This document shows, in pieces, positions 1 through 64,000 of a stretch of 64,000 nucleotides of DNA. The notes below the pieces were generated by a model, which searched no databases, was not told the origin of the DNA, and saw only the letters and a program-made list of their open reading frames with translations. This stretch comes from Sulfurifustis variabilis (lineage in GTDB: Bacteria > Pseudomonadota > Gammaproteobacteria > Acidiferrobacterales > Sulfurifustaceae), in assembly GCF_002355415.1 (NCBI RefSeq), contig NZ_AP014936.1:2108001-2172000 (forward strand), read 5' to 3'. How positions within the stretch are numbered: the stretch's first letter is position 1; each line of letters begins with the position of its first letter. Both the position numbers and the translations under genes were made by a program.

Positions 1-61
1 GGCTGCCGATGAACCCCGTGGCACCCGTAACAAGAATCCGGCGTGACGCGGAAGAGGTCAT
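1..61 (-). CDS. NAD-dependent epimerase/dehydratase, N-terminal fragment
   Basis: The ATG at 61-59 opens a frame running off the left edge. Its 20 visible residues end in ILVTGATGFIGS, the dinucleotide-binding start of extended short-chain dehydrogenases (GxxGFIG). It lies 21 nt after the fcl stop on the same strand, so it probably belongs to the fcl transcript. Such genes in this setting are often sugar-nucleotide epimerases or 4-keto-reductases. The specific activity cannot be told from 20 residues. Confidence 0.8.
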   Translation of the reverse strand, partial: MTSSASRRILVTGATGFIGS

Positions 62-82
62 CCGGGGAGAAAGGCAGGCGAA

Positions 83-1027
83 TTACGATCCGGCGTGACT
101 GGCGAGAAAATCGTCGTATGCCCTTCGTATGCCTTCCGGAAGATTCGTCCTGGCCTTCCAGCCGAGCCGGTGCAGGCGAGTCACGTCGAGTATCTTTCGC
201 GGCGTCCCGTCGGGCTTGGAGGAATCCAGGACGATCTCGCCCCGGAAGCCGACCACGTCGCCGACGAGCCGCGCGAGGTCATGAATGGTGAGGTCCTCCC
301 CCACCCCGATGTTGATCAGCTCGCCGATTTCGGCGGCGCCGTACCGCTCGAGCAGGAAGATGCACGCATCGGCGAGGTCGTCGCTGTAGAGGAACTCGCG
401 GCGCGGCGTGCCGGTTCCCCAGATCGTGACCTCCCGGTCGCCGCGCGCCTTCGCTTCGTGCATTTTCCGGATGAGGGCGGGCAGGACATGCGATGATTCC
501 AGGTCGTAGTTGTCGCCCGGACCGTACAGGTTGGTGGGCATCACGGAAAAGAAGTCGGTGCCGTACTGGCGATTGTAGGCCGCGCACATCTTGATGCCGG
601 CGATCTTGGCGACGGCATACGGCTCGTTGGTCGGTTCCAGCGGACCCGTCAGCAGGTACTCTTCCTTCAGGGGCTGGGGGGCGAGCTTCGGGTAGATGCA
701 GCTCGAACCCAGGAACAGCAGCTTCCGGACACCGTGCCGCCAGGCGGCGTGTATCACGTTGGCGCCGATCATGAGGTTCCGGTAGATGAAGTCGGCGCGG
801 TAGGTGTCGTTCGCGAGGATGCCGCCCACCTTCGCTGCCGCGAGGAGCACGTATTCCGGCCGCTCCCGGGCGAAGAACGCGTCGACGGCCGCCTGGCCGA
901 TCAGGTCGAGCTCCGCGTGGGTGCGGGTGACGATGTTCTCGTAGCCGCCCGCGTGCAGGCGCCTGAGCAGGGCCGAGCCCACGAGGCCGCGATGGCCGGC
1001 GACGTAAACCTTGCTCGCGGGCTGCAT
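83..1027 (-). CDS. fcl: GDP-L-fucose synthase
   Basis: This 314-aa extended SDR converts GDP-4-keto-6-deoxymannose to GDP-L-fucose by 3,5-epimerisation and NADPH reduction. The N-terminal [14 protein letters not shown] Rossmann motif, the GSSCIYP serine region and the YAVAK catalytic Tyr/Lys pair are all visible. Length and motifs fit Fcl/WcaG. It starts 4 nt after the gmd stop, so the two are clearly co-transcribed and supply GDP-fucose for surface glycan. Confidence 0.95.
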
Positions 1028-1031
1028 GCGC

Positions 1032-2147
1032 CTACTCGCGATAGTCGTAGGCGGCGTAGCCGTGGCGCTTCACGAGCGCGTCGCGCTCGGCGGCCTTGAG
1101 ATCCGCGCTTACCATCTCCGCCACGAGCTCGCGGAAGCCGACCTTGGGTGACCAGCCGAGGGTCTCCCTGGCTTTCGTCGGATCTCCGAGGAGTGTTTCG
1201 ACCTCGGTCGGCCGGAAATAACGCGGATCGATGCGCACGACGACCTGCCCGCGCTTCAGCGCGGTCTTGCTCCCCGCCGCGATCCCGGAGACGACGCCCT
1301 TTTCGTTCGCGCCGCTGCCCTCCCAGCGCAGGTCGAATCCGAGCTCCCCGGCGGCGGCATTCAGGAAATCCCGCACCGAGTACTGCTCGCCCGTCGCGAT
1401 GACGAAGTCGTCCGGCTGTGGCTGCTGAAGGATGAGCCATTGCGCCTCTACATAATCCCGAGCATGCCCCCAGTCGCGCCGCGCGTCGAGGTTGCCCATG
1501 TAGAGGCAGTCCTGGAGTCCCAGGTGTATACGGGCGAGTCCGCGCGTGATCTTGCGCGTCACGAAGGTCTCGCCGCGGATCGGGGACTCGTGATTGAAGA
1601 GGATGCCGTTGCAGGCATAGAGGCCGTACGCCTCGCGGTAGTTCACCGTGATCCAGTACGCGTAGAGCTTGGCCGCGGCGTACGGCGAACGCGGATAGAA
1701 CGGCGTCGTCTCCTTCTGCGGGGTCTCCCGCACCTTGCCGTAGAGCTCCGACGTCGACGCCTGGTAGTAGCGCGATTTCTTCTCCAGCCCGAGGATACGT
1801 ATCGCCTCCAGCAGCCGCAGCGCGCCGAGCGCGTCGGAATCCGCCGTGTACTCCGGCTCTTCGAACGAGACCTGCACGTGGCTCTGCGCGGCAAGGTTGT
1901 ATATCTCGTCCGGCTGCACCTGCTGCACGACGCGGATCAGGCTGCTCGAATCCGTCATGTCCCCGTAATGCAGGACGAGCCGGCGGCCCGGCACGTGTGG
2001 GTCCTGATACAGGTGGTCGATGCGATCCGTGTTGAAGAGCGACGTGCGGCGCTTGATTCCGTGCACCTCGTAACCCTTGTGCAGCAGGAACTCGGCGAGG
2101 TACGCACCGTCCTGTCCGGTGATGCCCGTGATCAGCGCTTTCTTCAT
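1032..2147 (-). CDS. gmd: GDP-mannose 4,6-dehydratase
   Basis: This 371-aa protein dehydrates GDP-D-mannose to GDP-4-keto-6-deoxymannose, the substrate of the next gene. The N-terminal [14 protein letters not shown], the SELYGKV active-site segment, YAAAK and the [16 protein letters not shown] stretch are signatures of Gmd. Its substrate would come from manC, about 28 kb upstream in the polysaccharide train. It sits 16 nt after the phosphorylase gene. Confidence 0.96.
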
Positions 2148-2163
2148 CGAAACTCCCGTCTGG

Positions 2164-2919
2164 TTATCGGCCGGACCCCACGAGCGGAATCGCCGCCTCG
2201 AGCAATTCGCGAACCCGGGCCATGCCCGTCTTCAGGTACTTGTCGATCTCGCTCAGGCTGATCTCGCCTTGCGCCTTGCCGGCGGCGGGATTGACGATCA
2301 CGGCGACCGAGGCATAGCAGAGTCCCAACTCGCGCGCGAGCCCGGCCTCCGGCATTCCGGTCATGCCGACGACGTCGCAGCCGTCGCGTTCCATCCGGCG
2401 GATCTCGGCCGCCGACTCGAACCGCGGGCCCTGCGTCGCGCCATAGGTCCCGCCTTCGAGCAGCGCCATGCCCGCCCGCCGGCCGGCCTCGAGCAGCGCA
2501 CGCCGCATCCCGGGGCAGTACGGTTCGGTGAAATCCACGTGCGTCACTTTCCGGTGCTCGCTGCCGAAGAAGGTGTGCGCCCGGCCCCACGTGTAGTCGA
2601 CGATCTGGTCCGGCACGACCAGCGTGGTCGGCGTCAGGTAGCCGGGCGAGATTCCGCCCACCGCGTTGACGGCGACGACGCACTCGACGCCGATCTGCCT
2701 GATCGCCCAGATGTTCGCGCGATAGTTGATGTCGTGCGGCGGAATGGTGTGGCTCTGCCCGTGGCGCGGAAGGAAGACGACTTCGCTCCCGCCCAGCTCC
2801 CCGTGCACGAGCGGCGCCGAGGGCTCGCCGTACGGCGTGCGCATGACCTCCCGGCGGGTGATCTTGAGGTCCTTGAGCTGGGTGAGTCCGCTGCCGCCGA
2901 TGATGGCAACGGCGGTCAT
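2164..2919 (-). CDS. S-methyl-5'-thioinosine phosphorylase (MTIP/MTAP family)
   Basis: This 251-aa PNP/MTAP-family phosphorylase starts [12 protein letters not shown] and carries the RHGQSH phosphate-site and GMTGMPEA ribose-site motifs. Residues 210-215 are NPAAGK. Adenine-specific MTA phosphorylases have an Asp-containing segment here, whereas the Pseudomonas MTI-specific enzyme, as I recall it, has NPAAGK. I therefore prefer methylthioinosine as substrate, giving hypoxanthine and 5-methylthioribose-1-phosphate. Its ATG overlaps the hpt stop (ATGA), and Hpt would recycle the hypoxanthine. An MTA deaminase gene at 50730 would make the substrate. MTAP (mtnP) activity is the alternative. Confidence 0.85.
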
Positions 2920-3473
2920 GTCGGCAACCGCTCCGCGTAGATGCCGTGCGCGTTTCTCAGGTAGCCCTTGTAGTCCATGCCGTACCCGAACACGTACCGG
3001 TCGGGGACGTCGAGTCCGACGAACTCGACGCTCACGTCGCAGATACGGGTTCGTTGCTTGACCACCAGCACGGCCTTGAGCACGTCGCGCGCACCCTCCG
3101 TCCGGTAGCGCGCCTCGATGCCCGCCAGCGTGGCGCCTTCGTCCAGGATGTCGTCGACGAGGAGCACGACGCGGTCCCGCGCCGGCTGCGTCGGACCCGC
3201 GCGCCACTGCAGTTGGTCGCCCTGGAGCCGCCCGGCATAGCGGGTGGCGTGCACGTAGTCGATCTCGAAGGGGAACTGCAGGCGGGGAAGGAGCTTGCCG
3301 AAAGGAACGACCCCGCCGGTCATGATGCAGACCAGGAGCGGATCCTCGTGGCCGAGTCGCGCGGTGATGGCCTGGGCCATGCGGTCGAGCGCCGCTTCGA
3401 CCGCATCGGCGGGATAAAGGCAGTCGGCCTGTCGCAGCACCTCCCAGGCCTGCTGCGCGCTGATCGCTTTCAA
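2916..3473 (-). CDS. hpt: Hypoxanthine-guanine phosphoribosyltransferase
   Basis: This 185-aa type I PRTase transfers phosphoribose from PRPP to hypoxanthine or guanine. The PRPP-binding loop VVLLVDDILDEGATL is visible in the middle, with MTGGVVPFGKLL upstream. The best start is TTG at 3473-3471, immediately after the TAG of the DsrE-like gene; no ATG is suitably placed and no strong Shine-Dalgarno is seen, so coupling is likely. The stop is shared in ATGA with the thioinosine phosphorylase. Confidence 0.92.
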   Translation of the reverse strand: MKAISAQQAWEVLRQADCLYPADAVEAALDRMAQAITARLGHEDPLLVCIMTGGVVPFGKLLPRLQFPFEIDYVHATRYAGRLQGDQLQWRAGPTQPARDRVVLLVDDILDEGATLAGIEARYRTEGARDVLKAVLVVKQRTRICDVSVEFVGLDVPDRYVFGYGMDYKGYLRNAHGIYAERLPT

Positions 3474-3474
3474 A

Positions 3475-3843
3475 CTAGTACGTGAAGGTCACGACGTCAT
3501 CGTCCATCGCCTGGCTGATGACGTAGGCGCCTCCCACCGTCTCCTCGACCTCCGGGATCAGCTCGTTGCCCCAGAGCTCGAGCGTCGGGGTGCACACCTT
3601 GAACTTCACCCCCGCCTCGTGGGCATCCTTGATGAAGTCGTACACCGTCTTCGGGCTGCCTTCCTGAACCCGGAGCTTCTCCGCGACGCCCTTGATCGCC
3701 AGCTCTCCGGCCCGCGCGGTGAGTATCACCTCCACCTCGTACTCCATCGCGGCCGCCACGGTCGCCTGGAAGAACGGCGCGCCGAGCTCCGACGGACTGG
3801 TCGGGTCGGTGTTCACCATCACGATCATGAGCTTGTCCGCCAT
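3475..3843 (-). CDS. DsrE-family protein
   Basis: This 122-aa small soluble protein has the alternating beta/alpha pattern of the DsrE/DsrF/TusD fold (start MADKLMIVMVNTDP, then an HEAGVKFKVC segment). It has a single cysteine, Cys84 in FKVCTPTLEL, near where family members carry a sulfur-relay cysteine. Proteins of this kind are common in sulfur oxidisers, but a sulfur-transfer role is inferred only. It is first in a transcript with hpt, the phosphorylase, gmd and fcl. A GGAG sits about 9 nt before the ATG. Confidence 0.75.
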   Translation of the reverse strand: MADKLMIVMVNTDPTSPSELGAPFFQATVAAAMEYEVEVILTARAGELAIKGVAEKLRVQEGSPKTVYDFIKDAHEAGVKFKVCTPTLELWGNELIPEVEETVGGAYVISQAMDDDVVTFTY

Positions 3844-4061
3844 TCGGCACTCTCCAGCTTGGATGGCGGGCCATTATATCGGCCGCCCTATCGAGGGAAA
3901 AGCGAGAAAAAGCGGCGTCGGTGACGGAAATCGCGCTGTCGAACGACCGGTGACCGGCCTGTCCGCGCCTGCTCGCAGGTGAACAGAGGGACATGGGACC
4001 GAAGATGCCGGCCGGGCGCCGGATCCCTTCCCGCCACTCTCCGGGTCGCCGGTCCGATGGG
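3844..4061. other. Intergenic gap between galU and the DsrE-like gene
   Basis: These 218 bases separate the end of the polysaccharide train (galU stop at 4062) from the DsrE-like operon. Apart from the TATAAT promoter near 3873 I see no gene, no T-tract terminator and no repeat of note. Whether transcription stops after galU cannot be decided from the sequence. Confidence 0.6.
3873..3901 (-). promoter_or_regulatory. Sigma70-type promoter for the DsrE-hpt-phosphorylase-gmd-fcl genes
   Basis: On the minus strand 3878-3873 reads TATAAT, a perfect -10 box. A weak -35 (TTTTCC at 3901-3896) lies 17 bp upstream. Transcription would begin near 3866, about 22 nt before the DsrE ATG at 3843. The -10 is striking in GC-rich DNA; the -35 is poor. 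Confidence 0.55.
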
Positions 4062-4931
4062 TTAGAGCTTCAGGCTCCTGATATAGGAACGGAACTTTTC
4101 ATTCAGTTCGGGGTGCTCCAGCGCATACTCCACGGTTGCCTGCAGATAACCCATCTTGCTTCCGCAGTCGAAGCGCTTGCCGACGAATTCGTAGGCGATG
4201 ACCTGCTCCTCGGCGAGCAGGGCGGCGATCGCGTCCGTCAACTGAATCTCGCCCCCCGCTCCACGCGGCACTTTCTCGAGCAGATCGAAGATGCGCGGCG
4301 TCAGTATGTACCGGCCCACGACGGCCAGATCGGAGGGCGCCGCGTCCGGGCTCGGCTTTTCCACCATGCCCTTCACCCGGTACAGACCGCGCTGCATCGG
4401 CTCGGGATCCACGATGCCGTAGCTCGCGGTTTCCTCACGCGGGACGCGCTGTACGCCGATGATCGAGCACTTGTATCGGCGGTAGATCTCCACCATCTGC
4501 TCGAGCACGGTCGGCGTGGCGCGAATCAGGTCGTCGGCGAGCATGACCGCGAACGGCGCGTCGTCGACGACGGCGCGGGCGCACAGCACCGCATGCCCGA
4601 GACCGAGGGCCTCGGGCTGGCGGGTGTAGATGCAGGCGACGCCCTCGGGGAGGAAGTTCCGGACCTTGTCGAGAAGCTTCTTCTTGCCCTTGGCCTCCAG
4701 CTCGGTTTCCAGCTCGTAGGCCTTGTCGAAGTGGTCCTCGATCGACCGCTTGTGCCGACCGGTCACGAAGATGAGCTCGTCCATTCCGGCCGCGATCGCC
4801 TCCTCGGCCGCGTACTGGATGATCGGCTTGTCGACCACCGGCAGCATCTCCTTCGGGCTCGCCTTCGTGGCCGGCAGAAAGCGCGTCCCCAGGCCGGCGA
4901 CCGGAAGTACCACTTTTTTGAGCGTTCTCAT
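4062..4931 (-). CDS. galU: UTP-glucose-1-phosphate uridylyltransferase
   Basis: This 289-aa enzyme makes UDP-glucose from UTP and glucose-1-phosphate, the precursor for Ugd and GalE encoded just upstream. The nucleotide-binding motif [20 protein letters not shown] and the VDKPIIQY segment mark GalU. I use the ATG at 4931 (MRTLKK); an in-frame TTG at 4949 would add six residues. It is the last gene of the co-directional polysaccharide train. Confidence 0.95.
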
Positions 4932-4956
4932 GCGCTGTCCATTTTCCAATCGCGTT

Positions 4957-5562
4957 CTACGCGATGATTCCCTTCCCCCGCAGGAGGTCGATCACCTGGT
5001 CCGCGCAGTACTGAAGAGGCTGCGTGCCGGTATCGACCGTCAACTCGGGGCGCTTCGGTTCCTCGTAAGGCGACGAGATGCCGGTGAAGTCCTTGATCTC
5101 GCCGGCCCGCGCCCGCTTGTACAGGCCCTTGATGTCGCGCTGCTCGCACACCTCGACGGAGCATCGGCAGTAGATTTCGTTGTAGTCGGCGCCGAGCCGC
5201 TCGCGCGCGCGCTGCCGGTCCTTCTCGAACGGCGAGATGAACGCGGCGAACGCGATGATGCCGGCATCGACGAACAGCTTGCCCATCTCCACGATCCTGC
5301 GGATGTTCTCCCGGCGGTCTTCGGCGGTGAAACCCAGATCGCCGCACAGCCCGTGCCGGACGTTGTCGCCGTCGAAGACGTACGTCCGGCATCCCAATTG
5401 GTGCAGCCGCTCCTCGACGGTATGCGCCAGCGTCGACTTGCCCGCTCCCGACAGGCCCGTGAACCAGAGGACCGCTCCCTTGTGCCGGTTCAGCTTCTCG
5501 CGGCGGCTCCGCGTGACCGTGGCGTTGTGCCATACGGCGTTGCTCGATTTCAGCTCGTTCAT
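4957..5562 (-). CDS. cysC: Adenylyl-sulfate (APS) kinase
   Basis: This 201-aa enzyme phosphorylates APS to PAPS. The P-loop GLSGAGKS (residues 36-43), [10 protein letters not shown] and FISPFEKDR are CysC hallmarks. It is a stand-alone kinase, not fused to CysN. The ATG overlaps the ugd stop (ATGA), so it is translationally coupled to a nucleotide-sugar gene. That suggests PAPS for sulfating a glycan or a genomic passenger; no sulfotransferase or cysDN was recognised in the window. Confidence 0.93.
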
Positions 5563-6908
5563 GTTATTGCCTCGCCCCCGCGCCCGATGCCGATGTGCGT
5601 GAAGCCGAGACCTCGGAGCTGGGCGGGATCGTACTGGTTGCGACCGTCGAAGACGATCGGGCTTTTCATAAGGGTCTTGACCAGGGTGAAATCGGGATGG
5701 CGGAAGGGCTTCCACTCGGTGATCAGCACCAGCGCGTCGGCACCCTTTAGGGCGTCGTACTGCTGCTCCACCAGCTGGAGCTGACCCGATTCGAACCACG
5801 TGCGCGGGAGGTCGCGCCTGGCCACTTCGAGCGCGGCCGGGTCGTAGGCTTTCACGCGGGCGCCGGACGCGATGAGGTCGCGCAGCAGCACGGTCGAAGG
5901 CGCCTCGCGCATGTCGTCCGTGCCCGGCTTGAAGGAAAGTCCCCATAGCCCGAAAGACCGTCCCGCGAGCTGCGGCCCGAAGTGTTGCAGGATCTTCTGG
6001 TACAGCACCCGCTGCTGGGCGTGGTTGCGCGCCTCGACGGCGTTCAGGAGCATCGGCTCGAAGCCCGTCTGGCGGGCCATCTGGATGAGGGCGCGCACGT
6101 CCTTGGGAAAGCACGAGCCGCCGTACCCCGCGCCCGGGTATATAAAGGAATAGCCGATCCGGCTGTCCGAGCCGATCCCGAGGCGCACGTTCTCCACGTC
6201 GACGCCCATGCGGTCGCACAGGCCGGCGATCTCGTTCATGAACGAGATCTTGGTGGCCAGCATCGAGTTCGCCGCATATTTCGTCATCTCCGCGTCCCGC
6301 ACGCCCATGAAGATGATGCGCTCGTGCGTGCGCATGAACGGGGCGTAGAGCTCGCGCAGGACCTCGCGCGCGCGCTCGCTGTCCGAGCCGATGATGATGC
6401 GATCGGGGCGCATGAAATCCTGGACGGCGTCGCCCTCTTTCAGAAACTCCGGGTTGCTGACCACGTCGAAGTCGACGCTCAGCCCGCGTTGCTGGAGCTC
6501 GCCCCGGATGACGCCCGCGACCCGCTCGGCGGTGCCGACGGGTACCGTGGACTTGTCCAGGACCACCGTGTACTGGCTGATCCGCCGACCGATGTCGCGC
6601 GCGACGGCCAGGACGTACTGCAGGTCCGCCGAGCCGTCTTCTCCCGGCGGGGTGCCGACGGCGATCATGTAGACCGGGGCTTCGGCGCCCGGGTCGGCAA
6701 GCGAGGTCGCGAAACGCAGTCGCCCCTGCTTCTGATTCTCCGTCACGATCGTTTCCAGACCGGGCTCGTAAATCGGCAGTATGCCTTCGCGCAGACGCGC
6801 GATCTTCTGCTCGTCCACGTCGACGCACGTGACGGCGTTTCCCATCTCCGCGAGACACGCGCCCGTCACGAGTCCGACGTAGCCCGTCCCGATTACCGTT
6901 AGCTTCAC
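5559..6908 (-). CDS. ugd: UDP-glucose 6-dehydrogenase
   Basis: This 449-aa NAD-dependent enzyme oxidises UDP-glucose to UDP-glucuronate. The N-terminal [17 protein letters not shown] and the [12 protein letters not shown] segment with the catalytic cysteine are clear, and length is standard. The start is GTG at 6908, preceded by GGAGGAAG. Its product would feed the UDP-glucuronate 4-epimerase at 31153. Confidence 0.96.
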
Positions 6909-6927
6909 GGACTTCCTCCGCTGTTCG

Positions 6928-7932
6928 TCATGCCTGTCGGCGACCCGGTTCCGTTGCCGTCGGGTGCCGCTTCTGCTCCCAGGTCCAGGCGTGCCGGATG
7001 ATGGTTTCGAGCTCGTTGAATCGGGGCCGCCATCCGAGCTCGTCCATCGCCCGTTTCGAATCGGCGACCAGCACTGCGGGGTCGCCTTCCCTCCGCGGCG
7101 CCCGTTCCACCGGCACCGTCCGGCCCGTGACCGCTTCGACCGTCCGAATGACCTCGTTGACCGAGTACCCCCGGCTGTTCCCCAGGTTGTAGGCCGCGCT
7201 CTGGCCGCTACTGCGCAGCCGCTCCAAGGCGAGCAAATGCGCCTGACAGAGATCCACGATGTGGATGTAGTCGCGCACGCAGGTCCCGTCCGGAGTCGGG
7301 TAATCGTCCCCGAACACGCTCACCGACGGACGTCTGCCCGCGGCGGCCTGGAGGACGAGCGGAATGAGGTGCGTCTCCGGCTCGTGCCGCTCCCCGAGCT
7401 GTCCGTCCGGATCCGCGCCGGCGGCGTTGAAGTAGCGCAGACTGACGGATTTCAGCCCGTAAGCCCGGTCGTAGTCGGACAGCACGCGTTCGACCGCCCA
7501 CTTCGAGAAGCCGTACGGATTGATGGGCCGCTTCGGATGCGCCTCGTCGATCGGGGTGTAGTCCGGCTCGCCGAAGATCGCGGCCGACGACGAGAAGACG
7601 AAGCTCCGCACGCCGTGGGCGGCCATGGCGTCGAGCAGGGTCAGCGTATGGGTGACGTTGTTCCGGTAATACTTCGCGGGGTCACGCACCGACTCCCCGA
7701 CCTGTATGAACGAGGCGAAGTGCATGACGGCATCGAACTTCCGCCGGCCGAAAAGCGCGTCCAGGCAGGCGCGGTCACCCGTGTCGCCCTTCACGAACTC
7801 GCCGCCCACCACCGCGTCGCGGTAACCGCACGACAGATCGTCGAGCGTCGCGACCTCCGCCCCCTGCCCCAGCAGCATCTTGACCATGTGGGAGCCGATG
7901 TAGCCGGCGCCCCCTGTGACGAGGACTCTCAA
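6928..7932 (-). CDS. galE: UDP-glucose 4-epimerase
   Basis: This 334-aa extended SDR interconverts UDP-glucose and UDP-galactose (possibly also the N-acetyl forms). VTGGAGYIGSHM, FSSSAAIFG and YGFSKWAVE (Tyr/Lys pair) are visible. The best start is TTG at 7932, since [14 protein letters not shown] is the family N terminus and a GGAG lies about 9 nt upstream. It lies 14 nt after the WbpM-like gene and 19 nt before ugd. Confidence 0.93.
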   Translation of the reverse strand: MRVLVTGGAGYIGSHMVKMLLGQGAEVATLDDLSCGYRDAVVGGEFVKGDTGDRACLDALFGRRKFDAVMHFASFIQVGESVRDPAKYYRNNVTHTLTLLDAMAAHGVRSFVFSSSAAIFGEPDYTPIDEAHPKRPINPYGFSKWAVERVLSDYDRAYGLKSVSLRYFNAAGADPDGQLGERHEPETHLIPLVLQAAAGRRPSVSVFGDDYPTPDGTCVRDYIHIVDLCQAHLLALERLRSSGQSAAYNLGNSRGYSVNEVIRTVEAVTGRTVPVERAPRREGDPAVLVADSKRAMDELGWRPRFNELETIIRHAWTWEQKRHPTATEPGRRQA

Positions 7933-7946
7933 GGGCCGGCTCTCCG

Positions 7947-9860
7947 TCAGCTTGGAACGGCACGAACGCGAGCGTCGTCCGGCACAGCGCCCACCGATGC
8001 GGCGACGAATCGCTCAAGGAGCTTGCGCAGCTCCGCCTCGTCGTACGCGTTGCAGGCCTGCGCCATCATGTCGAGATCCTTTTCGACGACGCTCAGTTCG
8101 ATAGTCCGGCTCTTGGCGAGCAGCAGCTTTGGATGCGGCGTCTGTATCAGCTCCTCGCCCGCCTGGAACAGCTCCTCCCGCACCTTCTCGCCGGGGCGCA
8201 AACCCGTATACACGATCTGGATGTCCTCGCCGGGTTTCTTCCCCGACAGCAGGATCAGCTGCTCGGCGAGGTAACGAATGTTTACCGGCTCGCCCATGTT
8301 CAGCACGAAAATCTCTCCGCCGCCACCCATGCTGCTCGCCTGCAAAATGAGCTGCGCTGCTTCCGGGATGGTCATGAAGTACCGGGTCATCTCCGGATCG
8401 GTTACCGTGACCGGTCCGCCTTCCGCGATCTGCTTCTGAAAGAGCGGGATGACGCTGCCCGCCGAGCCCAAGACGTTGCCAAAACGCACTGTAATGAACT
8501 TCGTCTCCGAACGTTGACTCAGGCTCTGACAATACATCTCGGCGAGATGCTTGGTGGTGCCCATGATGTTCGCGGGCTTGACCGCCTTATCTGTCGAGAT
8601 GAGCACAAACGAATGACACCGGTACTTCTCTGCCAACCGGGCGACGGTCCGCGTGCCGAGCACGTTGTTCCGGACCGCCGATCGGACCTGCCCTTCGAGC
8701 ATTGGCACGTGCTTGTATGCAGCCGCGTGGAAAATGACGGCCGGCCGGTACTTATCGATATTCTCTTCAGTCAGAGTCGGGTCGCCGATATCACCGAGCA
8801 CGAGCTCGAGGTGCAGTCGGGGAAAAGCGGTTTTGAGTTCCAGTTCGATCTTGTAGAGGTTGTATTCGTTTTGCTCGAAAACGATCAACGGCGATGGATC
8901 GAGTCGCGCCAGCTGCCGGCACAGCTCGGATCCAATGGACCCGCCCGCGCCCGTCACCATGATGGGTCGCCCCCGGTGCGCGCGTGTTATCGAATCCCAG
9001 TCAAGGCGAACCGGCTCGCGGCCGAGCAGGTCGTCGATCTCGACATTGCGCAGGTCCCGGATGCTCACCCGGCCGCTCACCAGGTCATCGAGTGGAGGCA
9101 ACGTGCGAAAAGGAAGGCCAGTTTTCTCGCACGCTTCGACGACCTTCCTTCGGTTCCGCGAACTTACGCCGGGCAACGCGATGACGATGAGGTCCGCCTG
9201 ACAATCGGCTGCAATGCGCGGAACGTCATTAGTTGTCCCGAGGACCGGAATGCCGTGTATCTCCTTTCGGATTTTACCCGGGTCGTCGTCGATGAACGCG
9301 ACCGGCAGGTAGGACGACGACGAGTCGCGCAACAAGTCCCGCGCGAGCTGCTCCCCGGCGCGCCCGGCGCCGATGATCAACGCGCGCCTTCCCTCTTCCC
9401 GACTGGAGTTCTGATCCTTCAAGGAACGATAAAGAAAGCGAGGACCGCCGAGGAACAGCACCAGCAGGGCCGCGTGGATTATGAAGACTGAGCGCGGAAC
9501 GTCCTCGAGCCGCGTCAGGACGAAGCTGATGGCGGCACCGACAACGACGCCGACGAGAACCGCCTTGACGATGCGCGACAGGTCCTGAAGCGATGCGAAA
9601 CGCCACAGTCCCCGGTAAAGGCCGAAGTACCAGAATAGAGCCGCCTGGCTCGCCCAAATAACGGGCAGAAGAACCAGGGCCTGTCTCAAGTACTCGTCCG
9701 GTATGGTCTCGAGGTTGAACCGGAGCCAGTAAGCCGAGAGCCAAGCGGACGGCACCATGACGAGGTCATGGGCAAACGCCGCCCAGCTAGATTGAAATCG
9801 CTTCAGGAACAATGCCACTTCGATATTCTTATAATCCAGTCGTGCGGGCGGAGTATACAC
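7947..9860 (-). CDS. WbpM/CapD-like membrane nucleotide-sugar 4,6-dehydratase
   Basis: This 637-aa inner-membrane protein has four predicted N-terminal helices (about residues 30-130), a middle Rossmann-like domain (GAGRAGEQLARDLL) and a C-terminal SDR domain with VTGAGGSIGSELCRQL and STDKAVKPANIMGTTK. WbpM and FlaA1 relatives dehydrate UDP-GlcNAc to the 4-keto-6-deoxy sugar, usually the first committed step toward QuiNAc, FucNAc or bacillosamine. The start is uncertain: GTG at 9860, or GTG/TTG codons about 18-20 residues in. It follows the WecA/WbpL-like gene, as wbpL-wbpM do in Pseudomonas. Confidence 0.9.
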   Translation of the reverse strand: MYTPPARLDYKNIEVALFLKRFQSSWAAFAHDLVMVPSAWLSAYWLRFNLETIPDEYLRQALVLLPVIWASQAALFWYFGLYRGLWRFASLQDLSRIVKAVLVGVVVGAAISFVLTRLEDVPRSVFIIHAALLVLFLGGPRFLYRSLKDQNSSREEGRRALIIGAGRAGEQLARDLLRDSSSSYLPVAFIDDDPGKIRKEIHGIPVLGTTNDVPRIAADCQADLIVIALPGVSSRNRRKVVEACEKTGLPFRTLPPLDDLVSGRVSIRDLRNVEIDDLLGREPVRLDWDSITRAHRGRPIMVTGAGGSIGSELCRQLARLDPSPLIVFEQNEYNLYKIELELKTAFPRLHLELVLGDIGDPTLTEENIDKYRPAVIFHAAAYKHVPMLEGQVRSAVRNNVLGTRTVARLAEKYRCHSFVLISTDKAVKPANIMGTTKHLAEMYCQSLSQRSETKFITVRFGNVLGSAGSVIPLFQKQIAEGGPVTVTDPEMTRYFMTIPEAAQLILQASSMGGGGEIFVLNMGEPVNIRYLAEQLILLSGKKPGEDIQIVYTGLRPGEKVREELFQAGEELIQTPHPKLLLAKSRTIELSVVEKDLDMMAQACNAYDEAELRKLLERFVAASVGAVPDDARVRAVPS

Positions 9861-9878
9861 CGATCCCGTTAAGCTCGA

Positions 9879-10871
9879 TCATGCCGGCGAACCGACTCGG
9901 GCCTCGAGCCTGTTAACGCCGAGGAAATACGTACCGTAGATCAGCGTCCAACCTACGATGATCGCCCACTGCATGCCTTCCGAAGCGTGGACACCCACAA
10001 CCGCGCTGACGGAGCAGCCAAGCATGAAGGCATACTGCAGAAGAACAGTCCTGCGATGCCCCCAACCCGCCCGGACGAGTCGCTGGTAGTAATGCGTCCG
10101 GTGAGGCTCCCATATCCGTTCCCCGCGCACCAGTCGGCGCACGAGAGTCACCGTGGCATCGACGATGAACGGCGAAAAGATCAGGATCGCGCACCATAGT
10201 GGAAACATGCGCTCGCGCACGCCCCACACAACAAACCCGGCAGCGAAGAGACCCAGCGTCGAGGAGCCCACATCGCCCATGAAGATCCGCGCGGGCGGAA
10301 AATTGCAGACAAGAAATCCCACCGCCGACGCGGCGATCACCGCACTCACGAGTGCGAAATCCGGATGGCCCGCAAGCCACCCGAGCGCACTTAACGTGGC
10401 AAAGCCGCTGACCGTCATGCCCCCGGCAAATCCGTCCATCCCGTCCATGAAGTTGTAGAGATTGATCATCCAGGCCATCAACCCGATCGTAACCGTCACC
10501 CCGAGCCAGCCGGCCACTCGCAGATCGAAACCCGGGAGATCTATCTCGGTAAGATACAGGCCGGAGATCGCGAGGGCGCCGGCGACGGCAAGATGAACCA
10601 ACGCTCGAAAAGATGCCGGCAACGGTCGGCGATCATCGACATACGCGACACATGCCAGAACCGCTCCTGCGATGCCGAGCGACCACAGTGCCGCCAGGTC
10701 AGGACGTCGCAGCACCGCGGCGATACCGGCAAGATAGACGGCGGCAAGAATCGCCACCCCTCCCATGCGAGGCGTGGGAGCCGTATGGAGCGAGCGCGCG
10801 TTCGGATGGTCGAGTACATATAACAAGGACCCCGGTTTGGAGAATCGAGCAGTCAGCCATAGGGAAAACAC
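9879..10871 (-). CDS. WecA/WbpL-like undecaprenyl-phosphate sugar-1-phosphate transferase
   Basis: This polytopic transferase of at least 330 aa loads the first N-acetylhexosamine-1-phosphate onto undecaprenyl phosphate. Family motifs are DHPNARSLHTAPTPRMGG near the N terminus, NFMDGMDGFAGGM and FMGDVGSSTLG. The listed GTG start leaves the first transmembrane helix short. The frame stays open upstream through a hydrophobic stretch (IAIVVFSFVF) with no ATG; a CTG at 10907 preceded by GGGGA could be the real start. WbpM and this enzyme probably act on the same 6-deoxy-HexNAc. Confidence 0.88.
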   Translation of the reverse strand: MFSLWLTARFSKPGSLLYVLDHPNARSLHTAPTPRMGGVAILAAVYLAGIAAVLRRPDLAALWSLGIAGAVLACVAYVDDRRPLPASFRALVHLAVAGALAISGLYLTEIDLPGFDLRVAGWLGVTVTIGLMAWMINLYNFMDGMDGFAGGMTVSGFATLSALGWLAGHPDFALVSAVIAASAVGFLVCNFPPARIFMGDVGSSTLGLFAAGFVVWGVRERMFPLWCAILIFSPFIVDATVTLVRRLVRGERIWEPHRTHYYQRLVRAGWGHRRTVLLQYAFMLGCSVSAVVGVHASEGMQWAIIVGWTLIYGTYFLGVNRLEARVGSPA

Positions 10872-10962
10872 GAAGGAGAAGACGACGATGGCGATCGCTC
10901 GTATCAGGATACGATTCCCCGGGTCGGCTCCTCCAGCGCGTGGATCGTGCTACAGGACCCGT

Positions 10963-12150
10963 TCATTTGCTCAGCAACTTTTCGTAAACGCGCATCGTGT
11001 CGTCGATCACTTTTCCCACGCCGAATTCCGCCTCCGCAATATGTCGGCTGTACCGGCCCATGTTTTCGGCTCGTACGCGGTCTTGCAAGAGGTCCGAAAA
11101 GGCTGCCGCAAGCGCATCACTGTCACGCACGCGGACAAGCAGTCCGTTCGCCTCGTGCCGCACAACCTCCCGGCAGCCGGGGACGTCAGCCGCGATGAGC
11201 GGGCGACCACACGCTGCCGCCTCGATGAGCACCTTGGGCAACCCTTCGCGATAAGAAGGCAGGCACACTAGATAGGCTCGCGAAAGCACCTCGGGCATGT
11301 CGGTACGCCTCCCCCACCACTCGACGATTCCCGCTCGTTGCCATTCGTCCAGCTGTTCTCGAGCGACCGATCGCGGGTTACCGCGCTCCGGCTCGCCGAC
11401 CAGAACAAATCGCGCGGCGACTCCCGCGGCGTGCACCCGCATCGCCGCTCGAACGAACTCGCCCACGCCTTTGTCCCAGACCATGCGAGACGCAAGCATG
11501 ACCACCGGAACGCCCTGCGGCAACGGCGTTGGTATAAACGATTGCAGATCAAGCCCGGAACCGCGTATCAGAACCGCGCTTCGCGCGTCCGTCAGACCTG
11601 CTTCGGTGAAAGACCGAAGGTCATCCTCGTTCTGGAATATGACGCCGGAGTTGGGATGCCGCAGTGCTTGCCTGTAAATCCACTTCACGATTGCACGTCG
11701 CACCCGCCCGAACCCGCTTGAGTCGATGAAGACAGTGCCCAGTCCCGGAATGGCGCTGACAACTGCCCGCTGACGCGTAAGGCGAGCTGCGATGCCACCG
11801 TACAACACGGGCTTGATGGTCACATTGTGTACAATGTCGGGTCGAAGCCGCCTGAGCAGACGAATCATGGCGACGAGGCTGCGTGCTTCGCGCCAGGGAT
11901 TCGTTCGCCATCGGTGAATGTCGATCGCGTGAAAATGAAAACCTTCCGCGACGATTCGTCCCGATGTGGCATCAGCTGGCGTCGCGACATGCACCTCCAT
12001 GCCAGCCATTCTTGCCGCCACGGCCAACGGCAGCCTGTGTGACAGAAAGAACCCCGCATCGTTCACGATGTAGAGGAGTTTCCCCTTGAGCCGATAATTC
12101 AGTACACCGGCGGGCTGCAGCACAGAGCCATCGATGGGTGAGCGTGCCAT
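10963..12150 (-). CDS. GT4-family glycosyltransferase (PglA-like)
   Basis: This 395-aa GT-B transferase has an N-terminal acceptor domain (LLYIVNDAGFFLSHRLPLA) and a C-terminal donor domain with the EGLPKVLIEAAACGRP segment typical of family GT4. The VHNVTIKPVLYGGIAARL and IPGLGTVFI stretches recall PglA-type enzymes that add the second sugar to undecaprenyl-linked bacillosamine; that comparison is from memory. The ATG at 12150 follows the asnB stop by 5 nt with GAAGG just upstream. Donor and linkage are unknown. Confidence 0.88.
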   Translation of the reverse strand: MARSPIDGSVLQPAGVLNYRLKGKLLYIVNDAGFFLSHRLPLAVAARMAGMEVHVATPADATSGRIVAEGFHFHAIDIHRWRTNPWREARSLVAMIRLLRRLRPDIVHNVTIKPVLYGGIAARLTRQRAVVSAIPGLGTVFIDSSGFGRVRRAIVKWIYRQALRHPNSGVIFQNEDDLRSFTEAGLTDARSAVLIRGSGLDLQSFIPTPLPQGVPVVMLASRMVWDKGVGEFVRAAMRVHAAGVAARFVLVGEPERGNPRSVAREQLDEWQRAGIVEWWGRRTDMPEVLSRAYLVCLPSYREGLPKVLIEAAACGRPLIAADVPGCREVVRHEANGLLVRVRDSDALAAAFSDLLQDRVRAENMGRYSRHIAEAEFGVGKVIDDTMRVYEKLLSK

Positions 12151-12155
12151 CACCT

Positions 12156-14144
12156 TCACGATGCGTTTGCAGCAAGCGATGCGTGGCCGATGGAATGTAA
12201 ACGCTCCGCGTCCAGCCATCCCTGAAACATCAACACATCCCAGAGAGGGTATTGCCAGTTCCGACGACCGGAAAGATGTTCCTCCCACCTTCGGCGTATG
12301 GGGATGTGGTCGAAGAAGCCGTCTTGCCTGATTCGAGCTTCGTCGAGCATTGCCTCGCCCCACTCTCGCAGCGGTCCCCGCAGCCAGCTGTCGATCGGCA
12401 CTCCGAAACCCATCTTCGGCCGATCGACAAGATGTGGAGGCACGTATCGATAGAGCACTTGGCGCAACAACCATTTGCCCTGCCCTTTCCGGATCTTCAA
12501 CTCCAAAGGCAATGACCAGGCAAACTCGACTACGCGAGGGTCGAGCAACGGCACTCGCGACTCGAGGCTGACACCCATGCTGGCCCGATCGATCTTCACC
12601 AAGATATCGTCCGGGAGATAGCTGACCGAATCCAGGAACATCATCCGCTCGGTGTAGTCGCCCAGATCCGCCCATCGCTCGGGATCTGTCAAGGCCGTCG
12701 GAGGCTCCGCAGCGTTCAAAACGACACGCGCCGGATCGTCCCAGTGAGACACCAGGTTCCGGTAAATTTCCTCCGGCCCTGGTGCGCGGAGAATCTCGGC
12801 GAGCTTGTAGATTCCCTCGCCGAAGAGACGCGGACGCAGTATCGACGGAATGGCTCGCGCCACGCCGGCAAAGAGCCGGTCCCATGTGCGGGGCGACCAA
12901 CACGTCAGACCGAGCGCGGCCATGCGCCTGAGAAGGTGCGGCGCCCGCCGCACCCGTTCCCAAATCGTTCGGGCCAGGAAATATCGATTGTAGCCGGCAA
13001 AAAGCTCATCACCGCCGTCCCCCGAGAGACTGACCGTCACCGAACGACGCGCCAGTCGCGCAACCAAACTGGTGGGAATCTGCGACGCGTCGGAAAACGG
13101 TTCGTCGTACAGCGATGGCAGGTGAGGGATGACGGCGAGGGCGTCCCCCGGCGTTACGTACCACTCGGTGTGGTCTGTCCCGAGATGAGCCGCGACTGTC
13201 TTTGCGTGTTTCGCCTCGTCGTAATTCTGATCTTCGAACCCGATTGTGAACGTCTTCACCGGGCGTTCGCTTTGCGCCTGCATCAGGGCGACAACCGTGC
13301 TCGAATCGATGCCGCCCGAGAGGAAGGCGCCGAGAGGCACGTCCGCCACCATCTGCCCGCGTATTGCCTGCCGCAGAAGCCGGTCGAGGCCTTCCGTCGC
13401 TTCTTCCGCCGAGCCGCGAAAACGATGAACCTGCGATTGCCCGGCCAGCCCCCGCAGCGACCAGTAGTGAGAGCGCTCCTCATTTGATCCGGAATCGACA
13501 CGAAGCACCATGCCTGGCTCCAGCTTGCGGATTCCCTTATAGATCGAGTACGGCGCAGGGATATAGTTGTGGCGAAGCAGCAGAGCGAGAGCATCGCGAT
13601 CGATGATGAGACGACCACCAGCGTAAGCTCGCAGTGCTTTGAGCTCGGACCCGAAAAGCAGGGTGCCGTCGACCCAGCCATAGTAGAGCGGCTTCTCGCC
13701 AAGCCGATCGCGGGCCAGGTAGAGCGACCGCTCCTGGCGATCCCAGATCGCCATGGCGAACATTCCGATGCTTCGTTTCAGCGCGTTAAGTAGACCCCAC
13801 TCCTCCACCGCGGCCAGAAGCACCTCGGTATCGGAGTGTCCCCGGAACTGGTGGCCGCAACCGAGTAACTCCCGGCGCAGCTCGCCGAAGTTGTAGATTT
13901 CGCCGTTGAACGTGATGACCCTGCGCCCACTTTCCGAGACCATAGGTTGGTGGCCATTCGGGGAGAGGTCGATGATGGATAGCCGGCGGTGTCCCAAGGC
14001 AATCCCGGTTGCAGGGTCGATCCACGTGCCCGAACCGTCAGGCCCCCGATGACGAAGTACGCTCGTCATCGCCAGCACGGATGTCTTCAGGCCGTCGGCC
14101 GTGCTGTCCGCTGCCGGCCGGTAAAGTCCCGCTATACCGCACAT
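12156..14144 (-). CDS. asnB: Asparagine synthase (glutamine-hydrolysing) family, polysaccharide-cluster type
   Basis: This 662-aa protein begins MCGIAGLY, so Cys2 is available as glutaminase nucleophile. The synthetase domain has the SGGIDSSTVVAL ATP-pyrophosphatase loop and SLSGDGGDELFAGYN. AsnB paralogues inside O-antigen or capsule loci are thought to amidate sugar acids or amino-acid substituents rather than make free asparagine. With UDP-GlcA/GalA genes in the same train, a uronamide is one possibility (inference). It overlaps the preceding glycosyltransferase gene by 13 bp. Confidence 0.9.
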   Translation of the reverse strand: MCGIAGLYRPAADSTADGLKTSVLAMTSVLRHRGPDGSGTWIDPATGIALGHRRLSIIDLSPNGHQPMVSESGRRVITFNGEIYNFGELRRELLGCGHQFRGHSDTEVLLAAVEEWGLLNALKRSIGMFAMAIWDRQERSLYLARDRLGEKPLYYGWVDGTLLFGSELKALRAYAGGRLIIDRDALALLLRHNYIPAPYSIYKGIRKLEPGMVLRVDSGSNEERSHYWSLRGLAGQSQVHRFRGSAEEATEGLDRLLRQAIRGQMVADVPLGAFLSGGIDSSTVVALMQAQSERPVKTFTIGFEDQNYDEAKHAKTVAAHLGTDHTEWYVTPGDALAVIPHLPSLYDEPFSDASQIPTSLVARLARRSVTVSLSGDGGDELFAGYNRYFLARTIWERVRRAPHLLRRMAALGLTCWSPRTWDRLFAGVARAIPSILRPRLFGEGIYKLAEILRAPGPEEIYRNLVSHWDDPARVVLNAAEPPTALTDPERWADLGDYTERMMFLDSVSYLPDDILVKIDRASMGVSLESRVPLLDPRVVEFAWSLPLELKIRKGQGKWLLRQVLYRYVPPHLVDRPKMGFGVPIDSWLRGPLREWGEAMLDEARIRQDGFFDHIPIRRRWEEHLSGRRNWQYPLWDVLMFQGWLDAERLHSIGHASLAANAS

Positions 14145-15289
14145 CTGTTCAAGCGTTCCTTTGACAGGATTCTCTCGTAGACATCCTCGTATCGTCCCAC
14201 CACCACACCCAGCTCATACCGCTCCGCTATCCGCCGCCGTGCCGCTACTCCCAATCGTTTGCGGCCCTCGGCCCCTGCTTCGATCAGTGCGCCGATAGCC
14301 TTCGCGAGCGCCTCGGGATCCCGTGCGGGCGCGACCTGGCCCGTCTCGCCTACGGTCTCCGCCGAATCACCGACATCCGTAACGGCGCACGGCACACCGC
14401 ACGCCATTGCTTCGCCCACCGTATTGGAAAATCCTTCGCCCGTGGAGGCAGAAACCGCGATATCGAACCCGGGAGTGATTTTCTCGATGTCGCCGCGCGG
14501 TCCGAGCAGATGGCACTTCTCCCTGATTCCCGCGTCGGTGATCCACGCGAGCAATCGAGCGTTGCTCCGGACCACCTCCGTACCGCACAGGACGAAGTGA
14601 ACGTCGGGGAAGCGCAGGGCAATCAGACCCGCGGCACGGAGGAATGTGTCATGTCCTTTTTGTGGATCGAAACGCGCCACCAAACCGACGACAACGGATC
14701 CCACCGGAATACCGAGCTCCGCCCTCAAACAGTCCTTGGCGCCCGGATCGGGCTTGAGTTGCTCTAAGTCGAATCCATTCGGAATCACCTCGATACTCGG
14801 GTCGTAGCCTATGTCCACGTGCAAGCGCCTTGCCTCGACAGAGCACGCAAGGATCGCGGTCGGAATCCACCGCGACAGACGCCCGCAAAGACGCGCGATC
14901 CAGACCGTAGAACGCTTGCACGAACGCGGATCGAAGCTGCTTTGCCGAATGCCCCACACGACCGGAATCCGCCCCGCGATTGCGCCGACGACCCCACCAA
15001 GCAGGTCAGCGTGATACATCCACGTCTGTATAAGACCGACCCGATTTGCGCGCAGCAGTGCGGCAAGGCGGATGACGCCCGGGACCGCCGAAAAGGCACT
15101 CCTGATATGCAGCGCGAACACCGGAATGCCCAGCGCTCTGATCCGATCGCCGATCGGACCAACGCTTGTCAGGGAAATAACGACGGGGTCGAACCGCGTC
15201 CGGTCGCAGCGCGACAGCAGTTTGAACAAAGCCGTCTCTGCGCCGCCCACATCCAGACCGGTGATCACGTGAGCGATCTTGCTCGTCAC
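14132..15289 (-). CDS. GT4-family glycosyltransferase
   Basis: This 385-aa GT-B protein has KIAHVITGLDVGGAETALFKLL at its start (glycine-rich acceptor-domain loop) and STGEGFSNTVGEAMACGVP as the donor-site motif. VIPNGFDLEQLKP and LVARFDPQKGHDTFL are typical GT4 stretches. The GTG start at 15289 overlaps the TGA of the upstream membrane-protein gene (GTGA). Sugar specificity cannot be read from sequence. Confidence 0.9.
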   Translation of the reverse strand: MTSKIAHVITGLDVGGAETALFKLLSRCDRTRFDPVVISLTSVGPIGDRIRALGIPVFALHIRSAFSAVPGVIRLAALLRANRVGLIQTWMYHADLLGGVVGAIAGRIPVVWGIRQSSFDPRSCKRSTVWIARLCGRLSRWIPTAILACSVEARRLHVDIGYDPSIEVIPNGFDLEQLKPDPGAKDCLRAELGIPVGSVVVGLVARFDPQKGHDTFLRAAGLIALRFPDVHFVLCGTEVVRSNARLLAWITDAGIREKCHLLGPRGDIEKITPGFDIAVSASTGEGFSNTVGEAMACGVPCAVTDVGDSAETVGETGQVAPARDPEALAKAIGALIEAGAEGRKRLGVAARRRIAERYELGVVVGRYEDVYERILSKERLNRCAV

Positions 15290-16416
15290 CGTGCCGCCGA
15301 GCGCAAAGACGAGTGGTTTCGAAGAGCGAGCGCCGTCATCTCCCAAAAGAAGTGAAACTGGATCCAGGCGATGATAAACGTCAACTGCACGCGATGCCGA
15401 GGTCCCTGAAGCTCCGGAACGATGGCGTAGAACAACAGCATCAGCGTGAGGACCAGGAGATTGAACCGAGCGCCCGCGGCGCGCGCCCACAGGGCGATCG
15501 CCCCGATGACCATGGGAACGAACAACAGCCAGTGGAGCACGGAAGGGATCAGCAGAAAGGAGTACTCGTCCTCGATGCTCCAGGGTTGCGGCGTCAGCGG
15601 GGCCCGGAAGATCCCCGACATGACGGCAGCCGGCTGAATGTACTGCAGGGCCGACCAATCCAGCGGCAGCAGCAGGAAGGCGGCGCCGGCCAGCGCCGCA
15701 TAGAGGTACTTACGGCGAAATTGCGCTTCCAGCAGCATCCAAACGACGAAGGCGCCAACCAGGAAGAACGGAACGTAGTATCTCACCCACGTGAGGACGA
15801 ACAGTCCGGCTGCCGCGCCAAGGACCGGCAACAGGCGCACCCGGTTGCGAATGATCAGCAGGAAGTAGACCGTGGGCACGATAAGCGCCATGACCAGGAC
15901 CTCCTTCAAGTTCACGAGGGACGACCAAACAAGGAGGTCCCAATGCAGGAGGAAAAACACGACCGCGCCCCGACGGTATCCTTCGGGGAAACCCAGTTCG
16001 CCGAAAATCCGGAAAAGTACGGCGCCGATAACGAACGTCAGGAGGACGTTCAGGAAGACCGGAGAATAGTAGTGCTCTCCAAGAAGCGATTGGGAGAGGA
16101 GGTTCCACCAGGCGTAAAGGACATGTCGGCCTTGGGCCAGCTCGGTCAGCTTGGCGCGCCCTCCGTCCTCCACGAGAGCCGACAGCGGACTGTAATCGCG
16201 CCTCAACTCCTCCCCATGTGCCTGATAGCTCAGGTCGTCGAAAAACGTCCAACTGCCATCGAAAAACCACGCGAAGTACACCAGCGGGATCCCGACTTTG
16301 ACGATCGCTATGGGGATGGCGACGGCGGTTGAAACCTGTCGAGCAATCAGGAAGAAACCTAACGCTCCGACTGCGGTAGCGGCGAGGAGAAGCTCCGAGG
16401 TCAGGCCCGTACTCAT
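15286..16416 (-). CDS. Polytopic membrane protein of the polysaccharide cluster (Wzy- or GT-C-like candidate)
   Basis: This 376-aa protein has around nine to eleven hydrophobic segments. The loop after the second contains FFDDLSYQAHGEELRRD, rich in acidic residues. Such a layout occurs in O-antigen polymerases and in GT-C glycosyltransferases, where an acidic pair after an early helix is catalytic. No family motif is firm enough to decide. It is the only large multispanning protein in the train besides the ABC exporter, the WbpM-like and the WecA-like proteins, so it is the best polymerase candidate. ATG and GTG overlaps couple it on both sides. Confidence 0.6.
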   Translation of the reverse strand: MSTGLTSELLLAATAVGALGFFLIARQVSTAVAIPIAIVKVGIPLVYFAWFFDGSWTFFDDLSYQAHGEELRRDYSPLSALVEDGGRAKLTELAQGRHVLYAWWNLLSQSLLGEHYYSPVFLNVLLTFVIGAVLFRIFGELGFPEGYRRGAVVFFLLHWDLLVWSSLVNLKEVLVMALIVPTVYFLLIIRNRVRLLPVLGAAAGLFVLTWVRYYVPFFLVGAFVVWMLLEAQFRRKYLYAALAGAAFLLLPLDWSALQYIQPAAVMSGIFRAPLTPQPWSIEDEYSFLLIPSVLHWLLFVPMVIGAIALWARAAGARFNLLVLTLMLLFYAIVPELQGPRHRVQLTFIIAWIQFHFFWEMTALALRNHSSLRSAAR

Positions 16417-17576
16417 GTGAGCGGTCGAGTGTCCGACGGCAGTGGCGACCGTGGTGCGACGAGTTCCGTGAGCGCCTCCGCCGTCCGATCGACTAAATGC
16501 TCGTGCGTATAACACTGAGAGACGCGCTCCCGGCACTGCATTCCCAGACGTGCGCCATCGCGCGCGATACGTCCCAACATCGTTTCCCAGGCTGCGCACA
16601 TGCTCTCCGGGTCCGCGCTAGCCGCCACTTCGCCAGTGTTTCCCACCAGTCGTTCAGCGTCGCCAACCGCAGTGGTGACACAAGGTGTGCCGCACGCCAT
16701 GCCTTCTCCCAGGACGTTCGGGAAACCCTCGGAGAGCGAGGAACAGCAGAGTATGTCGAGCGCATTGTACACGGCGGGCATGTCTTGCCCGGCCGCTAAC
16801 CACGAAATCCTGTTGCCGATTCCGAGTCGGCGAGCGAGCGCCTGCAGCTCATTCCGAACGCTCTCCGAACCGTCGCCCACGCATAGAAAACGAGCGTTCT
16901 CGTGCGTATTGGCGAGACGCGAGGCGGCGTGCAGGAACAGCGAATGACCCTTTACCGGATCCAGGCGCGCCACCAGACCGATGAGTCTTTCGTCCGCGCC
17001 CACTTTCAGCAGGGCGCGCATGCGGGTTCGTGCGCTGTGGTCCGGGGCAAAACACCGCGTGTCGATTCCATTCGGTATGACGATCGTCTTGCCGCTCGGA
17101 TAGCCGGATTTCAGACAATCTCGTTTTCCCGCCTCGGAGTTCACGATAATCAGATCAGCCCTCCTCGCAAAAAATGCAGAGGCACGCTCGGTAAGTCCGA
17201 TGAGCCAGTCGTAGGCGTCGAGCGGCAGCTTCGATGCACGGACGCCCCAGACGACGTTGAGCGACGGCATCAAGGTGCCGATGATTCCAGACAGGATATT
17301 GCACACGGTCAGGTAACTGTGCAGCACGTCCGGCCGCTCCCTTCGCAGCCAACGCCACAGTTTGAAGACGACACGCCCGGTTTGAAGACGGTTGCGCTTT
17401 TCGACCGAGTAAACCTCGATGCCGGCCTGTCGAAGCTCCTCCTCCAGAACCCCGCCTGGATACATGACCGCTACTGATATTTGCCAGCCTCGACTCGCCA
17501 ATCCCGTCGCCAGATTGACGAGCTGGCGCTCCGCGCCGCCGAGGCCAAGCGAGCGAATGAGGAAACAGATCTTCAA
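16413..17576 (-). CDS. GT4-family glycosyltransferase
   Basis: This 387-aa GT-B transferase opens MKICFLIRSLGLGGAERQLVNLA and carries IPNGIDTRCFAPD, LVARLDPVKGHSLFL and SEGFPNVLGEGMACGTP, the donor-binding acidic site of GT4. It resembles the gene two positions downstream (14132), suggesting duplicated or related transferases adding successive sugars. The stop overlaps the next ATG (ATGA). Confidence 0.92.
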   Translation of the reverse strand: MKICFLIRSLGLGGAERQLVNLATGLASRGWQISVAVMYPGGVLEEELRQAGIEVYSVEKRNRLQTGRVVFKLWRWLRRERPDVLHSYLTVCNILSGIIGTLMPSLNVVWGVRASKLPLDAYDWLIGLTERASAFFARRADLIIVNSEAGKRDCLKSGYPSGKTIVIPNGIDTRCFAPDHSARTRMRALLKVGADERLIGLVARLDPVKGHSLFLHAASRLANTHENARFLCVGDGSESVRNELQALARRLGIGNRISWLAAGQDMPAVYNALDILCCSSLSEGFPNVLGEGMACGTPCVTTAVGDAERLVGNTGEVAASADPESMCAAWETMLGRIARDGARLGMQCRERVSQCYTHEHLVDRTAEALTELVAPRSPLPSDTRPLT

Positions 17577-17788
17577 CGAAGTTCGTATACCTGCTCGTTA
17601 CATCCCTGCCGGCGGCCGCGCGTCACGAGGTATTGCAAAGGAAGTGCGAGAAATTGAAGATTCGGGCCCCTGACGCTGTTCTCATCGTCTAGCGGCCGTT
17701 CCGCTCGAAGGACGCTGCCCTCGCCCTGAGTCCGTCGAAAGCAGAACGAGTTCTCCGAAGGAAACGCTGGCTGCGACATCTTCGCGGC
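17577..17788. other. Non-coding gap inside the polysaccharide train
   Basis: This 212-bp stretch separates a methyltransferase gene from a glycosyltransferase gene in an otherwise tightly packed train. No convincing gene is present; a 68-codon open frame lacks any recognisable feature. It holds CGCCCTGAGTCCGTCGAA at about 17723-17740, resembling half of a dispersed repeat seen in many genomes, and a small palindrome AGAACGAGTTCT at 17743-17754. Confidence 0.5.
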
Positions 17789-18664
17789 TCACTCGTGGTG
17801 TGCTGCCGGCGCGGACTTTTTGTCCTGGGCCCGAACGGGTGCTTCGTTGTTTCTCAGGAAAACGAACTCGTTGCATCCGAGACCTTGCCGCGTGACCAGT
17901 TTGCTAAGCGTAAAACCCTGTTCGCGATAGAAGTCGAACACCGCTTCCGGCGTGGCGTACTCATAGGGCCAGCCTCCGATCCAGTCCACCACGTCGTGCC
18001 ACGGCGACATGCCACGCTGGCGCTTGTACTCTCGCCACGAAAAGAAGGGGCGCCCCCGGAACAGGTCCAGGAGCGTTTGCGGTCCCCAGCCACGGGCAAG
18101 AACGTAGGCCAGAAGAAACGGCCTCGACCAGGATATCTCGTTGTAGGCCTTCTTCAACCTCCGCCACCATCGGCTCTTGTAACCCTGGTCGTTGTAGATC
18201 GCGATGAACAGTTTTCCTCCGGGTCTGACGAGCGATATCACGTTCGTCATTGCCTGCCACATGGCGCCCGTATGATGAAGCACGCCCCAGGAGTATACGA
18301 CGTCGAACTGACCCAGCGATTTCAGATAATCATCGTTCAAAACCGATCCTTCATGAACGACCCAGTTCCCGTCGCCGGGAAAGTAACGACGCTTCATCTC
18401 CGCTGTGCAGGCGACCGACTTCGGGTCGTAATCGAACGAATGCACCCGGGCCCCGAGCCGGCGTGCCGCCAGCGAGAACAACCCGCTTCCAGAGCCGACA
18501 TCGATGAATGAGAGGCCGGCCAAATCGTCGACCGAGAGCAGCTCCCGAAGGGATTCCTCGGCATGTCGTATACGGTCGTCGTTAAGGACGGCGAGGAAAT
18601 GCGCCCAGTTCTTGCCGAATTCAAAGCGCTGCCCGGCGGTGACTTCATCTGCATGTACACCCAT
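17789..18664 (-). CDS. Class I SAM-dependent methyltransferase
   Basis: This 291-aa protein has motif I FIDVGSGSGLFSLAARRLG, an acidic residue after strand 2 (VHSFDYD) and a YSWGVLHHTGAMW motif-III region, as in type 11/23 methyltransferases. The C-terminal part is rich in Trp/Arg. The ATG at 18664 has GGGGAG 8 nt upstream; a TTG at 18670 is an alternative. In this cluster it probably methylates a sugar or lipid-linked glycan, but the substrate is unknown. Confidence 0.87.
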   Translation of the reverse strand: MGVHADEVTAGQRFEFGKNWAHFLAVLNDDRIRHAEESLRELLSVDDLAGLSFIDVGSGSGLFSLAARRLGARVHSFDYDPKSVACTAEMKRRYFPGDGNWVVHEGSVLNDDYLKSLGQFDVVYSWGVLHHTGAMWQAMTNVISLVRPGGKLFIAIYNDQGYKSRWWRRLKKAYNEISWSRPFLLAYVLARGWGPQTLLDLFRGRPFFSWREYKRQRGMSPWHDVVDWIGGWPYEYATPEAVFDFYREQGFTLSKLVTRQGLGCNEFVFLRNNEAPVRAQDKKSAPAAHHE

Positions 18665-18701
18665 TATCAAGCTCCCCGGAAGAAAATTGCGTCGTGACGT
18701 T

Positions 18702-20537
18702 TCACTTTGTCGGAGTTCGATTAGTTCTCATCGTCGGCCGGGCCCGGTCAAGAACGGGCGCTTCGGGCTTGCCTGGGTCGATTCCCTGCAGCACCATCAA
18801 TTCCCGGAACGGTCCGTTTTCCCGCGACAAATCGCTCCACGTTCCTTTCTGCACGATCCTGCCTTCTTCGAGCACGAGTATGTTGTCGGCAATCTCGGTC
18901 GTCTTCACCTTGTGAGCGATCATCAGGATCGCACAGCGTCCCTTGATCTCCCGCAACGCTTCCTGAACGACGGCCTCGGCGTGGCTGTCCAACGCGCTGG
19001 TTGCCTCGTCAAGGATGAGCAGCCAGGGGTCGCGGTACAGTGCGCGGGCGAGCGCAATGCGTTGGCGCTGCCCTCCCGACAGCATGCCCCCCTTTTCCCC
19101 GATCAACGTATCCATCCCCGAGGGCAGATTCGCGATGAATTCCCATGCATGCGCCAGCCTGGCCGCACGTTCCGCCTTTGATCGGTCTACCTCCGGCTCT
19201 CCCCACGCGATGTTGTCGATCACGGTACCGTAAAAGAGCGGGCTCTCCTGCAGGACGAGACCGATTCGGTCACGCCAGAAATCAGTGTCGATTCGCGACA
19301 GGTCGATGCCGTTCACTTTTACCGAACCTCTCGTAGGTGCAAGCAGTCCGCTTACCAGATCGACAATCGTGCTCTTGCCGCTGCCTGATCGACCTACGAT
19401 GGCTACACATTCGCCGCGGCCAATTTTGAGATCGACTGAAGTCAGTGCCGCCGACTCCCGTCCGGAATAGACCAACTCGACTGCACTTAGCCTAATCTCG
19501 GAAAGCTCCTGGATTCTTTCCGTTCCGGAATGACGTTCCTCCGCCGTTCGGGCCTCTTCCAGCCGTTTGTGCCACGAGTGGAACCACGGCAAGTAGACCG
19601 CTGCCTGGAAGAAGCAATCCTGTACTTTCAGCAATTGTGGGGCGAGCCGGTAGAAAACCGCTAGAAAGATGAGCGCGAGCGCCGTCGAATGGCCGCGCAA
19701 GAGTAGTACAACAGCGAGAAAAGCCGCGATGAAGACAATCGCACCCGCCTCAAAACCGAATCGCATCAACACGCTGAGAATCTGGCTTCGGAAAAATGTG
19801 CGTCCATACCGCCCCGATAATTCCCGTGTCTGGCGCTCGGCCAATCGCGATCGACCAGCTGCTCTGAAAAATTTTAGATTACCAAATATGTTGTTCACTT
19901 CATTGCCGATACTTGTCATCATCTGCGACAGCTCGCGTGCATGGCGCCGCGAGCCTCTCGATGCCAGGTAATAGGCGCCCAGACCGAAGAGGCCGAACAG
20001 CAGTGTCATCAAGGTCATCGGCACCGAGATCGCGAACGCGATCCCCAAGTAACAGAGCGCCGCGATAATCGCACCCAGACCCAAGAGGAACGAATGCGTG
20101 CCGGCACCCATCTGCACGCCCTCAATCAGCATCGCCTTACTAATGTCTCCGACCTGGAGCGCGACGTAGCGCGACCACTGCATTCGTAGCAGGGTGTTGG
20201 CCATTTGCACTCTCGCCGATTCCTCGACTCGTGTTCGTATCCGCAGCATCTTGGTATCGCCGAACAGCCGGAAAAGGGCGGTTGTGACGCCGAGCAGAGC
20301 AAAGACGCTTAGGCCAAGCGGAACGATGTAGCTATCCGGAAGGGAGAACCATACAACCAAATGCTGCAGGTAGCCGCTGGTCTCCGGCCGCGAGCTAGCC
20401 GAGAGAGTGGCACTCAGCGCTGGCATCAGGGCGATCAAAGCCAGCCCCTCCAGCACGCTCGCAATTCCCAACAGGAGAACAGCGAACGAGGCTGTAACTC
20501 TATGCCCTTCCAGAATCTTCCAGTAGTCCTTGAACAT
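18702..20537 (-). CDS. ABC exporter, fused TMD-NBD (MsbA/PglK-like flippase candidate)
   Basis: This 611-aa half-transporter has an N-terminal membrane domain (about six helices, residues 15-300) and a nucleotide-binding domain with Walker A GRSGSGKS (382-389), Q-loop Gln430, LSGGQ (486-490) and LLILDEATSALD (506-517). PglK-type proteins flip undecaprenyl-linked oligosaccharides. No Wzx-like flippase was recognised in the train, so this is the likely translocator. Its ATG lies 38 bp inside the preceding glycosyltransferase gene. Confidence 0.9.
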   Translation of the reverse strand: MFKDYWKILEGHRVTASFAVLLLGIASVLEGLALIALMPALSATLSASSRPETSGYLQHLVVWFSLPDSYIVPLGLSVFALLGVTTALFRLFGDTKMLRIRTRVEESARVQMANTLLRMQWSRYVALQVGDISKAMLIEGVQMGAGTHSFLLGLGAIIAALCYLGIAFAISVPMTLMTLLFGLFGLGAYYLASRGSRRHARELSQMMTSIGNEVNNIFGNLKFFRAAGRSRLAERQTRELSGRYGRTFFRSQILSVLMRFGFEAGAIVFIAAFLAVVLLLRGHSTALALIFLAVFYRLAPQLLKVQDCFFQAAVYLPWFHSWHKRLEEARTAEERHSGTERIQELSEIRLSAVELVYSGRESAALTSVDLKIGRGECVAIVGRSGSGKSTIVDLVSGLLAPTRGSVKVNGIDLSRIDTDFWRDRIGLVLQESPLFYGTVIDNIAWGEPEVDRSKAERAARLAHAWEFIANLPSGMDTLIGEKGGMLSGGQRQRIALARALYRDPWLLILDEATSALDSHAEAVVQEALREIKGRCAILMIAHKVKTTEIADNILVLEEGRIVQKGTWSDLSRENGPFRELMVLQGIDPGKPEAPVLDRARPTMRTNRTPTK

Positions 20538-21663
20538 CCGCTTTGCCCGACCGTCTGATCACTGAGTGCAGCAGTTCCTCCCACTGGGACAAAATTCGCG
20601 CCTCGCTATAAAGACGAGAGACCTCCTTTGCCTGCTGCCCTAGTCTGTGTCTTTTCCCCTCGTCTTTCATCAACGTCAGCATCCTGTCCCGCAAAGCGTC
20701 TGTATCGCCGGCGGGTGCAAGAAAGCCGTTGACTCCGTCCTGGATAATTTCTGCCGGCCCGGAAGGGCAATCGAAACTGACCACAGCTAGCCCGCATGAC
20801 ATTGCTTCGCAAAGCGCGTTCGGAAATCCTTCGTATCGGGAGGAAAGCACAAAAAGATCTGCGTGCATCAAGATGCTTTGCGGTTCCGCTACAGTCCCGA
20901 CGAAATGAACCCGATTCCCGAGCCTGTATCTAGAAGCCCGTTCGGTCAATTCGGCTCGCCGGCCGCCTTCTCCCACGATGGTGAGATGCCAGTCGGGAGC
21001 TTGTTTGGCGAGTAATCCAAACGCATCGATCAGGCAATCGAAACCCTTCTCCGCCGAGAGTCTTCCCACAGCGACAACATTGAAGGGGCCGAACCAGGGA
21101 GGCCTCGATCCCGAGTCCAAGGGCGACGAACGCACGGGATTGGATATTGTCGCGACCTGCCATCTTGGCCGTACAGTTTCGGCCCACTTGGCCACCGATC
21201 GCGTCTGAACTACGACCGCAGCGGCAGTCGGATAATAAATCCGCCTCAACGTACTCCACCGCAACCCTATGCGGTGACGTCTCGGATCAGTGCGTTCAGC
21301 GACGATGACCGGGATCGAGGTCGACTTCAAGGACATCAGGACGCTGATATTCAGTGTATCGATGAAACTGACGACCGCCTCGGGCTTCGTATCCTGAATC
21401 GCGGTCCCCAGCGCCCGATTCCTACTCTGTACGCAGCGCCAGCCATGCCAGCGACAAGGAAGCGCCGCCTCAGACGGCGCCTTGACGCGTGTGACCCCCG
21501 CCGGGACACGATAGAAATCGGGGATGTCGGGCCGTACCGTTAAAAGCATTATCGAGTGACCAGCGGCCGCCAACGCCCCACCGAGCCAGACGATGTTTCG
21601 CTCCGCACCGCCACCACCAAGGGAACCGCTGACGAGCGTTATCCGCACGCGTCGATCAAGCAC
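20500..21663 (-). CDS. GT4-family glycosyltransferase (PglH/PglJ-like)
   Basis: This 387-aa GT-B protein has ITLVSGSLGGGGAERNIVWL at its start and SRYEGFPNALCEAMSCGLA at the donor site. The FDCPSGPAEII stretch is characteristic of the PglH/PglJ/WbpH branch, which transfers HexNAc to lipid-linked glycan. Adjacency to a PglK-like exporter supports that branch. Start is GTG at 21663 or the in-frame GTG at 21648. It overlaps the exporter gene by 38 bp. Confidence 0.9.
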   Translation of the reverse strand: MLDRRVRITLVSGSLGGGGAERNIVWLGGALAAAGHSIMLLTVRPDIPDFYRVPAGVTRVKAPSEAALPCRWHGWRCVQSRNRALGTAIQDTKPEAVVSFIDTLNISVLMSLKSTSIPVIVAERTDPRRHRIGLRWSTLRRIYYPTAAAVVVQTRSVAKWAETVRPRWQVATISNPVRSSPLDSGSRPPWFGPFNVVAVGRLSAEKGFDCLIDAFGLLAKQAPDWHLTIVGEGGRRAELTERASRYRLGNRVHFVGTVAEPQSILMHADLFVLSSRYEGFPNALCEAMSCGLAVVSFDCPSGPAEIIQDGVNGFLAPAGDTDALRDRMLTLMKDEGKRHRLGQQAKEVSRLYSEARILSQWEELLHSVIRRSGKADVQGLLEDSGRA

Positions 21664-21693
21664 CCGATTGCGACGCTCGCTCGAGGCACGTCT

Positions 21694-22914
21694 TCAACCC
21701 GTCCTTTTGACCGGGGACGACAAGATCCCCTTTTGCAGGCGTTCCAGACACAGCTCGGCCGCTCTGTCTGCTGAGAAATGGCGCTCTACGTACTGCCTGG
21801 AACGTCTTCCGACTCGCTCCCGCTCGGCCGGATCTCCGACCAGCCGGATGAGCTGAACAGCGACCTCTTCCGGGGTCTCCGCCTGGCAAATAGGTGAAGG
21901 CTCTCCGACGAACTGTTCCATGATTTCCGGCCGTCCGTTAGCGATGACGGGCCGACCCATGGCCATCGCGTCCAACCCGGCCATACCAACCACGCTCTTC
22001 CCCATCTGCTCAAAGACGATGTCCGCTTGCCGGAACTCGTACCACACGTCCGCCTGTGACATCTCGTCCAGCCAGGTGACTTGGTCGCTCAGGCCCTCGT
22101 CCTCGGCCAGCCGAATAGATTCAGCCACATGCAAGCCCTTCTTGACGAGGCGTATTTCCAGTCTGACACCGGTCTGTCGATGAAAGCGGGCCAAGCCCTT
22201 GATCATCACGTCCGACCCCTTGTAGTCCAACTCGCATGTGCCCGGACGAATCGGCTTCATCCACGAGAGTCGGGTAGCGCAGAAGATGCGCGGAGGATCA
22301 TTGTTGGCGGGATGCTCGAACGGAATCCTCTCCAGTTCGGTCATCATGAAGAACACACGCTGAGCAGGCGAGACACCGATTTCGGACAGCAGCGCATCGC
22401 CCGACGGGGCCAAGCCTGGTGCAAAATAGTTGACGGTATAGGCCGCCCGGATTCCGGCACGCTGCGCCTTGATCAGCTTTCCGATGATGTACCGGGCCAT
22501 TTGTCGACGCAGGGGACCGAGATGTTCGAAGCTCGGGTCGAAGAAAGTCTCCCGCGCCCGAATGTTTCCGTAGACCTCGAGGTCAGCGCCTGTCAGGAGA
22601 ACGACGGCCGGCCGCCGGACCAGGGGTAAAAGGGCCGGACCATTCTGGTTAAGAATGACCGCGTCGCACTTCCGGAGCAGTTCGACAACCATTCGGCGTT
22701 TGGCCGTCGGCAACACATAGTCGCGCGCCTCAAAATTCCCTACATCCCGGATCCATTGGGGATACGGTTGTCGCAGGTCGGGGTACCGGTTCTCCGGCCG
22801 GTCGAGTTGTGTCCGGTTGGCAACGATGAAAGTGACATCGTGCCCCAGACGCCGAACAGCGCGGGCCAGCATGAACGGGTAATTGTTGGCGTTGCCAAGG
22901 AACCCGATTTTCAT
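21694..22914 (-). CDS. Glycosyltransferase, GT-B fold (GT4-like)
   Basis: This 406-aa protein begins MKIGFLGNANNYPFMLARA and has a C-terminal donor region with GMAGLDAMAMGRPVIANGRPE, similar to GT4 but with a divergent acidic loop (EQMGKSVVGMAGLDAMAMG instead of the usual E-G-F/L-P-x7-E). Its acceptor and donor are unknown. The ATG overlaps the WbqC stop (ATGA). Calling it a transferase is safe by fold and context; the family is less so. Confidence 0.78.
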   Translation of the reverse strand: MKIGFLGNANNYPFMLARAVRRLGHDVTFIVANRTQLDRPENRYPDLRQPYPQWIRDVGNFEARDYVLPTAKRRMVVELLRKCDAVILNQNGPALLPLVRRPAVVLLTGADLEVYGNIRARETFFDPSFEHLGPLRRQMARYIIGKLIKAQRAGIRAAYTVNYFAPGLAPSGDALLSEIGVSPAQRVFFMMTELERIPFEHPANNDPPRIFCATRLSWMKPIRPGTCELDYKGSDVMIKGLARFHRQTGVRLEIRLVKKGLHVAESIRLAEDEGLSDQVTWLDEMSQADVWYEFRQADIVFEQMGKSVVGMAGLDAMAMGRPVIANGRPEIMEQFVGEPSPICQAETPEEVAVQLIRLVGDPAERERVGRRSRQYVERHFSADRAAELCLERLQKGILSSPVKRTG

Positions 22915-23621
22915 CCCACCGCCACTGCATCGGGTGACCTGCTTTTAAGAAACTCTCTCGCGTTCGGACCGGTATTAGCAATCAGGTCGAGAACGGTCAC
23001 GTTTCCGACGAACGGCCCCCACAGCTGCGGATATTCCGCATAGTCGTAGCTTTTGAATTCCAAACGGATCCGATGCGCCTGGAATGCCGCTTCATCCAGG
23101 TAATCTTTTGCGCTTGGCCCCGAGAGATACGTCGACGCACCGACTGCCTGCAGCAAATTGATAAGGCGCTCAGTCTTACGACCTGCTGCCCCGTACTCGC
23201 GCGAGGTAACGATGGGTGTTTCTATGCGCAAATACGAGCAGATTCCGCGAATCAAACGAACGTTGAGGGCGCTGATCCCGGTGTCCCCGGCAGCGATCGC
23301 CTCCTCCCACAGCCGCTGTGCAGCGGCAAAGAAAGGCGCCGGCCCGAGCGCCTCTTTGAGCGAGCGGCGGTGCGCATCCTGCCACGGCTTCTCGGTCCGG
23401 CCGATCGCCACTTCGTCGATCGCGAGCCCCGTCGATTTCGCCGCGATTGGTACCGTCAGCCACCTGAGGCCGTTCTTCGTCTTGAGTTGATTCCGATTGC
23501 GCCAGCTGCGACCGACCGGGTACTGGACGTCGTCAAAGACCACGAAGAGGTCGACGCTGTCGATGAAATCGAAGAAGCCGCGCCACGGAACGTAACTCGA
23601 CTGGATAATACCGACCCGCAT
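22911..23621 (-). CDS. WbqC family protein
   Basis: This 236-aa protein begins MRVGIIQSSYVPWRGFFDFI, followed by FVVFDDVQYPVGRSWRNRN, the diagnostic N terminus of the WbqC family. Family members sit in O-antigen and antibiotic loci and are associated with modified amino sugars, but no reaction is firmly established to my knowledge. Here it lies with a DegT aminotransferase, a radical SAM enzyme and methyltransferases, which suggests it helps build an acyl-amino substituent (inference). Confidence 0.9.
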   Translation of the reverse strand: MRVGIIQSSYVPWRGFFDFIDSVDLFVVFDDVQYPVGRSWRNRNQLKTKNGLRWLTVPIAAKSTGLAIDEVAIGRTEKPWQDAHRRSLKEALGPAPFFAAAQRLWEEAIAAGDTGISALNVRLIRGICSYLRIETPIVTSREYGAAGRKTERLINLLQAVGASTYLSGPSAKDYLDEAAFQAHRIRLEFKSYDYAEYPQLWGPFVGNVTVLDLIANTGPNAREFLKSRSPDAVAVG

Positions 23622-23659
23622 CTACAGGACCCATCCCCGTAGCACCCCGATGTGGCTGT

Positions 23660-24391
23660 TCATGCGGCTACCGGCTTGCGGCGAGCGATAAAAAGTTTCC
23701 GCGTCATCTGCTGACCGAGCGCATAATCTGGATTTTTAATCACGAGGTCCGTGATGGCGCGGTTCACGCCTTCGTAGTGGGAAAAGGCGTCGTCGAAACA
23801 GACCCACCCGCCCGGCACCAAGAACCTCTCCACGTTCCGGATGTCCCGGCACACGGCCTCGTAACTGTGATCGCCATCGATAAAAGCGACCCGACACCGG
23901 AAACCGGGTGGCGCTTGATCGGCGAAGGTCTCCGAGTTACCCCTAAACGCCTCGACCCGCTCCTGCAGTCCCTGCCTGCGAATGGTGTCGCTGAAAACGT
24001 CGAAGACGCTGTCGTACCGCGCGTAGATCGGGGCGATGTCCCGCTCGAACGGCTCTTTCCAGACCGTCTGTTCCTGGTAGCCGCCGTAGGTTTTCCCTGC
24101 AATCGCTACCCGGAAGGAGTAGCTGCCGTCCGGATTCTGCTTCCAGTCGGTTTTTCCAGGAAAGAGATCGACGCACATGACTCGTGCTTCCCCAGAAAGG
24201 CGCGCCGCAAAGCCGAGTACCGCACTCGATCGGCCGCACCAAGAACCGATCTCGAGTATGTCGCCAGGAAGGTCCGACGTCAGACAGACGAGATTGAACA
24301 AGGTGTACAACTGATCGATCGGTGTCCATCCCGGGACGCCGCGGACCATGTCCTCGATTTGGTTGATAATCGGTACTGTCTCCCCTTTCAT
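23660..24391 (-). CDS. Class I SAM methyltransferase (Methyltransf_24-like)
   Basis: This 243-aa protein has DILEIGSWCGRSSAVLGFAA as SAM-binding motif I, MCVDLFPG as the strand-2 acidic region and CRVAFIDGDHSYEAVCRD, the DGDH metal or catalytic segment shared with TylF/macrocin and rhamnosyl O-methyltransferases. A divalent-metal-dependent sugar O-methyltransferase is the likely role. I prefer ATG 24391; GTG 24397, beside the radical SAM stop, is possible. Confidence 0.85.
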   Translation of the reverse strand: MKGETVPIINQIEDMVRGVPGWTPIDQLYTLFNLVCLTSDLPGDILEIGSWCGRSSAVLGFAARLSGEARVMCVDLFPGKTDWKQNPDGSYSFRVAIAGKTYGGYQEQTVWKEPFERDIAPIYARYDSVFDVFSDTIRRQGLQERVEAFRGNSETFADQAPPGFRCRVAFIDGDHSYEAVCRDIRNVERFLVPGGWVCFDDAFSHYEGVNRAITDLVIKNPDYALGQQMTRKLFIARRKPVAA

Positions 24392-24399
24392 GCCCACAC

Positions 24400-25404
24400 C
24401 TATTTGCCCTTACACATGAACTCTTCGACCATGTCCGCATAGCTGCGCCCTTCACCTGGCCAACGAGTCGTTGCCCAGTCGGGGCATTGTCCGCAAAACC
24501 GATGATTTGTGAAATCGTTGGCGACATGCGCTCTTCGTAGGGCACGATAAACTTCGCCTTGCCATGTTTCGCGTATTGTCGTGATGCGGTAATCGGCGAC
24601 GGCCGAGCCATGAAACCAATCCTGCGGGCAAAACGCCAATTCGCCGCGAGGATTCAGAGTGATTCGCTCCCACGGATACAGACAGGGATATCGCGGAACA
24701 CGGGCATTCCTTGCCCTCATCAGCTCGGCCGCTCCATCCACCGCGCCTGCCGCCGAATGGAGGCGCCGGATCACCACGTAGTTCGCTCCTTCGTTCTTCC
24801 AGAAGGACTCGAAGTCAGCGGTTTCCGCCCGATTCTGCGGCTGCTCCACGTAGCTGACAACAACCTTGGTCGGCGCTGCCGACTCCTTCACCCACCTGAT
24901 CAGGCGCTGAACGTTCGCCCGCGTCACGTTGAGGTCGCCGTTCACGCGTACTTTCGCGTAGGTCTCCGGCTTGAAGGCATCGATGCTGATATCGATCATG
25001 TGGACGCCGGCTTCGAGCAGCCGTCGGGTCCGTTTCTCGTTCATGATCGTTCCGTTCGTCGTCAACGTCACAAATACGCCCGAGTTGCGAACGGCGTGCT
25101 CGATCATGTCGTACCCTTTCGGGTGAATGAGTGGTTCGCCTTCGCTGGTATAGCGGATGTACTGCGTGAGCCCCTGTCCGTGCTGACGGACTTCCTCGAC
25201 CATCTTTGCGTTCAACTCCGGCTCCAGGTAGCGCGCGCCGTAGTGTTTCGACTTCTTGAACTCCGGATGCGGGCAGTGCACGCAGGCGAGATTACAGACT
25301 TCCGTGATGTCGACGATGATCTGCGAGGGAAACTCGGCTTTCAGCCGCCCGTAGAAATCATAACGGCTGTCTTCTTGCTGGCTCTTTTTTCGCGCTGTAT
25401 CCAT
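24400..25404 (-). CDS. Radical SAM/SPASM-type enzyme
   Basis: This 334-aa protein has the radical SAM cluster motif CNLACVHC (Cys37, Cys41, Cys44), YTSEGEPLIHP as the SAM-contacting strand and TLTTNGTIM. The C terminus has further cysteines (PCLYPW, AFCPQDW, FCGQC) fit for one auxiliary iron-sulfur cluster of SPASM or twitch type. In glycan loci such enzymes may dehydrogenate, epimerise or form C-C bonds on sugar or amino-acid groups; the substrate is unknown. It sits 16 nt after the aminotransferase gene. Confidence 0.9.
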   Translation of the reverse strand: MDTARKKSQQEDSRYDFYGRLKAEFPSQIIVDITEVCNLACVHCPHPEFKKSKHYGARYLEPELNAKMVEEVRQHGQGLTQYIRYTSEGEPLIHPKGYDMIEHAVRNSGVFVTLTTNGTIMNEKRTRRLLEAGVHMIDISIDAFKPETYAKVRVNGDLNVTRANVQRLIRWVKESAAPTKVVVSYVEQPQNRAETADFESFWKNEGANYVVIRRLHSAAGAVDGAAELMRARNARVPRYPCLYPWERITLNPRGELAFCPQDWFHGSAVADYRITTIRETWQGEVYRALRRAHVANDFTNHRFCGQCPDWATTRWPGEGRSYADMVEEFMCKGK

Positions 25405-25420
25405 ATCGCCTCTCTGACAA

Positions 25421-26578
25421 TCAGTCGCTCAGCAGCTCGGTCAGGTTATCCACGACGTACCGGGCATCCTCGAGTGTCATACTGCTGCTTATCGGGAGCG
25501 TCAGGATGCAATCCGCAACGCGCTCGGTAACGGGTAAGGCCGGCTGCTTCACGGCGCCGTACAGGCTCATGCGATGGAGCGGGTGGTAATGTATGCTCGC
25601 GCCGATATTGCGCTTGCGCAGCTCGGCCAACAGCTCGTCGCGGCCGCGGCTCATCCTCTCGGTCGGCAGGAAAACCACGAACAGGTGATGCGCGTGCGTC
25701 CACTCGGTCACGCCGCGCTGAAAACCCATGCCGATGTCCAGGGCCGACAAGCGATCGCGGTAGTACTTCGCGATCGCCAGCCTTGTTTCGTGCAACTCGG
25801 CCTGACGGCGAAGCTGGACTCGTCCGATTGCCGCCTGAAGATCGGTATAGTTCATCTTGTAGCCGAGCTCCGTCAGCTCGCTGACAAAGCGGCCGGCGGG
25901 ATTCGAGAAGCGTTTCCACGCATCGGCCGGGAGACCGTGCAGGCGGAGTGAACGGAGTCGTCCCGCCGTCTCGTCGTCGCGCAACGCGATGGCACCGCCT
26001 TCGCCCGTCGAAAGATTCTTATTGGCATAGAAACTGAAGCAGGTGAGATTGCCTGATGCCCCGACGTTCCGGCCGTCCGCCAGGCGTGTCCCGAGGGCAT
26101 GCGCCGCATCTTCGACGAGGCGCACGCCGTCCGGTAGGGCATCACGGATACCGTCGACGTCGGCCGCGAGCCCGCCGAAGTGCACCACGACGACCGCCTT
26201 CGTTCGTGGCGTCAACTTCGCACGGACGGTCTCGGAGGTCGCGCACAAGGTGTACGGATCGACATCACAGAAAACTGGTGTGGCTCCCAGATACAGCGCA
26301 GCGTTCGCGGTGCTGCACCACGTGAGGCTCGGGCAGATAACCTCGTCGCCTTTGTCGACGCCGCCCACGAGCAGCGACAAGAAAAGCGCGGAGGTGCAGG
26401 AGTTGACCGTCACCACGTGCCGCGCGCCGAGGAAGGCGGCCAACTCTTCCTCGAAGCTCATTGTCTCGGGTCCCATGCCGATCCATCCCGACGTAAGGAC
26501 CCGCGTGACGGCCTCTATCTCCTCTCTGGAAAAGTTCGGCCTTCCGAACGGGAGAAAATCCTTCCTTATGACGGCCAT
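25421..26578 (-). CDS. DegT/DnrJ/EryC1/StrS PLP aminotransferase
   Basis: This 385-aa sugar aminotransferase has the PLP lysine at about Lys187 in [15 protein letters not shown], preceded by [11 protein letters not shown]. Family members aminate 4-keto (or 3-keto) nucleotide sugars with glutamate. Following rfbA and rfbB directly, and with no rfbC/rfbD in view, the expected product is dTDP-4-amino-4,6-dideoxyglucose (VioA-type) or -galactose (WecE-type). I chose ATG 26578 ([14 protein letters not shown], typical N terminus); it overlaps rfbA by 13 bp. Confidence 0.92.
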
Positions 26579-27483
26579 GACCCGTCCAAGGGCGCCTTCT
26601 CTCGCAGGAGCCGCTGAAGGTATTGTCCATACCCGCTGTTTCGCATCGGTGCGGCCAGCTTCTCGAGCTGTTCCGGTGTAATGAAGCCCATTCGGTAAGC
26701 GACCTCCTCTGGACAGGATATCTTCAGGCCTTGCCGGGCTTCGACGGCCTCGACGAAACTCGCAGCAGCCAGCAGCGATTCGGGAGTCCCCATGTCCAAC
26801 CACGCCATGCCCCGTCCGAAAAACTCGACGGAGAGGCTGGACTCCGCAAGGTACGCCTTTATCACGTCCGTGATCTCGACCTCGCCGCGCGCCGATGGCT
26901 TCGTCTGCTTGGCGATGGATACGACGTCACTGTCGAAGAAGTAGATGCCTGTGATCGCATAGTTGGACTTCGGCGCCACGGGTTTCTCTTCGATATCGAT
27001 CGTCTGTCCCTTCCTGTCGAAATTGATGACCCCGTAGCGCTGCGGATCCCGGACATAGTAGCCGAAGATCGTCGCGCCCTTTTCTCGCGCCGATGCCCGC
27101 TGAAGCATGCTCGGAAGCCCCTGACCGTAGAAAATGTTGTCACCCAGTATCAGGCAGGTCGGCGATTCGCCGATGAACCGCTCGCCGATGACAAACGCCT
27201 GCGGTATTCCATCGGGGGCCGGTTGCTCCGCGTAGTCGATCGTAATACCCAACCGGGAGCCGTCACCAAGAAGCTCGCGGAAGCGCGGCAAGTCGCCTGG
27301 CGTCGAAATGAGAAGAATATCCCGTATGCCCGCGAGCATCAGCGCGCTCAACGGATAATAGATCATCGGCTTGTCGTAGACGGGCAGAAGTTGCTTGCTG
27401 ATCGCCTTCGTCAAGGGATAGAGCCGCGATCCGGAGCCGCCGGCAAGAATGATTCCCTTGCGCTGACTATCGACGGTTCTCAC
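26566..27483 (-). CDS. rfbA: Glucose-1-phosphate thymidylyltransferase
   Basis: This 305-aa enzyme makes dTDP-glucose from dTTP and glucose-1-phosphate. [37 protein letters not shown] and [10 protein letters not shown] are RfbA/RmlA signatures. The GTG start at 27483 overlaps the rfbB TGA (GTGA), giving translational coupling. RfbC and RfbD for rhamnose are absent from the visible cluster. Confidence 0.95.
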
Positions 27484-28610
27484 GCTTCTTTCTTGCCCTC
27501 TCTTTCCACCGTCGTATTCTCGAATTTCGCAAGCCCCAATCGCTGCCCCGCGTAGCGCCGGGTCAGGATGTCCTGCCACCATGCCCGGTTGTCGAGGTAC
27601 CAGCGCACGGTCTTCGCGAGCCCGCTCTCGAAGGTCTCGATCGGTTTCCAGCCGAGGTCGCGTCCAATTTTTTCCGCGTCTATCGCATAACGTCGGTCAT
27701 GGCCGGGCCGATCGGCGACAAATTCGATCAAGGATGCGTGTGGCCGGCAGGAGGATTGAGGGAGCAACCGGTCGAGAGTCGAGCAGATCGCCTTCACGAC
27801 GTCCAGGTTCGTCCGCTCGTTATTCGCTCCGATATTGTACGTTGCTCCGACTTCGCCGTTCGTGGCGACGACCCATAGCGCCCGGACGTGGTCCTCCACG
27901 TACAGCCAATCGCGCACGTTCGCGCCGGTCCCGTAGACCGGAAGCGACTTCCCGTTGAGTGCGTTGATTATGGTGAGCGGAACGAGTTTTTCCGGAAATT
28001 GATAGGGGCCGTAGTTGTTCGAGCAATTGGTGACGATGACGGGCAACCCGTAAGTGCGATACCAGGCGCGTACGAGATGGTCGGCGGCCGCCTTGCTCGC
28101 CGCATAAGGCGAATTCGGCTGGTACGCCGACGATTCCGTGAACATGCCCGTCTCGGGGAGGCTTCCGAACACCTCGTCGGTGGAGACATGATGGAAGACA
28201 AAGCCCTCCCGCTTCGCCGCGTCGAGCGATTTCCAGTATGCGAGAGCCGCTTCGAGCAGGGTGTACGTCCCGAGGATATTCGTCTGCACGAACGCCGCCG
28301 GGCCGTCGATCGAGCGGTCGACATGCGATTCGGCGGCGAGGTGAACGACCGCATCGGGCCGATACCTGCCCAGGACTTCGCGGACGGCTCGCAGATCGCC
28401 GATATCCGCCCGCTCGAATCGATACTTGGGGTGTCCAGAGACCGATTCCAGAGATCCGAGGTTGCCCGCATAGGTAAGCGCATCCAGGTTGACTACGCGT
28501 GCCTTTGTGTTCGTCAACAAGTGCCGGACTAGAGCGGATCCGATAAACCCCGCGCCCCCGGTAACGAGCACAACCTGTGGTCGACGCCTTTGCTTGGAGT
28601 CAGTGTTCAA
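27480..28610 (-). CDS. rfbB: dTDP-glucose 4,6-dehydratase
   Basis: This 376-aa SDR converts dTDP-glucose to dTDP-4-keto-6-deoxyglucose. [38 protein letters not shown] and [11 protein letters not shown] are the family motifs. Start TTG at 28610 gives an 11-residue lead before the Rossmann strand; an internal GTG is possible. Its product is at the branch to rhamnose or amino sugars; the following aminotransferase favours the latter. Confidence 0.95.
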
Positions 28611-28654
28611 CAGGGTTTGTTGATTCTCGAGTCGAGCCGCGCGCGCTGCGAGCG

Positions 28655-28671
28655 GAGGCCGTGATGGCCTC
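28655..28671. repeat. Short stem-loop between wzz and rfbB
   Basis: GAGGCC and GGCCTC flank a 5-nt loop in the 154-bp gap between wzz and rfbB. There is no T-tract on either side, so it is not a classic terminator. It may affect mRNA processing or pausing. The rest of the gap shows nothing recognisable. Confidence 0.4.
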
Positions 28672-28764
28672 AGCCCGCCGGGCGCCTGTCCGGGTGTGGA
28701 AGGGAACGGGCGAGGCGCCGTGTTTGGCCTGCTCCGCCTTTGTGTCGGAACTGCGCGTCAACGT

Positions 28765-29628
28765 TTACTGCTTCAGCAGCGCCTGTTTCTGCCGAACCAC
28801 CAGCACGAACTCGAAAATCAGTACGGCCAGGATCCCGGCGGCGAGACCCGCTACTAAACCGATGAATGCGTACAACGACGGTCGGCTCCCTGCCGTTGTC
28901 GACGGCAACGATGGATCTCTGATAGCGCGTGTCGGCTTTGATTCGCCTTCCGCGATTTCCGCTCTTATCCTTATACGCTGTTGCTCCAATTCGGCCTGCT
29001 GTTCTATCAATCGATTTTTATCGAGGGACAGGGTCATTGCCCCGGTTGCCATTCCCTTTCGCATCGCTTGCTGCACGCGCCGCTCGAGCGCCTGCACGTC
29101 CGACCTGAAACGATCGATCTGCTTTTCCAGCAAGTCAATCTGCATACGTGATGCCAGAAGCGCTTGCTCCCTCAGCGCTTCATGCTCCGTAAACAGCCGC
29201 CCCAACACTGACTGTAAAAAGTCGCGTGCCCGTTCCGGTTCCGGTCCAGCGGCGGTGAGGATGATGAAGTTTTTCGCTTGCTTGCTGATTCGCACGTCGG
29301 ACAGGAAAGGGGGATTAACCGAGCCATCACTGCGTTCCCCGACGCGATAGACCTCCCTTAGTCGCTCCACTACGGATTCCGTTGGCTCGAAAAACGGTCG
29401 ATTGAATCCAAGTTGACCTATTTCCACTACAGCGCGGCTTTCGTAGAACGTGGGCTGCGTAAAACCGACGACTATGCCGATGGCGAGACCTGTCCCGACA
29501 GTTACCAAAAAAATCCACTTCCGCCGCAAGATAAGGAGACAAAAATCCGCGAGACGTGGTTCGCCGGAAACCCGATAGCTTTCGCGCGCGTACCAGTACT
29601 TCTGAAGTTCCTGGCTGGGTGCATCCAT
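28765..29628 (-). CDS. wzz: Wzz-type chain-length determinant protein
   Basis: This 287-aa inner-membrane protein has the Wzz layout: a transmembrane helix at about 38-58, a large periplasmic coiled-coil region (about 60-250, with long charged helices) and a second helix at 253-277. It would control polysaccharide chain length with a Wzy polymerase. I chose ATG 29628 because GAGGG lies 6 nt upstream; GTG 29664 would add 12 residues. There is no tyrosine-kinase domain. Confidence 0.88.
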   Translation of the reverse strand: MDAPSQELQKYWYARESYRVSGEPRLADFCLLILRRKWIFLVTVGTGLAIGIVVGFTQPTFYESRAVVEIGQLGFNRPFFEPTESVVERLREVYRVGERSDGSVNPPFLSDVRISKQAKNFIILTAAGPEPERARDFLQSVLGRLFTEHEALREQALLASRMQIDLLEKQIDRFRSDVQALERRVQQAMRKGMATGAMTLSLDKNRLIEQQAELEQQRIRIRAEIAEGESKPTRAIRDPSLPSTTAGSRPSLYAFIGLVAGLAAGILAVLIFEFVLVVRQKQALLKQ

Positions 29629-29725
29629 TGCAATCCCTCGAGTATCAGTATCGAAGCTGTCCACTGAAACCCGAATACTAAAGCAGTTCCGGTCGAAAAA
29701 AGGGCCACGTATGACGGGGTCTCTT

Positions 29726-31147
29726 TCAGCGAGAGTGGCGATTGTATCGATCCTCGAATCTCAGGATGTCGTCCTCGCCCAGATAGCTGCCGGACTGTAC
29801 CTCCACAATCTCCAGCCCAATTGTGCCGGGATTCTCGAGTCGGTGTCGGGCCCCGATCGGAATGTAAGTCGATTCGTTCTCCGTCAGCAGGAAGACGTCA
29901 TCGTTGCGCGTCACCCGCGCCGTCCCCTTCACGACGACCCAATGCTCGGCGCGATGATGATGCATCTGGAGCGAGATAGCGGCGCCGGGATTGAGCATCA
30001 GCCGCTTCACCTGGAAGCGCTGGCCGTTGTCCAGCCCCTCGTACCAGCCCCACGGGCGGTAGACGCGCCGGTGCATGAGATGCTCGCTGCGGTTGCCCGC
30101 CTTCAGGGCGTTGACGATTTCCTTTACGTCCTGGGCGCGATCCTTCCTGGCGACCAGCACCGCGTCCGGTGTTTCGATGACGATGACGTCGTCCAGCCCC
30201 ACGGCGGCGACGAGACGATGCTGCGCAACGATCAGCGAGTCCCGGGTACCGTGCGCCAGCACATCGCCTTGCAGCACGTTGCCGGACGCGTCGTGCTCCG
30301 AGATCTGCCAGAGCGACGACCAGGCGCCGATGTCCGACCAGCCGGCGTCGAGCGGCACCATGGCCGCGCGGTCCGTCTTCTCCATCACCGCGTAATCGAT
30401 CGAGTCGGTTCGGCACGCGAGGAAAGCTTCCCTGGCAACGCGATAAAAATCGCCGTCTTTCGCGCCGTCGCCGTATGCGGTGCGGCACGCGGCCAGGATG
30501 TCGGGACAGCGACGCTCCATCTCGTCCAGCCAGTGTCCTACCTTCATGAGGAACATCCCGCTGTTCCAAAAATACTCGCCGGATTCGACGTATCGCGTCG
30601 CCGTCGCCGCGTCCGGCTTCTCGACGAACGCGTCGACGCGGTGGCCCTCTCCCTTCCGGATGTAGCCATAGCCCGTCTCGGGCGCCGTCGGCACGATGCC
30701 GAATGTCACGAGATAACCCTCGTCGGCCAGGGAGGCCGCGGTACCGATCGCTCGCTGGAAGGCGGCGACGTCCCTCAGCAGATGGTCCGCCGGCATAAGG
30801 AGCATCAGGGCATTCTCGTCGACGCGCGCAAGCGCGAGCGCCGCTAGCGTCGCGGCCGGGCAGGTGTTCCGGCCGACCGGTTCGAGAATGATGTCGAGCG
30901 GCGCGCGCGCCAGCTGCCGCACCTGCTCGGCGACCAGGAAGCGGTGCTCCTCGTTGCAGACAAACAGCGGCTCGGCCGCGCCCGGCAGGCCGCGCAGCCG
31001 ATTGACGGTCTGCTGCAGCAGCGTCCCGTCGCCCGACAGGCGAAGCAGCTGCTTCGGGAAATGTTCGCGCGAGAGCGGCCAGAGCCGGGTGCCGGACCCG
31101 CCCGAAAGAATCACCGGGTAAATGCGTGCGTTTGCGCCTTGCGTCAC
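29726..31147 (-). CDS. manC: Mannose-1-phosphate guanylyltransferase / mannose-6-phosphate isomerase
   Basis: This 473-aa bifunctional protein has an N-terminal nucleotidyltransferase (YPVILSGGSGTRLWPLSRE, FVEKPD) and a C-terminal cupin isomerase (LQMHHHRAEHWVVVKGTARV). It would make GDP-mannose for gmd/fcl at the far end of the window. The GTG start at 31147 sits 5 nt after the epimerase stop. No phosphomannomutase was seen, so that step must be encoded elsewhere. Confidence 0.95.
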   Translation of the reverse strand: MTQGANARIYPVILSGGSGTRLWPLSREHFPKQLLRLSGDGTLLQQTVNRLRGLPGAAEPLFVCNEEHRFLVAEQVRQLARAPLDIILEPVGRNTCPAATLAALALARVDENALMLLMPADHLLRDVAAFQRAIGTAASLADEGYLVTFGIVPTAPETGYGYIRKGEGHRVDAFVEKPDAATATRYVESGEYFWNSGMFLMKVGHWLDEMERRCPDILAACRTAYGDGAKDGDFYRVAREAFLACRTDSIDYAVMEKTDRAAMVPLDAGWSDIGAWSSLWQISEHDASGNVLQGDVLAHGTRDSLIVAQHRLVAAVGLDDVIVIETPDAVLVARKDRAQDVKEIVNALKAGNRSEHLMHRRVYRPWGWYEGLDNGQRFQVKRLMLNPGAAISLQMHHHRAEHWVVVKGTARVTRNDDVFLLTENESTYIPIGARHRLENPGTIGLEIVEVQSGSYLGEDDILRFEDRYNRHSR

Positions 31148-31152
31148 GGCGA

Positions 31153-32163
31153 TCAGGATACGCGGTAGTATTCCTTATACCAATCCACGAAACGGCGGAT
31201 ACCGACCTCGACCGGTGTCGCCGGCCGAAATCCGACGGCCGTCTCCAGCGCTTCGGTGTTGGCGTAGGTCGCCGGCACGTCTCCATCCTGCATGGGCAGC
31301 AGATCCATTTCCGCCTTCCTGCCGAGGCAGTCCTCGAGGACCCGAATGTAGCGCATCAGCTCGACGGGGTTGTTGTTCCCGATGTTGTACACCTTGTAGG
31401 GCGCATAGCTCGTCGCTGGATCCGGCGACTTGCCGGTCCATTGCGGATTCGGGCGCGCCGGCTGGTCGATGACCCGGATGACGCCCTCCACGATATCGTC
31501 GACGTAAGTGAAGTCCCGGATCATCTGTCCGCGGTTGAACACCGGAATCGGCTTGCCTTCGAGGATGCCGCGAGTGAACTTGAAGAGCGCCATGTCCGGG
31601 CGCCCCCACGGACCGTAAACCGTGAAGAACCGCAGGCCGGTCACCGGCAGGCCGTAGAGATGGGCATACGTGTGCGCCATCAGCTCGTTCGCCTTCTTCG
31701 TCGCGGCGTAGAGCGAGACCGGATGATCGACGTTGTCGTGCTCCGAGAACGGCAGCTTGGTGTTTGCCCCGTAAACGGAACTCGACGAGGCGAAGACCAG
31801 GTGGCCGACCTTGCTGTGGCGGCTGCCTTCCAGGATGTTGCCGAATCCGACGACGTTCGCATCGATGTAGGCGTGAGGGTTCTCGATCGAGTACCGCACG
31901 CCGGCCTGGGCGGCCAAATGCATCACCGCGTCGAAACGGTTCTCGGCAAAGAGCCGGCGCATTCCGTCCCGGTCGACGATGTCCAGCTTCTCGAAGGTGA
32001 AGCCTTTTTGGGCCTGACACCGCGCGAGCCGCGCCTCCTTGAGCGACACTTCATAGTAGTCGTTGAGGTTGTCGATCCCGTACACGGTGTCACCGCGGGC
32101 GAGAAGCCTCAGCGCGAGCGTCGAACCGATGAAACCGGCCGCCCCGGTTATTAGGATGTTCAT
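31153..32163 (-). CDS. UDP-glucuronate 4-epimerase
   Basis: This 336-aa extended SDR interconverts UDP-glucuronate and UDP-galacturonate. [36 protein letters not shown] and [10 protein letters not shown] are visible, as is [17 protein letters not shown], typical of Cap1J/LspL-type enzymes. ATG 32163 has GGAG 8 nt upstream. An in-frame ATG at 32232 would add 23 residues and overlap the ops element, which is unlikely. It is the first gene after ops. Confidence 0.93.
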
Positions 32164-32201
32164 GCGTCGTCTCCGGTCTTTATCTGTCGATGGGCGCGGC
32201 T

Positions 32202-32217
32202 CCGGGATCCCGCCCGG
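32202..32217 (-). other. Stem-loop just downstream of ops
   Basis: CCGGG and CCCGG flank a 6-nt loop beginning 2 nt after the ops element in the direction of transcription. It might stabilise the paused complex or be incidental in GC-rich DNA. No T-tract follows. Confidence 0.35.
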
Positions 32218-32218
32218 G

Positions 32219-32230
32219 CACGCTACCGCC
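32219..32230 (-). promoter_or_regulatory. ops element (RfaH recruitment site)
   Basis: The minus strand reads GGCGGTAGCGTG, identical to the enterobacterial ops core (GGCGGTAGCG followed by T or a near match). Six bases upstream is GCTGTT (32242-32237), also part of the longer JUMPstart sequence. It lies in the untranslated leader between the winged-helix regulator and the UDP-glucuronate epimerase, 55 nt before that ATG. RNA polymerase pauses at ops and RfaH binds the exposed non-template strand. An rfaH gene lies 0.7 kb upstream. Confidence 0.85.
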
Positions 32231-32299
32231 ATGCAGAACAGCGTTCCGCACGATCACAACTCGGGGCGGTCCGCCGCCTCCCCGCCCGGGCGCTCCCGA

Positions 32300-32899
32300 C
32301 TACAACCGCAGGATGTCGGGAACCTTTACTCCGTTATTGCCGAACGTCTGCAACAGCTGCTCGTAAACGCCGCGATCCGCCTGCGTATCGGTCAGCAGGC
32401 ATACATCGAACGGCAGCGCTTCCGAAAGATTTCGCCACACCGGTTTGCCGAGGAACCGCCGTCGCTCGGTACGCGGATCGAAGACGCCCACGATGTCGAT
32501 GTCCATTTCCAGCGCCCGCAGGGCCGCCACCTCCGCCAGGTCCGAGACGCCGCAGAGCAGTACCCGCTGCTGACCCCGCGCCTCGCACTCCTTCAAGGCG
32601 CGCGCACAGGATTCACCGGCGCTCCGGTAAAAGGCGAAGGACGCGGCGAGATACTTCGCCGTCAAACGGCTCTTTTCGGAAAACCCCTTCGGCGTCAGGT
32701 AATACAGGTAGCGGTTGGCGGGTGCCTCGCTGATCTTGATGAGGCCCTTGCGGATGCAACGTTTCAGATACGAGTTGGCGAGCCCGAGCGCGACCCCCAT
32801 TTGCCGCGCGAGGTGACGCTGCGTCACGTCGCTGCGCCGCTCGACCGCCTGAAGAAGCTCGAGCACGCGCTCCTCGTCTCTTTGCGGGGTGGTGTTCAT
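32300..32899 (-). CDS. Winged-helix regulator with C-terminal Rossmann-like sensor domain
   Basis: This 199-aa protein has a MarR-like winged helix-turn-helix at about residues 13-75 (TQRHLARQMGVALGLANSYLK; PANRYLYYLTPKG wing) and a C-terminal domain with VLLCGVSDLAEVAALRAL, like the nucleotide-binding domain of Rex or CoA-binding proteins. Proteins of this type often head exopolysaccharide operons beside a NusG paralogue. A 19-bp palindrome covers its start codon, suggesting autoregulation. The effector is unknown; a nucleotide or nucleotide sugar is a guess. Confidence 0.85.
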   Translation of the reverse strand: MNTTPQRDEERVLELLQAVERRSDVTQRHLARQMGVALGLANSYLKRCIRKGLIKISEAPANRYLYYLTPKGFSEKSRLTAKYLAASFAFYRSAGESCARALKECEARGQQRVLLCGVSDLAEVAALRALEMDIDIVGVFDPRTERRRFLGKPVWRNLSEALPFDVCLLTDTQADRGVYEQLLQTFGNNGVKVPDILRL

Positions 32900-32910
32900 T
32901 CAATGAACAC
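32892..32910. promoter_or_regulatory. Perfect 19-bp palindromic operator candidate
   Basis: GTGTTCATT-C-AATGAACAC is a perfect 9-1-9 inverted repeat covering the -10 edge, the expected transcription start and the ATG (32899-32897) of the winged-helix gene. That position fits an operator for an autoregulating dimeric winged-helix protein. No second copy was noticed in the window. Confidence 0.7.
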
Positions 32911-32937
32911 TATAGGCAGCGCCGGAGGGCCCCGCAA
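32909..32937 (-). promoter_or_regulatory. Promoter of the winged-helix regulator and polysaccharide genes, probably leaderless
   Basis: On the minus strand TTGCGG (32937-32932), a 17-bp spacer and TATAGT (32914-32909) form a sigma70-type promoter in the gap after rfaH. Transcription should start near 32902, about 3 nt before the ATG at 32899, so the mRNA would be nearly leaderless; no Shine-Dalgarno is present. The -10 box abuts the palindromic operator. Confidence 0.65.
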
Positions 32938-32941
32938 GGAT

Positions 32942-33478
32942 TCAGCGCGCGGGTTCTATGGCGGCGAGCTCGACGACGGTGCGCGTGTACCGGCCGAGGA
33001 CCTCGAGCAGGACCTGCACGCGGTCGCGGCCGGTTGTCGCCTGGAAGACGGCTTCATAGCCGGCAAGGCTGCCCGACGTGATGCGCACCCGGGCGCCCGC
33101 CTCGTAACGCTCGGCCGGCAGCACCTGCACCCCCTCCTCGTCCTCTCGCCGCCGCAGATTCTCGATCAGGTCGTCCGGGACGGCGGCCGGACGCTGGCCG
33201 AAGCGCACCACGGACACGACCCCGAGGGTGGACCGGATCGGCGCCCAGTTGTCGGTTTCCGTGTCGAGATGGACGAACAGGTACCGGGGAAACATGGGGG
33301 AGATGATCGAGACGCGCCGGCCCAGGCGTCTGCGTGGCTGACGGACCAGCGGCAGGTATGCGGTATAGCCCTGCCGTTCCAGGTTGACCCGCGCCGTCGC
33401 CTCTCCGCGGGGCTTGGTGTACACCAGGTACCAACGTGCCCGACCCGCCGCTGCCCCCGCGCGCGATTCCTTTCTCAA
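32942..33478 (-). CDS. rfaH: Transcription antiterminator RfaH (NusG paralogue)
   Basis: This 178-aa protein has an NGN domain (about 14-110: RWYLVYTKPRGE, PMFPRYLFVHLD, LGVVSVVRFG, PAAVPDDLI) and a KOW domain (about 125-178: GARVRITSGSLAGYEAVF). These match E. coli RfaH segment by segment from memory. RfaH binds RNA polymerase at ops, suppresses Rho and pausing and aids translation. The start is TTG at 33478, overlapping the rfaE1 TGA (TTGA); no ATG precedes the conserved RWYLVY. An exact ops site lies downstream at 32219. Confidence 0.93.
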   Translation of the reverse strand: MRKESRAGAAAGRARWYLVYTKPRGEATARVNLERQGYTAYLPLVRQPRRRLGRRVSIISPMFPRYLFVHLDTETDNWAPIRSTLGVVSVVRFGQRPAAVPDDLIENLRRREDEEGVQVLPAERYEAGARVRITSGSLAGYEAVFQATTGRDRVQVLLEVLGRYTRTVVELAAIEPAR

Positions 33479-34437
33479 GAACCCGTCCCGCCGGCAGACA
33501 ATTCCTGCCTGATTTCGTCCGGCGTCGCGGTCGCGGCGCCCAGTTTCCCGACCACTATTCCGGCCGCGATGCTCGCGAGGCGCAGCGCCTCCTCGACCGG
33601 TCCGCCGACCGCGTAGGTGCATGCGACGGCGGCGATGACGCTGTCGCCGGCGCCCGTCACGTCGAACACCTCGCGCACGCGCGCGGGAACGTGAAGCACC
33701 CGCCCGTCGCGCTCGACGAGGGTCATCCCTTCCTCCCCGCGGGTGATGAGGAGTCCGTCGAGTTCGAGCGCGGCGACCGTTGCCGCGGCCCGACGCTCGA
33801 GATCGAGATCGTCCCGCGCTCGCCCCGCGATCTGCTCGAATTCCTTGCGGTTCGGCGTGACCAGCGTCGCGCGCCGGTAGATGCTGTAGTCGTCTCCCTT
33901 TGGATCGACGATCACCGGCAGCCCCGCATCCCGCGCGGCACCGACCATCTCCCGCACGTAGCCGAGCCCGCCCTTGCCGTAGTCGGAGACGATCACGACA
34001 TCGAATTGGCTGAGATGCTCGAGGTAGTAATCGAGCAATCGGACCCGTGCATCCTTGCTGGGTGGCGATTCGAAATCGATCCTCAGCAGCTGCTGGTTGC
34101 GCGAGATCACGCGCAGCTTCACGATCGTATTGATCAGCTTGTCGCGGTACAGGCGGTAGCCGATATCCGCCTTGTCGAGCAGCTGCTCCAGTTTGTCCGC
34201 TTCGCGGTCATCCCCGGTTATCGAGAGCAATGTGCACCGTGCGCCAAGGTCGCGCACGTTGCGCGCCACGTTCGCCGCACCGCCCGGACGCTCGTCGCAT
34301 CGTCCGACCGTGACCACCGGCACCGGCGCTTCCGGAGAGATCCGTTCCACGCCGCCGTGCCAGTATCGGTCCAACATGGCGTCGCCGACCACCAGTACCC
34401 GGGCGCGTGTGAGCGCGTTGAGCAGATCAGGAAGCAT
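33475..34437 (-). CDS. rfaE1: D-glycero-beta-D-manno-heptose-7-phosphate kinase
   Basis: This 320-aa PfkB-family kinase makes heptose-1,7-bisphosphate for LPS inner core. VVGDAMLDRYWHGGVERISP, RPGGAANVARNV and DVTGAGDSVIAAV (catalytic Asp, anion hole) are visible. It matches the N-terminal half of HldE; the nucleotidyltransferase half is missing, so a separate RfaE2 must exist elsewhere. It is coupled to rfaH by TTGA, tying LPS core supply to the antiterminator. Confidence 0.93.
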   Translation of the reverse strand: MLPDLLNALTRARVLVVGDAMLDRYWHGGVERISPEAPVPVVTVGRCDERPGGAANVARNVRDLGARCTLLSITGDDREADKLEQLLDKADIGYRLYRDKLINTIVKLRVISRNQQLLRIDFESPPSKDARVRLLDYYLEHLSQFDVVIVSDYGKGGLGYVREMVGAARDAGLPVIVDPKGDDYSIYRRATLVTPNRKEFEQIAGRARDDLDLERRAAATVAALELDGLLITRGEEGMTLVERDGRVLHVPARVREVFDVTGAGDSVIAAVACTYAVGGPVEEALRLASIAAGIVVGKLGAATATPDEIRQELSAGGTGS

Positions 34438-34499
34438 TGTCTGTCTGTGGTTGTCGGATCCGCGGGGCGAATCGATGAGGGGCGGTGAATTCGCACGCT

Positions 34500-34528
34500 A
34501 TTATCAGAGCTTTCTCCGCGGCTGTCAC
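34500..34528 (-). promoter_or_regulatory. Promoter for rfaE1-rfaH
   Basis: On the minus strand GTGACA (34528-34523), a 17-bp spacer and GATAAT (34505-34500) make a near-consensus sigma70 promoter just after the comEA terminator. Transcription would start near 34493, leaving a leader of about 55 nt before the rfaE1 ATG at 34437. Confidence 0.7.
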
Positions 34529-34537
34529 GGCGACGAC

Positions 34538-34567
34538 AAAAAAAGGGGCGCCCGGAGGCGCCCCTTT
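34538..34567 (-). terminator. Rho-independent terminator of the comEA-like gene
   Basis: GGGGCGCC (34545-34552) and GGCGCCCC (34557-34564) form an 8-bp perfect stem with a 4-nt loop. On the minus strand it is followed by seven T residues (34544-34538). It lies 14 nt past the comEA-like stop and just before the rfaE1 promoter. Confidence 0.92.
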
Positions 34568-34581
34568 CGGTTACCGGCGGT

Positions 34582-34854
34582 CTACTTCTTACCGCCCAGG
34601 CTCAGGTTGGCGCGATTTCGTTCCACCGTCTTGGTGCCGACGCCCTTCACCTTCTCCAGGTCCTCGATTCTCTTGAACGGCCCGTTCTTGGTCCGGTACG
34701 CCACGATCGCTTCCGCGGTCTTGCTGCCCACCCCGTCCAGCCTGGCGGCCAGGGTCTTGGCGTCGGCGGTGTTCACATCGACGGGTTCGGCAAAGACGAT
34801 CGGAGACAGGACGGAAAGAAAGAGGGAGAAAACGAGAACAGACAGCTTTTTCAT
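34582..34854 (-). CDS. ComEA-like helix-hairpin-helix protein, exported
   Basis: This 90-aa protein begins with a signal peptide (MKKLSVLVFSLFLSVLSPIVFA, cleavage after about residue 22), then a ComEA-type double helix-hairpin-helix domain: VDVNTADAKTLAARLDGVG and FKRIEDLEKVKGVGTKTVE. It probably binds DNA in the periplasm, possibly in DNA uptake. AAGGAG lies 7 nt before the ATG. Its own promoter and terminator make it a single-gene unit. Confidence 0.9.
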   Translation of the reverse strand: MKKLSVLVFSLFLSVLSPIVFAEPVDVNTADAKTLAARLDGVGSKTAEAIVAYRTKNGPFKRIEDLEKVKGVGTKTVERNRANLSLGGKK

Positions 34855-34922
34855 CGAAACGCTCCTTGTCGTTTTTTGGTGGGATTGCTTTGTTGCTCCC
34901 CCTAATTCGCGGGGGAAAGGCC

Positions 34923-34950
34923 ATGATAAGAACGCGGCGATGAAAGTCAA
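34923..34950 (-). promoter_or_regulatory. Promoter of the comEA-like gene
   Basis: TTGACT (34950-34945), a 16-bp spacer and TATCAT (34928-34923) on the minus strand match sigma70 at 5/6 in each box. The -35 overlaps the pyrF stop codon. A leader of about 60 nt would follow, containing CCCCC/GGGGG arms. Confidence 0.65.
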
Positions 34951-35645
34951 CCCGCTGTCGCGATTTCCCGAAGGATGGCGTCGAGCGCCGCCCGGGGGTT
35001 GGGCGACGAAGTAATCGGCCTCCCGACCACGAGCATGTCGGCGCCGCCCGCAATGGCTTCCGCCGGCGTGAGCACGCGCCGCTGATCCCCGACCGGGCTA
35101 CCGCCCGGCCGCACGCCCGGAGTAACGAGCAAGAAGCCGGCGCCGAAGCGCGAGCGCATCGTATGCGCCTCGGTGGGGGCGCACACCACCCCGTCCAGCC
35201 CGCATTCCTTCGCCAGGCCGGCGAGGGCGGCGACGCGGCCTTCGATATCGCCGGCGAGGCCGATCTCGGCGATCTCCGCAGCGGTATGGCTGGTCAGCAC
35301 CGTGACTCCCACGAGGAGCGGGCGCCCGGCCGGTCCCAATGCATCCCGAGCCGCTTTCAGCATGGCCCGGCCGCCCAGACAGTGCACCGTGAGCATCCAG
35401 ACCCCGAGGTCGGCCGCCCGCCGACATGCGGCGGCCACGGTGTTGGGTATGTCGTGAAACTTGAGGTCGAGGAAGACGTCGAATCCGCGTCGCACGAGCG
35501 ACTCCACGAACCCGGGGCCGGCCGCGGAAAAGAGCTCGAGGCCCACCTTCAGCCGGCAGTGTTCGGGAGTCACGCGATCGACCAGCGCCAGCGCCTCCCG
35601 GGAAGACGGATAGTCGAGCGCGACCGCGATCGGTGGCCCCTCCAT
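34947..35645 (-). CDS. pyrF: Orotidine 5'-phosphate decarboxylase
   Basis: This 232-aa TIM-barrel enzyme converts OMP to [24 protein letters not shown] and [13 protein letters not shown] (the catalytic D-x-K-x-x-D cluster) and [11 protein letters not shown] are present. The ATG overlaps the lapB stop as TAATG, with GGAGGAG immediately upstream. The lapA-lapB-pyrF order is the same as in E. coli. Confidence 0.96.
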
Positions 35646-36811
35646 TACTCCTCCAGCACCGGCTTGATCGTGTTCCATCTGCTGCAACCGGGACACAGCC
35701 AATGAAGTTGTCGGCCCTTGAAGCCGCACTGCTGGCAGAAGTAGCCCTGGTGCTGTTGCCGAAGCTCGTCGATGATGCCCTTCAGGAGCAGCAGGTCCTT
35801 CCTGGCGGTCCCGTCCGCCTGCTCGAGGTTGTACTCGATCAGCTGATGGAGTCCGTGGACGTTCGGCCTGCGCCGCAGCCACTCGACGACGAACTTTTCG
35901 GCCGCCTTCACGCCGTCGCGCTGCTTGATGATGTCGGCGAAGGTCACGGTCAGGGAGACCGCGCCGTGCCGTCGGAGGGCGGCGCTGAAGAACTCATACA
36001 GGCCCTCCTCGTCCTTTGCCTTGCGATACGCCTCGGCGATTCGCCCGGCCACTTCCCCGAAATAGCTGGCGTCCTGATCCTCGACGGCGCGCCATGCCTT
36101 GATCGCTTCCCGCGGCCGACCCTCGTCCGCCTCCATGTCACCGAGAAGGATGCTGGCCCGCACGCAGGCGGGATCGGCGGCCAGCGCCTGCCTCAGGAAG
36201 TCGCGCGAAGCCGGGAAGTTGCGCTTGTGATACGCATGTTCGGCGAGCTCGCAGTAATACTGCGCGACGACGTCGTCCATGGGCTTCCCCGACACGCGGG
36301 CGAGCCGCCGGCTTGTCTGGATCGCCTTTTCCCATTCCTTCTCCTGCTGGTAGATGCTGAGCAGCAGTCGCAATGCCTGCTCGCTGTGCGCCCGGACCTC
36401 CGCGAGCTCGAGGAAGAGGTTCTCGGCCCGGTCGAACAACCCGGCCTTGAAGTAGTCCTGCCCGAGCTCGAGCAGCGCGTACGTGCGCTGCTCCTTGTCG
36501 AGCGTCGGCCGCGCGATCAGGTTCTGGTGAATGCGTATGGCGCGTTCCACCTCGCCGCGCCGCCTGAAGAGATTGCCGAGGGCCAGGTGCGTCTCGACGG
36601 TCTCCGAATTGACCTCGAGCACCTGGATGAAGATCTCGATAGCCTTGTCCGGCTGCTCGTTGAGGAGGAAGTTGAGACCCTTGAAGTACGCCGAAGGCAG
36701 GTCAAACGATTTGGCGGCCTGGCGTCGGGCCTCGAAGCGCGCGGCCCACCAGCCCGACGCCGCGGCGAGCGGCAGCAGCAGCCAGAGAAGGCCCTCGGCG
36801 CTAAATGACAT
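35645..36811 (-). CDS. lapB: LPS assembly regulator LapB (YciM)
   Basis: This 388-aa protein has an N-terminal membrane anchor (residues 5-22), a run of TPR repeats (about 50-300) and a C-terminal rubredoxin-like metal site with Cys359, Cys362, Cys373 and Cys376. In E. coli LapB guides FtsH proteolysis of LpxC, balancing LPS synthesis. Its start overlaps lapA by 11 bp. It is near-standard in length. Confidence 0.95.
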
Positions 36812-37097
36812 CTTTGATGGGCAGCGCGCGCAGGTTCTGCACTTCCTGCTCCACCTGCCGCAGCTCCTTGCGCGCCTGCACGAGACTGCGCTGCATGCCG
36901 ATAACCATGCGCAGGCTGGCCAGGTAGCCGATCAGGACACCGAGCGCGAGTACGGCGAGGAGCGCGATCGAAAGCGGCCCGGTCCATTCGAGGCCGAAGT
37001 AGTAGCCGACGTCGACGGTCTGGCGGTTCTGCAGCGCGAAGGTGACGCCGAAAAGCAGGGTGACGGCGATAATGACGACGTAGAGAATGCGCTTCAT
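36801..37097 (-). CDS. lapA: LPS assembly protein LapA
   Basis: This 98-aa membrane protein has a first helix after MKRILYVVIIAVTLLFGVTF, a second at about 43-63 and a cytoplasmic coiled-coil tail. It has the DUF1049/LapA layout, and its partner LapB is next. ATG 37097 is preceded by GGAGGAGG, a very strong ribosome site, which decides this start over upstream codons. Confidence 0.92.
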   Translation of the reverse strand: MKRILYVVIIAVTLLFGVTFALQNRQTVDVGYYFGLEWTGPLSIALLAVLALGVLIGYLASLRMVIGMQRSLVQARKELRQVEQEVQNLRALPIKDVI

Positions 37098-37153
37098 GAC
37101 CTCCTCCGCTTGGGCGCCCGGTCCGCCCGTCTCTGCGGCCGGATTGTAGCCAT

Positions 37154-37191
37154 AAAAAAACGGCATTGGGCGAGCCGAATGCCGTTTTTTT
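37154..37191. terminator. Bidirectional Rho-independent terminator after ihfB
   Basis: AAAAAAACGGCATT (37154-37167) pairs with AATGCCGTTTTTTT (37178-37191) around a 10-nt loop. On the minus strand it ends ihfB transcription 36 nt past its stop; the T-tract occurs on both strands. It separates rpsA-ihfB from lapA-lapB-pyrF. Confidence 0.93.
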
Positions 37192-37227
37192 CTCTCCGTG
37201 CCCGGCGGACCGGCGACCGGAGCAGCT

Positions 37228-37515
37228 CTAGCGTGCGGCCTGGTCGACCCGTTCCCGCAGTTCCTTGCCCGGCTTGAAGTGGGGGACGAACTTGTCCGGT
37301 ACGTGCACCGCGGCCCCGGTCTTGGGGTTGCGCCCGATGCGCGGCGGACGGTAGTGGAGCGAAAAGCTGCCGAAGCCCCGGACTTCGATGCGCTCTCCCG
37401 TCGAGAGCGCCGCGGACATCTGCTCCAGCAACTCCTTCACGGCGAGCTCGACGTCGCGCGGCTGCAGCTGCGGCTGCGCGGCGGCGAGGGCGTTGATGAG
37501 CTCGGATTTCGTCAT
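37228..37515 (-). CDS. ihfB: Integration host factor subunit beta
   Basis: This 95-aa HU/IHF-family DNA-bending protein begins [11 protein letters not shown] and has the beta-arm region [30 protein letters not shown]. The Pro in RNPKTG intercalates into DNA. It follows rpsA by 44 bp as in other Gammaproteobacteria and ends at a strong terminator. Confidence 0.96.
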
Positions 37516-37559
37516 CTTCCCCTACCTATAGAAAACGCCGTCATCGTTTGCAAGAACGC

Positions 37560-39242
<1,683 letters not shown>

Positions 39243-39328
39243 AACTCTCCGTCAACAGAACTGGTGTCCCGGTCGGCGCGACGTCCACCCGACGGGCGGA
39301 AGCACATCGCGGCGACGGGTGCTGTGCC

Positions 39329-40024
39329 CTACCGCCGTTCGTGAAGCAGGCCCTCGATGCGATCGACTACCTCGGAGATGCTCAGATCGGAGGTATCCAG
39401 TACCTGGGCGTCCGCAGCGGGTCTGAGCGGCGATACCGCACGTGCGGCGTCGCGCGCATCGCGCTCCCGAATCTCCTCAAGGAGGCGCGCAAGGTTAACA
39501 TCGAACCCCTTTTCCTTCAACTGTTTATACCTGCGCTCCGCCCGCTGCTCGGCGCTCGCAGTGACGAACACCTTTAATAAGGCATCGGGGAAAACGGTCG
39601 TTCCCATGTCCCGGCCATCGGCCACGAGGCCCGGGGGCCGGCGGAAAGCCCGCTGCTTCTCCAGCAACGCCTGCCGGACCTCCGGGACCGCTGCCACCCG
39701 GGATGCCCGGTCGCCCGCCTCCTCGGTCCGAAGGCGGTCCCCCACGTCGACCCCGTTCAGTACGACCCGGGGCGTGCCTGCCGGATTCACCCCAAAGTCG
39801 ACGTGCATCTCCTGTGCCAGCCGGGCGAGCTGGGGGCCGTCGTCCAGACGCACTGCCGTTTCGTGCGCCAACAGGCCAACAAGACGATACAGCGCGCCGC
39901 TGTCGAGGAAATACCAGCCGAGTCGGGCCGCGAGTACCTGACCCACGGTTCCCTTCCCCGATCCGCTCGGACCGTCGAGGGTCACGACGGGGGCGGAGGC
40001 CCGGGGATCCGTATTGTCCGTCAT
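39329..40024 (-). CDS. cmk: Cytidylate kinase
   Basis: This 231-aa P-loop kinase phosphorylates CMP/dCMP. VTLDGPSGSGKGTV, LDSGALYRLV, VADGRDMGTTVFP and VFVTASAEQRAERRY are clear. It starts 10 nt after aroA and is 86 nt before rpsA; the cmk-rpsA-ihfB order is conserved. Confidence 0.95.
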   Translation of the reverse strand: MTDNTDPRASAPVVTLDGPSGSGKGTVGQVLAARLGWYFLDSGALYRLVGLLAHETAVRLDDGPQLARLAQEMHVDFGVNPAGTPRVVLNGVDVGDRLRTEEAGDRASRVAAVPEVRQALLEKQRAFRRPPGLVADGRDMGTTVFPDALLKVFVTASAEQRAERRYKQLKEKGFDVNLARLLEEIRERDARDAARAVSPLRPAADAQVLDTSDLSISEVVDRIEGLLHERR

Positions 40025-40034
40025 GCGGCGTCCG

Positions 40035-41360
40035 TTACCGCCCGCCGCGTATCGTGATCCCCAGTCCGGCCCGACGCGCCAGTTCCACGAACCCGGGGAA
40101 CGAGGTATCGACATTCTTGCAGTCGCGGATGGTGATCGGGCCCTGCGATCGCAGCCCGGCCATGGCGAAGGCCATCGCGATGCGGTGATCGCCCAGGCTT
40201 TCGACCGTACCCGACCGGAAGGCGCCGCCTCCGCGCACGATCATGCCGTCGGGTGTCTCGCGGGCGTCGATCCCGAGGGCCCGCAGTCCCGCCGCCGTCG
40301 CGGCGATACGGTCGCTCTCCTTGACCCGCAGTTCCTCGGCCCCGGAAAGGACGGTTTCCCCCTCGGCGCAGGCCGCCGCGACGAGCAGCGCGGGGAACTC
40401 GTCGATCGCGAGCGGAACCTGCTCCGGCGGGATTCGGATGCCGCGCAGCCGACTGGCGCGCACGCGCAGATCGGCGACCGGTTCACCGCCGGACTCACGG
40501 GCATTTTCGATGCCGATATCCGCTCCCATGAGCCCGAGGATGGTGAGCACGCCGACCCGCGTCGGATTCATGCCCACGTGCTCGAGGACGATATCCGCGC
40601 CCGGAGCGATCGAGGCGCCCACGAGAAAGAAGGCCGCCGAGGAGATGTCGGCCGGAACGTCGATCCGGCAGGCTTTCAGACGCCCCCCGCCGCTCAGGCG
40701 CACCGTCGAACCGCTCACTTCGACGGCATAACCGAAGCCCCGGAGCATCCGTTCGGTGTGATCGCGCGTGGGCGCAGGCTCGGTGACGGCCGTCTCGCCT
40801 TTCGCGTAGAGGCCGGCGAGCAGCAACGCGGACTTCACCTGCGCGCTGGGGACCGGCAGCGCGTAACGGATGGCCGACAGCGCCCGCCCGCCGGAGATGC
40901 GCAGCGGGGGGCGGCCGCCCTCTTCCGTCCGGATCTCCGCGCCCATCCGGTTCAACGGCTCGGCCACGCGCTTCATCGGTCGCTTGCTGAGGGAAGGATC
41001 GCCGACCAGCTCCGAATCGAAGGCCTGGCCGGCGAGAATCCCGGCCATGAGGCGCATCGCGGTGCCGGAATTGCCCATGTCGAGCGGCGCGGCCGGCGCC
41101 TTGAGTCCGTGCAGACCCACCCCTTCGATCTCGACGTGCCCCGCGCGCGGACCGTCCACCCGGACGCCCATGGCGCGAAAGGCGTTCACCGTACGCAGGA
41201 CGTCCTCGCCCTCGAGGAGCCCCTCGGCGGCGGTCCGCCCTTCCGCGAGCGCCCCGAGCATCACGCTGCGGTGCGAGATCGATTTGTCGCCGGGGACGCG
41301 CAGGCGCCCGACGAGCGCGCCGCCGGGTTGCACGAGGAAGTCGATGCGTGAATCGGACAT
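40035..41360 (-). CDS. aroA: 3-phosphoshikimate 1-carboxyvinyltransferase (EPSP synthase)
   Basis: This 441-aa enzyme joins shikimate-3-phosphate and PEP. PGDKSISHRSVMLGALAEG, LDMGNSGTAMRLMAG and LRVKESDRIAATAAGL are the class motifs. In Pseudomonas this gene is fused to tyrA; here the two are separate genes 35 nt apart in the same order. MSDSRIDFLV at ATG 41360 is the natural start. Confidence 0.96.
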   Translation of the reverse strand: MSDSRIDFLVQPGGALVGRLRVPGDKSISHRSVMLGALAEGRTAAEGLLEGEDVLRTVNAFRAMGVRVDGPRAGHVEIEGVGLHGLKAPAAPLDMGNSGTAMRLMAGILAGQAFDSELVGDPSLSKRPMKRVAEPLNRMGAEIRTEEGGRPPLRISGGRALSAIRYALPVPSAQVKSALLLAGLYAKGETAVTEPAPTRDHTERMLRGFGYAVEVSGSTVRLSGGGRLKACRIDVPADISSAAFFLVGASIAPGADIVLEHVGMNPTRVGVLTILGLMGADIGIENARESGGEPVADLRVRASRLRGIRIPPEQVPLAIDEFPALLVAAACAEGETVLSGAEELRVKESDRIAATAAGLRALGIDARETPDGMIVRGGGAFRSGTVESLGDHRIAMAFAMAGLRSQGPITIRDCKNVDTSFPGFVELARRAGLGITIRGGR

Positions 41361-41395
41361 GGGTGATATGCAGTGAGACGCGCGAACGGAGCAAA

Positions 41396-42268
41396 CTACT
41401 CGCCGTCCCCCGGGCCATGCAACCCCTCGCGGGCGCGTTTGGCCCGCGCAAAGGTCTCGCGCAGCCATTCGCCGTCGGCCCGTTCGAGCGCCTCGCCGAG
41501 CAGACGCAGGTTCTCCTGGTACTGTTCGAGCAGCGCGAGGAGCGGCTCCCGGTTGGCGAGACAGATGTCGCGCCACATTACCGGGTCGCTGGCGGCGATC
41601 CGCGTAAAGTCGCGAAACCCGCCGCCGGCGCACTCGAAGATCGAGCGATGGTCGTCCAGCCGCACCAGCATGTCGACCAGCGCGTACGCGAGGGCATGGG
41701 GCAGGTGGCTGCTGGCGGCCAGTACCCGGTCGTGATCGGCAGCGGGCATGGAGACGACCTCGGCCCCGACCGCCCGCCACATGGCAGTCACCCGCCCGGT
41801 CGCCGTCGGGTCCGTCTCGGGTCCGGGCGTGAGGATCACGCGCCGGTCCTCGTAAAGATTGCCGCGCGCGGCGCGCGCGCCCGACTGCTCGGTCCCGGCG
41901 ATCGGATGACCCGGCACGAACGAGGCGAAGCGTGGCCCCAGCGCCGCCCTCGCCGCGTCGATGACCGTTTGCTTGACGCTTCCCACGTCGGTCACGACGG
42001 CATGCGACCCGATCGCGGGTGCCGCCGCGTCGAGCACTTCGCGCATCGCACCGACGGGCACGGCAAGCACGATCATGTCCGCGCCGTCGACCGCGGCCGC
42101 GATGCTCGTTTCCGCATGGTCGATCACGTTGAGCTCGATCGCCTCGTCCAGATTGGCGATCGTTCGGCCATAACCGACGATTTCCCCGACCTCGTTCCGT
42201 TCGCGCAACGCGCGGGCGAGCGAACCGCCCATGAGTCCGACACCGATGATGGCGAGCTTGTCGATCAT
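41396..42268 (-). CDS. tyrA: Prephenate dehydrogenase
   Basis: This 290-aa NAD-dependent enzyme makes 4-hydroxyphenylpyruvate (or arogenate to tyrosine). IIGVGLMGGSLARAL is the nucleotide site; PGHPIAGTEQSG and SSHLPHALAYALV hold the catalytic His residues. It has no chorismate mutase domain (that is in PheA) and no obvious ACT domain. Confidence 0.93.
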   Translation of the reverse strand: MIDKLAIIGVGLMGGSLARALRERNEVGEIVGYGRTIANLDEAIELNVIDHAETSIAAAVDGADMIVLAVPVGAMREVLDAAAPAIGSHAVVTDVGSVKQTVIDAARAALGPRFASFVPGHPIAGTEQSGARAARGNLYEDRRVILTPGPETDPTATGRVTAMWRAVGAEVVSMPAADHDRVLAASSHLPHALAYALVDMLVRLDDHRSIFECAGGGFRDFTRIAASDPVMWRDICLANREPLLALLEQYQENLRLLGEALERADGEWLRETFARAKRAREGLHGPGDGE

Positions 42269-42314
42269 TCGTAATCGCGGGCGGCCGTCGGTGACGGCGT
42301 GGTGGCCTGAGCAG

Positions 42315-43424
42315 TCACCGTCGCGAACCTCCGAGCACCTTGTCCAGGGCTTTCAGGAAACGCTCGTTCTCTTCAGGCAGGCCCACGGTCACGCGAAGGT
42401 GGCGCGGCATCCCGTAGTTCGCCACCGGCCGTACGATCACGCCCTCGCGCAGCAGCCCTTCGTAGACGGCGGCCGCCTGACCGACTTCGATGCAAACGAA
42501 GTTAGCGGTCGACGGGATGTGCGGGAGACCGAGCTTCTTCGTTCCCTCGGTCAGCTGCCGCAGTCCCGCGCGGTTCATGTCCCGGCTGCGCGCCACGTGC
42601 GCCTCGTCGCGCAGCGCCGCTTCCGCCGCGGCGGCCGCGGCGCTGTTCACGTTGAACGGCTGGCGCACGCGGTTCAACAGATCGGCGACGGCCGGATGCG
42701 ACACCCCGTATCCGACGCGCAGACCGGCGAGCCCATGGATCTTCGAGAAGGTTCGGGTGGTGATCAGGTTCGGGTACTTCGCGATCCACCCGACCGTGTC
42801 CGGATAGTCCGGCTCGTCCACGTACTCGAAGTAGGCCTCGTCGACGACGACCAGCACGTTCTCGGGCACGGCGCGTACGAAGCCTTCCAGGTCTCCGGCA
42901 CGCAGCCACGTGCCGGTCGGGTTGTTGGGATTGGCGATGAAGACGAGCCGGGTACGGGGTCCGACCGCCGCCCGCATCGCGTCCAGATCGTGGCCCCAAT
43001 CCCTGGCGGGCACGACGACGGCCCGCGCTCCCGCCGCCTGCGTGACGAGCGCGTACACCGCGAAGGCGTGGGCGGCATACACGACCTCGGTGTCCGGACC
43101 GAGGAACGCGCGCGCCACGAGCTCGAGCACGTCGTTCGAGCCGTTCCCGAGCGTGATCTGCATGGCGTCGACGCCGAGACGCGCGGCGAGAGCGCGCTTC
43201 AGCCCGAAACCGGCCCCGTCCGGATAGCGTCCCACGCCCTCGAGCGCCGCCCGCGCGGCCGCGACGGCGGCCGGGCCTGGACCGAGCGGGTTCTCGTTGC
43301 TCGCCAGCTTGATCGCGTTGCGGACGCCGTACTCCCGCTCCAGCGCGTCGAGCGGCTTGCCCGGCTGGTACGGCGAGAGGCGGCGCACGCCGGGAGCGGC
43401 GAGGGCGATCGGTTCGAAGGTCAT
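42315..43424 (-). CDS. hisC: Histidinol-phosphate aminotransferase (HisC2-type)
   Basis: This 369-aa fold-type I PLP enzyme has ASNENPLGPGP, NPNNPTGTW and TRTFSKIHGLAGLRVGYG (PLP lysine). Located between pheA and tyrA, it may serve tyrosine/phenylalanine transamination as well as histidine synthesis, as proposed for hisC2 copies. It starts 5 nt after the pheA stop. Confidence 0.92.
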   Translation of the reverse strand: MTFEPIALAAPGVRRLSPYQPGKPLDALEREYGVRNAIKLASNENPLGPGPAAVAAARAALEGVGRYPDGAGFGLKRALAARLGVDAMQITLGNGSNDVLELVARAFLGPDTEVVYAAHAFAVYALVTQAAGARAVVVPARDWGHDLDAMRAAVGPRTRLVFIANPNNPTGTWLRAGDLEGFVRAVPENVLVVVDEAYFEYVDEPDYPDTVGWIAKYPNLITTRTFSKIHGLAGLRVGYGVSHPAVADLLNRVRQPFNVNSAAAAAAEAALRDEAHVARSRDMNRAGLRQLTEGTKKLGLPHIPSTANFVCIEVGQAAAVYEGLLREGVIVRPVANYGMPRHLRVTVGLPEENERFLKALDKVLGGSRR

Positions 43425-43429
43425 GGCTG

Positions 43430-44512
43430 TCAGGCGACGGCCTTCGGGTATGAGCCGAGGCACTTGTAGAACGCGGCCTCGCCTTCGAGCCGCTTCAGCA
43501 CGCCCGCCACCTTGCGGTCGCGGACGTGCCCCTCGATGTCGATGAAGAAGACGTACTCCCAGATGCTTCGCCGCGACGGGCGCGACTCGATACGGGTCAT
43601 GTTGATGCCGTGGCGCGCGAGCGGCGCGAGCAGCCGGTGCAGCGCGCCGGGGCGGTTCTTGCCGGACAGGAGCAGGCTCGTCTTGTCCGCCCCCGTGGGC
43701 TGCGTGTCGAGATCCCCGATCACGAGGAAGCGGGTGGTGTTGTCCGGCCGGTCCTCGATGTTCGTCGCCAGGATCGTGAGACCGTAAAGGCCCGCGGCCG
43801 AGTCTCCCGCGATCGCCAGGGTCCCGGAATCCGCCGCCGCGAGCCGCGCCGCCTCCGCGTTGCTGGCGACCGAGACCCGGTCGATCCCGGGGAGGTGTGC
43901 GTCGAGCCACTCGCGGCATTGCGCAAGCGACTGCTGGTGCGAGACGACGCGCCGCGCGGCTGACGTCGCGCCCGTGCCCAGCAGGTGATGGTGTACCCGC
44001 AACGCGACCTCGCCGCAGATCTTGAGCGACGACGCGAGGAACATGTCGAGCGTGTGGTTCACTACCCCCTCGGTGGAATTCTCGACCGGCACCACCCCGA
44101 AGTGGGCGTTGCCGGACTCCACCTCCCGGAACACTTCATCGATCGCGCCGAGCGGCAACGTCTCCACGGCCTGCCCGAAGTGCTTCAGGGCGGCCTCCTG
44201 CGTAAACGTGCCCGCGGGCCCGAGGAACGCGATCTTGAGCGGCGACTCCAGCGCGAGGCAGGCCGACATGATCTCGCGGAACACCCGGGCGACCGACTCG
44301 TCCGGCAACGGTCCCCGGTTGCGCTCGAGCGCGCGCCGCAGCACCTCCGCCTCGCGTTCCGGCCGGTAAAAATACTTGTCGCCGTTGCGGGCCTTGCTGT
44401 GCGCGACTTCCTGCGCGATGCGCGCGCGCCGGCTGAGAAGCGCCTGGATCTTCTCGTCCAGCGCGTCGATCTTGCCGCGAAGCTCTCGCAGCCGCCGCTC
44501 TTCTTTGGTCAT
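43430..44512 (-). CDS. pheA: Bifunctional chorismate mutase/prephenate dehydratase
   Basis: This 360-aa protein has an N-terminal AroQ mutase helix domain (LRGKIDALDEKIQALLSRRA; residues about 8-85), a dehydratase domain (IAFLGPAGTFTQEAA, VPVENSTEGVVNHTLD) and an ACT domain (about 275-355; SGKNRPGALHRLLAPLA, RIESRPSRR) for phenylalanine feedback. The catalytic TTRF-type motif reads NTTRFLVIG. Standard P-protein length. Confidence 0.96.
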   Translation of the reverse strand: MTKEERRLRELRGKIDALDEKIQALLSRRARIAQEVAHSKARNGDKYFYRPEREAEVLRRALERNRGPLPDESVARVFREIMSACLALESPLKIAFLGPAGTFTQEAALKHFGQAVETLPLGAIDEVFREVESGNAHFGVVPVENSTEGVVNHTLDMFLASSLKICGEVALRVHHHLLGTGATSAARRVVSHQQSLAQCREWLDAHLPGIDRVSVASNAEAARLAAADSGTLAIAGDSAAGLYGLTILATNIEDRPDNTTRFLVIGDLDTQPTGADKTSLLLSGKNRPGALHRLLAPLARHGINMTRIESRPSRRSIWEYVFFIDIEGHVRDRKVAGVLKRLEGEAAFYKCLGSYPKAVA

Positions 44513-44541
44513 TGGTATGGCAACGGGCGGTGCCGCGGGCG

Positions 44542-45723
44542 TCAGAACGGCCGCGGCGGATCGACGATGCGCGCCATCAGGACCCCCTGGATGCCGGCGA
44601 TGTGCTCCCGGACCGCCTCCGGGATCGGGCTGTCCAGGTCGACCACGGTGTAGGCGAGCTCGCCGCGCGACATGTTCACCATGTCGTGGATGTTCATGCC
44701 GGCGAGGCCGAAGGCCTCCGAGATCTGTCCGAGCATGTTGGGCACGTTCGCGTTGGCGACCACCATGCGGTAATCGGTGCCTCGGGGCAATACGACCTCG
44801 GGAAAATTGACCGAGTTGCGGATGTTGCCGTTCTCGAGGAAGTCCCGCACCTGGTCGGCGACCATGACGGCGCAGTTCTCCTCGGCCTCGCGCGTGGAGG
44901 CGCCGAGGTGCGGCAGGGTAACGACCCTCTCGTGGTTCTTGAGCACGTTGTTCGGGAAGTCGCACACGTACGCGTAGACCTTGCCGCTCTTGATCGCGGC
45001 GGAAACGGCGGCGTCGTCGACGATGCCCTCGCGCGCGAAGTTCAGGATCACCACGCCGTCGCGCATGAGCTTCAGCCGCTCGGCGTTGATCATGTACCTG
45101 GTCTTGTCGTTCAGCGGCACGTGGAAGGTGACGAAGTCGACGTTCTTCAGCAGATCGTCGATCGAGCGCGCCTTCTGCACGCTCGCGGAGAGCTGCCACG
45201 CTCCTTCCACCGTCAGGCCGGGATCGAAACCCACCACCTTCATGCCGAGCGCCACGCCCGCGTTCGCGACGATGCGCCCGATGGCCCCGAGGCCGATGAC
45301 GCCAAGCGTCCGGCCGGGCAGCTCGAAACCCGCGAATTTCTTCTTGCCCGCCTCCACGGCCTTGTGGATCTCCTCGTCGGTCCCATTGAGCGCGCGCGCG
45401 AATTCCCAGGCGGGCGCGATGTGCCGGCAGGCCATGATGAGTCCCGCCACCACGAGCTCCTTGACCGCATTCGCGTTCGCCCCCGGAGCGTTGAAGACGG
45501 GAATACCGAGCTGCGACATCTTCGCCACCGGTATGTTGTTCACGCCCGCCCCCGCGCGGCCGACGGCCTTGAGCGACTTCGGGATGGCGAGCTCGTGCAT
45601 GTTGGCCGAGCGGACCAGGATCGCGTCCGGCTCCGGGATGGCGGTGCCCACCTGGTACAGCTCATCCGGCAGCCGCGACAGACCGAGCGGCGAGATGTTG
45701 TTGAGCGTCAGAATCTTGTACAC
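44542..45723 (-). CDS. serA: D-3-phosphoglycerate dehydrogenase
   Basis: This 393-aa enzyme starts serine synthesis. The Rossmann motif GVIGLGAIGRIVAN, catalytic Arg (NFAREGIVDD) and His (TLPHLGAST) are visible, with a C-terminal ACT-like domain (VPNMLGQISEAFGLAGMNI). The GTG start at 45723 lies 1 nt after the serC stop. serC-serA pairing makes the first two serine steps one unit. Confidence 0.95.
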   Translation of the reverse strand: MYKILTLNNISPLGLSRLPDELYQVGTAIPEPDAILVRSANMHELAIPKSLKAVGRAGAGVNNIPVAKMSQLGIPVFNAPGANANAVKELVVAGLIMACRHIAPAWEFARALNGTDEEIHKAVEAGKKKFAGFELPGRTLGVIGLGAIGRIVANAGVALGMKVVGFDPGLTVEGAWQLSASVQKARSIDDLLKNVDFVTFHVPLNDKTRYMINAERLKLMRDGVVILNFAREGIVDDAAVSAAIKSGKVYAYVCDFPNNVLKNHERVVTLPHLGASTREAEENCAVMVADQVRDFLENGNIRNSVNFPEVVLPRGTDYRMVVANANVPNMLGQISEAFGLAGMNIHDMVNMSRGELAYTVVDLDSPIPEAVREHIAGIQGVLMARIVDPPRPF

Positions 45724-45724
45724 G

Positions 45725-46807
45725 TCAGCCCTTGTTCTTGACGAACGTCTTCATGTAGTCGATGAGCGCGTCCACGCCCGCTTCGGGCATCGCGTTGTAG
45801 ATGCTCGCGCGCATGCCGCCGACCGAACGGTGGCCCTTGAGCTGTACGAGCCCCGCACCCTTCGCTCCCTTGAGGAAGGCCTCGTCGAGCGCGGCGTCGG
45901 CGAGCGTGAACGGCACGTTCATCCAGGAACGGCACGCGGGATCGACCGGGTTTCGGTAGAAGCCGGAGGCGTCGATGTAGTCGTAGAGCTTCTTCGCCTT
46001 GCGCTCGTTGACGGCCGCCATCGCCTTCAGCCCGCCCCGGCGCTTCAGCCACTCGAACACGAGCCCGGCGATGTACCACGCGTAGGTCGGCGGCGTGTTG
46101 TACATCGAGCCGTTCTCCGCGTGAATCCTGTAATCCATCATGCTCGGCGTGCCGGGGGCCGCGCCGCCGATCAGGTCCTCGCGGACGATGACGATCGTGA
46201 GACCCGCGGGGCCGATATTCTTCTGGGCGCCGGCGTAGATCAGGCCGTAGCGCGCGACGTCGAGCGGCCGCGACAGGATGGTCGAGGACATGTCGGCCAC
46301 GAGCGGCACGTCGCCGGTGTCCGGGATCCAGTGGAACTCGACGCCCCCGATCGTCTCGTTGGGCGTGTAGTGGACGTAGGCCGCGTTCGGGTCGAGCTTC
46401 CACGCGCCCGGCGCCGGCACCGTCGTGAAATTGCTCGCCTCCGACGTGGCGACGACATTGGCGGCGCCGAGCTTCTTCGCCTCGGAGATCGCCTTTTTCG
46501 ACCATTGCCCCGTGTTGACGTAGTCGGCGCTCTTCTTGCCGCGCAGCAGGTTCATCGGCACCATCGCGAACTGCTGCGTGGCGCCGCCCTGGAGAAACAG
46601 GACCTTGTGGCTTGCGGGAATCGCGAGCAGCTCCCGCAGGTCGGCCTCGGCCTTCTCCGCGATGGAGATGAACTCCTTGCCGCGGTGGCTCATCTCCATC
46701 ACCGACATGCCGGAGCTGCGCCAGTCGACGAGCTCGTCGCGCGCCTGCGTGAGCACCTCTTCCGGCAGCACCGCCGGTCCCGCGCTGAAGTTATACACCC
46801 GTGCCAT
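45725..46807 (-). CDS. serC: Phosphoserine aminotransferase
   Basis: This 360-aa class V PLP transaminase has YNFSAGPAVLPEEVL, LFLQGGATQQFAMVPMNLL and GAQKNIGPAGLTIVIVRED (PLP lysine). It uses 3-phosphohydroxypyruvate from SerA and may also act in pyridoxine synthesis. ATG 46807 is preceded by AGGA. A palindromic repeat fills the space between it and gyrA. Confidence 0.96.
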   Translation of the reverse strand: MARVYNFSAGPAVLPEEVLTQARDELVDWRSSGMSVMEMSHRGKEFISIAEKAEADLRELLAIPASHKVLFLQGGATQQFAMVPMNLLRGKKSADYVNTGQWSKKAISEAKKLGAANVVATSEASNFTTVPAPGAWKLDPNAAYVHYTPNETIGGVEFHWIPDTGDVPLVADMSSTILSRPLDVARYGLIYAGAQKNIGPAGLTIVIVREDLIGGAAPGTPSMMDYRIHAENGSMYNTPPTYAWYIAGLVFEWLKRRGGLKAMAAVNERKAKKLYDYIDASGFYRNPVDPACRSWMNVPFTLADAALDEAFLKGAKGAGLVQLKGHRSVGGMRASIYNAMPEAGVDALIDYMKTFVKNKG

Positions 46808-46848
46808 TCGCCATCCTGAATCTGAAGTAGGTGAAACGGACGAAAGAA

Positions 46849-46938
46849 AATGTTGAATGCTCAATGCTGAATGTTGAATTAATGACGCGCGCTGCGCGCG
46901 CACCTCAATTCAACATTTAGAATTCAACATTCAACATT
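46849..46938. repeat. Palindromic repeat, copy 1 (gyrA-serC gap)
   Basis: This 90-bp imperfect inverted repeat has AATGTTGAATG at one end matched by CATTCAACATT at the other, and a centre of GCGCGC-T-GCGCGC. The arms are AT-rich with repeated GAATGTT/CAACATT words. It ends 1 nt after the gyrA stop. It shares GAATTAATGACGCGCGC and GCGCGCACCTC with copy 2 at 52044. Confidence 0.85.
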
Positions 46939-46939
46939 G

Positions 46940-49489
<2,550 letters not shown>

Positions 49490-49552
49490 TCGGCTTGGAG
49501 GCGGTTTAGCGGGGGTTGCCGGGCGCGGTGGCGCTGTTCCGGAAAGCGCGCA

Positions 49553-49561
49553 ATTCTACCA
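49553..49561 (-). promoter_or_regulatory. Extended -10 promoter for gyrA
   Basis: The minus strand reads TGGTAGAAT, an extended -10 (TGn plus TAGAAT) in the 108-bp gap between mtnA and gyrA. No good -35 is apparent, as expected for extended -10 promoters. Transcription would start near 49546, 57 nt before the gyrA ATG. Confidence 0.5.
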
Positions 49562-49597
49562 CGCGGGACGCTACTACTGGAGGTTTGGGAACGGTTC

Positions 49598-50668
49598 TCA
49601 GCCCCTGGCCATGAGCGCCGCGATCTTCGCGCGGTCGGGGGCGAGAACCACCCCGCGCTCGGTCACCAGGGCGTCGACCAGCCCCGCCGGGGTGATGTCG
49701 AAGGCGGGGTTCCAGGCGCTCGCCCCCTCGGCCGCGACGCGGGTCCCGCCGAAGGCCAGCACCTCGGATTCCGGGCGCTGCTCGATCGGGATGGCCTCCC
49801 CGTTCGGGGTGGCGAGGTCGATCGTGGAGATCGGGACGACCACCATGAACCTGAGCCCGTGGTGTCGGGCGGCGAGCGCCGTCATGTACGTGCCGATCTT
49901 GTTGGCGACGTCGCCGTTCGCCGCGATGCGGTCGGCGCCGACGATCACCCATTGCACCTTCCCCTGCCGCATGAGCCACGCGGCCGCGCCGTCGGCGATC
50001 ATCGTCACCGGAATGCCTTCCTGCGACAGCTCCCAGGCCGTCAGTCGGGCCCCTTGCAGCCACGGCCGGGTTTCGTCCGCGTAGACCCGGGCGATCTTTC
50101 CGGTCGCGTAGCCGGAACGAATCACGCCGAGAGCCGTGCCATAGCCGCCGGTCGCGAGGGCCCCCGTGTTGCAGTGCGTCAACACCCCGCTGCCCGGCGC
50201 GATCAGGTCGGCACCGTGGTCGCCCATGGCCCGGTTGGCCGCGATGTCCTCGGCGTGGATTCGTTGCGCCTCGACGAGCAACCGCGGGACGGGGTCGCCG
50301 GCGATGCCCGCCTCGATCACCCCGCGCATGCGCGCGATCGCCCAGGCGAGATTCACCGCGGTCGGCCGCGCGGCGGCGATGCGGGCCAGATCCGCCCCGA
50401 TCGCCTCCGTCCAGGCGCCTGCCGAACGCGCATACCGGTCGCGCGCGGCGAGCACCACGCCGTAGGCCGCCGTGACGCCGATCGCCGGCGCGCCGCGCAC
50501 GACCATGTCGCGGATCGCCTCGGCCGTCTGCTCGACGGTGTCGAGATGCACGTAGGCCTCGTGCAGCGGCAGCACGCGCTGGTCGATAAGGCGGATGCGT
50601 CCCTCCACCCATTCGACCGCACGGACGCGGTCGTAGGCGAGGTTCGGGGCGGGTGCGGGTCGGTTCAT
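49598..50668 (-). CDS. mtnA: S-methyl-5-thioribose-1-phosphate isomerase
   Basis: This 356-aa enzyme isomerises methylthioribose-1-phosphate to methylthioribulose-1-phosphate in methionine salvage. [18 protein letters not shown] holds the catalytic Cys and [18 protein letters not shown] the catalytic Asp. It is divergent from mtaD. Its substrate is the product of the phosphorylase at 2164. Later mtn genes (mtnB, C, D) are not in the window. Confidence 0.95.
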
Positions 50669-50729
50669 TCGGCTCGAATCGCGCGTGAGGCACGTATATA
50701 TTAAGCGCCGCCACGAACCGCAGCCAGCG
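50669..50729. promoter_or_regulatory. Divergent promoter region mtnA/mtaD
   Basis: The 61-bp gap between the two ATGs holds TATATATT at 50695-50702, usable as a -10 in either direction, and TCGAAT (50674-50679) as a weak plus-strand -35 with 17-bp spacing. Coupled expression of isomerase and deaminase is plausible. No Shine-Dalgarno is visible before the mtaD ATG. Confidence 0.45.
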
Positions 50730-52043
50730 ATGACCGACGTCGACACCCTGATCCACGCACGATGGATTATCCCGATCGAGCCCGCCGGGCGGGTCCACCG
50801 GGACCACGCGCTGGCCGTGCGAGGTGGGCGCATCGTGGATCTGCTCCCGAGCCCCGAGGCCGAGCAGCGCTACCGCGCCTCGGACACCCTGCATTTCCCG
50901 CAGCATGCCCTGCTCCCGGGGTTCGTGAACGCCCACACGCACGCCGCAATGAGCCTGTTCCGCGGTCTTGCCGACGACATCCCGCTGATGACCTGGCTCA
51001 ACGAGCACGTGTGGCCCGCGGAGGCGAAGTGGGTCACCCCCGAATTCGTGCGCGAGGGCACCGAGCTCGCCGTGGCCGAGATGCTCGCGAGCGGTACCAC
51101 CTGCTTCAACGACATGTACTTTTTCGCCGAGGACACCGCGCGCGTCTGCCTCTCCGCCGGCATGCGCGCGGTGGTCGGCCTGATCGTGCTCGATTTTCCG
51201 ACGGCGTACGCGCAGACGGCCGACGAGTACCTGCACAAGGGGCTCGCCGTCCACGACGGGTTGCGGGCCGCCGAGCTGGTCACCACGGCGTTCGCGCCGC
51301 ATGCGCCGTACACCGTCTCCGACGCGCCGCTCCAGCGGCTTCGCACCGTCAACGACGAGCTGAACCTCCCGGTGCACATGCACGTGCACGAGACGGCGCA
51401 CGAGGTGGCGAACGCGGTCGAGGCCACCGGCAGGCGGCCGCTCGCGCGCCTCGCCGAGCTCGGGCTGATCGGTCCGAGCCTGGCCGCAGTGCACATGACA
51501 CAGCTCTCGGCCGGGGAGATCGGCATGCTTGCCGGGAGCGGCGCGAGCGTCGTCCACTGTCCGAGCTCGAACCTGAAGCTCGCGAGCGGCTTCTGTCCGG
51601 TGCACGCGCTGCTCACGGCCGGCGTCAACGTCGCGATCGGCACCGACGGCGCGGCGAGCAACAACGACCTCGACATGCTGGAAGAGCTGCGGCTCGCCGC
51701 CCTGCTCGCCAAAGGCGTCGCAGGCGAAGCGACCGCCGTCCCCGCGCACACTGCGCTGCGGATGGCGACGCTGAACGGGGCGAAGGCGCTCGGCCTGGAC
51801 GATCGCATCGGCTCGCTCGAGCGCGGAAAGCAGGCCGATCTCGTCGCCATCGACCTTTCCCACCTGCCGAGCGAGCCGGTCTACGATCCCGCCTCCCAGA
51901 TCGTCTATACGGCGAGCCGCGCTCAGGTCAGCGACGTGTGGGTCCATGGCCGGCGACTCCTCAAGAACCGTCAGCTCACCACGCTCGACGAGCGCGCCGC
52001 CCTGCAAAAGGCCCGCGCCTGGCGTGATAAGATAAAACCATAA
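50730..52043 (+). CDS. mtaD: 5-methylthioadenosine/S-adenosylhomocysteine deaminase
   Basis: This 437-aa amidohydrolase of the TRZ/ATZ group has metal ligands His69 and His71 in [10 protein letters not shown], a HMHVHET segment and [13 protein letters not shown] with the catalytic Asp. It would turn methylthioadenosine into methylthioinosine, the substrate of the phosphorylase at 2164. The position beside mtnA and upstream of ubiG matches Pseudomonas. ATG 50730 is chosen; upstream codons lack family similarity. Confidence 0.93.
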
Positions 52044-52133
52044 CGTTGAATGCTTAATGTTGAATTTTGAATTAATGACGCGCGCGAAGCGCGCACCTCG
52101 ATTCAGCATTACACATTCAAAATTAAACATTCG
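52044..52133. repeat. Palindromic repeat, copy 2 (mtaD-ubiG gap)
   Basis: This 90-bp copy begins right after the mtaD stop and ends 6 nt before the ubiG ATG. Its left arm (GTTGAATGCTTAATGTTGAA) and right arm are AT-rich and complementary with mismatches around GCGCGC-GAA-GCGCGC. It shares GAATTAATGACGCGCGC exactly with copy 1. It leaves no room for a normal ribosome site before ubiG. Confidence 0.85.
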
Positions 52134-52139
52134 CTTTTG

Positions 52140-52844
52140 ATGCCTCATTCCACTCCCAACTTCGACGCCGCCGAGCTCGCCAAATTCGAGGCACTGGCCG
52201 CGCGCTGGTGGGACCCGCATGCGGAATTCCGGCCGCTGCACGAGATCAATCCGCTGCGGCTGCGCTTCATCGATCAGCGTGCGGGCCTCGCGGGCAAGCG
52301 GGTTGTCGACGTGGGCTGCGGCGGCGGGATTCTGTCGGAGGCGATGGCCGGGCTCGGCGCGCGCGTCACGGGCATCGACCTGGGCGAAGCGCCCCTCGCC
52401 GTGGCCCGGCTGCATCTCAAGGAGAGCGGACGCGAGGTCGAGTACCTCAAGATCAGCGCCGAGGACCTGGCCCGCGAGCGCCCCGAAGGCTACGACGTCG
52501 TCACCTGCATGGAGCTCCTCGAGCACGTGCCCGACCCCGCCTCCACGGTGGCCGCCTGCGCACGGCTCGTCAAACCGGGCGGTCACGTGTTCGTCTCGAC
52601 CATCAACCGCACGCCGAAGGCCTTCGTTTTCGCCATCGTCGGCGCCGAGTACGTGCTGAATCTGCTTCCGCGCGGCACGCACGAGTACCTCAAGTTCATC
52701 CGTCCCTCGGAGCTCGAGCGCTGGGCGCGCGCCGCAGGGCTGCACATGCGGGAGCTGGTCGGCATGCACTACAACCCGCTCACCCGGCACTACCGGCTCG
52801 GACCCGGCGTGGACGTGAACTACCTCGCCCACATGAACGCTTGA
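52140..52844 (+). CDS. ubiG: Ubiquinone biosynthesis O-methyltransferase
   Basis: This 234-aa SAM methyltransferase does both O-methylations in ubiquinone synthesis. [20 protein letters not shown] is the distinctive UbiG N terminus; [16 protein letters not shown] is SAM motif I, and LEHVPDP and [12 protein letters not shown] follow. ATG 52140 is preferred to TTG 52137. Palindromic repeats flank it on both sides. Confidence 0.96.
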
Positions 52845-52912
52845 TGTCGAATGTTGAATTAACGACGCGCGCGGCGCCCGCCTCGTTCGGAATTCAAGAT
52901 TCAGAATCCTCG
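52845..52912. repeat. Palindromic repeat, copy 3 (ubiG-mupP gap)
   Basis: This shorter copy, about 68 bp, starts at the base after the ubiG stop. GAATGTTGAATTAACGACGC and a right arm containing GGAATTCAAGATTCAGAATC flank a GC centre. It is one substitution from the shared GAATTAATGACGCGCGC core. It ends about 10 nt before the next ATG. Confidence 0.8.
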
Positions 52913-52921
52913 TTCCCCGAA

Positions 52922-53605
52922 ATGACATCGATCCGTACCGTACTGTTCGACCTGGACGGGACGCTCGCCGACACGGCGCCCGATCTCGCAGCGGCGCTCA
53001 ACAGGCTTCTCGCCGAAGCCGGCCGCGCGCCCCTTCCGTTCGAACGGATCCGACCGGTCGTGTCGCACGGCAGCCCGGCGCTGATACGGATCGGTTTCGC
53101 GCTCGCGCCGGGCGAGCCGGGCTATGCCGAGCGGCGCGCGCGCCTGCTCGAGATCTACGCCCAGGACCTCTGCCGCGAAACGCGGCTGTTCCCGGGCGTC
53201 CCCGATCTGCTGGCCGCGCTGCGCGCGCGAGGCATCGCCTGGGGCATCGTGACCAACAAGCCGGCATTCCTGACGGATCCGCTCGTGGAGCGCCTCGGGC
53301 TGCCGCACCCGCCCGTCTGCGTGGTGAGCGGCGACACCACGAACAACAAGAAACCGCATCCCGAACCGATGCTGCATGCCTGCCGGATCGCGGCGGCGAA
53401 ACCCGAGGACTGCCTGTACGTCGGCGATGCCGAGCGCGACGTGCGCGCCGGGCGAGACGCCGGCATGCGCACGCTGGTGGCGCTCTTCGGATACATCGGG
53501 GAGAATGAATCGCCGTCGCGGTGGGGCGCCGACGCGCTGATCCGCTCGCCCCTCGAGGTTCTCGACTGGATCGACGCGGCGGCCGGGAGGCGGCATGCCC
53601 GCTGA
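52922..53605 (+). CDS. mupP: HAD phosphatase, MupP/Gph type
   Basis: This 227-aa HAD hydrolase has FDLDGTLADTAPD (nucleophile Asp), GIVTNKP (motif II), a KPHPEP lysine and YVGDAERD (motif IV). It falls between phosphoglycolate phosphatase (Gph) and N-acetylmuramate-6-phosphate phosphatase (MupP). Position after ubiG is that of mupP in Pseudomonas, so peptidoglycan recycling is favoured over glycolate metabolism, by synteny only. Confidence 0.85.
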   Translation: MTSIRTVLFDLDGTLADTAPDLAAALNRLLAEAGRAPLPFERIRPVVSHGSPALIRIGFALAPGEPGYAERRARLLEIYAQDLCRETRLFPGVPDLLAALRARGIAWGIVTNKPAFLTDPLVERLGLPHPPVCVVSGDTTNNKKPHPEPMLHACRIAAAKPEDCLYVGDAERDVRAGRDAGMRTLVALFGYIGENESPSRWGADALIRSPLEVLDWIDAAAGRRHAR

Positions 53606-54815
53606 CGGCGGGACGATACTTATAATAGTGCTTGCGGCCGCTCTGGGCTTCGGTCTGGGGTGGCTGCTCGCCTCGAGCCGGCACCTGCGTCGCGTTACGG
53701 AGCTCACGACGAAGCTCGATCTGGAGCGTTTGGCCGCGGAAACGCGAGCCGCCGAGCTCGAGCAGCGCTTCGCCAACCTCTCGCACCAGGCGCTGCGCGA
53801 GAACAACGCCGCCTTCCTCCAGCTCGCCGAGCAGGCGCTCGCCAAGCTGCATCTGCAGGGCAGACACGACCTCGAGCAGAAGGAGAAGGCGGTCGAGGCG
53901 CTCGTCAAGCCCCTGCGCGAGTCGCTCGACAGGACGGCCGAGCAGATCCGCCTGATGGAGCAGGCGCGGCACGAGGCGTACGGCTCGCTCAGCAAGCACC
54001 TCGAGACCATGGCGCAGACGCAGCAGCTCCTGCAGAGCGAGACGCGCAATCTGGTGCAGGCGCTTCGCCGGCCCGAGGTGCGCGGGCAGTGGGGCGAGCT
54101 GACGCTCAAGCGTCTCGCCGAGCTCGCCGGCATGGTCGAGCACTGCGATTTCTACGAACAGACGACGCTCGACACGGAGGCCGGGCGCCTCCGTCCCGAC
54201 ATGATCGTGCGCCTGCCGGACGGCCGCGAGATCGTGGTCGACGTGAAAACGCCGCTCGACGCGTACCTCAACGCCGTCGAGGCGGCCGACGACGAAACGC
54301 GACGACGTCACCTGGAGCACCACGCGCGGAAGGTGCGCGAGCGCGTGAAGGAGCTCGCCGCGAAAAGCTACTGGAGCCAGTTCCGCCGCGCGCCCGATTT
54401 CGTCGTGCTGTTCATCCCGGGCGATCAGTTCCTCGCGGCCGCCCTCGACCACGACCGCACGCTGCTCGAAGACGCGCTGAGCAATCGCATCATCCTCACG
54501 ACGCCCACCAGCTTCGTCGCCCTGCTGCGCGCCGTCGCCTACGGCTGGCGGCAGGAGGCGCTCGCCGCCAACGCCGAGCGCATCCGCGAGGTGGGCGAGG
54601 AGCTGTACCGCCGGCTGGCCACCTTCGCCGAGCACCTGACCGGGGTCGGCAAGGGACTCGACCGGGCGGTCGAGAGCTACAACCGCGCGGTCGGTTCGTT
54701 CGAAACCAAGCTGGTTCCCGGGGCCCGGCGCTTCACGGAGCTCGGGGTCGGCGCGGTCAAGGACCTGGAGGAGCCGCTTCGGATCGAGAAGAAAGTGCGC
54801 GAGGTCGGGGAGTAG
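53595..54815 (+). CDS. rmuC: DNA recombination protein RmuC
   Basis: This 406-aa protein has an N-terminal membrane helix (about 7-24), a long coiled coil (about 30-155, charged with regular leucines) and the RmuC nuclease-like domain (RRPEVRGQWGELTLKRLAEL, RPDMIVRLPDGREIVVDVKT). The VDVKT motif recalls PD-(D/E)xK nucleases. It overlaps mupP by 11 bp. RmuC limits inversions in E. coli. Confidence 0.93.
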   Translation: MPADGGTILIIVLAAALGFGLGWLLASSRHLRRVTELTTKLDLERLAAETRAAELEQRFANLSHQALRENNAAFLQLAEQALAKLHLQGRHDLEQKEKAVEALVKPLRESLDRTAEQIRLMEQARHEAYGSLSKHLETMAQTQQLLQSETRNLVQALRRPEVRGQWGELTLKRLAELAGMVEHCDFYEQTTLDTEAGRLRPDMIVRLPDGREIVVDVKTPLDAYLNAVEAADDETRRRHLEHHARKVRERVKELAAKSYWSQFRRAPDFVVLFIPGDQFLAAALDHDRTLLEDALSNRIILTTPTSFVALLRAVAYGWRQEALAANAERIREVGEELYRRLATFAEHLTGVGKGLDRAVESYNRAVGSFETKLVPGARRFTELGVGAVKDLEEPLRIEKKVREVGE

Positions 54816-54867
54816 CCTCGGGATATGAGCCGGCGGCCACTCTTAGTATGATTTGCGCCGCGCCGCC

Positions 54868-55839
54868 ATGACCGACCGAGCCTCCCGCGAGAACGAGCGC
54901 CTGCCGTACGTCCTGCTCGTCGAAGACTCGCAGACGACCACCGCGCTGCTGTCGAAGTATCTCGCCGGCAGTTACCGCCTGCTGCACGCCAAGGACGGGG
55001 CGGACGCGTGGGACATGCTCGAGCGCAACCCGGACATCGAGCTGGTCATCACCGACATCAACATGCCGCGGCTGACCGGGCACCAGCTCCTCGTGAAGAT
55101 TCGCAAGAGCGACGAGCCGCGATTCCGGAACCTCCCCGTGATCGTCATGACGACCACGGACGACAACGTGGACCGGAACCTGGCGTTCCTGAACGGGGCG
55201 AACGACTTCATCACCAAGCCGATCGACGAGGCCGAGCTGCAGGCGCGCGTCAACGTGCACTACAAGCTCGCGCACACCATTCGCGAGCTCGAGGCGAGCC
55301 GCCGGCAGCTGGCCGAGCAGGCGACCACCGACCCGCTCACGCGGCTGAAGAACCGACGCGCCTTCTTCGAGAACGGCACCAAGCAGATGGCGATCGCGCG
55401 CCGCTACGGCACGGACCTGTCCATCCTCGTCGCCGATCTCGACCACTTCAAGCGCATCAACGACACCCACGGGCACCAGGCGGGCGACGAGGCGCTGGTG
55501 CACATCGCTCGAGTGCTGTCGCGCATGACGCGCACGGAGGATACGGTCGCCCGAATCGGCGGAGAGGAGTTCGCCATCCTGTTGCCCGACACCAACAGGC
55601 TGGGCGCCGCGGTGCTCGCGGAGCGCATTCGCACGGCGATCGAGCGGGACCATTTCGCGGTGGGCGAGCAGGCGCTCCCCCTGACGGTCAGCATCGGCGT
55701 CGCTTCGCACGCCGTGGAGCTCGTGGACACGATCGATCAGCTCCTGAACATCGCCGACCAGCGTCTCTATCTCGCCAAGAAGCACGGCCGCAACCGCATC
55801 TGCGTCAACAACGAGGGCAAGTCGACCTACGCCTCCTGA
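54868..55839 (+). CDS. Response regulator with GGDEF diguanylate cyclase domain
   Basis: This 323-aa protein has a receiver domain (about 14-130, phosphoacceptor Asp63 in VITDINMP, Lys117 in TKPID) and a GGDEF domain (150-315, active site GGEEF 231-235). The RxxD product-inhibition site (RTED, 222-225) is intact. It would make cyclic di-GMP when phosphorylated. No sensor kinase lies beside it. ATG 54868 is preferred over TTG 54853. Confidence 0.93.
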   Translation: MTDRASRENERLPYVLLVEDSQTTTALLSKYLAGSYRLLHAKDGADAWDMLERNPDIELVITDINMPRLTGHQLLVKIRKSDEPRFRNLPVIVMTTTDDNVDRNLAFLNGANDFITKPIDEAELQARVNVHYKLAHTIRELEASRRQLAEQATTDPLTRLKNRRAFFENGTKQMAIARRYGTDLSILVADLDHFKRINDTHGHQAGDEALVHIARVLSRMTRTEDTVARIGGEEFAILLPDTNRLGAAVLAERIRTAIERDHFAVGEQALPLTVSIGVASHAVELVDTIDQLLNIADQRLYLAKKHGRNRICVNNEGKSTYAS

Positions 55840-55878
55840 CTTCGCGGCCGGCGTCGCTCTTGCATTACAATCCGGCGC

Positions 55879-56757
55879 ATGGCGCATCCCCTCCTTCGCC
55901 ACGCCCTCCCGTCCGCGAAAAGTGCCGACGGACCGGTCGCCCAGGCACTCGCCTACAGCCGCGCGAAGCTCGCCGGCTCCGACTTCCACTACGCCGTGCT
56001 CGCGGCGCCCTCGCGCCTGCGACCGCCGCTCGCCGCGGTGTATGCGCTGTGGCGGGAGCTCGACGAGATCGCCGAGGAGTGCCGCGACCCGACGGTCGCC
56101 GTTCACAAGCTCGCCTGGTGGCGCGGAGAAATCGATGCGATCTTCGAAGGCCGGCCGCGCCACCCGGCCTCGGTCGCCGTTCACGCGCTTGCCCGGAAGG
56201 AAATCACCCGCGCGCCGCTGCAGCGACAGCTGGACGCACTGCACCGATCCTTGTCGTCGCCCGGCTTCGACGACATCGAGGCGCTCGAGATGCACGCGCG
56301 CGACACCGACGGGGCGCTCGTCGCGCTCGCGGCGCGGCTGCTCGCCGTTCCGGACGCGAGCCTCGCGGACCTCGGCGTCGGTCTGCGGCTCGCCCGCGTG
56401 ATCGCCGGGCTCGGTGCCGACGCGCGTTCCGGCCGCCTCGCGCTGCCGGGCGACGAGCTCGCACGCCGGGGCATCTCCCCGACCGACCTCCTGCGCCGGG
56501 GCGACGGCGAACCGCTGCGCGATCTCCTGGGCGCGCTGCACCGGCGAAGCCTTGCGTTCCTCGATCTGCCCGCGTCGCTGCCGTCGTCCGAACGTACCCG
56601 CCTCCGCCCCCTGTGCGTGCTCGCCGCGCTCGCCCGCGCCACCCTGGAGGAGATCGCCCGCGACGGTTACCGGGTGCTCGACCACGGTGTCGAGCTCACC
56701 CCGCTGCGCAAGCTCTGGCTGGCGTGGAAGGGATGCCGCGCGGGCGCGCGCGGGTGA
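55879..56757 (+). CDS. Squalene/phytoene synthase-family protein with degenerate aspartate motifs
   Basis: This 292-aa all-helical isoprenoid-synthase-like protein is related to HpnC/HpnD. The first Asp-rich motif reads LDEIAEECRD (61-70). The second region, normally N-x-x-R-D-x-x-E-D, reads RLARVIAGLGADARSGRLAL (170-189), so the first acidic residue of the pair is lost. It may be an altered enzyme or a non-catalytic relative like the NDUFAF6 group. It is coupled by GTGA to hpnE. Confidence 0.82.
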   Translation: MAHPLLRHALPSAKSADGPVAQALAYSRAKLAGSDFHYAVLAAPSRLRPPLAAVYALWRELDEIAEECRDPTVAVHKLAWWRGEIDAIFEGRPRHPASVAVHALARKEITRAPLQRQLDALHRSLSSPGFDDIEALEMHARDTDGALVALAARLLAVPDASLADLGVGLRLARVIAGLGADARSGRLALPGDELARRGISPTDLLRRGDGEPLRDLLGALHRRSLAFLDLPASLPSSERTRLRPLCVLAALARATLEEIARDGYRVLDHGVELTPLRKLWLAWKGCRAGARG

Positions 56758-58160
56758 GGCGGTTGAGCGCGAAGATGCCGAGCATGCCCGGCGCCGCGGT
56801 GGCGCAGCCGTCGCCGCGCGTCGTCATCGTGGGCGGGGGCTGGACCGGCCTCGCGACCGCGGTGGAGCTCGCGCGCCATGGAATCAAACCCGCGCTGCTC
56901 GAGGCCGGACGGCAACTCGGCGGGCGCGCCCGGGCGGTGCGCTTCGGGCCGTTCCACGTGGATAACGGCCAGCACATCCTGCTCGGTGCGTTTCGCTCGG
57001 TGCTGGACATTCTCGGCACGGTCGGGGTCGCCGAAGCCAGCGTCTTCCGTCGACAACCCCTGCGGCTCGTGATGGTCGAGCCGGACGGCCGACGATTCGA
57101 GATCGGAACCGCGCGGCTCCCGGCGCCCCTGCACCTCGCGGCAGGCCTGCTGCGGGCACGCAGCCTCGGCATGGCCGCGCGCCTGAAGGCGCTGGCGCTG
57201 CTGCGCGCGATGCGACGCCAGGGCTTCACCGTCGACCCGGACTGCTCCGTCGCCGACTATCTCGCGAGCCATCGCCAACCGCCCGAAGCGCTCCGGACGG
57301 TATGGCGACCGCTCTGTCTCGCCGCCCTCAACACGGCACCGGAAGAGGCATCGACACGGGTCTTCCTGCGCGTGGTGCGCGACGCCTTCTTCGTCCGGCG
57401 CCGGCACTCCGACCTCCTGCTCCCGACCCTCGACCTCTCGGCATGCCTGCCGCGTCCGGCGACCGACTACATCGAGAGCCGCGGCGGCACGGTGCGGCTC
57501 GGCGCCCGTGTCAGCGCGCTGCAGCTCGGCGACGGTGCCGTGGCGGGCGTGTACCTCGGCGAGGAGCGGGTCGCCGCCGACCACGTCGTGATCGCCACGC
57601 CGCCCGAGACCTGCGCCGCGCTGCTGCGGGACCACGCTCGGGTGGCGCACATCGCCGAGGCCTATCGGCATCTCGTGCCCCAGCCCGTCTGCACGGTGTT
57701 TTTGCGCTACCCTCAGCCCGTGGCGCTCGACCGCGACATGGTCGGCCTCCTGGACGGCACGGCGCACTGGCTGTTCGACCGCGGGCGCCTGACCGGCGAC
57801 CGCGGTCTCATCGCCGCGGTCATCAACGGGCGCGGGCCACACCTGCGCCTCGCGAACGAGGCCCTGATCGACCGCGTCGTCCGGGACATCGCCGTCCGCT
57901 TTCCGCGCTGGCCGGCTCCGATCGAGACCAAGCTGATCCGCGAGCGCAGCGCGACGATCGTCGCGCGACCGGGGATAGACCGTTATCGCCCGGCGCACGC
58001 CACCGGGGTGCGGGGGCTCTGGATCGCCGGCGACTACACCGCCACGGGTTACCCGAGCTCGCTCGAAGGCGCCGTGCGCAGCGGCGTACTGTGCGCCCGG
58101 TGGATACTGCGGCATGCCTACGCCGCATCCGAAACACACCTGCACGAGGAGAGAGACTGA
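56754..58160 (+). CDS. hpnE: HpnE-like FAD-dependent desaturase/oxidoreductase
   Basis: This 468-aa flavoprotein has VVIVGGGWTGLATAVELARHG (FAD site, about 23-43), GGRARAVRFGPFHVDNGQH and a C-terminal IAGDYTATGYPSSLEGAVRS. HpnE relatives act with HpnC/HpnD in squalene formation. The GTG start at 56754 overlaps the preceding TGA; an ATG at 56775 is an alternative. No squalene-hopene cyclase is in the window, so the end product is unknown. Confidence 0.88.
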   Translation: MRRLSAKMPSMPGAAVAQPSPRVVIVGGGWTGLATAVELARHGIKPALLEAGRQLGGRARAVRFGPFHVDNGQHILLGAFRSVLDILGTVGVAEASVFRRQPLRLVMVEPDGRRFEIGTARLPAPLHLAAGLLRARSLGMAARLKALALLRAMRRQGFTVDPDCSVADYLASHRQPPEALRTVWRPLCLAALNTAPEEASTRVFLRVVRDAFFVRRRHSDLLLPTLDLSACLPRPATDYIESRGGTVRLGARVSALQLGDGAVAGVYLGEERVAADHVVIATPPETCAALLRDHARVAHIAEAYRHLVPQPVCTVFLRYPQPVALDRDMVGLLDGTAHWLFDRGRLTGDRGLIAAVINGRGPHLRLANEALIDRVVRDIAVRFPRWPAPIETKLIRERSATIVARPGIDRYRPAHATGVRGLWIAGDYTATGYPSSLEGAVRSGVLCARWILRHAYAASETHLHEERD

Positions 58161-58907
58161 ATGCCCTACACACCTGCACCCGACTCGCTCGCAGGTCGCG
58201 TCCTCCTGGTCAGCGGCGCCAGCGGTGGTCTGGGCCGCGCCGCCTCTCTCGCCCTGGCGGAACACGGGGCGACCGTGGTCCTGCTCGGGCGGACGCTCAA
58301 GAAGCTCGAGCGCGTCTACGACGAGATCGAGGCGCACGGCGGACCCAAGCCGGCGATGCTCGTGGCGGACCTGGCATCGGCCGGGCCGACCGAGTACCAG
58401 ACCGTGGCGCAGACCATTGCGCAGGAGTTCGGCAGACTGGACGGCCTGCTCCACAGCGCCGCGGAACTCGGCACGCTCACGCCGCTCGAGCTCTACGACC
58501 TTCAGACCTGGCAGCGCGTGCTCGCCGTCAACCTGACCGCGCCGTTTCTGCTGACGCGCGCATGCCTCCCGCTGCTCAAGCGCTCCGATGACGCGTCCGT
58601 CGTGTTCACCTCGGCCGACGTCGGCCGCAGGGCGCGCGCGTACTGGGGCGCGTATGCCGTCGCCGCCTTCGGCCTCGAAGGCATGGCGCAGATCCTCGCG
58701 GACGAGCTCGCCGAGAACACGCGAATCCGCGTGAACACGCTCGACCCCGGCCCCGTGCGCACCGACCTTCGCGCCGCCGCCTACCCCGGCGAGAGCCCGC
58801 TCGCGACGCCCGCTCCGGAAGCCGTCATGGCGACGTACCTGTACCTGCTCGGGCCGGACAGCCGCGGGGTGACCGGCCAGGCCCTCACGGCCGAGCGCGC
58901 AATGTGA
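58161..58907 (+). CDS. yciK: YciK-like short-chain dehydrogenase lacking catalytic lysine
   Basis: This 248-aa classical SDR resembles E. coli YciK, with VSGASGGLGRAASLALAEHG and HSAAELGTLTPLE. The active-site Ser (151) and Tyr (165) remain, but the usual Y-x-x-x-K reads YAVAA, with Ala at 169. Catalysis by the standard mechanism is therefore doubtful. It abuts hpnE with no gap and ends before a GC hairpin. A Pseudomonas homologue follows mupP directly. Confidence 0.88.
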   Translation: MPYTPAPDSLAGRVLLVSGASGGLGRAASLALAEHGATVVLLGRTLKKLERVYDEIEAHGGPKPAMLVADLASAGPTEYQTVAQTIAQEFGRLDGLLHSAAELGTLTPLELYDLQTWQRVLAVNLTAPFLLTRACLPLLKRSDDASVVFTSADVGRRARAYWGAYAVAAFGLEGMAQILADELAENTRIRVNTLDPGPVRTDLRAAAYPGESPLATPAPEAVMATYLYLLGPDSRGVTGQALTAERAM

Positions 58908-58928
58908 TCCGAAGGGTGAACGGCGAGG

Positions 58929-58946
58929 CGGCGCTCGTCAGCGCCG
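58929..58946. repeat. GC stem-loop between convergent yciK and rsd
   Basis: CGGCGC and GCGCCG flank a 6-nt loop in the 69-bp convergent gap; a larger GC-rich pairing with 58954-58962 is also possible. There is no T-tract. It may help end transcription from both sides. Confidence 0.4.
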
Positions 58947-58976
58947 GACGGCCGGCGCCGCCGGGCGACGGGCCGG

Positions 58977-59441
58977 TCAGACGATGCGGGCGATGAGCTG
59001 GTCTTCGAGCTCGATCCGCACCGCCAGCTCCTCGCCGAGACGCGAAAGGTCGGGCTCGAAGGACGGCGGGATGATGCCGTTCTCGCCGAGATCGTACTTG
59101 TCGTTGAAGTCGAGCGCCGCCTGCGTCGTGTCCGCGATCCGCGGGTAGAGCCGCTCCGCCAGGGTCGCCACGTCCCGGCGGCGCTCGGTGCCGTTCACGA
59201 CGCGCTCGTACAGGCTGAAGTGGCCGGCGGCGATGTAGTCGACGAGGACCTGACAGAACTCCTGGAGCAGCTGCTGAGCCGGCTCGCGGTGCTGCTTCTG
59301 GCTGAAGGGGTCCAGTCCCGCGAGTCGGCAGTAGAGCGCGAGCATCTCGGTGCGCTCCGTCACCATTTTCGCGATAGCGTCCTGACTGCCCCGCCGGCGC
59401 TCTCCGGCGCGCGTCTGATCGTCTTTGATGGTCGTCTTCAT
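58977..59441 (-). CDS. rsd: Rsd/AlgQ family anti-sigma70 regulator
   Basis: This 154-aa helical protein matches Rsd/AlgQ: ERTEMLALYCRLAG near the N terminus, LLQEFCQVLVDYIAAGHFSLYERV and RVVNGTERRRDVATLAERLYPRI. Rsd binds region 4 of sigma70 in stationary phase. It is downstream of ffh on the same strand with its own promoter. Length is typical. Confidence 0.92.
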   Translation of the reverse strand: MKTTIKDDQTRAGERRRGSQDAIAKMVTERTEMLALYCRLAGLDPFSQKQHREPAQQLLQEFCQVLVDYIAAGHFSLYERVVNGTERRRDVATLAERLYPRIADTTQAALDFNDKYDLGENGIIPPSFEPDLSRLGEELAVRIELEDQLIARIV

Positions 59442-59477
59442 GCCGAGGCGGTGCCTTATGTTTGTCTCCCGGCCGAG

Positions 59478-59507
59478 ACTATACAGTCAGTATGGGAAAA
59501 GATTCAA
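59478..59507 (-). promoter_or_regulatory. Promoter for rsd
   Basis: TTGAAT (59507-59502), an 18-bp spacer and TATAGT (59483-59478) on the minus strand lie between ffh and rsd. The -10 is embedded in the near-palindrome GACTATACAGTC (59477-59488). A leader of about 30 nt would precede the ATG at 59441. Confidence 0.5.
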
Positions 59508-59525
59508 ACGGTTAGAGTCATGGGC

Positions 59526-60881
<1,356 letters not shown>

Positions 60882-60934
60882 GAATCCCTGCCTCACGGGT
60901 CGCCCGCGCCGTGCGGCGGGGCGGATTGAACGGG

Positions 60935-61017
60935 TTTGAAGGGGAGGCGATCCGGCTTCGGCGACCCGCTCGGGCGGGGCCGGCGGGGCCGCGCGCCCTT
61001 CAAAGCCGGCGTCGCCT
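60935..61017. repeat. Competing inverted repeats in the ffh/ccsA divergent leader
   Basis: TTTGAAGGG (60935-60943) is complementary to CCCTTCAAA (60996-61004). AGGCGATCCGGCTT (60945-60958) is nearly complementary to AAAGCCGGCGTCGCCT (61002-61017). The right-hand segments overlap, so the two pairings exclude each other. The rest of the 159-bp gap is GC-rich with no clear promoter box. Confidence 0.45.
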
Positions 61018-61040
61018 ATGCCATGATTCCGCGCCGAATT

Positions 61041-61853
61041 ATGACCCATCCCGTGCTGAATTTCCTCGCCATTGCGGCTTACGCGGCGGTGGGTCTGTTG
61101 CTCGCGGCCCGCCTGGGCCGCGGAGAAGCGGCCGCCGGCGCGGCGCGGACCTCCGTCCTCGCCGGCGTGCTTGCCGCGGTCGCGTTTCACGGCTGGATCC
61201 TCTATACCGACCTGCAGCTCGGCCCCACGCTCAACCTCTCCCTCACGAGCGCCTTCTCGCTCGTCGCGTGGGTGGTCGCGTGCCTTTACCTGCTCGCTTC
61301 GCTCTACCGCCCCATCGACAACCTCGGCGTCGTGATCATGCCGCTCGCGGCGCTCACGGTGCTCGTCGAATGGGCGTGGCCCTCGGAGCTTCCGATTCCG
61401 ATGGCCTCCCGATCGCAGGCGATCCATATCGTCGTCTCGTTCCTCGCGTACGCGCTCCTGTGTCTCGCGGCCGTTCAGAGTTTGATGCTGCTCGCACAGG
61501 AGAGCCGGCTCCGCCGCAAGCAGGCGGGCGGCTTCGTGCGCGCGCTGCCGCCGATGCAGACGATGGAAGACGTGATGTTCGAGATGCTCGCGCTCGGCTT
61601 CGTGCTGCTCAGCCTCACGCTGGTCTCCGGCGTCTTTTTCTCGGAACATCTGTTCGGCAAGCCGCTGCCGCTGACGCACCACGTCGTCCTCTCGGCGCTC
61701 GCGTGGGTCGTGTACGGCGTGCTGCTGCTCGGGCGATGGCAGCTCGGCTGGCGCGGTCGCCAGGCCGTGCGGTGGACGCTCGGCGGATTCGCCCTGCTCG
61801 TGCTCGCCTACTTCGGCACGAAGTTCGTGCTCGAGGTCATCCTCGCGCGCTGA
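61041..61853 (+). CDS. CcsA/YpjD-like cytochrome c assembly family protein
   Basis: This 270-aa protein has about eight hydrophobic segments. His residues in FHGWILY, IHIVVSFLAYALLC and LTHHVVLSALAWVVYG match conserved positions of the CcsA/CcmC-type family. The usual Trp-rich haem motif is not seen, as in the YpjD subgroup. It lies divergent from ffh as ypjD does in many Gammaproteobacteria. ATG 61041 is preferred; ATG 61023 adds six residues. Confidence 0.88.
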   Translation: MTHPVLNFLAIAAYAAVGLLLAARLGRGEAAAGAARTSVLAGVLAAVAFHGWILYTDLQLGPTLNLSLTSAFSLVAWVVACLYLLASLYRPIDNLGVVIMPLAALTVLVEWAWPSELPIPMASRSQAIHIVVSFLAYALLCLAAVQSLMLLAQESRLRRKQAGGFVRALPPMQTMEDVMFEMLALGFVLLSLTLVSGVFFSEHLFGKPLPLTHHVVLSALAWVVYGVLLLGRWQLGWRGRQAVRWTLGGFALLVLAYFGTKFVLEVILAR

Positions 61854-61888
61854 ACGCCTTTTGCAGTCCCTGACGGAGCAAGGGTTTC

Positions 61889-63733
61889 ATGACCGAATCG
61901 CTGGAGCTGACGCCGACCATCCTCGCGGTGCTCGGCATTCTCGCCCTCACGCTGTTTCTGTTCGTGTCGGAGATCGTTCGCGTGGACGTCGCCGCGATCG
62001 CCATCATGGTGCTGCTCGGCGTCAGCGGCCTCGTGGGCGCGAACGACACCTTCAGCGGCTTCGCCAGCAACGCGGTCGTCTCGATCATCGCGGTGATGAT
62101 CCTCGGGGCCGGTCTCGACAAGACCGGCGCCATGAACCAGATCGCGCGGCCGATCATCCGCCTCGCCGGAAATACGGAAAGCCGGCTCATCGCCTTCATC
62201 GCGGGCGCGGTGGGCATCATTTCGAGCTTCATGCAGAACATCGGCGCGGCGGCGCTGTTCCTGCCGGCGGTCAAGCGCATCTCCACGCGCACCGCCATCC
62301 CGCTGTCGCGCCTGCTCATGCCCATGGGCTTCTGCGCGATCCTCGGCGGCACGGTCACGCTCGTGGGCTCCAGCCCCCTCATCCTCCTGAACGACCTCGT
62401 GACCACCGCAAATCGCGCGCTCCCGGAGGGTGCGAGCCCGATCCCGGTGTTCGAGCTGTTCGAGGTGACGCCGATCGGGCTCATCCTGATCGCCACCGGC
62501 ATTCTCTACTTCGTGCTGCTCGGCAAGCGCATCCTCCCGGCCACGAGCGGCGCGGAAGCCGACCTCCAGAGCACGATGGAGTACCTCGCCCGCCACTACA
62601 ACCTCGAGGGCCAGCTGTTCGAGGTGACGGTGCCGCCCGAGAGCACGCTCGCCGGGGGGAACATCGATTTCGTGCGCGCGCAGTCGGGCTACCGCATCAG
62701 CGTCGTGGCGCTCGCCCGCGACCGGGCGATCACCCTCGCGCCGGTCCGCGACACCGTGGTACAGCCCGGTGACGTCCTGGGCATGTTCGGCCACCGCGAG
62801 CACGTCGCCCGCTTCGCCGAGACCTTCAAGCTCGACGTGAGCAGCAGCCTGCAACGATTCGACGAAGTGCTGTCCCCCGGGCAGTCGGGCCTCTCGGAGG
62901 TGGTGATCGCGCCGCGCTCCTCGCTGACCGGAAAGACCATGCGCGAGATCAAGTTCCGGCTCAAATACCAGGCGACGATCCTTGCGCTGCACCGGGGCGG
63001 CGCCGTCATCACGGAGAAGCTCTCGGACGTCCCCTTTCAGCCGGGCGACACCCTGCTGCTGCATTCCAGCTGGGAGTCCCTCGCCCTGCTCGATCAGGAC
63101 CGGGACTTCATCGTCATCACCGACTACCCGCAGCAGGACCTGGGCATGCGCCCGGACAAGCTGAAGTACGCCGCGGTGTTCTTTCTCGTGTCCATCGGGC
63201 TCGTGCTGTTCACTGACCTGCGTCTCTCGACCGCCTTCATGACCGGCGCCATCGGGATGATCCTCACCGGCGTGCTGCGTATCGATGAGGCCTACCAGTC
63301 GATCGACTGGCGCACCGTGTTCCTGCTGGCGGGCCTCATACCGCTCGGCATCGCGGTGGAACAGTCCGGCACGGCCGCCTGGATCGCGCACAACATCCTC
63401 ATGCTCCTCGGGGAAGTACCGCAGTGGGTGCTGCTGACCGTGGTCGTGGTCCTGGCGACCGCCTTCTCGCTCGTGATGTCGAACGTGGGCGCGACCGTGC
63501 TGCTCGTTCCGCTGGCGATCAAGATCGCCCTCGGCGCCGGTTTCGACCCGCGACTCTTCGCGCTCGCCGTGGGACTCGCCACGTCGAACTCGTTCATCCT
63601 GCCTACCCATCAGGTGAACGCGCTGATCATGGGCGCGGGCGGCTACCGCAACAGGGATTTCCTCCGTGCCGGCGGGATCATGACCCTGATCTTCATCGTC
63701 GTCGTCGTGACGATGCTCTCGCTGTTCTACTGA
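61889..63733 (+). CDS. SLC13/DASS-type permease with two TrkA-C domains
   Basis: This 614-aa transporter has N- and C-terminal membrane halves (about 10-185 and 430-614) flanking two cytoplasmic TrkA-C domains (about 215-300 and 305-390; ESTLAGGNIDF, RSSLTGKTMREI). Substrates of this subgroup include sulfate and dicarboxylates. NIGAAALFLPAV and SNVGATVLLVPLA are repeated substrate-site loops. It is next to a SulP gene, favouring sulfate by context only. Confidence 0.9.
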   Translation: MTESLELTPTILAVLGILALTLFLFVSEIVRVDVAAIAIMVLLGVSGLVGANDTFSGFASNAVVSIIAVMILGAGLDKTGAMNQIARPIIRLAGNTESRLIAFIAGAVGIISSFMQNIGAAALFLPAVKRISTRTAIPLSRLLMPMGFCAILGGTVTLVGSSPLILLNDLVTTANRALPEGASPIPVFELFEVTPIGLILIATGILYFVLLGKRILPATSGAEADLQSTMEYLARHYNLEGQLFEVTVPPESTLAGGNIDFVRAQSGYRISVVALARDRAITLAPVRDTVVQPGDVLGMFGHREHVARFAETFKLDVSSSLQRFDEVLSPGQSGLSEVVIAPRSSLTGKTMREIKFRLKYQATILALHRGGAVITEKLSDVPFQPGDTLLLHSSWESLALLDQDRDFIVITDYPQQDLGMRPDKLKYAAVFFLVSIGLVLFTDLRLSTAFMTGAIGMILTGVLRIDEAYQSIDWRTVFLLAGLIPLGIAVEQSGTAAWIAHNILMLLGEVPQWVLLTVVVVLATAFSLVMSNVGATVLLVPLAIKIALGAGFDPRLFALAVGLATSNSFILPTHQVNALIMGAGGYRNRDFLRAGGIMTLIFIVVVVTMLSLFY

Positions 63734-63810
63734 CGTGCCCCGACGGCGGAAATGGATGAGCGCATCGTCGCTGATCGCTCCCAGGCGGGCGGCGACGTGA
63801 TCCGGCCCTC

Positions 63811-64000
63811 GTGAACCTCGACCGACGGCTGCGTGTGCCGGTCGCCGGGCCCTGGCTCCGGCGGCTGCTGCCGTTCGTCGCCTGGATGCCGGAGCTGCGC
63901 GACGGCCGCATCCTGCGCACCGACTTCGTGGCGGGTCTCACCGTCGCCCTCGTGCTGATACCGCAATCGATGGCGTACGCGCAGCTCGCCGGCCTCCCGC
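63811..64000 (+). CDS. SulP-family anion permease, N-terminal fragment
   Basis: A GTG at 63811 opens a frame to the window edge. Its residues include LRTDFVAGLTVALVLIPQS followed by MAYAQLAGLP, the highly conserved first-helix signature of SulP transporters (sulfate or bicarbonate). The start is uncertain, since no Shine-Dalgarno is visible; an in-frame ATG at 63886 is possible. The STAS domain would lie beyond the window. Confidence 0.88.
   Translation, partial: MNLDRRLRVPVAGPWLRRLLPFVAWMPELRDGRILRTDFVAGLTVALVLIPQSMAYAQLAGLP

Follow-up and report, generated by a model that had tools for sequence, protein, structure and literature searches.

NDUFAF6 is an assembly factor of mitochondrial complex I, and the human protein is described as linked to Leigh syndrome. 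PMC8007014 describes NDU1, NDUFAF6 and their orthologues as lacking both DxxxD motifs, presents NDU1 as predicted to be embedded in the membrane through residues at its carboxyl end, and uses four bacterial orthologues as an outgroup. YisP of Bacillus subtilis, another SQS homologue, is an FPP phosphatase according to PMC10148934. A search of open-licence PMC papers found no earlier paper on a bacterial degenerate HpnD.

In the stretch of Sulfurifustis variabilis DNA analysed here (the window, 64,000 nucleotides; all features below lie on the + strand), the gene for a degenerate HpnD of 292 residues (P0001, 55879..56757; a pseudo-HpnD with the SQS_PSY fold) is followed by that for an HpnE of 468 residues, of the hydroxysqualene dehydroxylase family (P0002, 56754..58160). 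The genes share the four bases GTGA (56754..56757), which contain the P0001 stop and, with GTG at 56754, a possible P0002 start; a start further downstream is also possible, because the conserved HpnE core opens only at about residue 22. The surrounding ORFs have homologues in related loci. The conserved locus is flanked at 50685..52043 by what we take to be an MtaD-type deaminase, and continues with ORFs at 52137..52844 (presumably a UbiG-type methyltransferase), 52952..53605 (start uncertain; presumably a Gph-type phosphatase) and 53595..54815 (taken to be an RmuC-type protein). Directly 5' of the pair, the ORF at 54853..55839, which we assume encodes a response regulator with a GGDEF domain, recurs in loci of the same order with either intact hpnCDE or a pseudo-HpnD; directly 3', the ORF at 58161..58907, presumably a YciK-type short-chain dehydrogenase, forms the downstream flank in many related loci. 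The site of P0001 is the operon place of intact hpnCDE in two relatives of the same family (G001 and G010).

By score and predicted fold, P0001 belongs to the SQS_PSY fold family PF00494: it scored 137.3 bits against a gathering cut-off of 26 (E 1e-39, far above chance), and its AF2 model (pLDDT 90.4) has squalene/dehydrosqualene synthases as its top fold matches, the best being 5iys (Z 30.2, rmsd 2.5, 272 residues). Its best NCBIfam match is HpnD (TIGR03465), at 170.5 bits and thus short of the curated cut-off of 278.6, and it shares only 38% identity with its counterparts in G001 and G010. Descent from HpnD is indicated by trees, in which HpnD and the degenerate rows split from HpnC at 100/100 with P0001 in a nested position, and by the locus shared with hpnCDE of G001 and G010. 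The uninterrupted frame and the confidently predicted fold ruled out a frameshift or sequencing error behind P0001.

Alignment with 24 intact HpnDs showed that the second acidic motif, RLARVIAGLGADA (residues 170-182, 56386..56424; active form QLTNIxRDxxEDA), carries the changes N173>R, D177>G and E180>A and keeps D181, and that Y139 is replaced by H. The N-xxx-D-xxx-D pattern of HpnD motif 2 is therefore absent (R173, G177, D181). The first acidic motif, RELDEIAEE (residues 59-67, 56053..56079; active form REVDDVVDE), keeps R59 and D62 and has conservative changes at D63>E and D66>E. Three of the four Mg positions of P0001 are thus acidic, and its active site is better preserved than that of most pseudo-HpnDs. 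Since D62, E63 and E66 are present, one diphosphate-Mg site may survive. The survival of motif 1 is a point absent from the first-pass annotation, which had named acidic residues placed elsewhere in a functional site as an argument against a degraded enzyme; that objection is half borne out, through motif 1.

P0002 is assigned to HpnE by cut-off score (419.6 bits against TIGR03467, curated cut-off 283.05) and by its conserved canonical residues: it keeps 42 of 45 near-invariant HpnE columns, within the 89-100% that 36 other HpnEs span in a leave-one-out comparison. The genome encodes another HpnE-like protein (G000:C1:2710256-2711578, 296 bits), which keeps only 29 of the 45 columns, has no hpn-like neighbours among the surrounding ORFs and was dropped as a pathway member. 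The complete S. variabilis genome contains a single SQS_PSY protein, P0001 (PF00494, E 0.001), and no HpnC. A search for hopene cyclase in the complete genome (TIGR01507, E 1e-30) gave no match. PF13243 matched two short segments (25.5 and 19.7 bits) of the same 2603-aa frame, both marked above cut-off together with neighbouring matches, and this frame was taken for another kind of protein. The description in the first-pass annotation of a GTGA-coupled pair, one member with a degraded prenyl-diphosphate motif and the other an intact-looking flavoprotein, agrees with these data. Its remark that no hopanoid cyclase or HpnC adjoins the pair extends to the whole genome, where the check for shc and other hpn genes that it had proposed found neither a hopene cyclase nor HpnC. 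Across the class, 78 of 79 genomes with HpnE had no hopene cyclase match.

To describe the occurrence of such proteins, the intact class was defined by the four Asp and the Asn; it comprised 85 sequences, HpnC kinds included, and left 80 outside. From these 80, 19 whose alignment covered only the part after motif 1 (partial, HpnC/CrtB kind) and a 74-aa fragment (L176) were set aside. The remaining 60 loci represent 59 genomes, L122 and L164 sharing one, and L183 (genome G229) brings the count to 60 besides the window. HpnD-like proteins with an incomplete catalytic set therefore occur in at least 60 other genomes from at least 42 families, and none of these pseudo-HpnDs is acidic at every one of the four Mg positions (62, 66, 177, 181); L050 and L051, at only 48 and 58 bits, have no letters at some motif columns. 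The idea of an isolated odd pair was ruled out by the many such proteins in the class search and by their syntenic loci: 51 of the 60 loci lie near at least one of mtaD, ubiG, gph, rmuC and yciK, some of the loci being short contig ends, and relatives carry intact hpnCDE at the corresponding place.

Conservation was examined in 47 degenerate rows, made up of P0001 and 46 of 50 listed degenerate proteins (L047, L048, L049 and L106 omitted). Catalytic residues are rare (N173 in 1 row, E180 in 2, D62 in 5, D66 in 11), and both DxxxD motifs are lost in a number of the other homologues. D177 is retained in 19/47 and D181 in 24/47, so some pseudo-HpnDs may hold a partial site. By comparison, a non-catalytic block comprising L78, W80-W81, E84 and H95-P96 (residues 78-101, 56110..56181 in P0001) is nearly fixed (W80, W81 and H95 in all 47, P96 in 46, E84 in 44); W80, W81 and H95 are conserved in intact HpnD too. 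The C-terminal LTPLRKLWIAW is likewise kept in degenerate homologues (L273 in 40, W280 in 43, W283 in 38); in P0001 it corresponds to LTPLRKLWLAWK (residues 273-284, 56695..56730), within a helix predicted by the model at 275-288. The fixed residues of pseudo-HpnDs may be structural only.

Selection on pseudo-HpnD genes is purifying in the measurable cases: dN/dS (NG86) was 0.12-0.47 in eight of nine pairs, P0001 not among them, with the ninth saturated, and 0.11-0.40 for neighbour genes. P0001 itself is strongly accelerated, with 90-103 unique changes versus 5-22 in eight relative-rate tests.

Comparisons within genera and trees show that the HpnD catalytic set has been lost more than once in Gammaproteobacteria (in the GTDB sense), on two occasions within a genus. 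In g173, G202 has the order mtaD-ubiG-gph-rmuC-hpnC-hpnD-hpnE-yciK-GGDEF, and G313 and G408 carry pseudo-HpnD-yciK-GGDEF on contigs that break off upstream; the pseudo-HpnD of G313 shares 52.6% identity with the HpnD of G202 versus 34-41% with eight other HpnDs. In g177, G206 has a degenerate protein that shares 53.6% identity with the intact HpnD of G411 versus 40-48% with four other intact HpnDs. Because ubiG, gph and yciK were not found in the 15 kb around the G411 gene, conversion in place is best borne out in g173 only. A single clade was weakly rejected for 18 degenerate rows (p-AU 0.038), and not rejected at 0.05 for the window's family with six rows (0.060) or the order with twelve (0.080). 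The placement of P0001 within the trees, in a clade of 38 or of 5, was not trusted: the G313 protein falls near P0001 despite its 52.6% identity to an HpnD from within its genus, probably through long-branch attraction. For the gammaproteobacterial against the other-class degenerate proteins, two alternatives gave p-AU values of 0.446 and 0.444 in an alignment without NDUFAF6.

A pseudo-HpnD is not, as a general rule, a partner of HpnE, which is present in 2 of the 52 class-sample genomes with a pseudo-HpnD: that of the window and G324. G324, which has no other SQS match, keeps 39 of 45 near-invariant columns in its HpnE beside a pseudo-HpnD with non-acidic residues at all Mg positions (K62, F66, H177, T181), so HpnE retention needs no partner with a Mg site. 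The first-pass annotation had left the choice between a new reaction and a non-enzymatic partner. Comparison across genomes favours its non-enzymatic side, and the counts speak against HpnE as a general partner.

We propose, with a probability of about 0.6, that P0001 is a non-catalytic pseudoenzyme descended from HpnD (presqualene diphosphate synthase) and maintained by selection. A non-enzymatic protein is favoured because the catalytic set is incomplete in at least 60 genomes and other positions of the fold are fixed; decay without gene loss in dozens of families suggests a second job that is free of catalysis. HpnD in such bacteria would have had this job besides synthesis and, once squalene synthesis had disappeared or passed to a different synthase, the second job alone would have remained under selection. 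By analogy with NDUFAF6, the protein could be a membrane-attached helper in the assembly of a membrane complex, respiratory complex I or a different one, and the C-terminal LTPLRKLWIAW may contact the membrane or a partner. The adjacent HpnE would be a retained ancestral operon gene, a retention that the pseudoenzyme reading leaves unexplained.

P0001 could instead be an enzyme with a changed reaction, which we regard as unlikely. Motif 1 would hold one Mg-diphosphate, FPP would be hydrolysed or eliminated to give farnesol, as with YisP, or another alcohol or hydrocarbon, and HpnE would oxidise or reduce the product. The residues R59, D62, E63, E66 and D181 of P0001, the overlap of the two genes, an HpnE within the normal range of conservation, the presence of YisP (3we9) among the structural matches and the like pair in G324 are consistent with such a reaction, but two of the three motif-2 ligands (N173 and D177) are gone, and G324 keeps its HpnE with none of four Mg positions acidic. 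Continued production of squalene or hydroxysqualene, with P0001 an active though unusual HpnD, would fit the canonical P0002 and the predicted squalene synthase fold; with motif 2 destroyed, the HpnD cut-off unreached, no HpnC for the second step and no sign of a squalene-consuming hopene cyclase, we consider it extremely improbable.

Decay might instead be in progress, so that squalene synthesis and HpnC are lost, HpnD is decaying, HpnE is next and nothing functions at present. The missing HpnC and the fast evolution of P0001 agree with this relic, as do the relative-rate tests of HpnE, all 12 of which lean towards a faster P0002 (3 at p < 0.05), and two genomes of the same family: G012 has an HpnE-like scrap of 51 bits behind its pseudo-HpnD (L043), and G004 has no SQS_PSY protein. 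Yet 9 of the 12 tests are non-significant and the HpnE columns are kept, the frame of 292 codons is open, W80, W81, H95, P96 and the C-terminal motif persist at 38% identity, and other pseudo-HpnD genes are under purifying selection; a relic is thus quite improbable, somewhat more so than a changed reaction.

For the favoured pseudoenzyme, complex I assembly is a possible specific role, less likely than not and suggested by analogy. Of 52 class genomes with a pseudo-HpnD, 49 had NuoD, versus 112 of 155 without any match, from genome lists for NuoD, SHC and HpnE compiled by hand, but the SHC control gave 51 of 53, and because of this similar excess co-occurrence does not discriminate. Thirteen genomes, by hand count, have an A1 match (A1 matches include the HpnC and CrtB kinds) and no NuoD; G229 (90% complete) has a pseudo-HpnD with NuoD not found, and G004 has NuoD without an SQS_PSY protein. 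Contrasts within families, drawn by hand, are split, f23 and f61 agreeing with a complex I link and f35 and f137 (genome 84% complete) speaking against it, and co-occurrence was dropped as proof. No NDUFAF6 structure was among the matches listed in the PDB sequence and fold searches.

A broader and equally speculative proposal, to which we give clearly less than even odds, is that gammaproteobacterial HpnD is a two-job protein, with a non-catalytic role of the NDUFAF6 kind, older than catalysis or no less important, exerted through W80-W81/E84/H95-P96 and LTPLRKLWIAW. This would explain repeated loss of the catalytic site from a gene that is retained at the ubiG-gph-yciK locus. If this reading is true, hpnCDE in the class would not be a hopanoid operon, in keeping with the scarcity of cyclase matches among HpnE genomes. 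If the pseudoenzyme reading is right, dozens of bacterial genes matching the squalene/phytoene synthase family are non-synthases, and hpnD by itself would wrongly predict squalene or hopanoid production in such bacteria. They would offer a simple system for SQS pseudoenzymes of the NDUFAF6 type, and the repeated conversion of an enzyme into a kept pseudoenzyme would be a natural experiment on the second function of HpnD.

Look-alikes from another class, which we take to be NDUFAF6 orthologues of Alphaproteobacteria, include ten degenerate proteins that keep a tryptophan/arginine block at the same place; at least two genomes of that class, G433 and G458, encode a degenerate protein and a separate HpnD, whereas S. 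variabilis has P0001 only. P0002 resembles HpnE (TIGR03467) in score and conserved columns, but the genome provides neither of its normal suppliers, HpnC and an HpnD whose site is complete. P0001 shares the fold of YisP (3we9, Z 24.4), although phmmer with P0001 at E 0.01 did not list YisP and the profile search did. It resembles HpnD (TIGR03465) in family match, nested tree position, operon place and the W80-W81/H95-P96 and LTPLRKLWIAW blocks; unlike HpnD, it has neither the second Asp motif nor Y139 and N173, falls below the cut-off and stands in a genome without HpnC. Like NDUFAF6 and NDU1, as described in PMC8007014, P0001 has the SQS fold; its motif 2 is lost and its motif 1 conservatively kept.

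Comparison with family models confirmed the overlapping HpnD/HpnE-like pair described in the first-pass annotation. P0001 (55879-56757) is a squalene/phytoene synthase fold (SQS_PSY) protein (PF00494, 137 bits) whose nearest family is HpnD, with a top score of 170.5 bits, far below the model cut-off of 278.6. P0002 (56754-58160), joined to it by a GTGA overlap, passes the HpnE cut-off (419.6 versus 283.05 bits). Sulfurifustis variabilis skN76 is described as an autotrophic sulfur oxidiser (PMC5024460). Profile searches of the complete genome of the window (3,958,814 bases) revealed no PF00494 protein besides P0001 and no hopene cyclase, extending to the whole genome the earlier remark that no cyclase lies next to the pair. 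The genome also contains a second HpnE-like flavoprotein (L149:9745-11178; G000:C1:2710256-2711578), which scores above the HpnE cut-off (296 bits) yet retains only 29/45 conserved HpnE columns; no hpn-like genes were seen among its neighbours.

P0001 was aligned with 24 intact HpnDs. Where their first motif has D, D and D, it has D62, E63 and E66; R59 is retained, H139 replaces a conserved Tyr, and the second motif has R173, G177, A180 and D181 in place of N, D, E and D. The first Mg-diphosphate site thus survives in conservative form and the second is lost, which bears out the degraded prenyl-diphosphate motif noticed initially. An AlphaFold2 model of P0001, built from a 47-sequence alignment, had a mean pLDDT of 90.4 and a pTM of 0.88. 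At Z about 28-30, its top structural matches were dehydrosqualene synthases and CrtM-like proteins; HpnC (Z 25.4) and YisP (Z 24.4) followed lower down. P0001 is predicted to fold well, and its active site is broken.

Throughout the order of the window, the gene order within reach of each locus is mtaD-ubiG-gph-rmuC-GGDEF regulator-[SQS genes]-yciK-rsd-ffh-ccsA, the neighbours being putatively named from their sequences. In the same family, G001 and G010 (75% and 78% complete) carry hpnC-hpnD-hpnE with full motifs in the SQS-gene slot, and the window carries P0001 and HpnE. In G007 and G008 the slot has a degenerate HpnD, with nothing matching HpnE, and in G012, of the same family, the degenerate HpnD is followed, before yciK, by a short HpnE-like remnant (L043:6748-7062, 51 bits). 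No SQS_PSY protein was found genome-wide in G004, also of this family. The window looks like an intermediate within a series. Family f4 has very degenerate SQS proteins (L047, L048) on the opposite side of the same gene neighbourhood, flanked by a ferredoxin-like gene on one side and rsd-ffh-ccsA on the other (these neighbours, too, being putatively named).

To survey the class, a profile of the degenerate proteins was searched against 369 genomes and matched 214, with HpnC, HpnD and CrtB kinds among the matches; sequences were then drawn from some of the single or weak hits among the matches listed for these genomes and for related genomes. Besides the window, degenerate HpnD-like proteins occur in at least 60 genomes from 42 families, and in none of them are the four Mg positions all acidic; 85 sequences carrying four Asp plus the Asn made up the intact class. 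Of 60 degenerate loci examined, 51 include one or more of mtaD, ubiG, gph, rmuC and yciK. Across 47 degenerate rows, catalytic residues were kept as follows: N173 in 1, E180 in 2, D62 in 5, D66 in 11, D177 in 19 and D181 in 24. W80, W81 and H95 are fixed (47/47), followed by P96 (46/47), E84, L78, A74 and P190 (44/47), and L101, G166 and W280 (43/47). This block and a C-terminal LTPLRKLWIAW are common to intact HpnD and, by eye, absent from most HpnC rows; the fixed residues may be structural only.

A single clade for 18 degenerate rows was weakly rejected (p-AU 0.038). In genus g173, G202 has mtaD-ubiG-gph-rmuC-hpnC-hpnD-hpnE-yciK-GGDEF, and G313 and G408 have the degenerate protein followed by yciK and GGDEF, on contigs that stop upstream; the G313 protein shares 52.6% identity with G202 HpnD, versus 34-41% with eight other HpnDs. 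In genus g177, the degenerate G206 protein is 53.6% identical to the intact G411 HpnD, versus 40-48% to four other intact HpnDs. The G206 gene has gph and ubiG upstream, whereas ubiG, gph and yciK were not seen in the 15 kb fetched around the G411 gene, so the two g177 genes may not share a location. In the order of the window, three degenerate f7 proteins cluster with the G001/G010 HpnDs (support 99/95), in trees that are untrustworthy for the position of P0001 itself. Together, these relationships indicate that HpnD lost its catalytic set repeatedly, with one or more of the losses in place.

In eight of nine degenerate gene pairs dN/dS (NG86) was 0.12, 0.17, 0.18, 0.21, 0.23, 0.23, 0.34 and 0.47, and the ninth was saturated; neighbouring genes gave 0.11-0.40. 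For G008/G012, the sole pair from the family of the window (40% identical, dS 1.75), the value was 0.34 against 0.11-0.17 for neighbours, so this gene is under constraint but evolves faster than its neighbours. P0001 accumulated 90-103 unique changes, versus 5-22 in the G001 and G010 HpnDs (eight tests), which are 70-71% identical to each other and 34-38% to P0001. HpnE is near clock-like: all 12 relative-rate tests against G001/G010 leaned towards a faster P0002, 3 with p<0.05 (0.0004, 0.010, 0.039) and 9 not significant, and P0002 is 58-60% identical to its G001/G010 counterparts, which share 63-66%.

P0002 keeps 42/45 near-invariant HpnE columns, and its three departures (I>V, S>N, T>S) are mild; it falls within the 89-100% that 36 other HpnEs span in leave-one-out comparison. 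HpnE is present in 79/369 class genomes (77 above cut-off), and in 2/52 class genomes having a degenerate HpnD: the window and G324, of another family (90% complete, 580 contigs). The G324 pair (L151:1004-3236), in the order gph-rmuC-pseudo-HpnD-HpnE-yciK and without HpnC, has no acidic Mg position in its pseudo-HpnD, and its HpnE keeps 39/45 columns. HpnE can thus persist after loss of HpnC and of a full-site HpnD, as it does in these two families.

At a threshold of E 1e-30, a hopene cyclase was matched in 1/79 HpnE genomes (G411) and in 16/52 degenerate-HpnD genomes; another SQS homologue adjoins the cyclase in five of these 16 (G067, G174, G203, G206, G339) and in G411. HpnE and hopene cyclase are therefore nearly exclusive in the class, and the missing cyclase by the pair is not in itself unusual. 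In this class, hpnCDE may lead to squalene or hydroxysqualene and not on to hopanoids. HpnD could shed its catalytic role where another synthase provides squalene, with which the near-exclusion is consistent.

The first-pass reading, which left a new reaction or a non-enzymatic partner as possibilities, is sharpened to a repeatedly evolved pseudo-HpnD, under selection where measurable (in other degenerate pairs), with HpnE retained beside P0001. Another class of the same phylum, which we take to be Alphaproteobacteria, has its own degenerate SQS proteins, which presumably resemble NDUFAF6; G433 and G458 also hold a true HpnD. This separate protein has a conserved RLQWWR-like block (L129-L132, L135-L137, L140, L143, L144, L146). 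In one tree, these proteins nest inside the gammaproteobacterial degenerate group, with alternatives not rejected (p-AU 0.446, 0.444). The complex I subunit NuoD was present in 201/214 genomes with a profile match versus 112/155 without, and in 49/52 with a degenerate HpnD, the exceptions being G061 (62% complete), G298 (84%) and G229 (90%); the SHC control gave 51/53. NuoD is also present in G004, in which no SQS protein was found. Given the control, the NuoD-less genomes and G004, a complex I role is no more than a candidate suggested by analogy.

NDU1, NDUFAF6 and orthologues are described as being without the two DxxxD motifs, and NDU1 as having the fold of dehydrosqualene synthase; NDUFAF6 is named there as a complex I assembly factor, with a chaperone-like membrane role considered (PMC8007014). 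By analogy, NDUFAF6/NDU1 is the best functional precedent for degenerate HpnD, and pseudo-HpnD belongs, as a variant, among SQS-fold pseudoenzymes of the NDUFAF6 sort.
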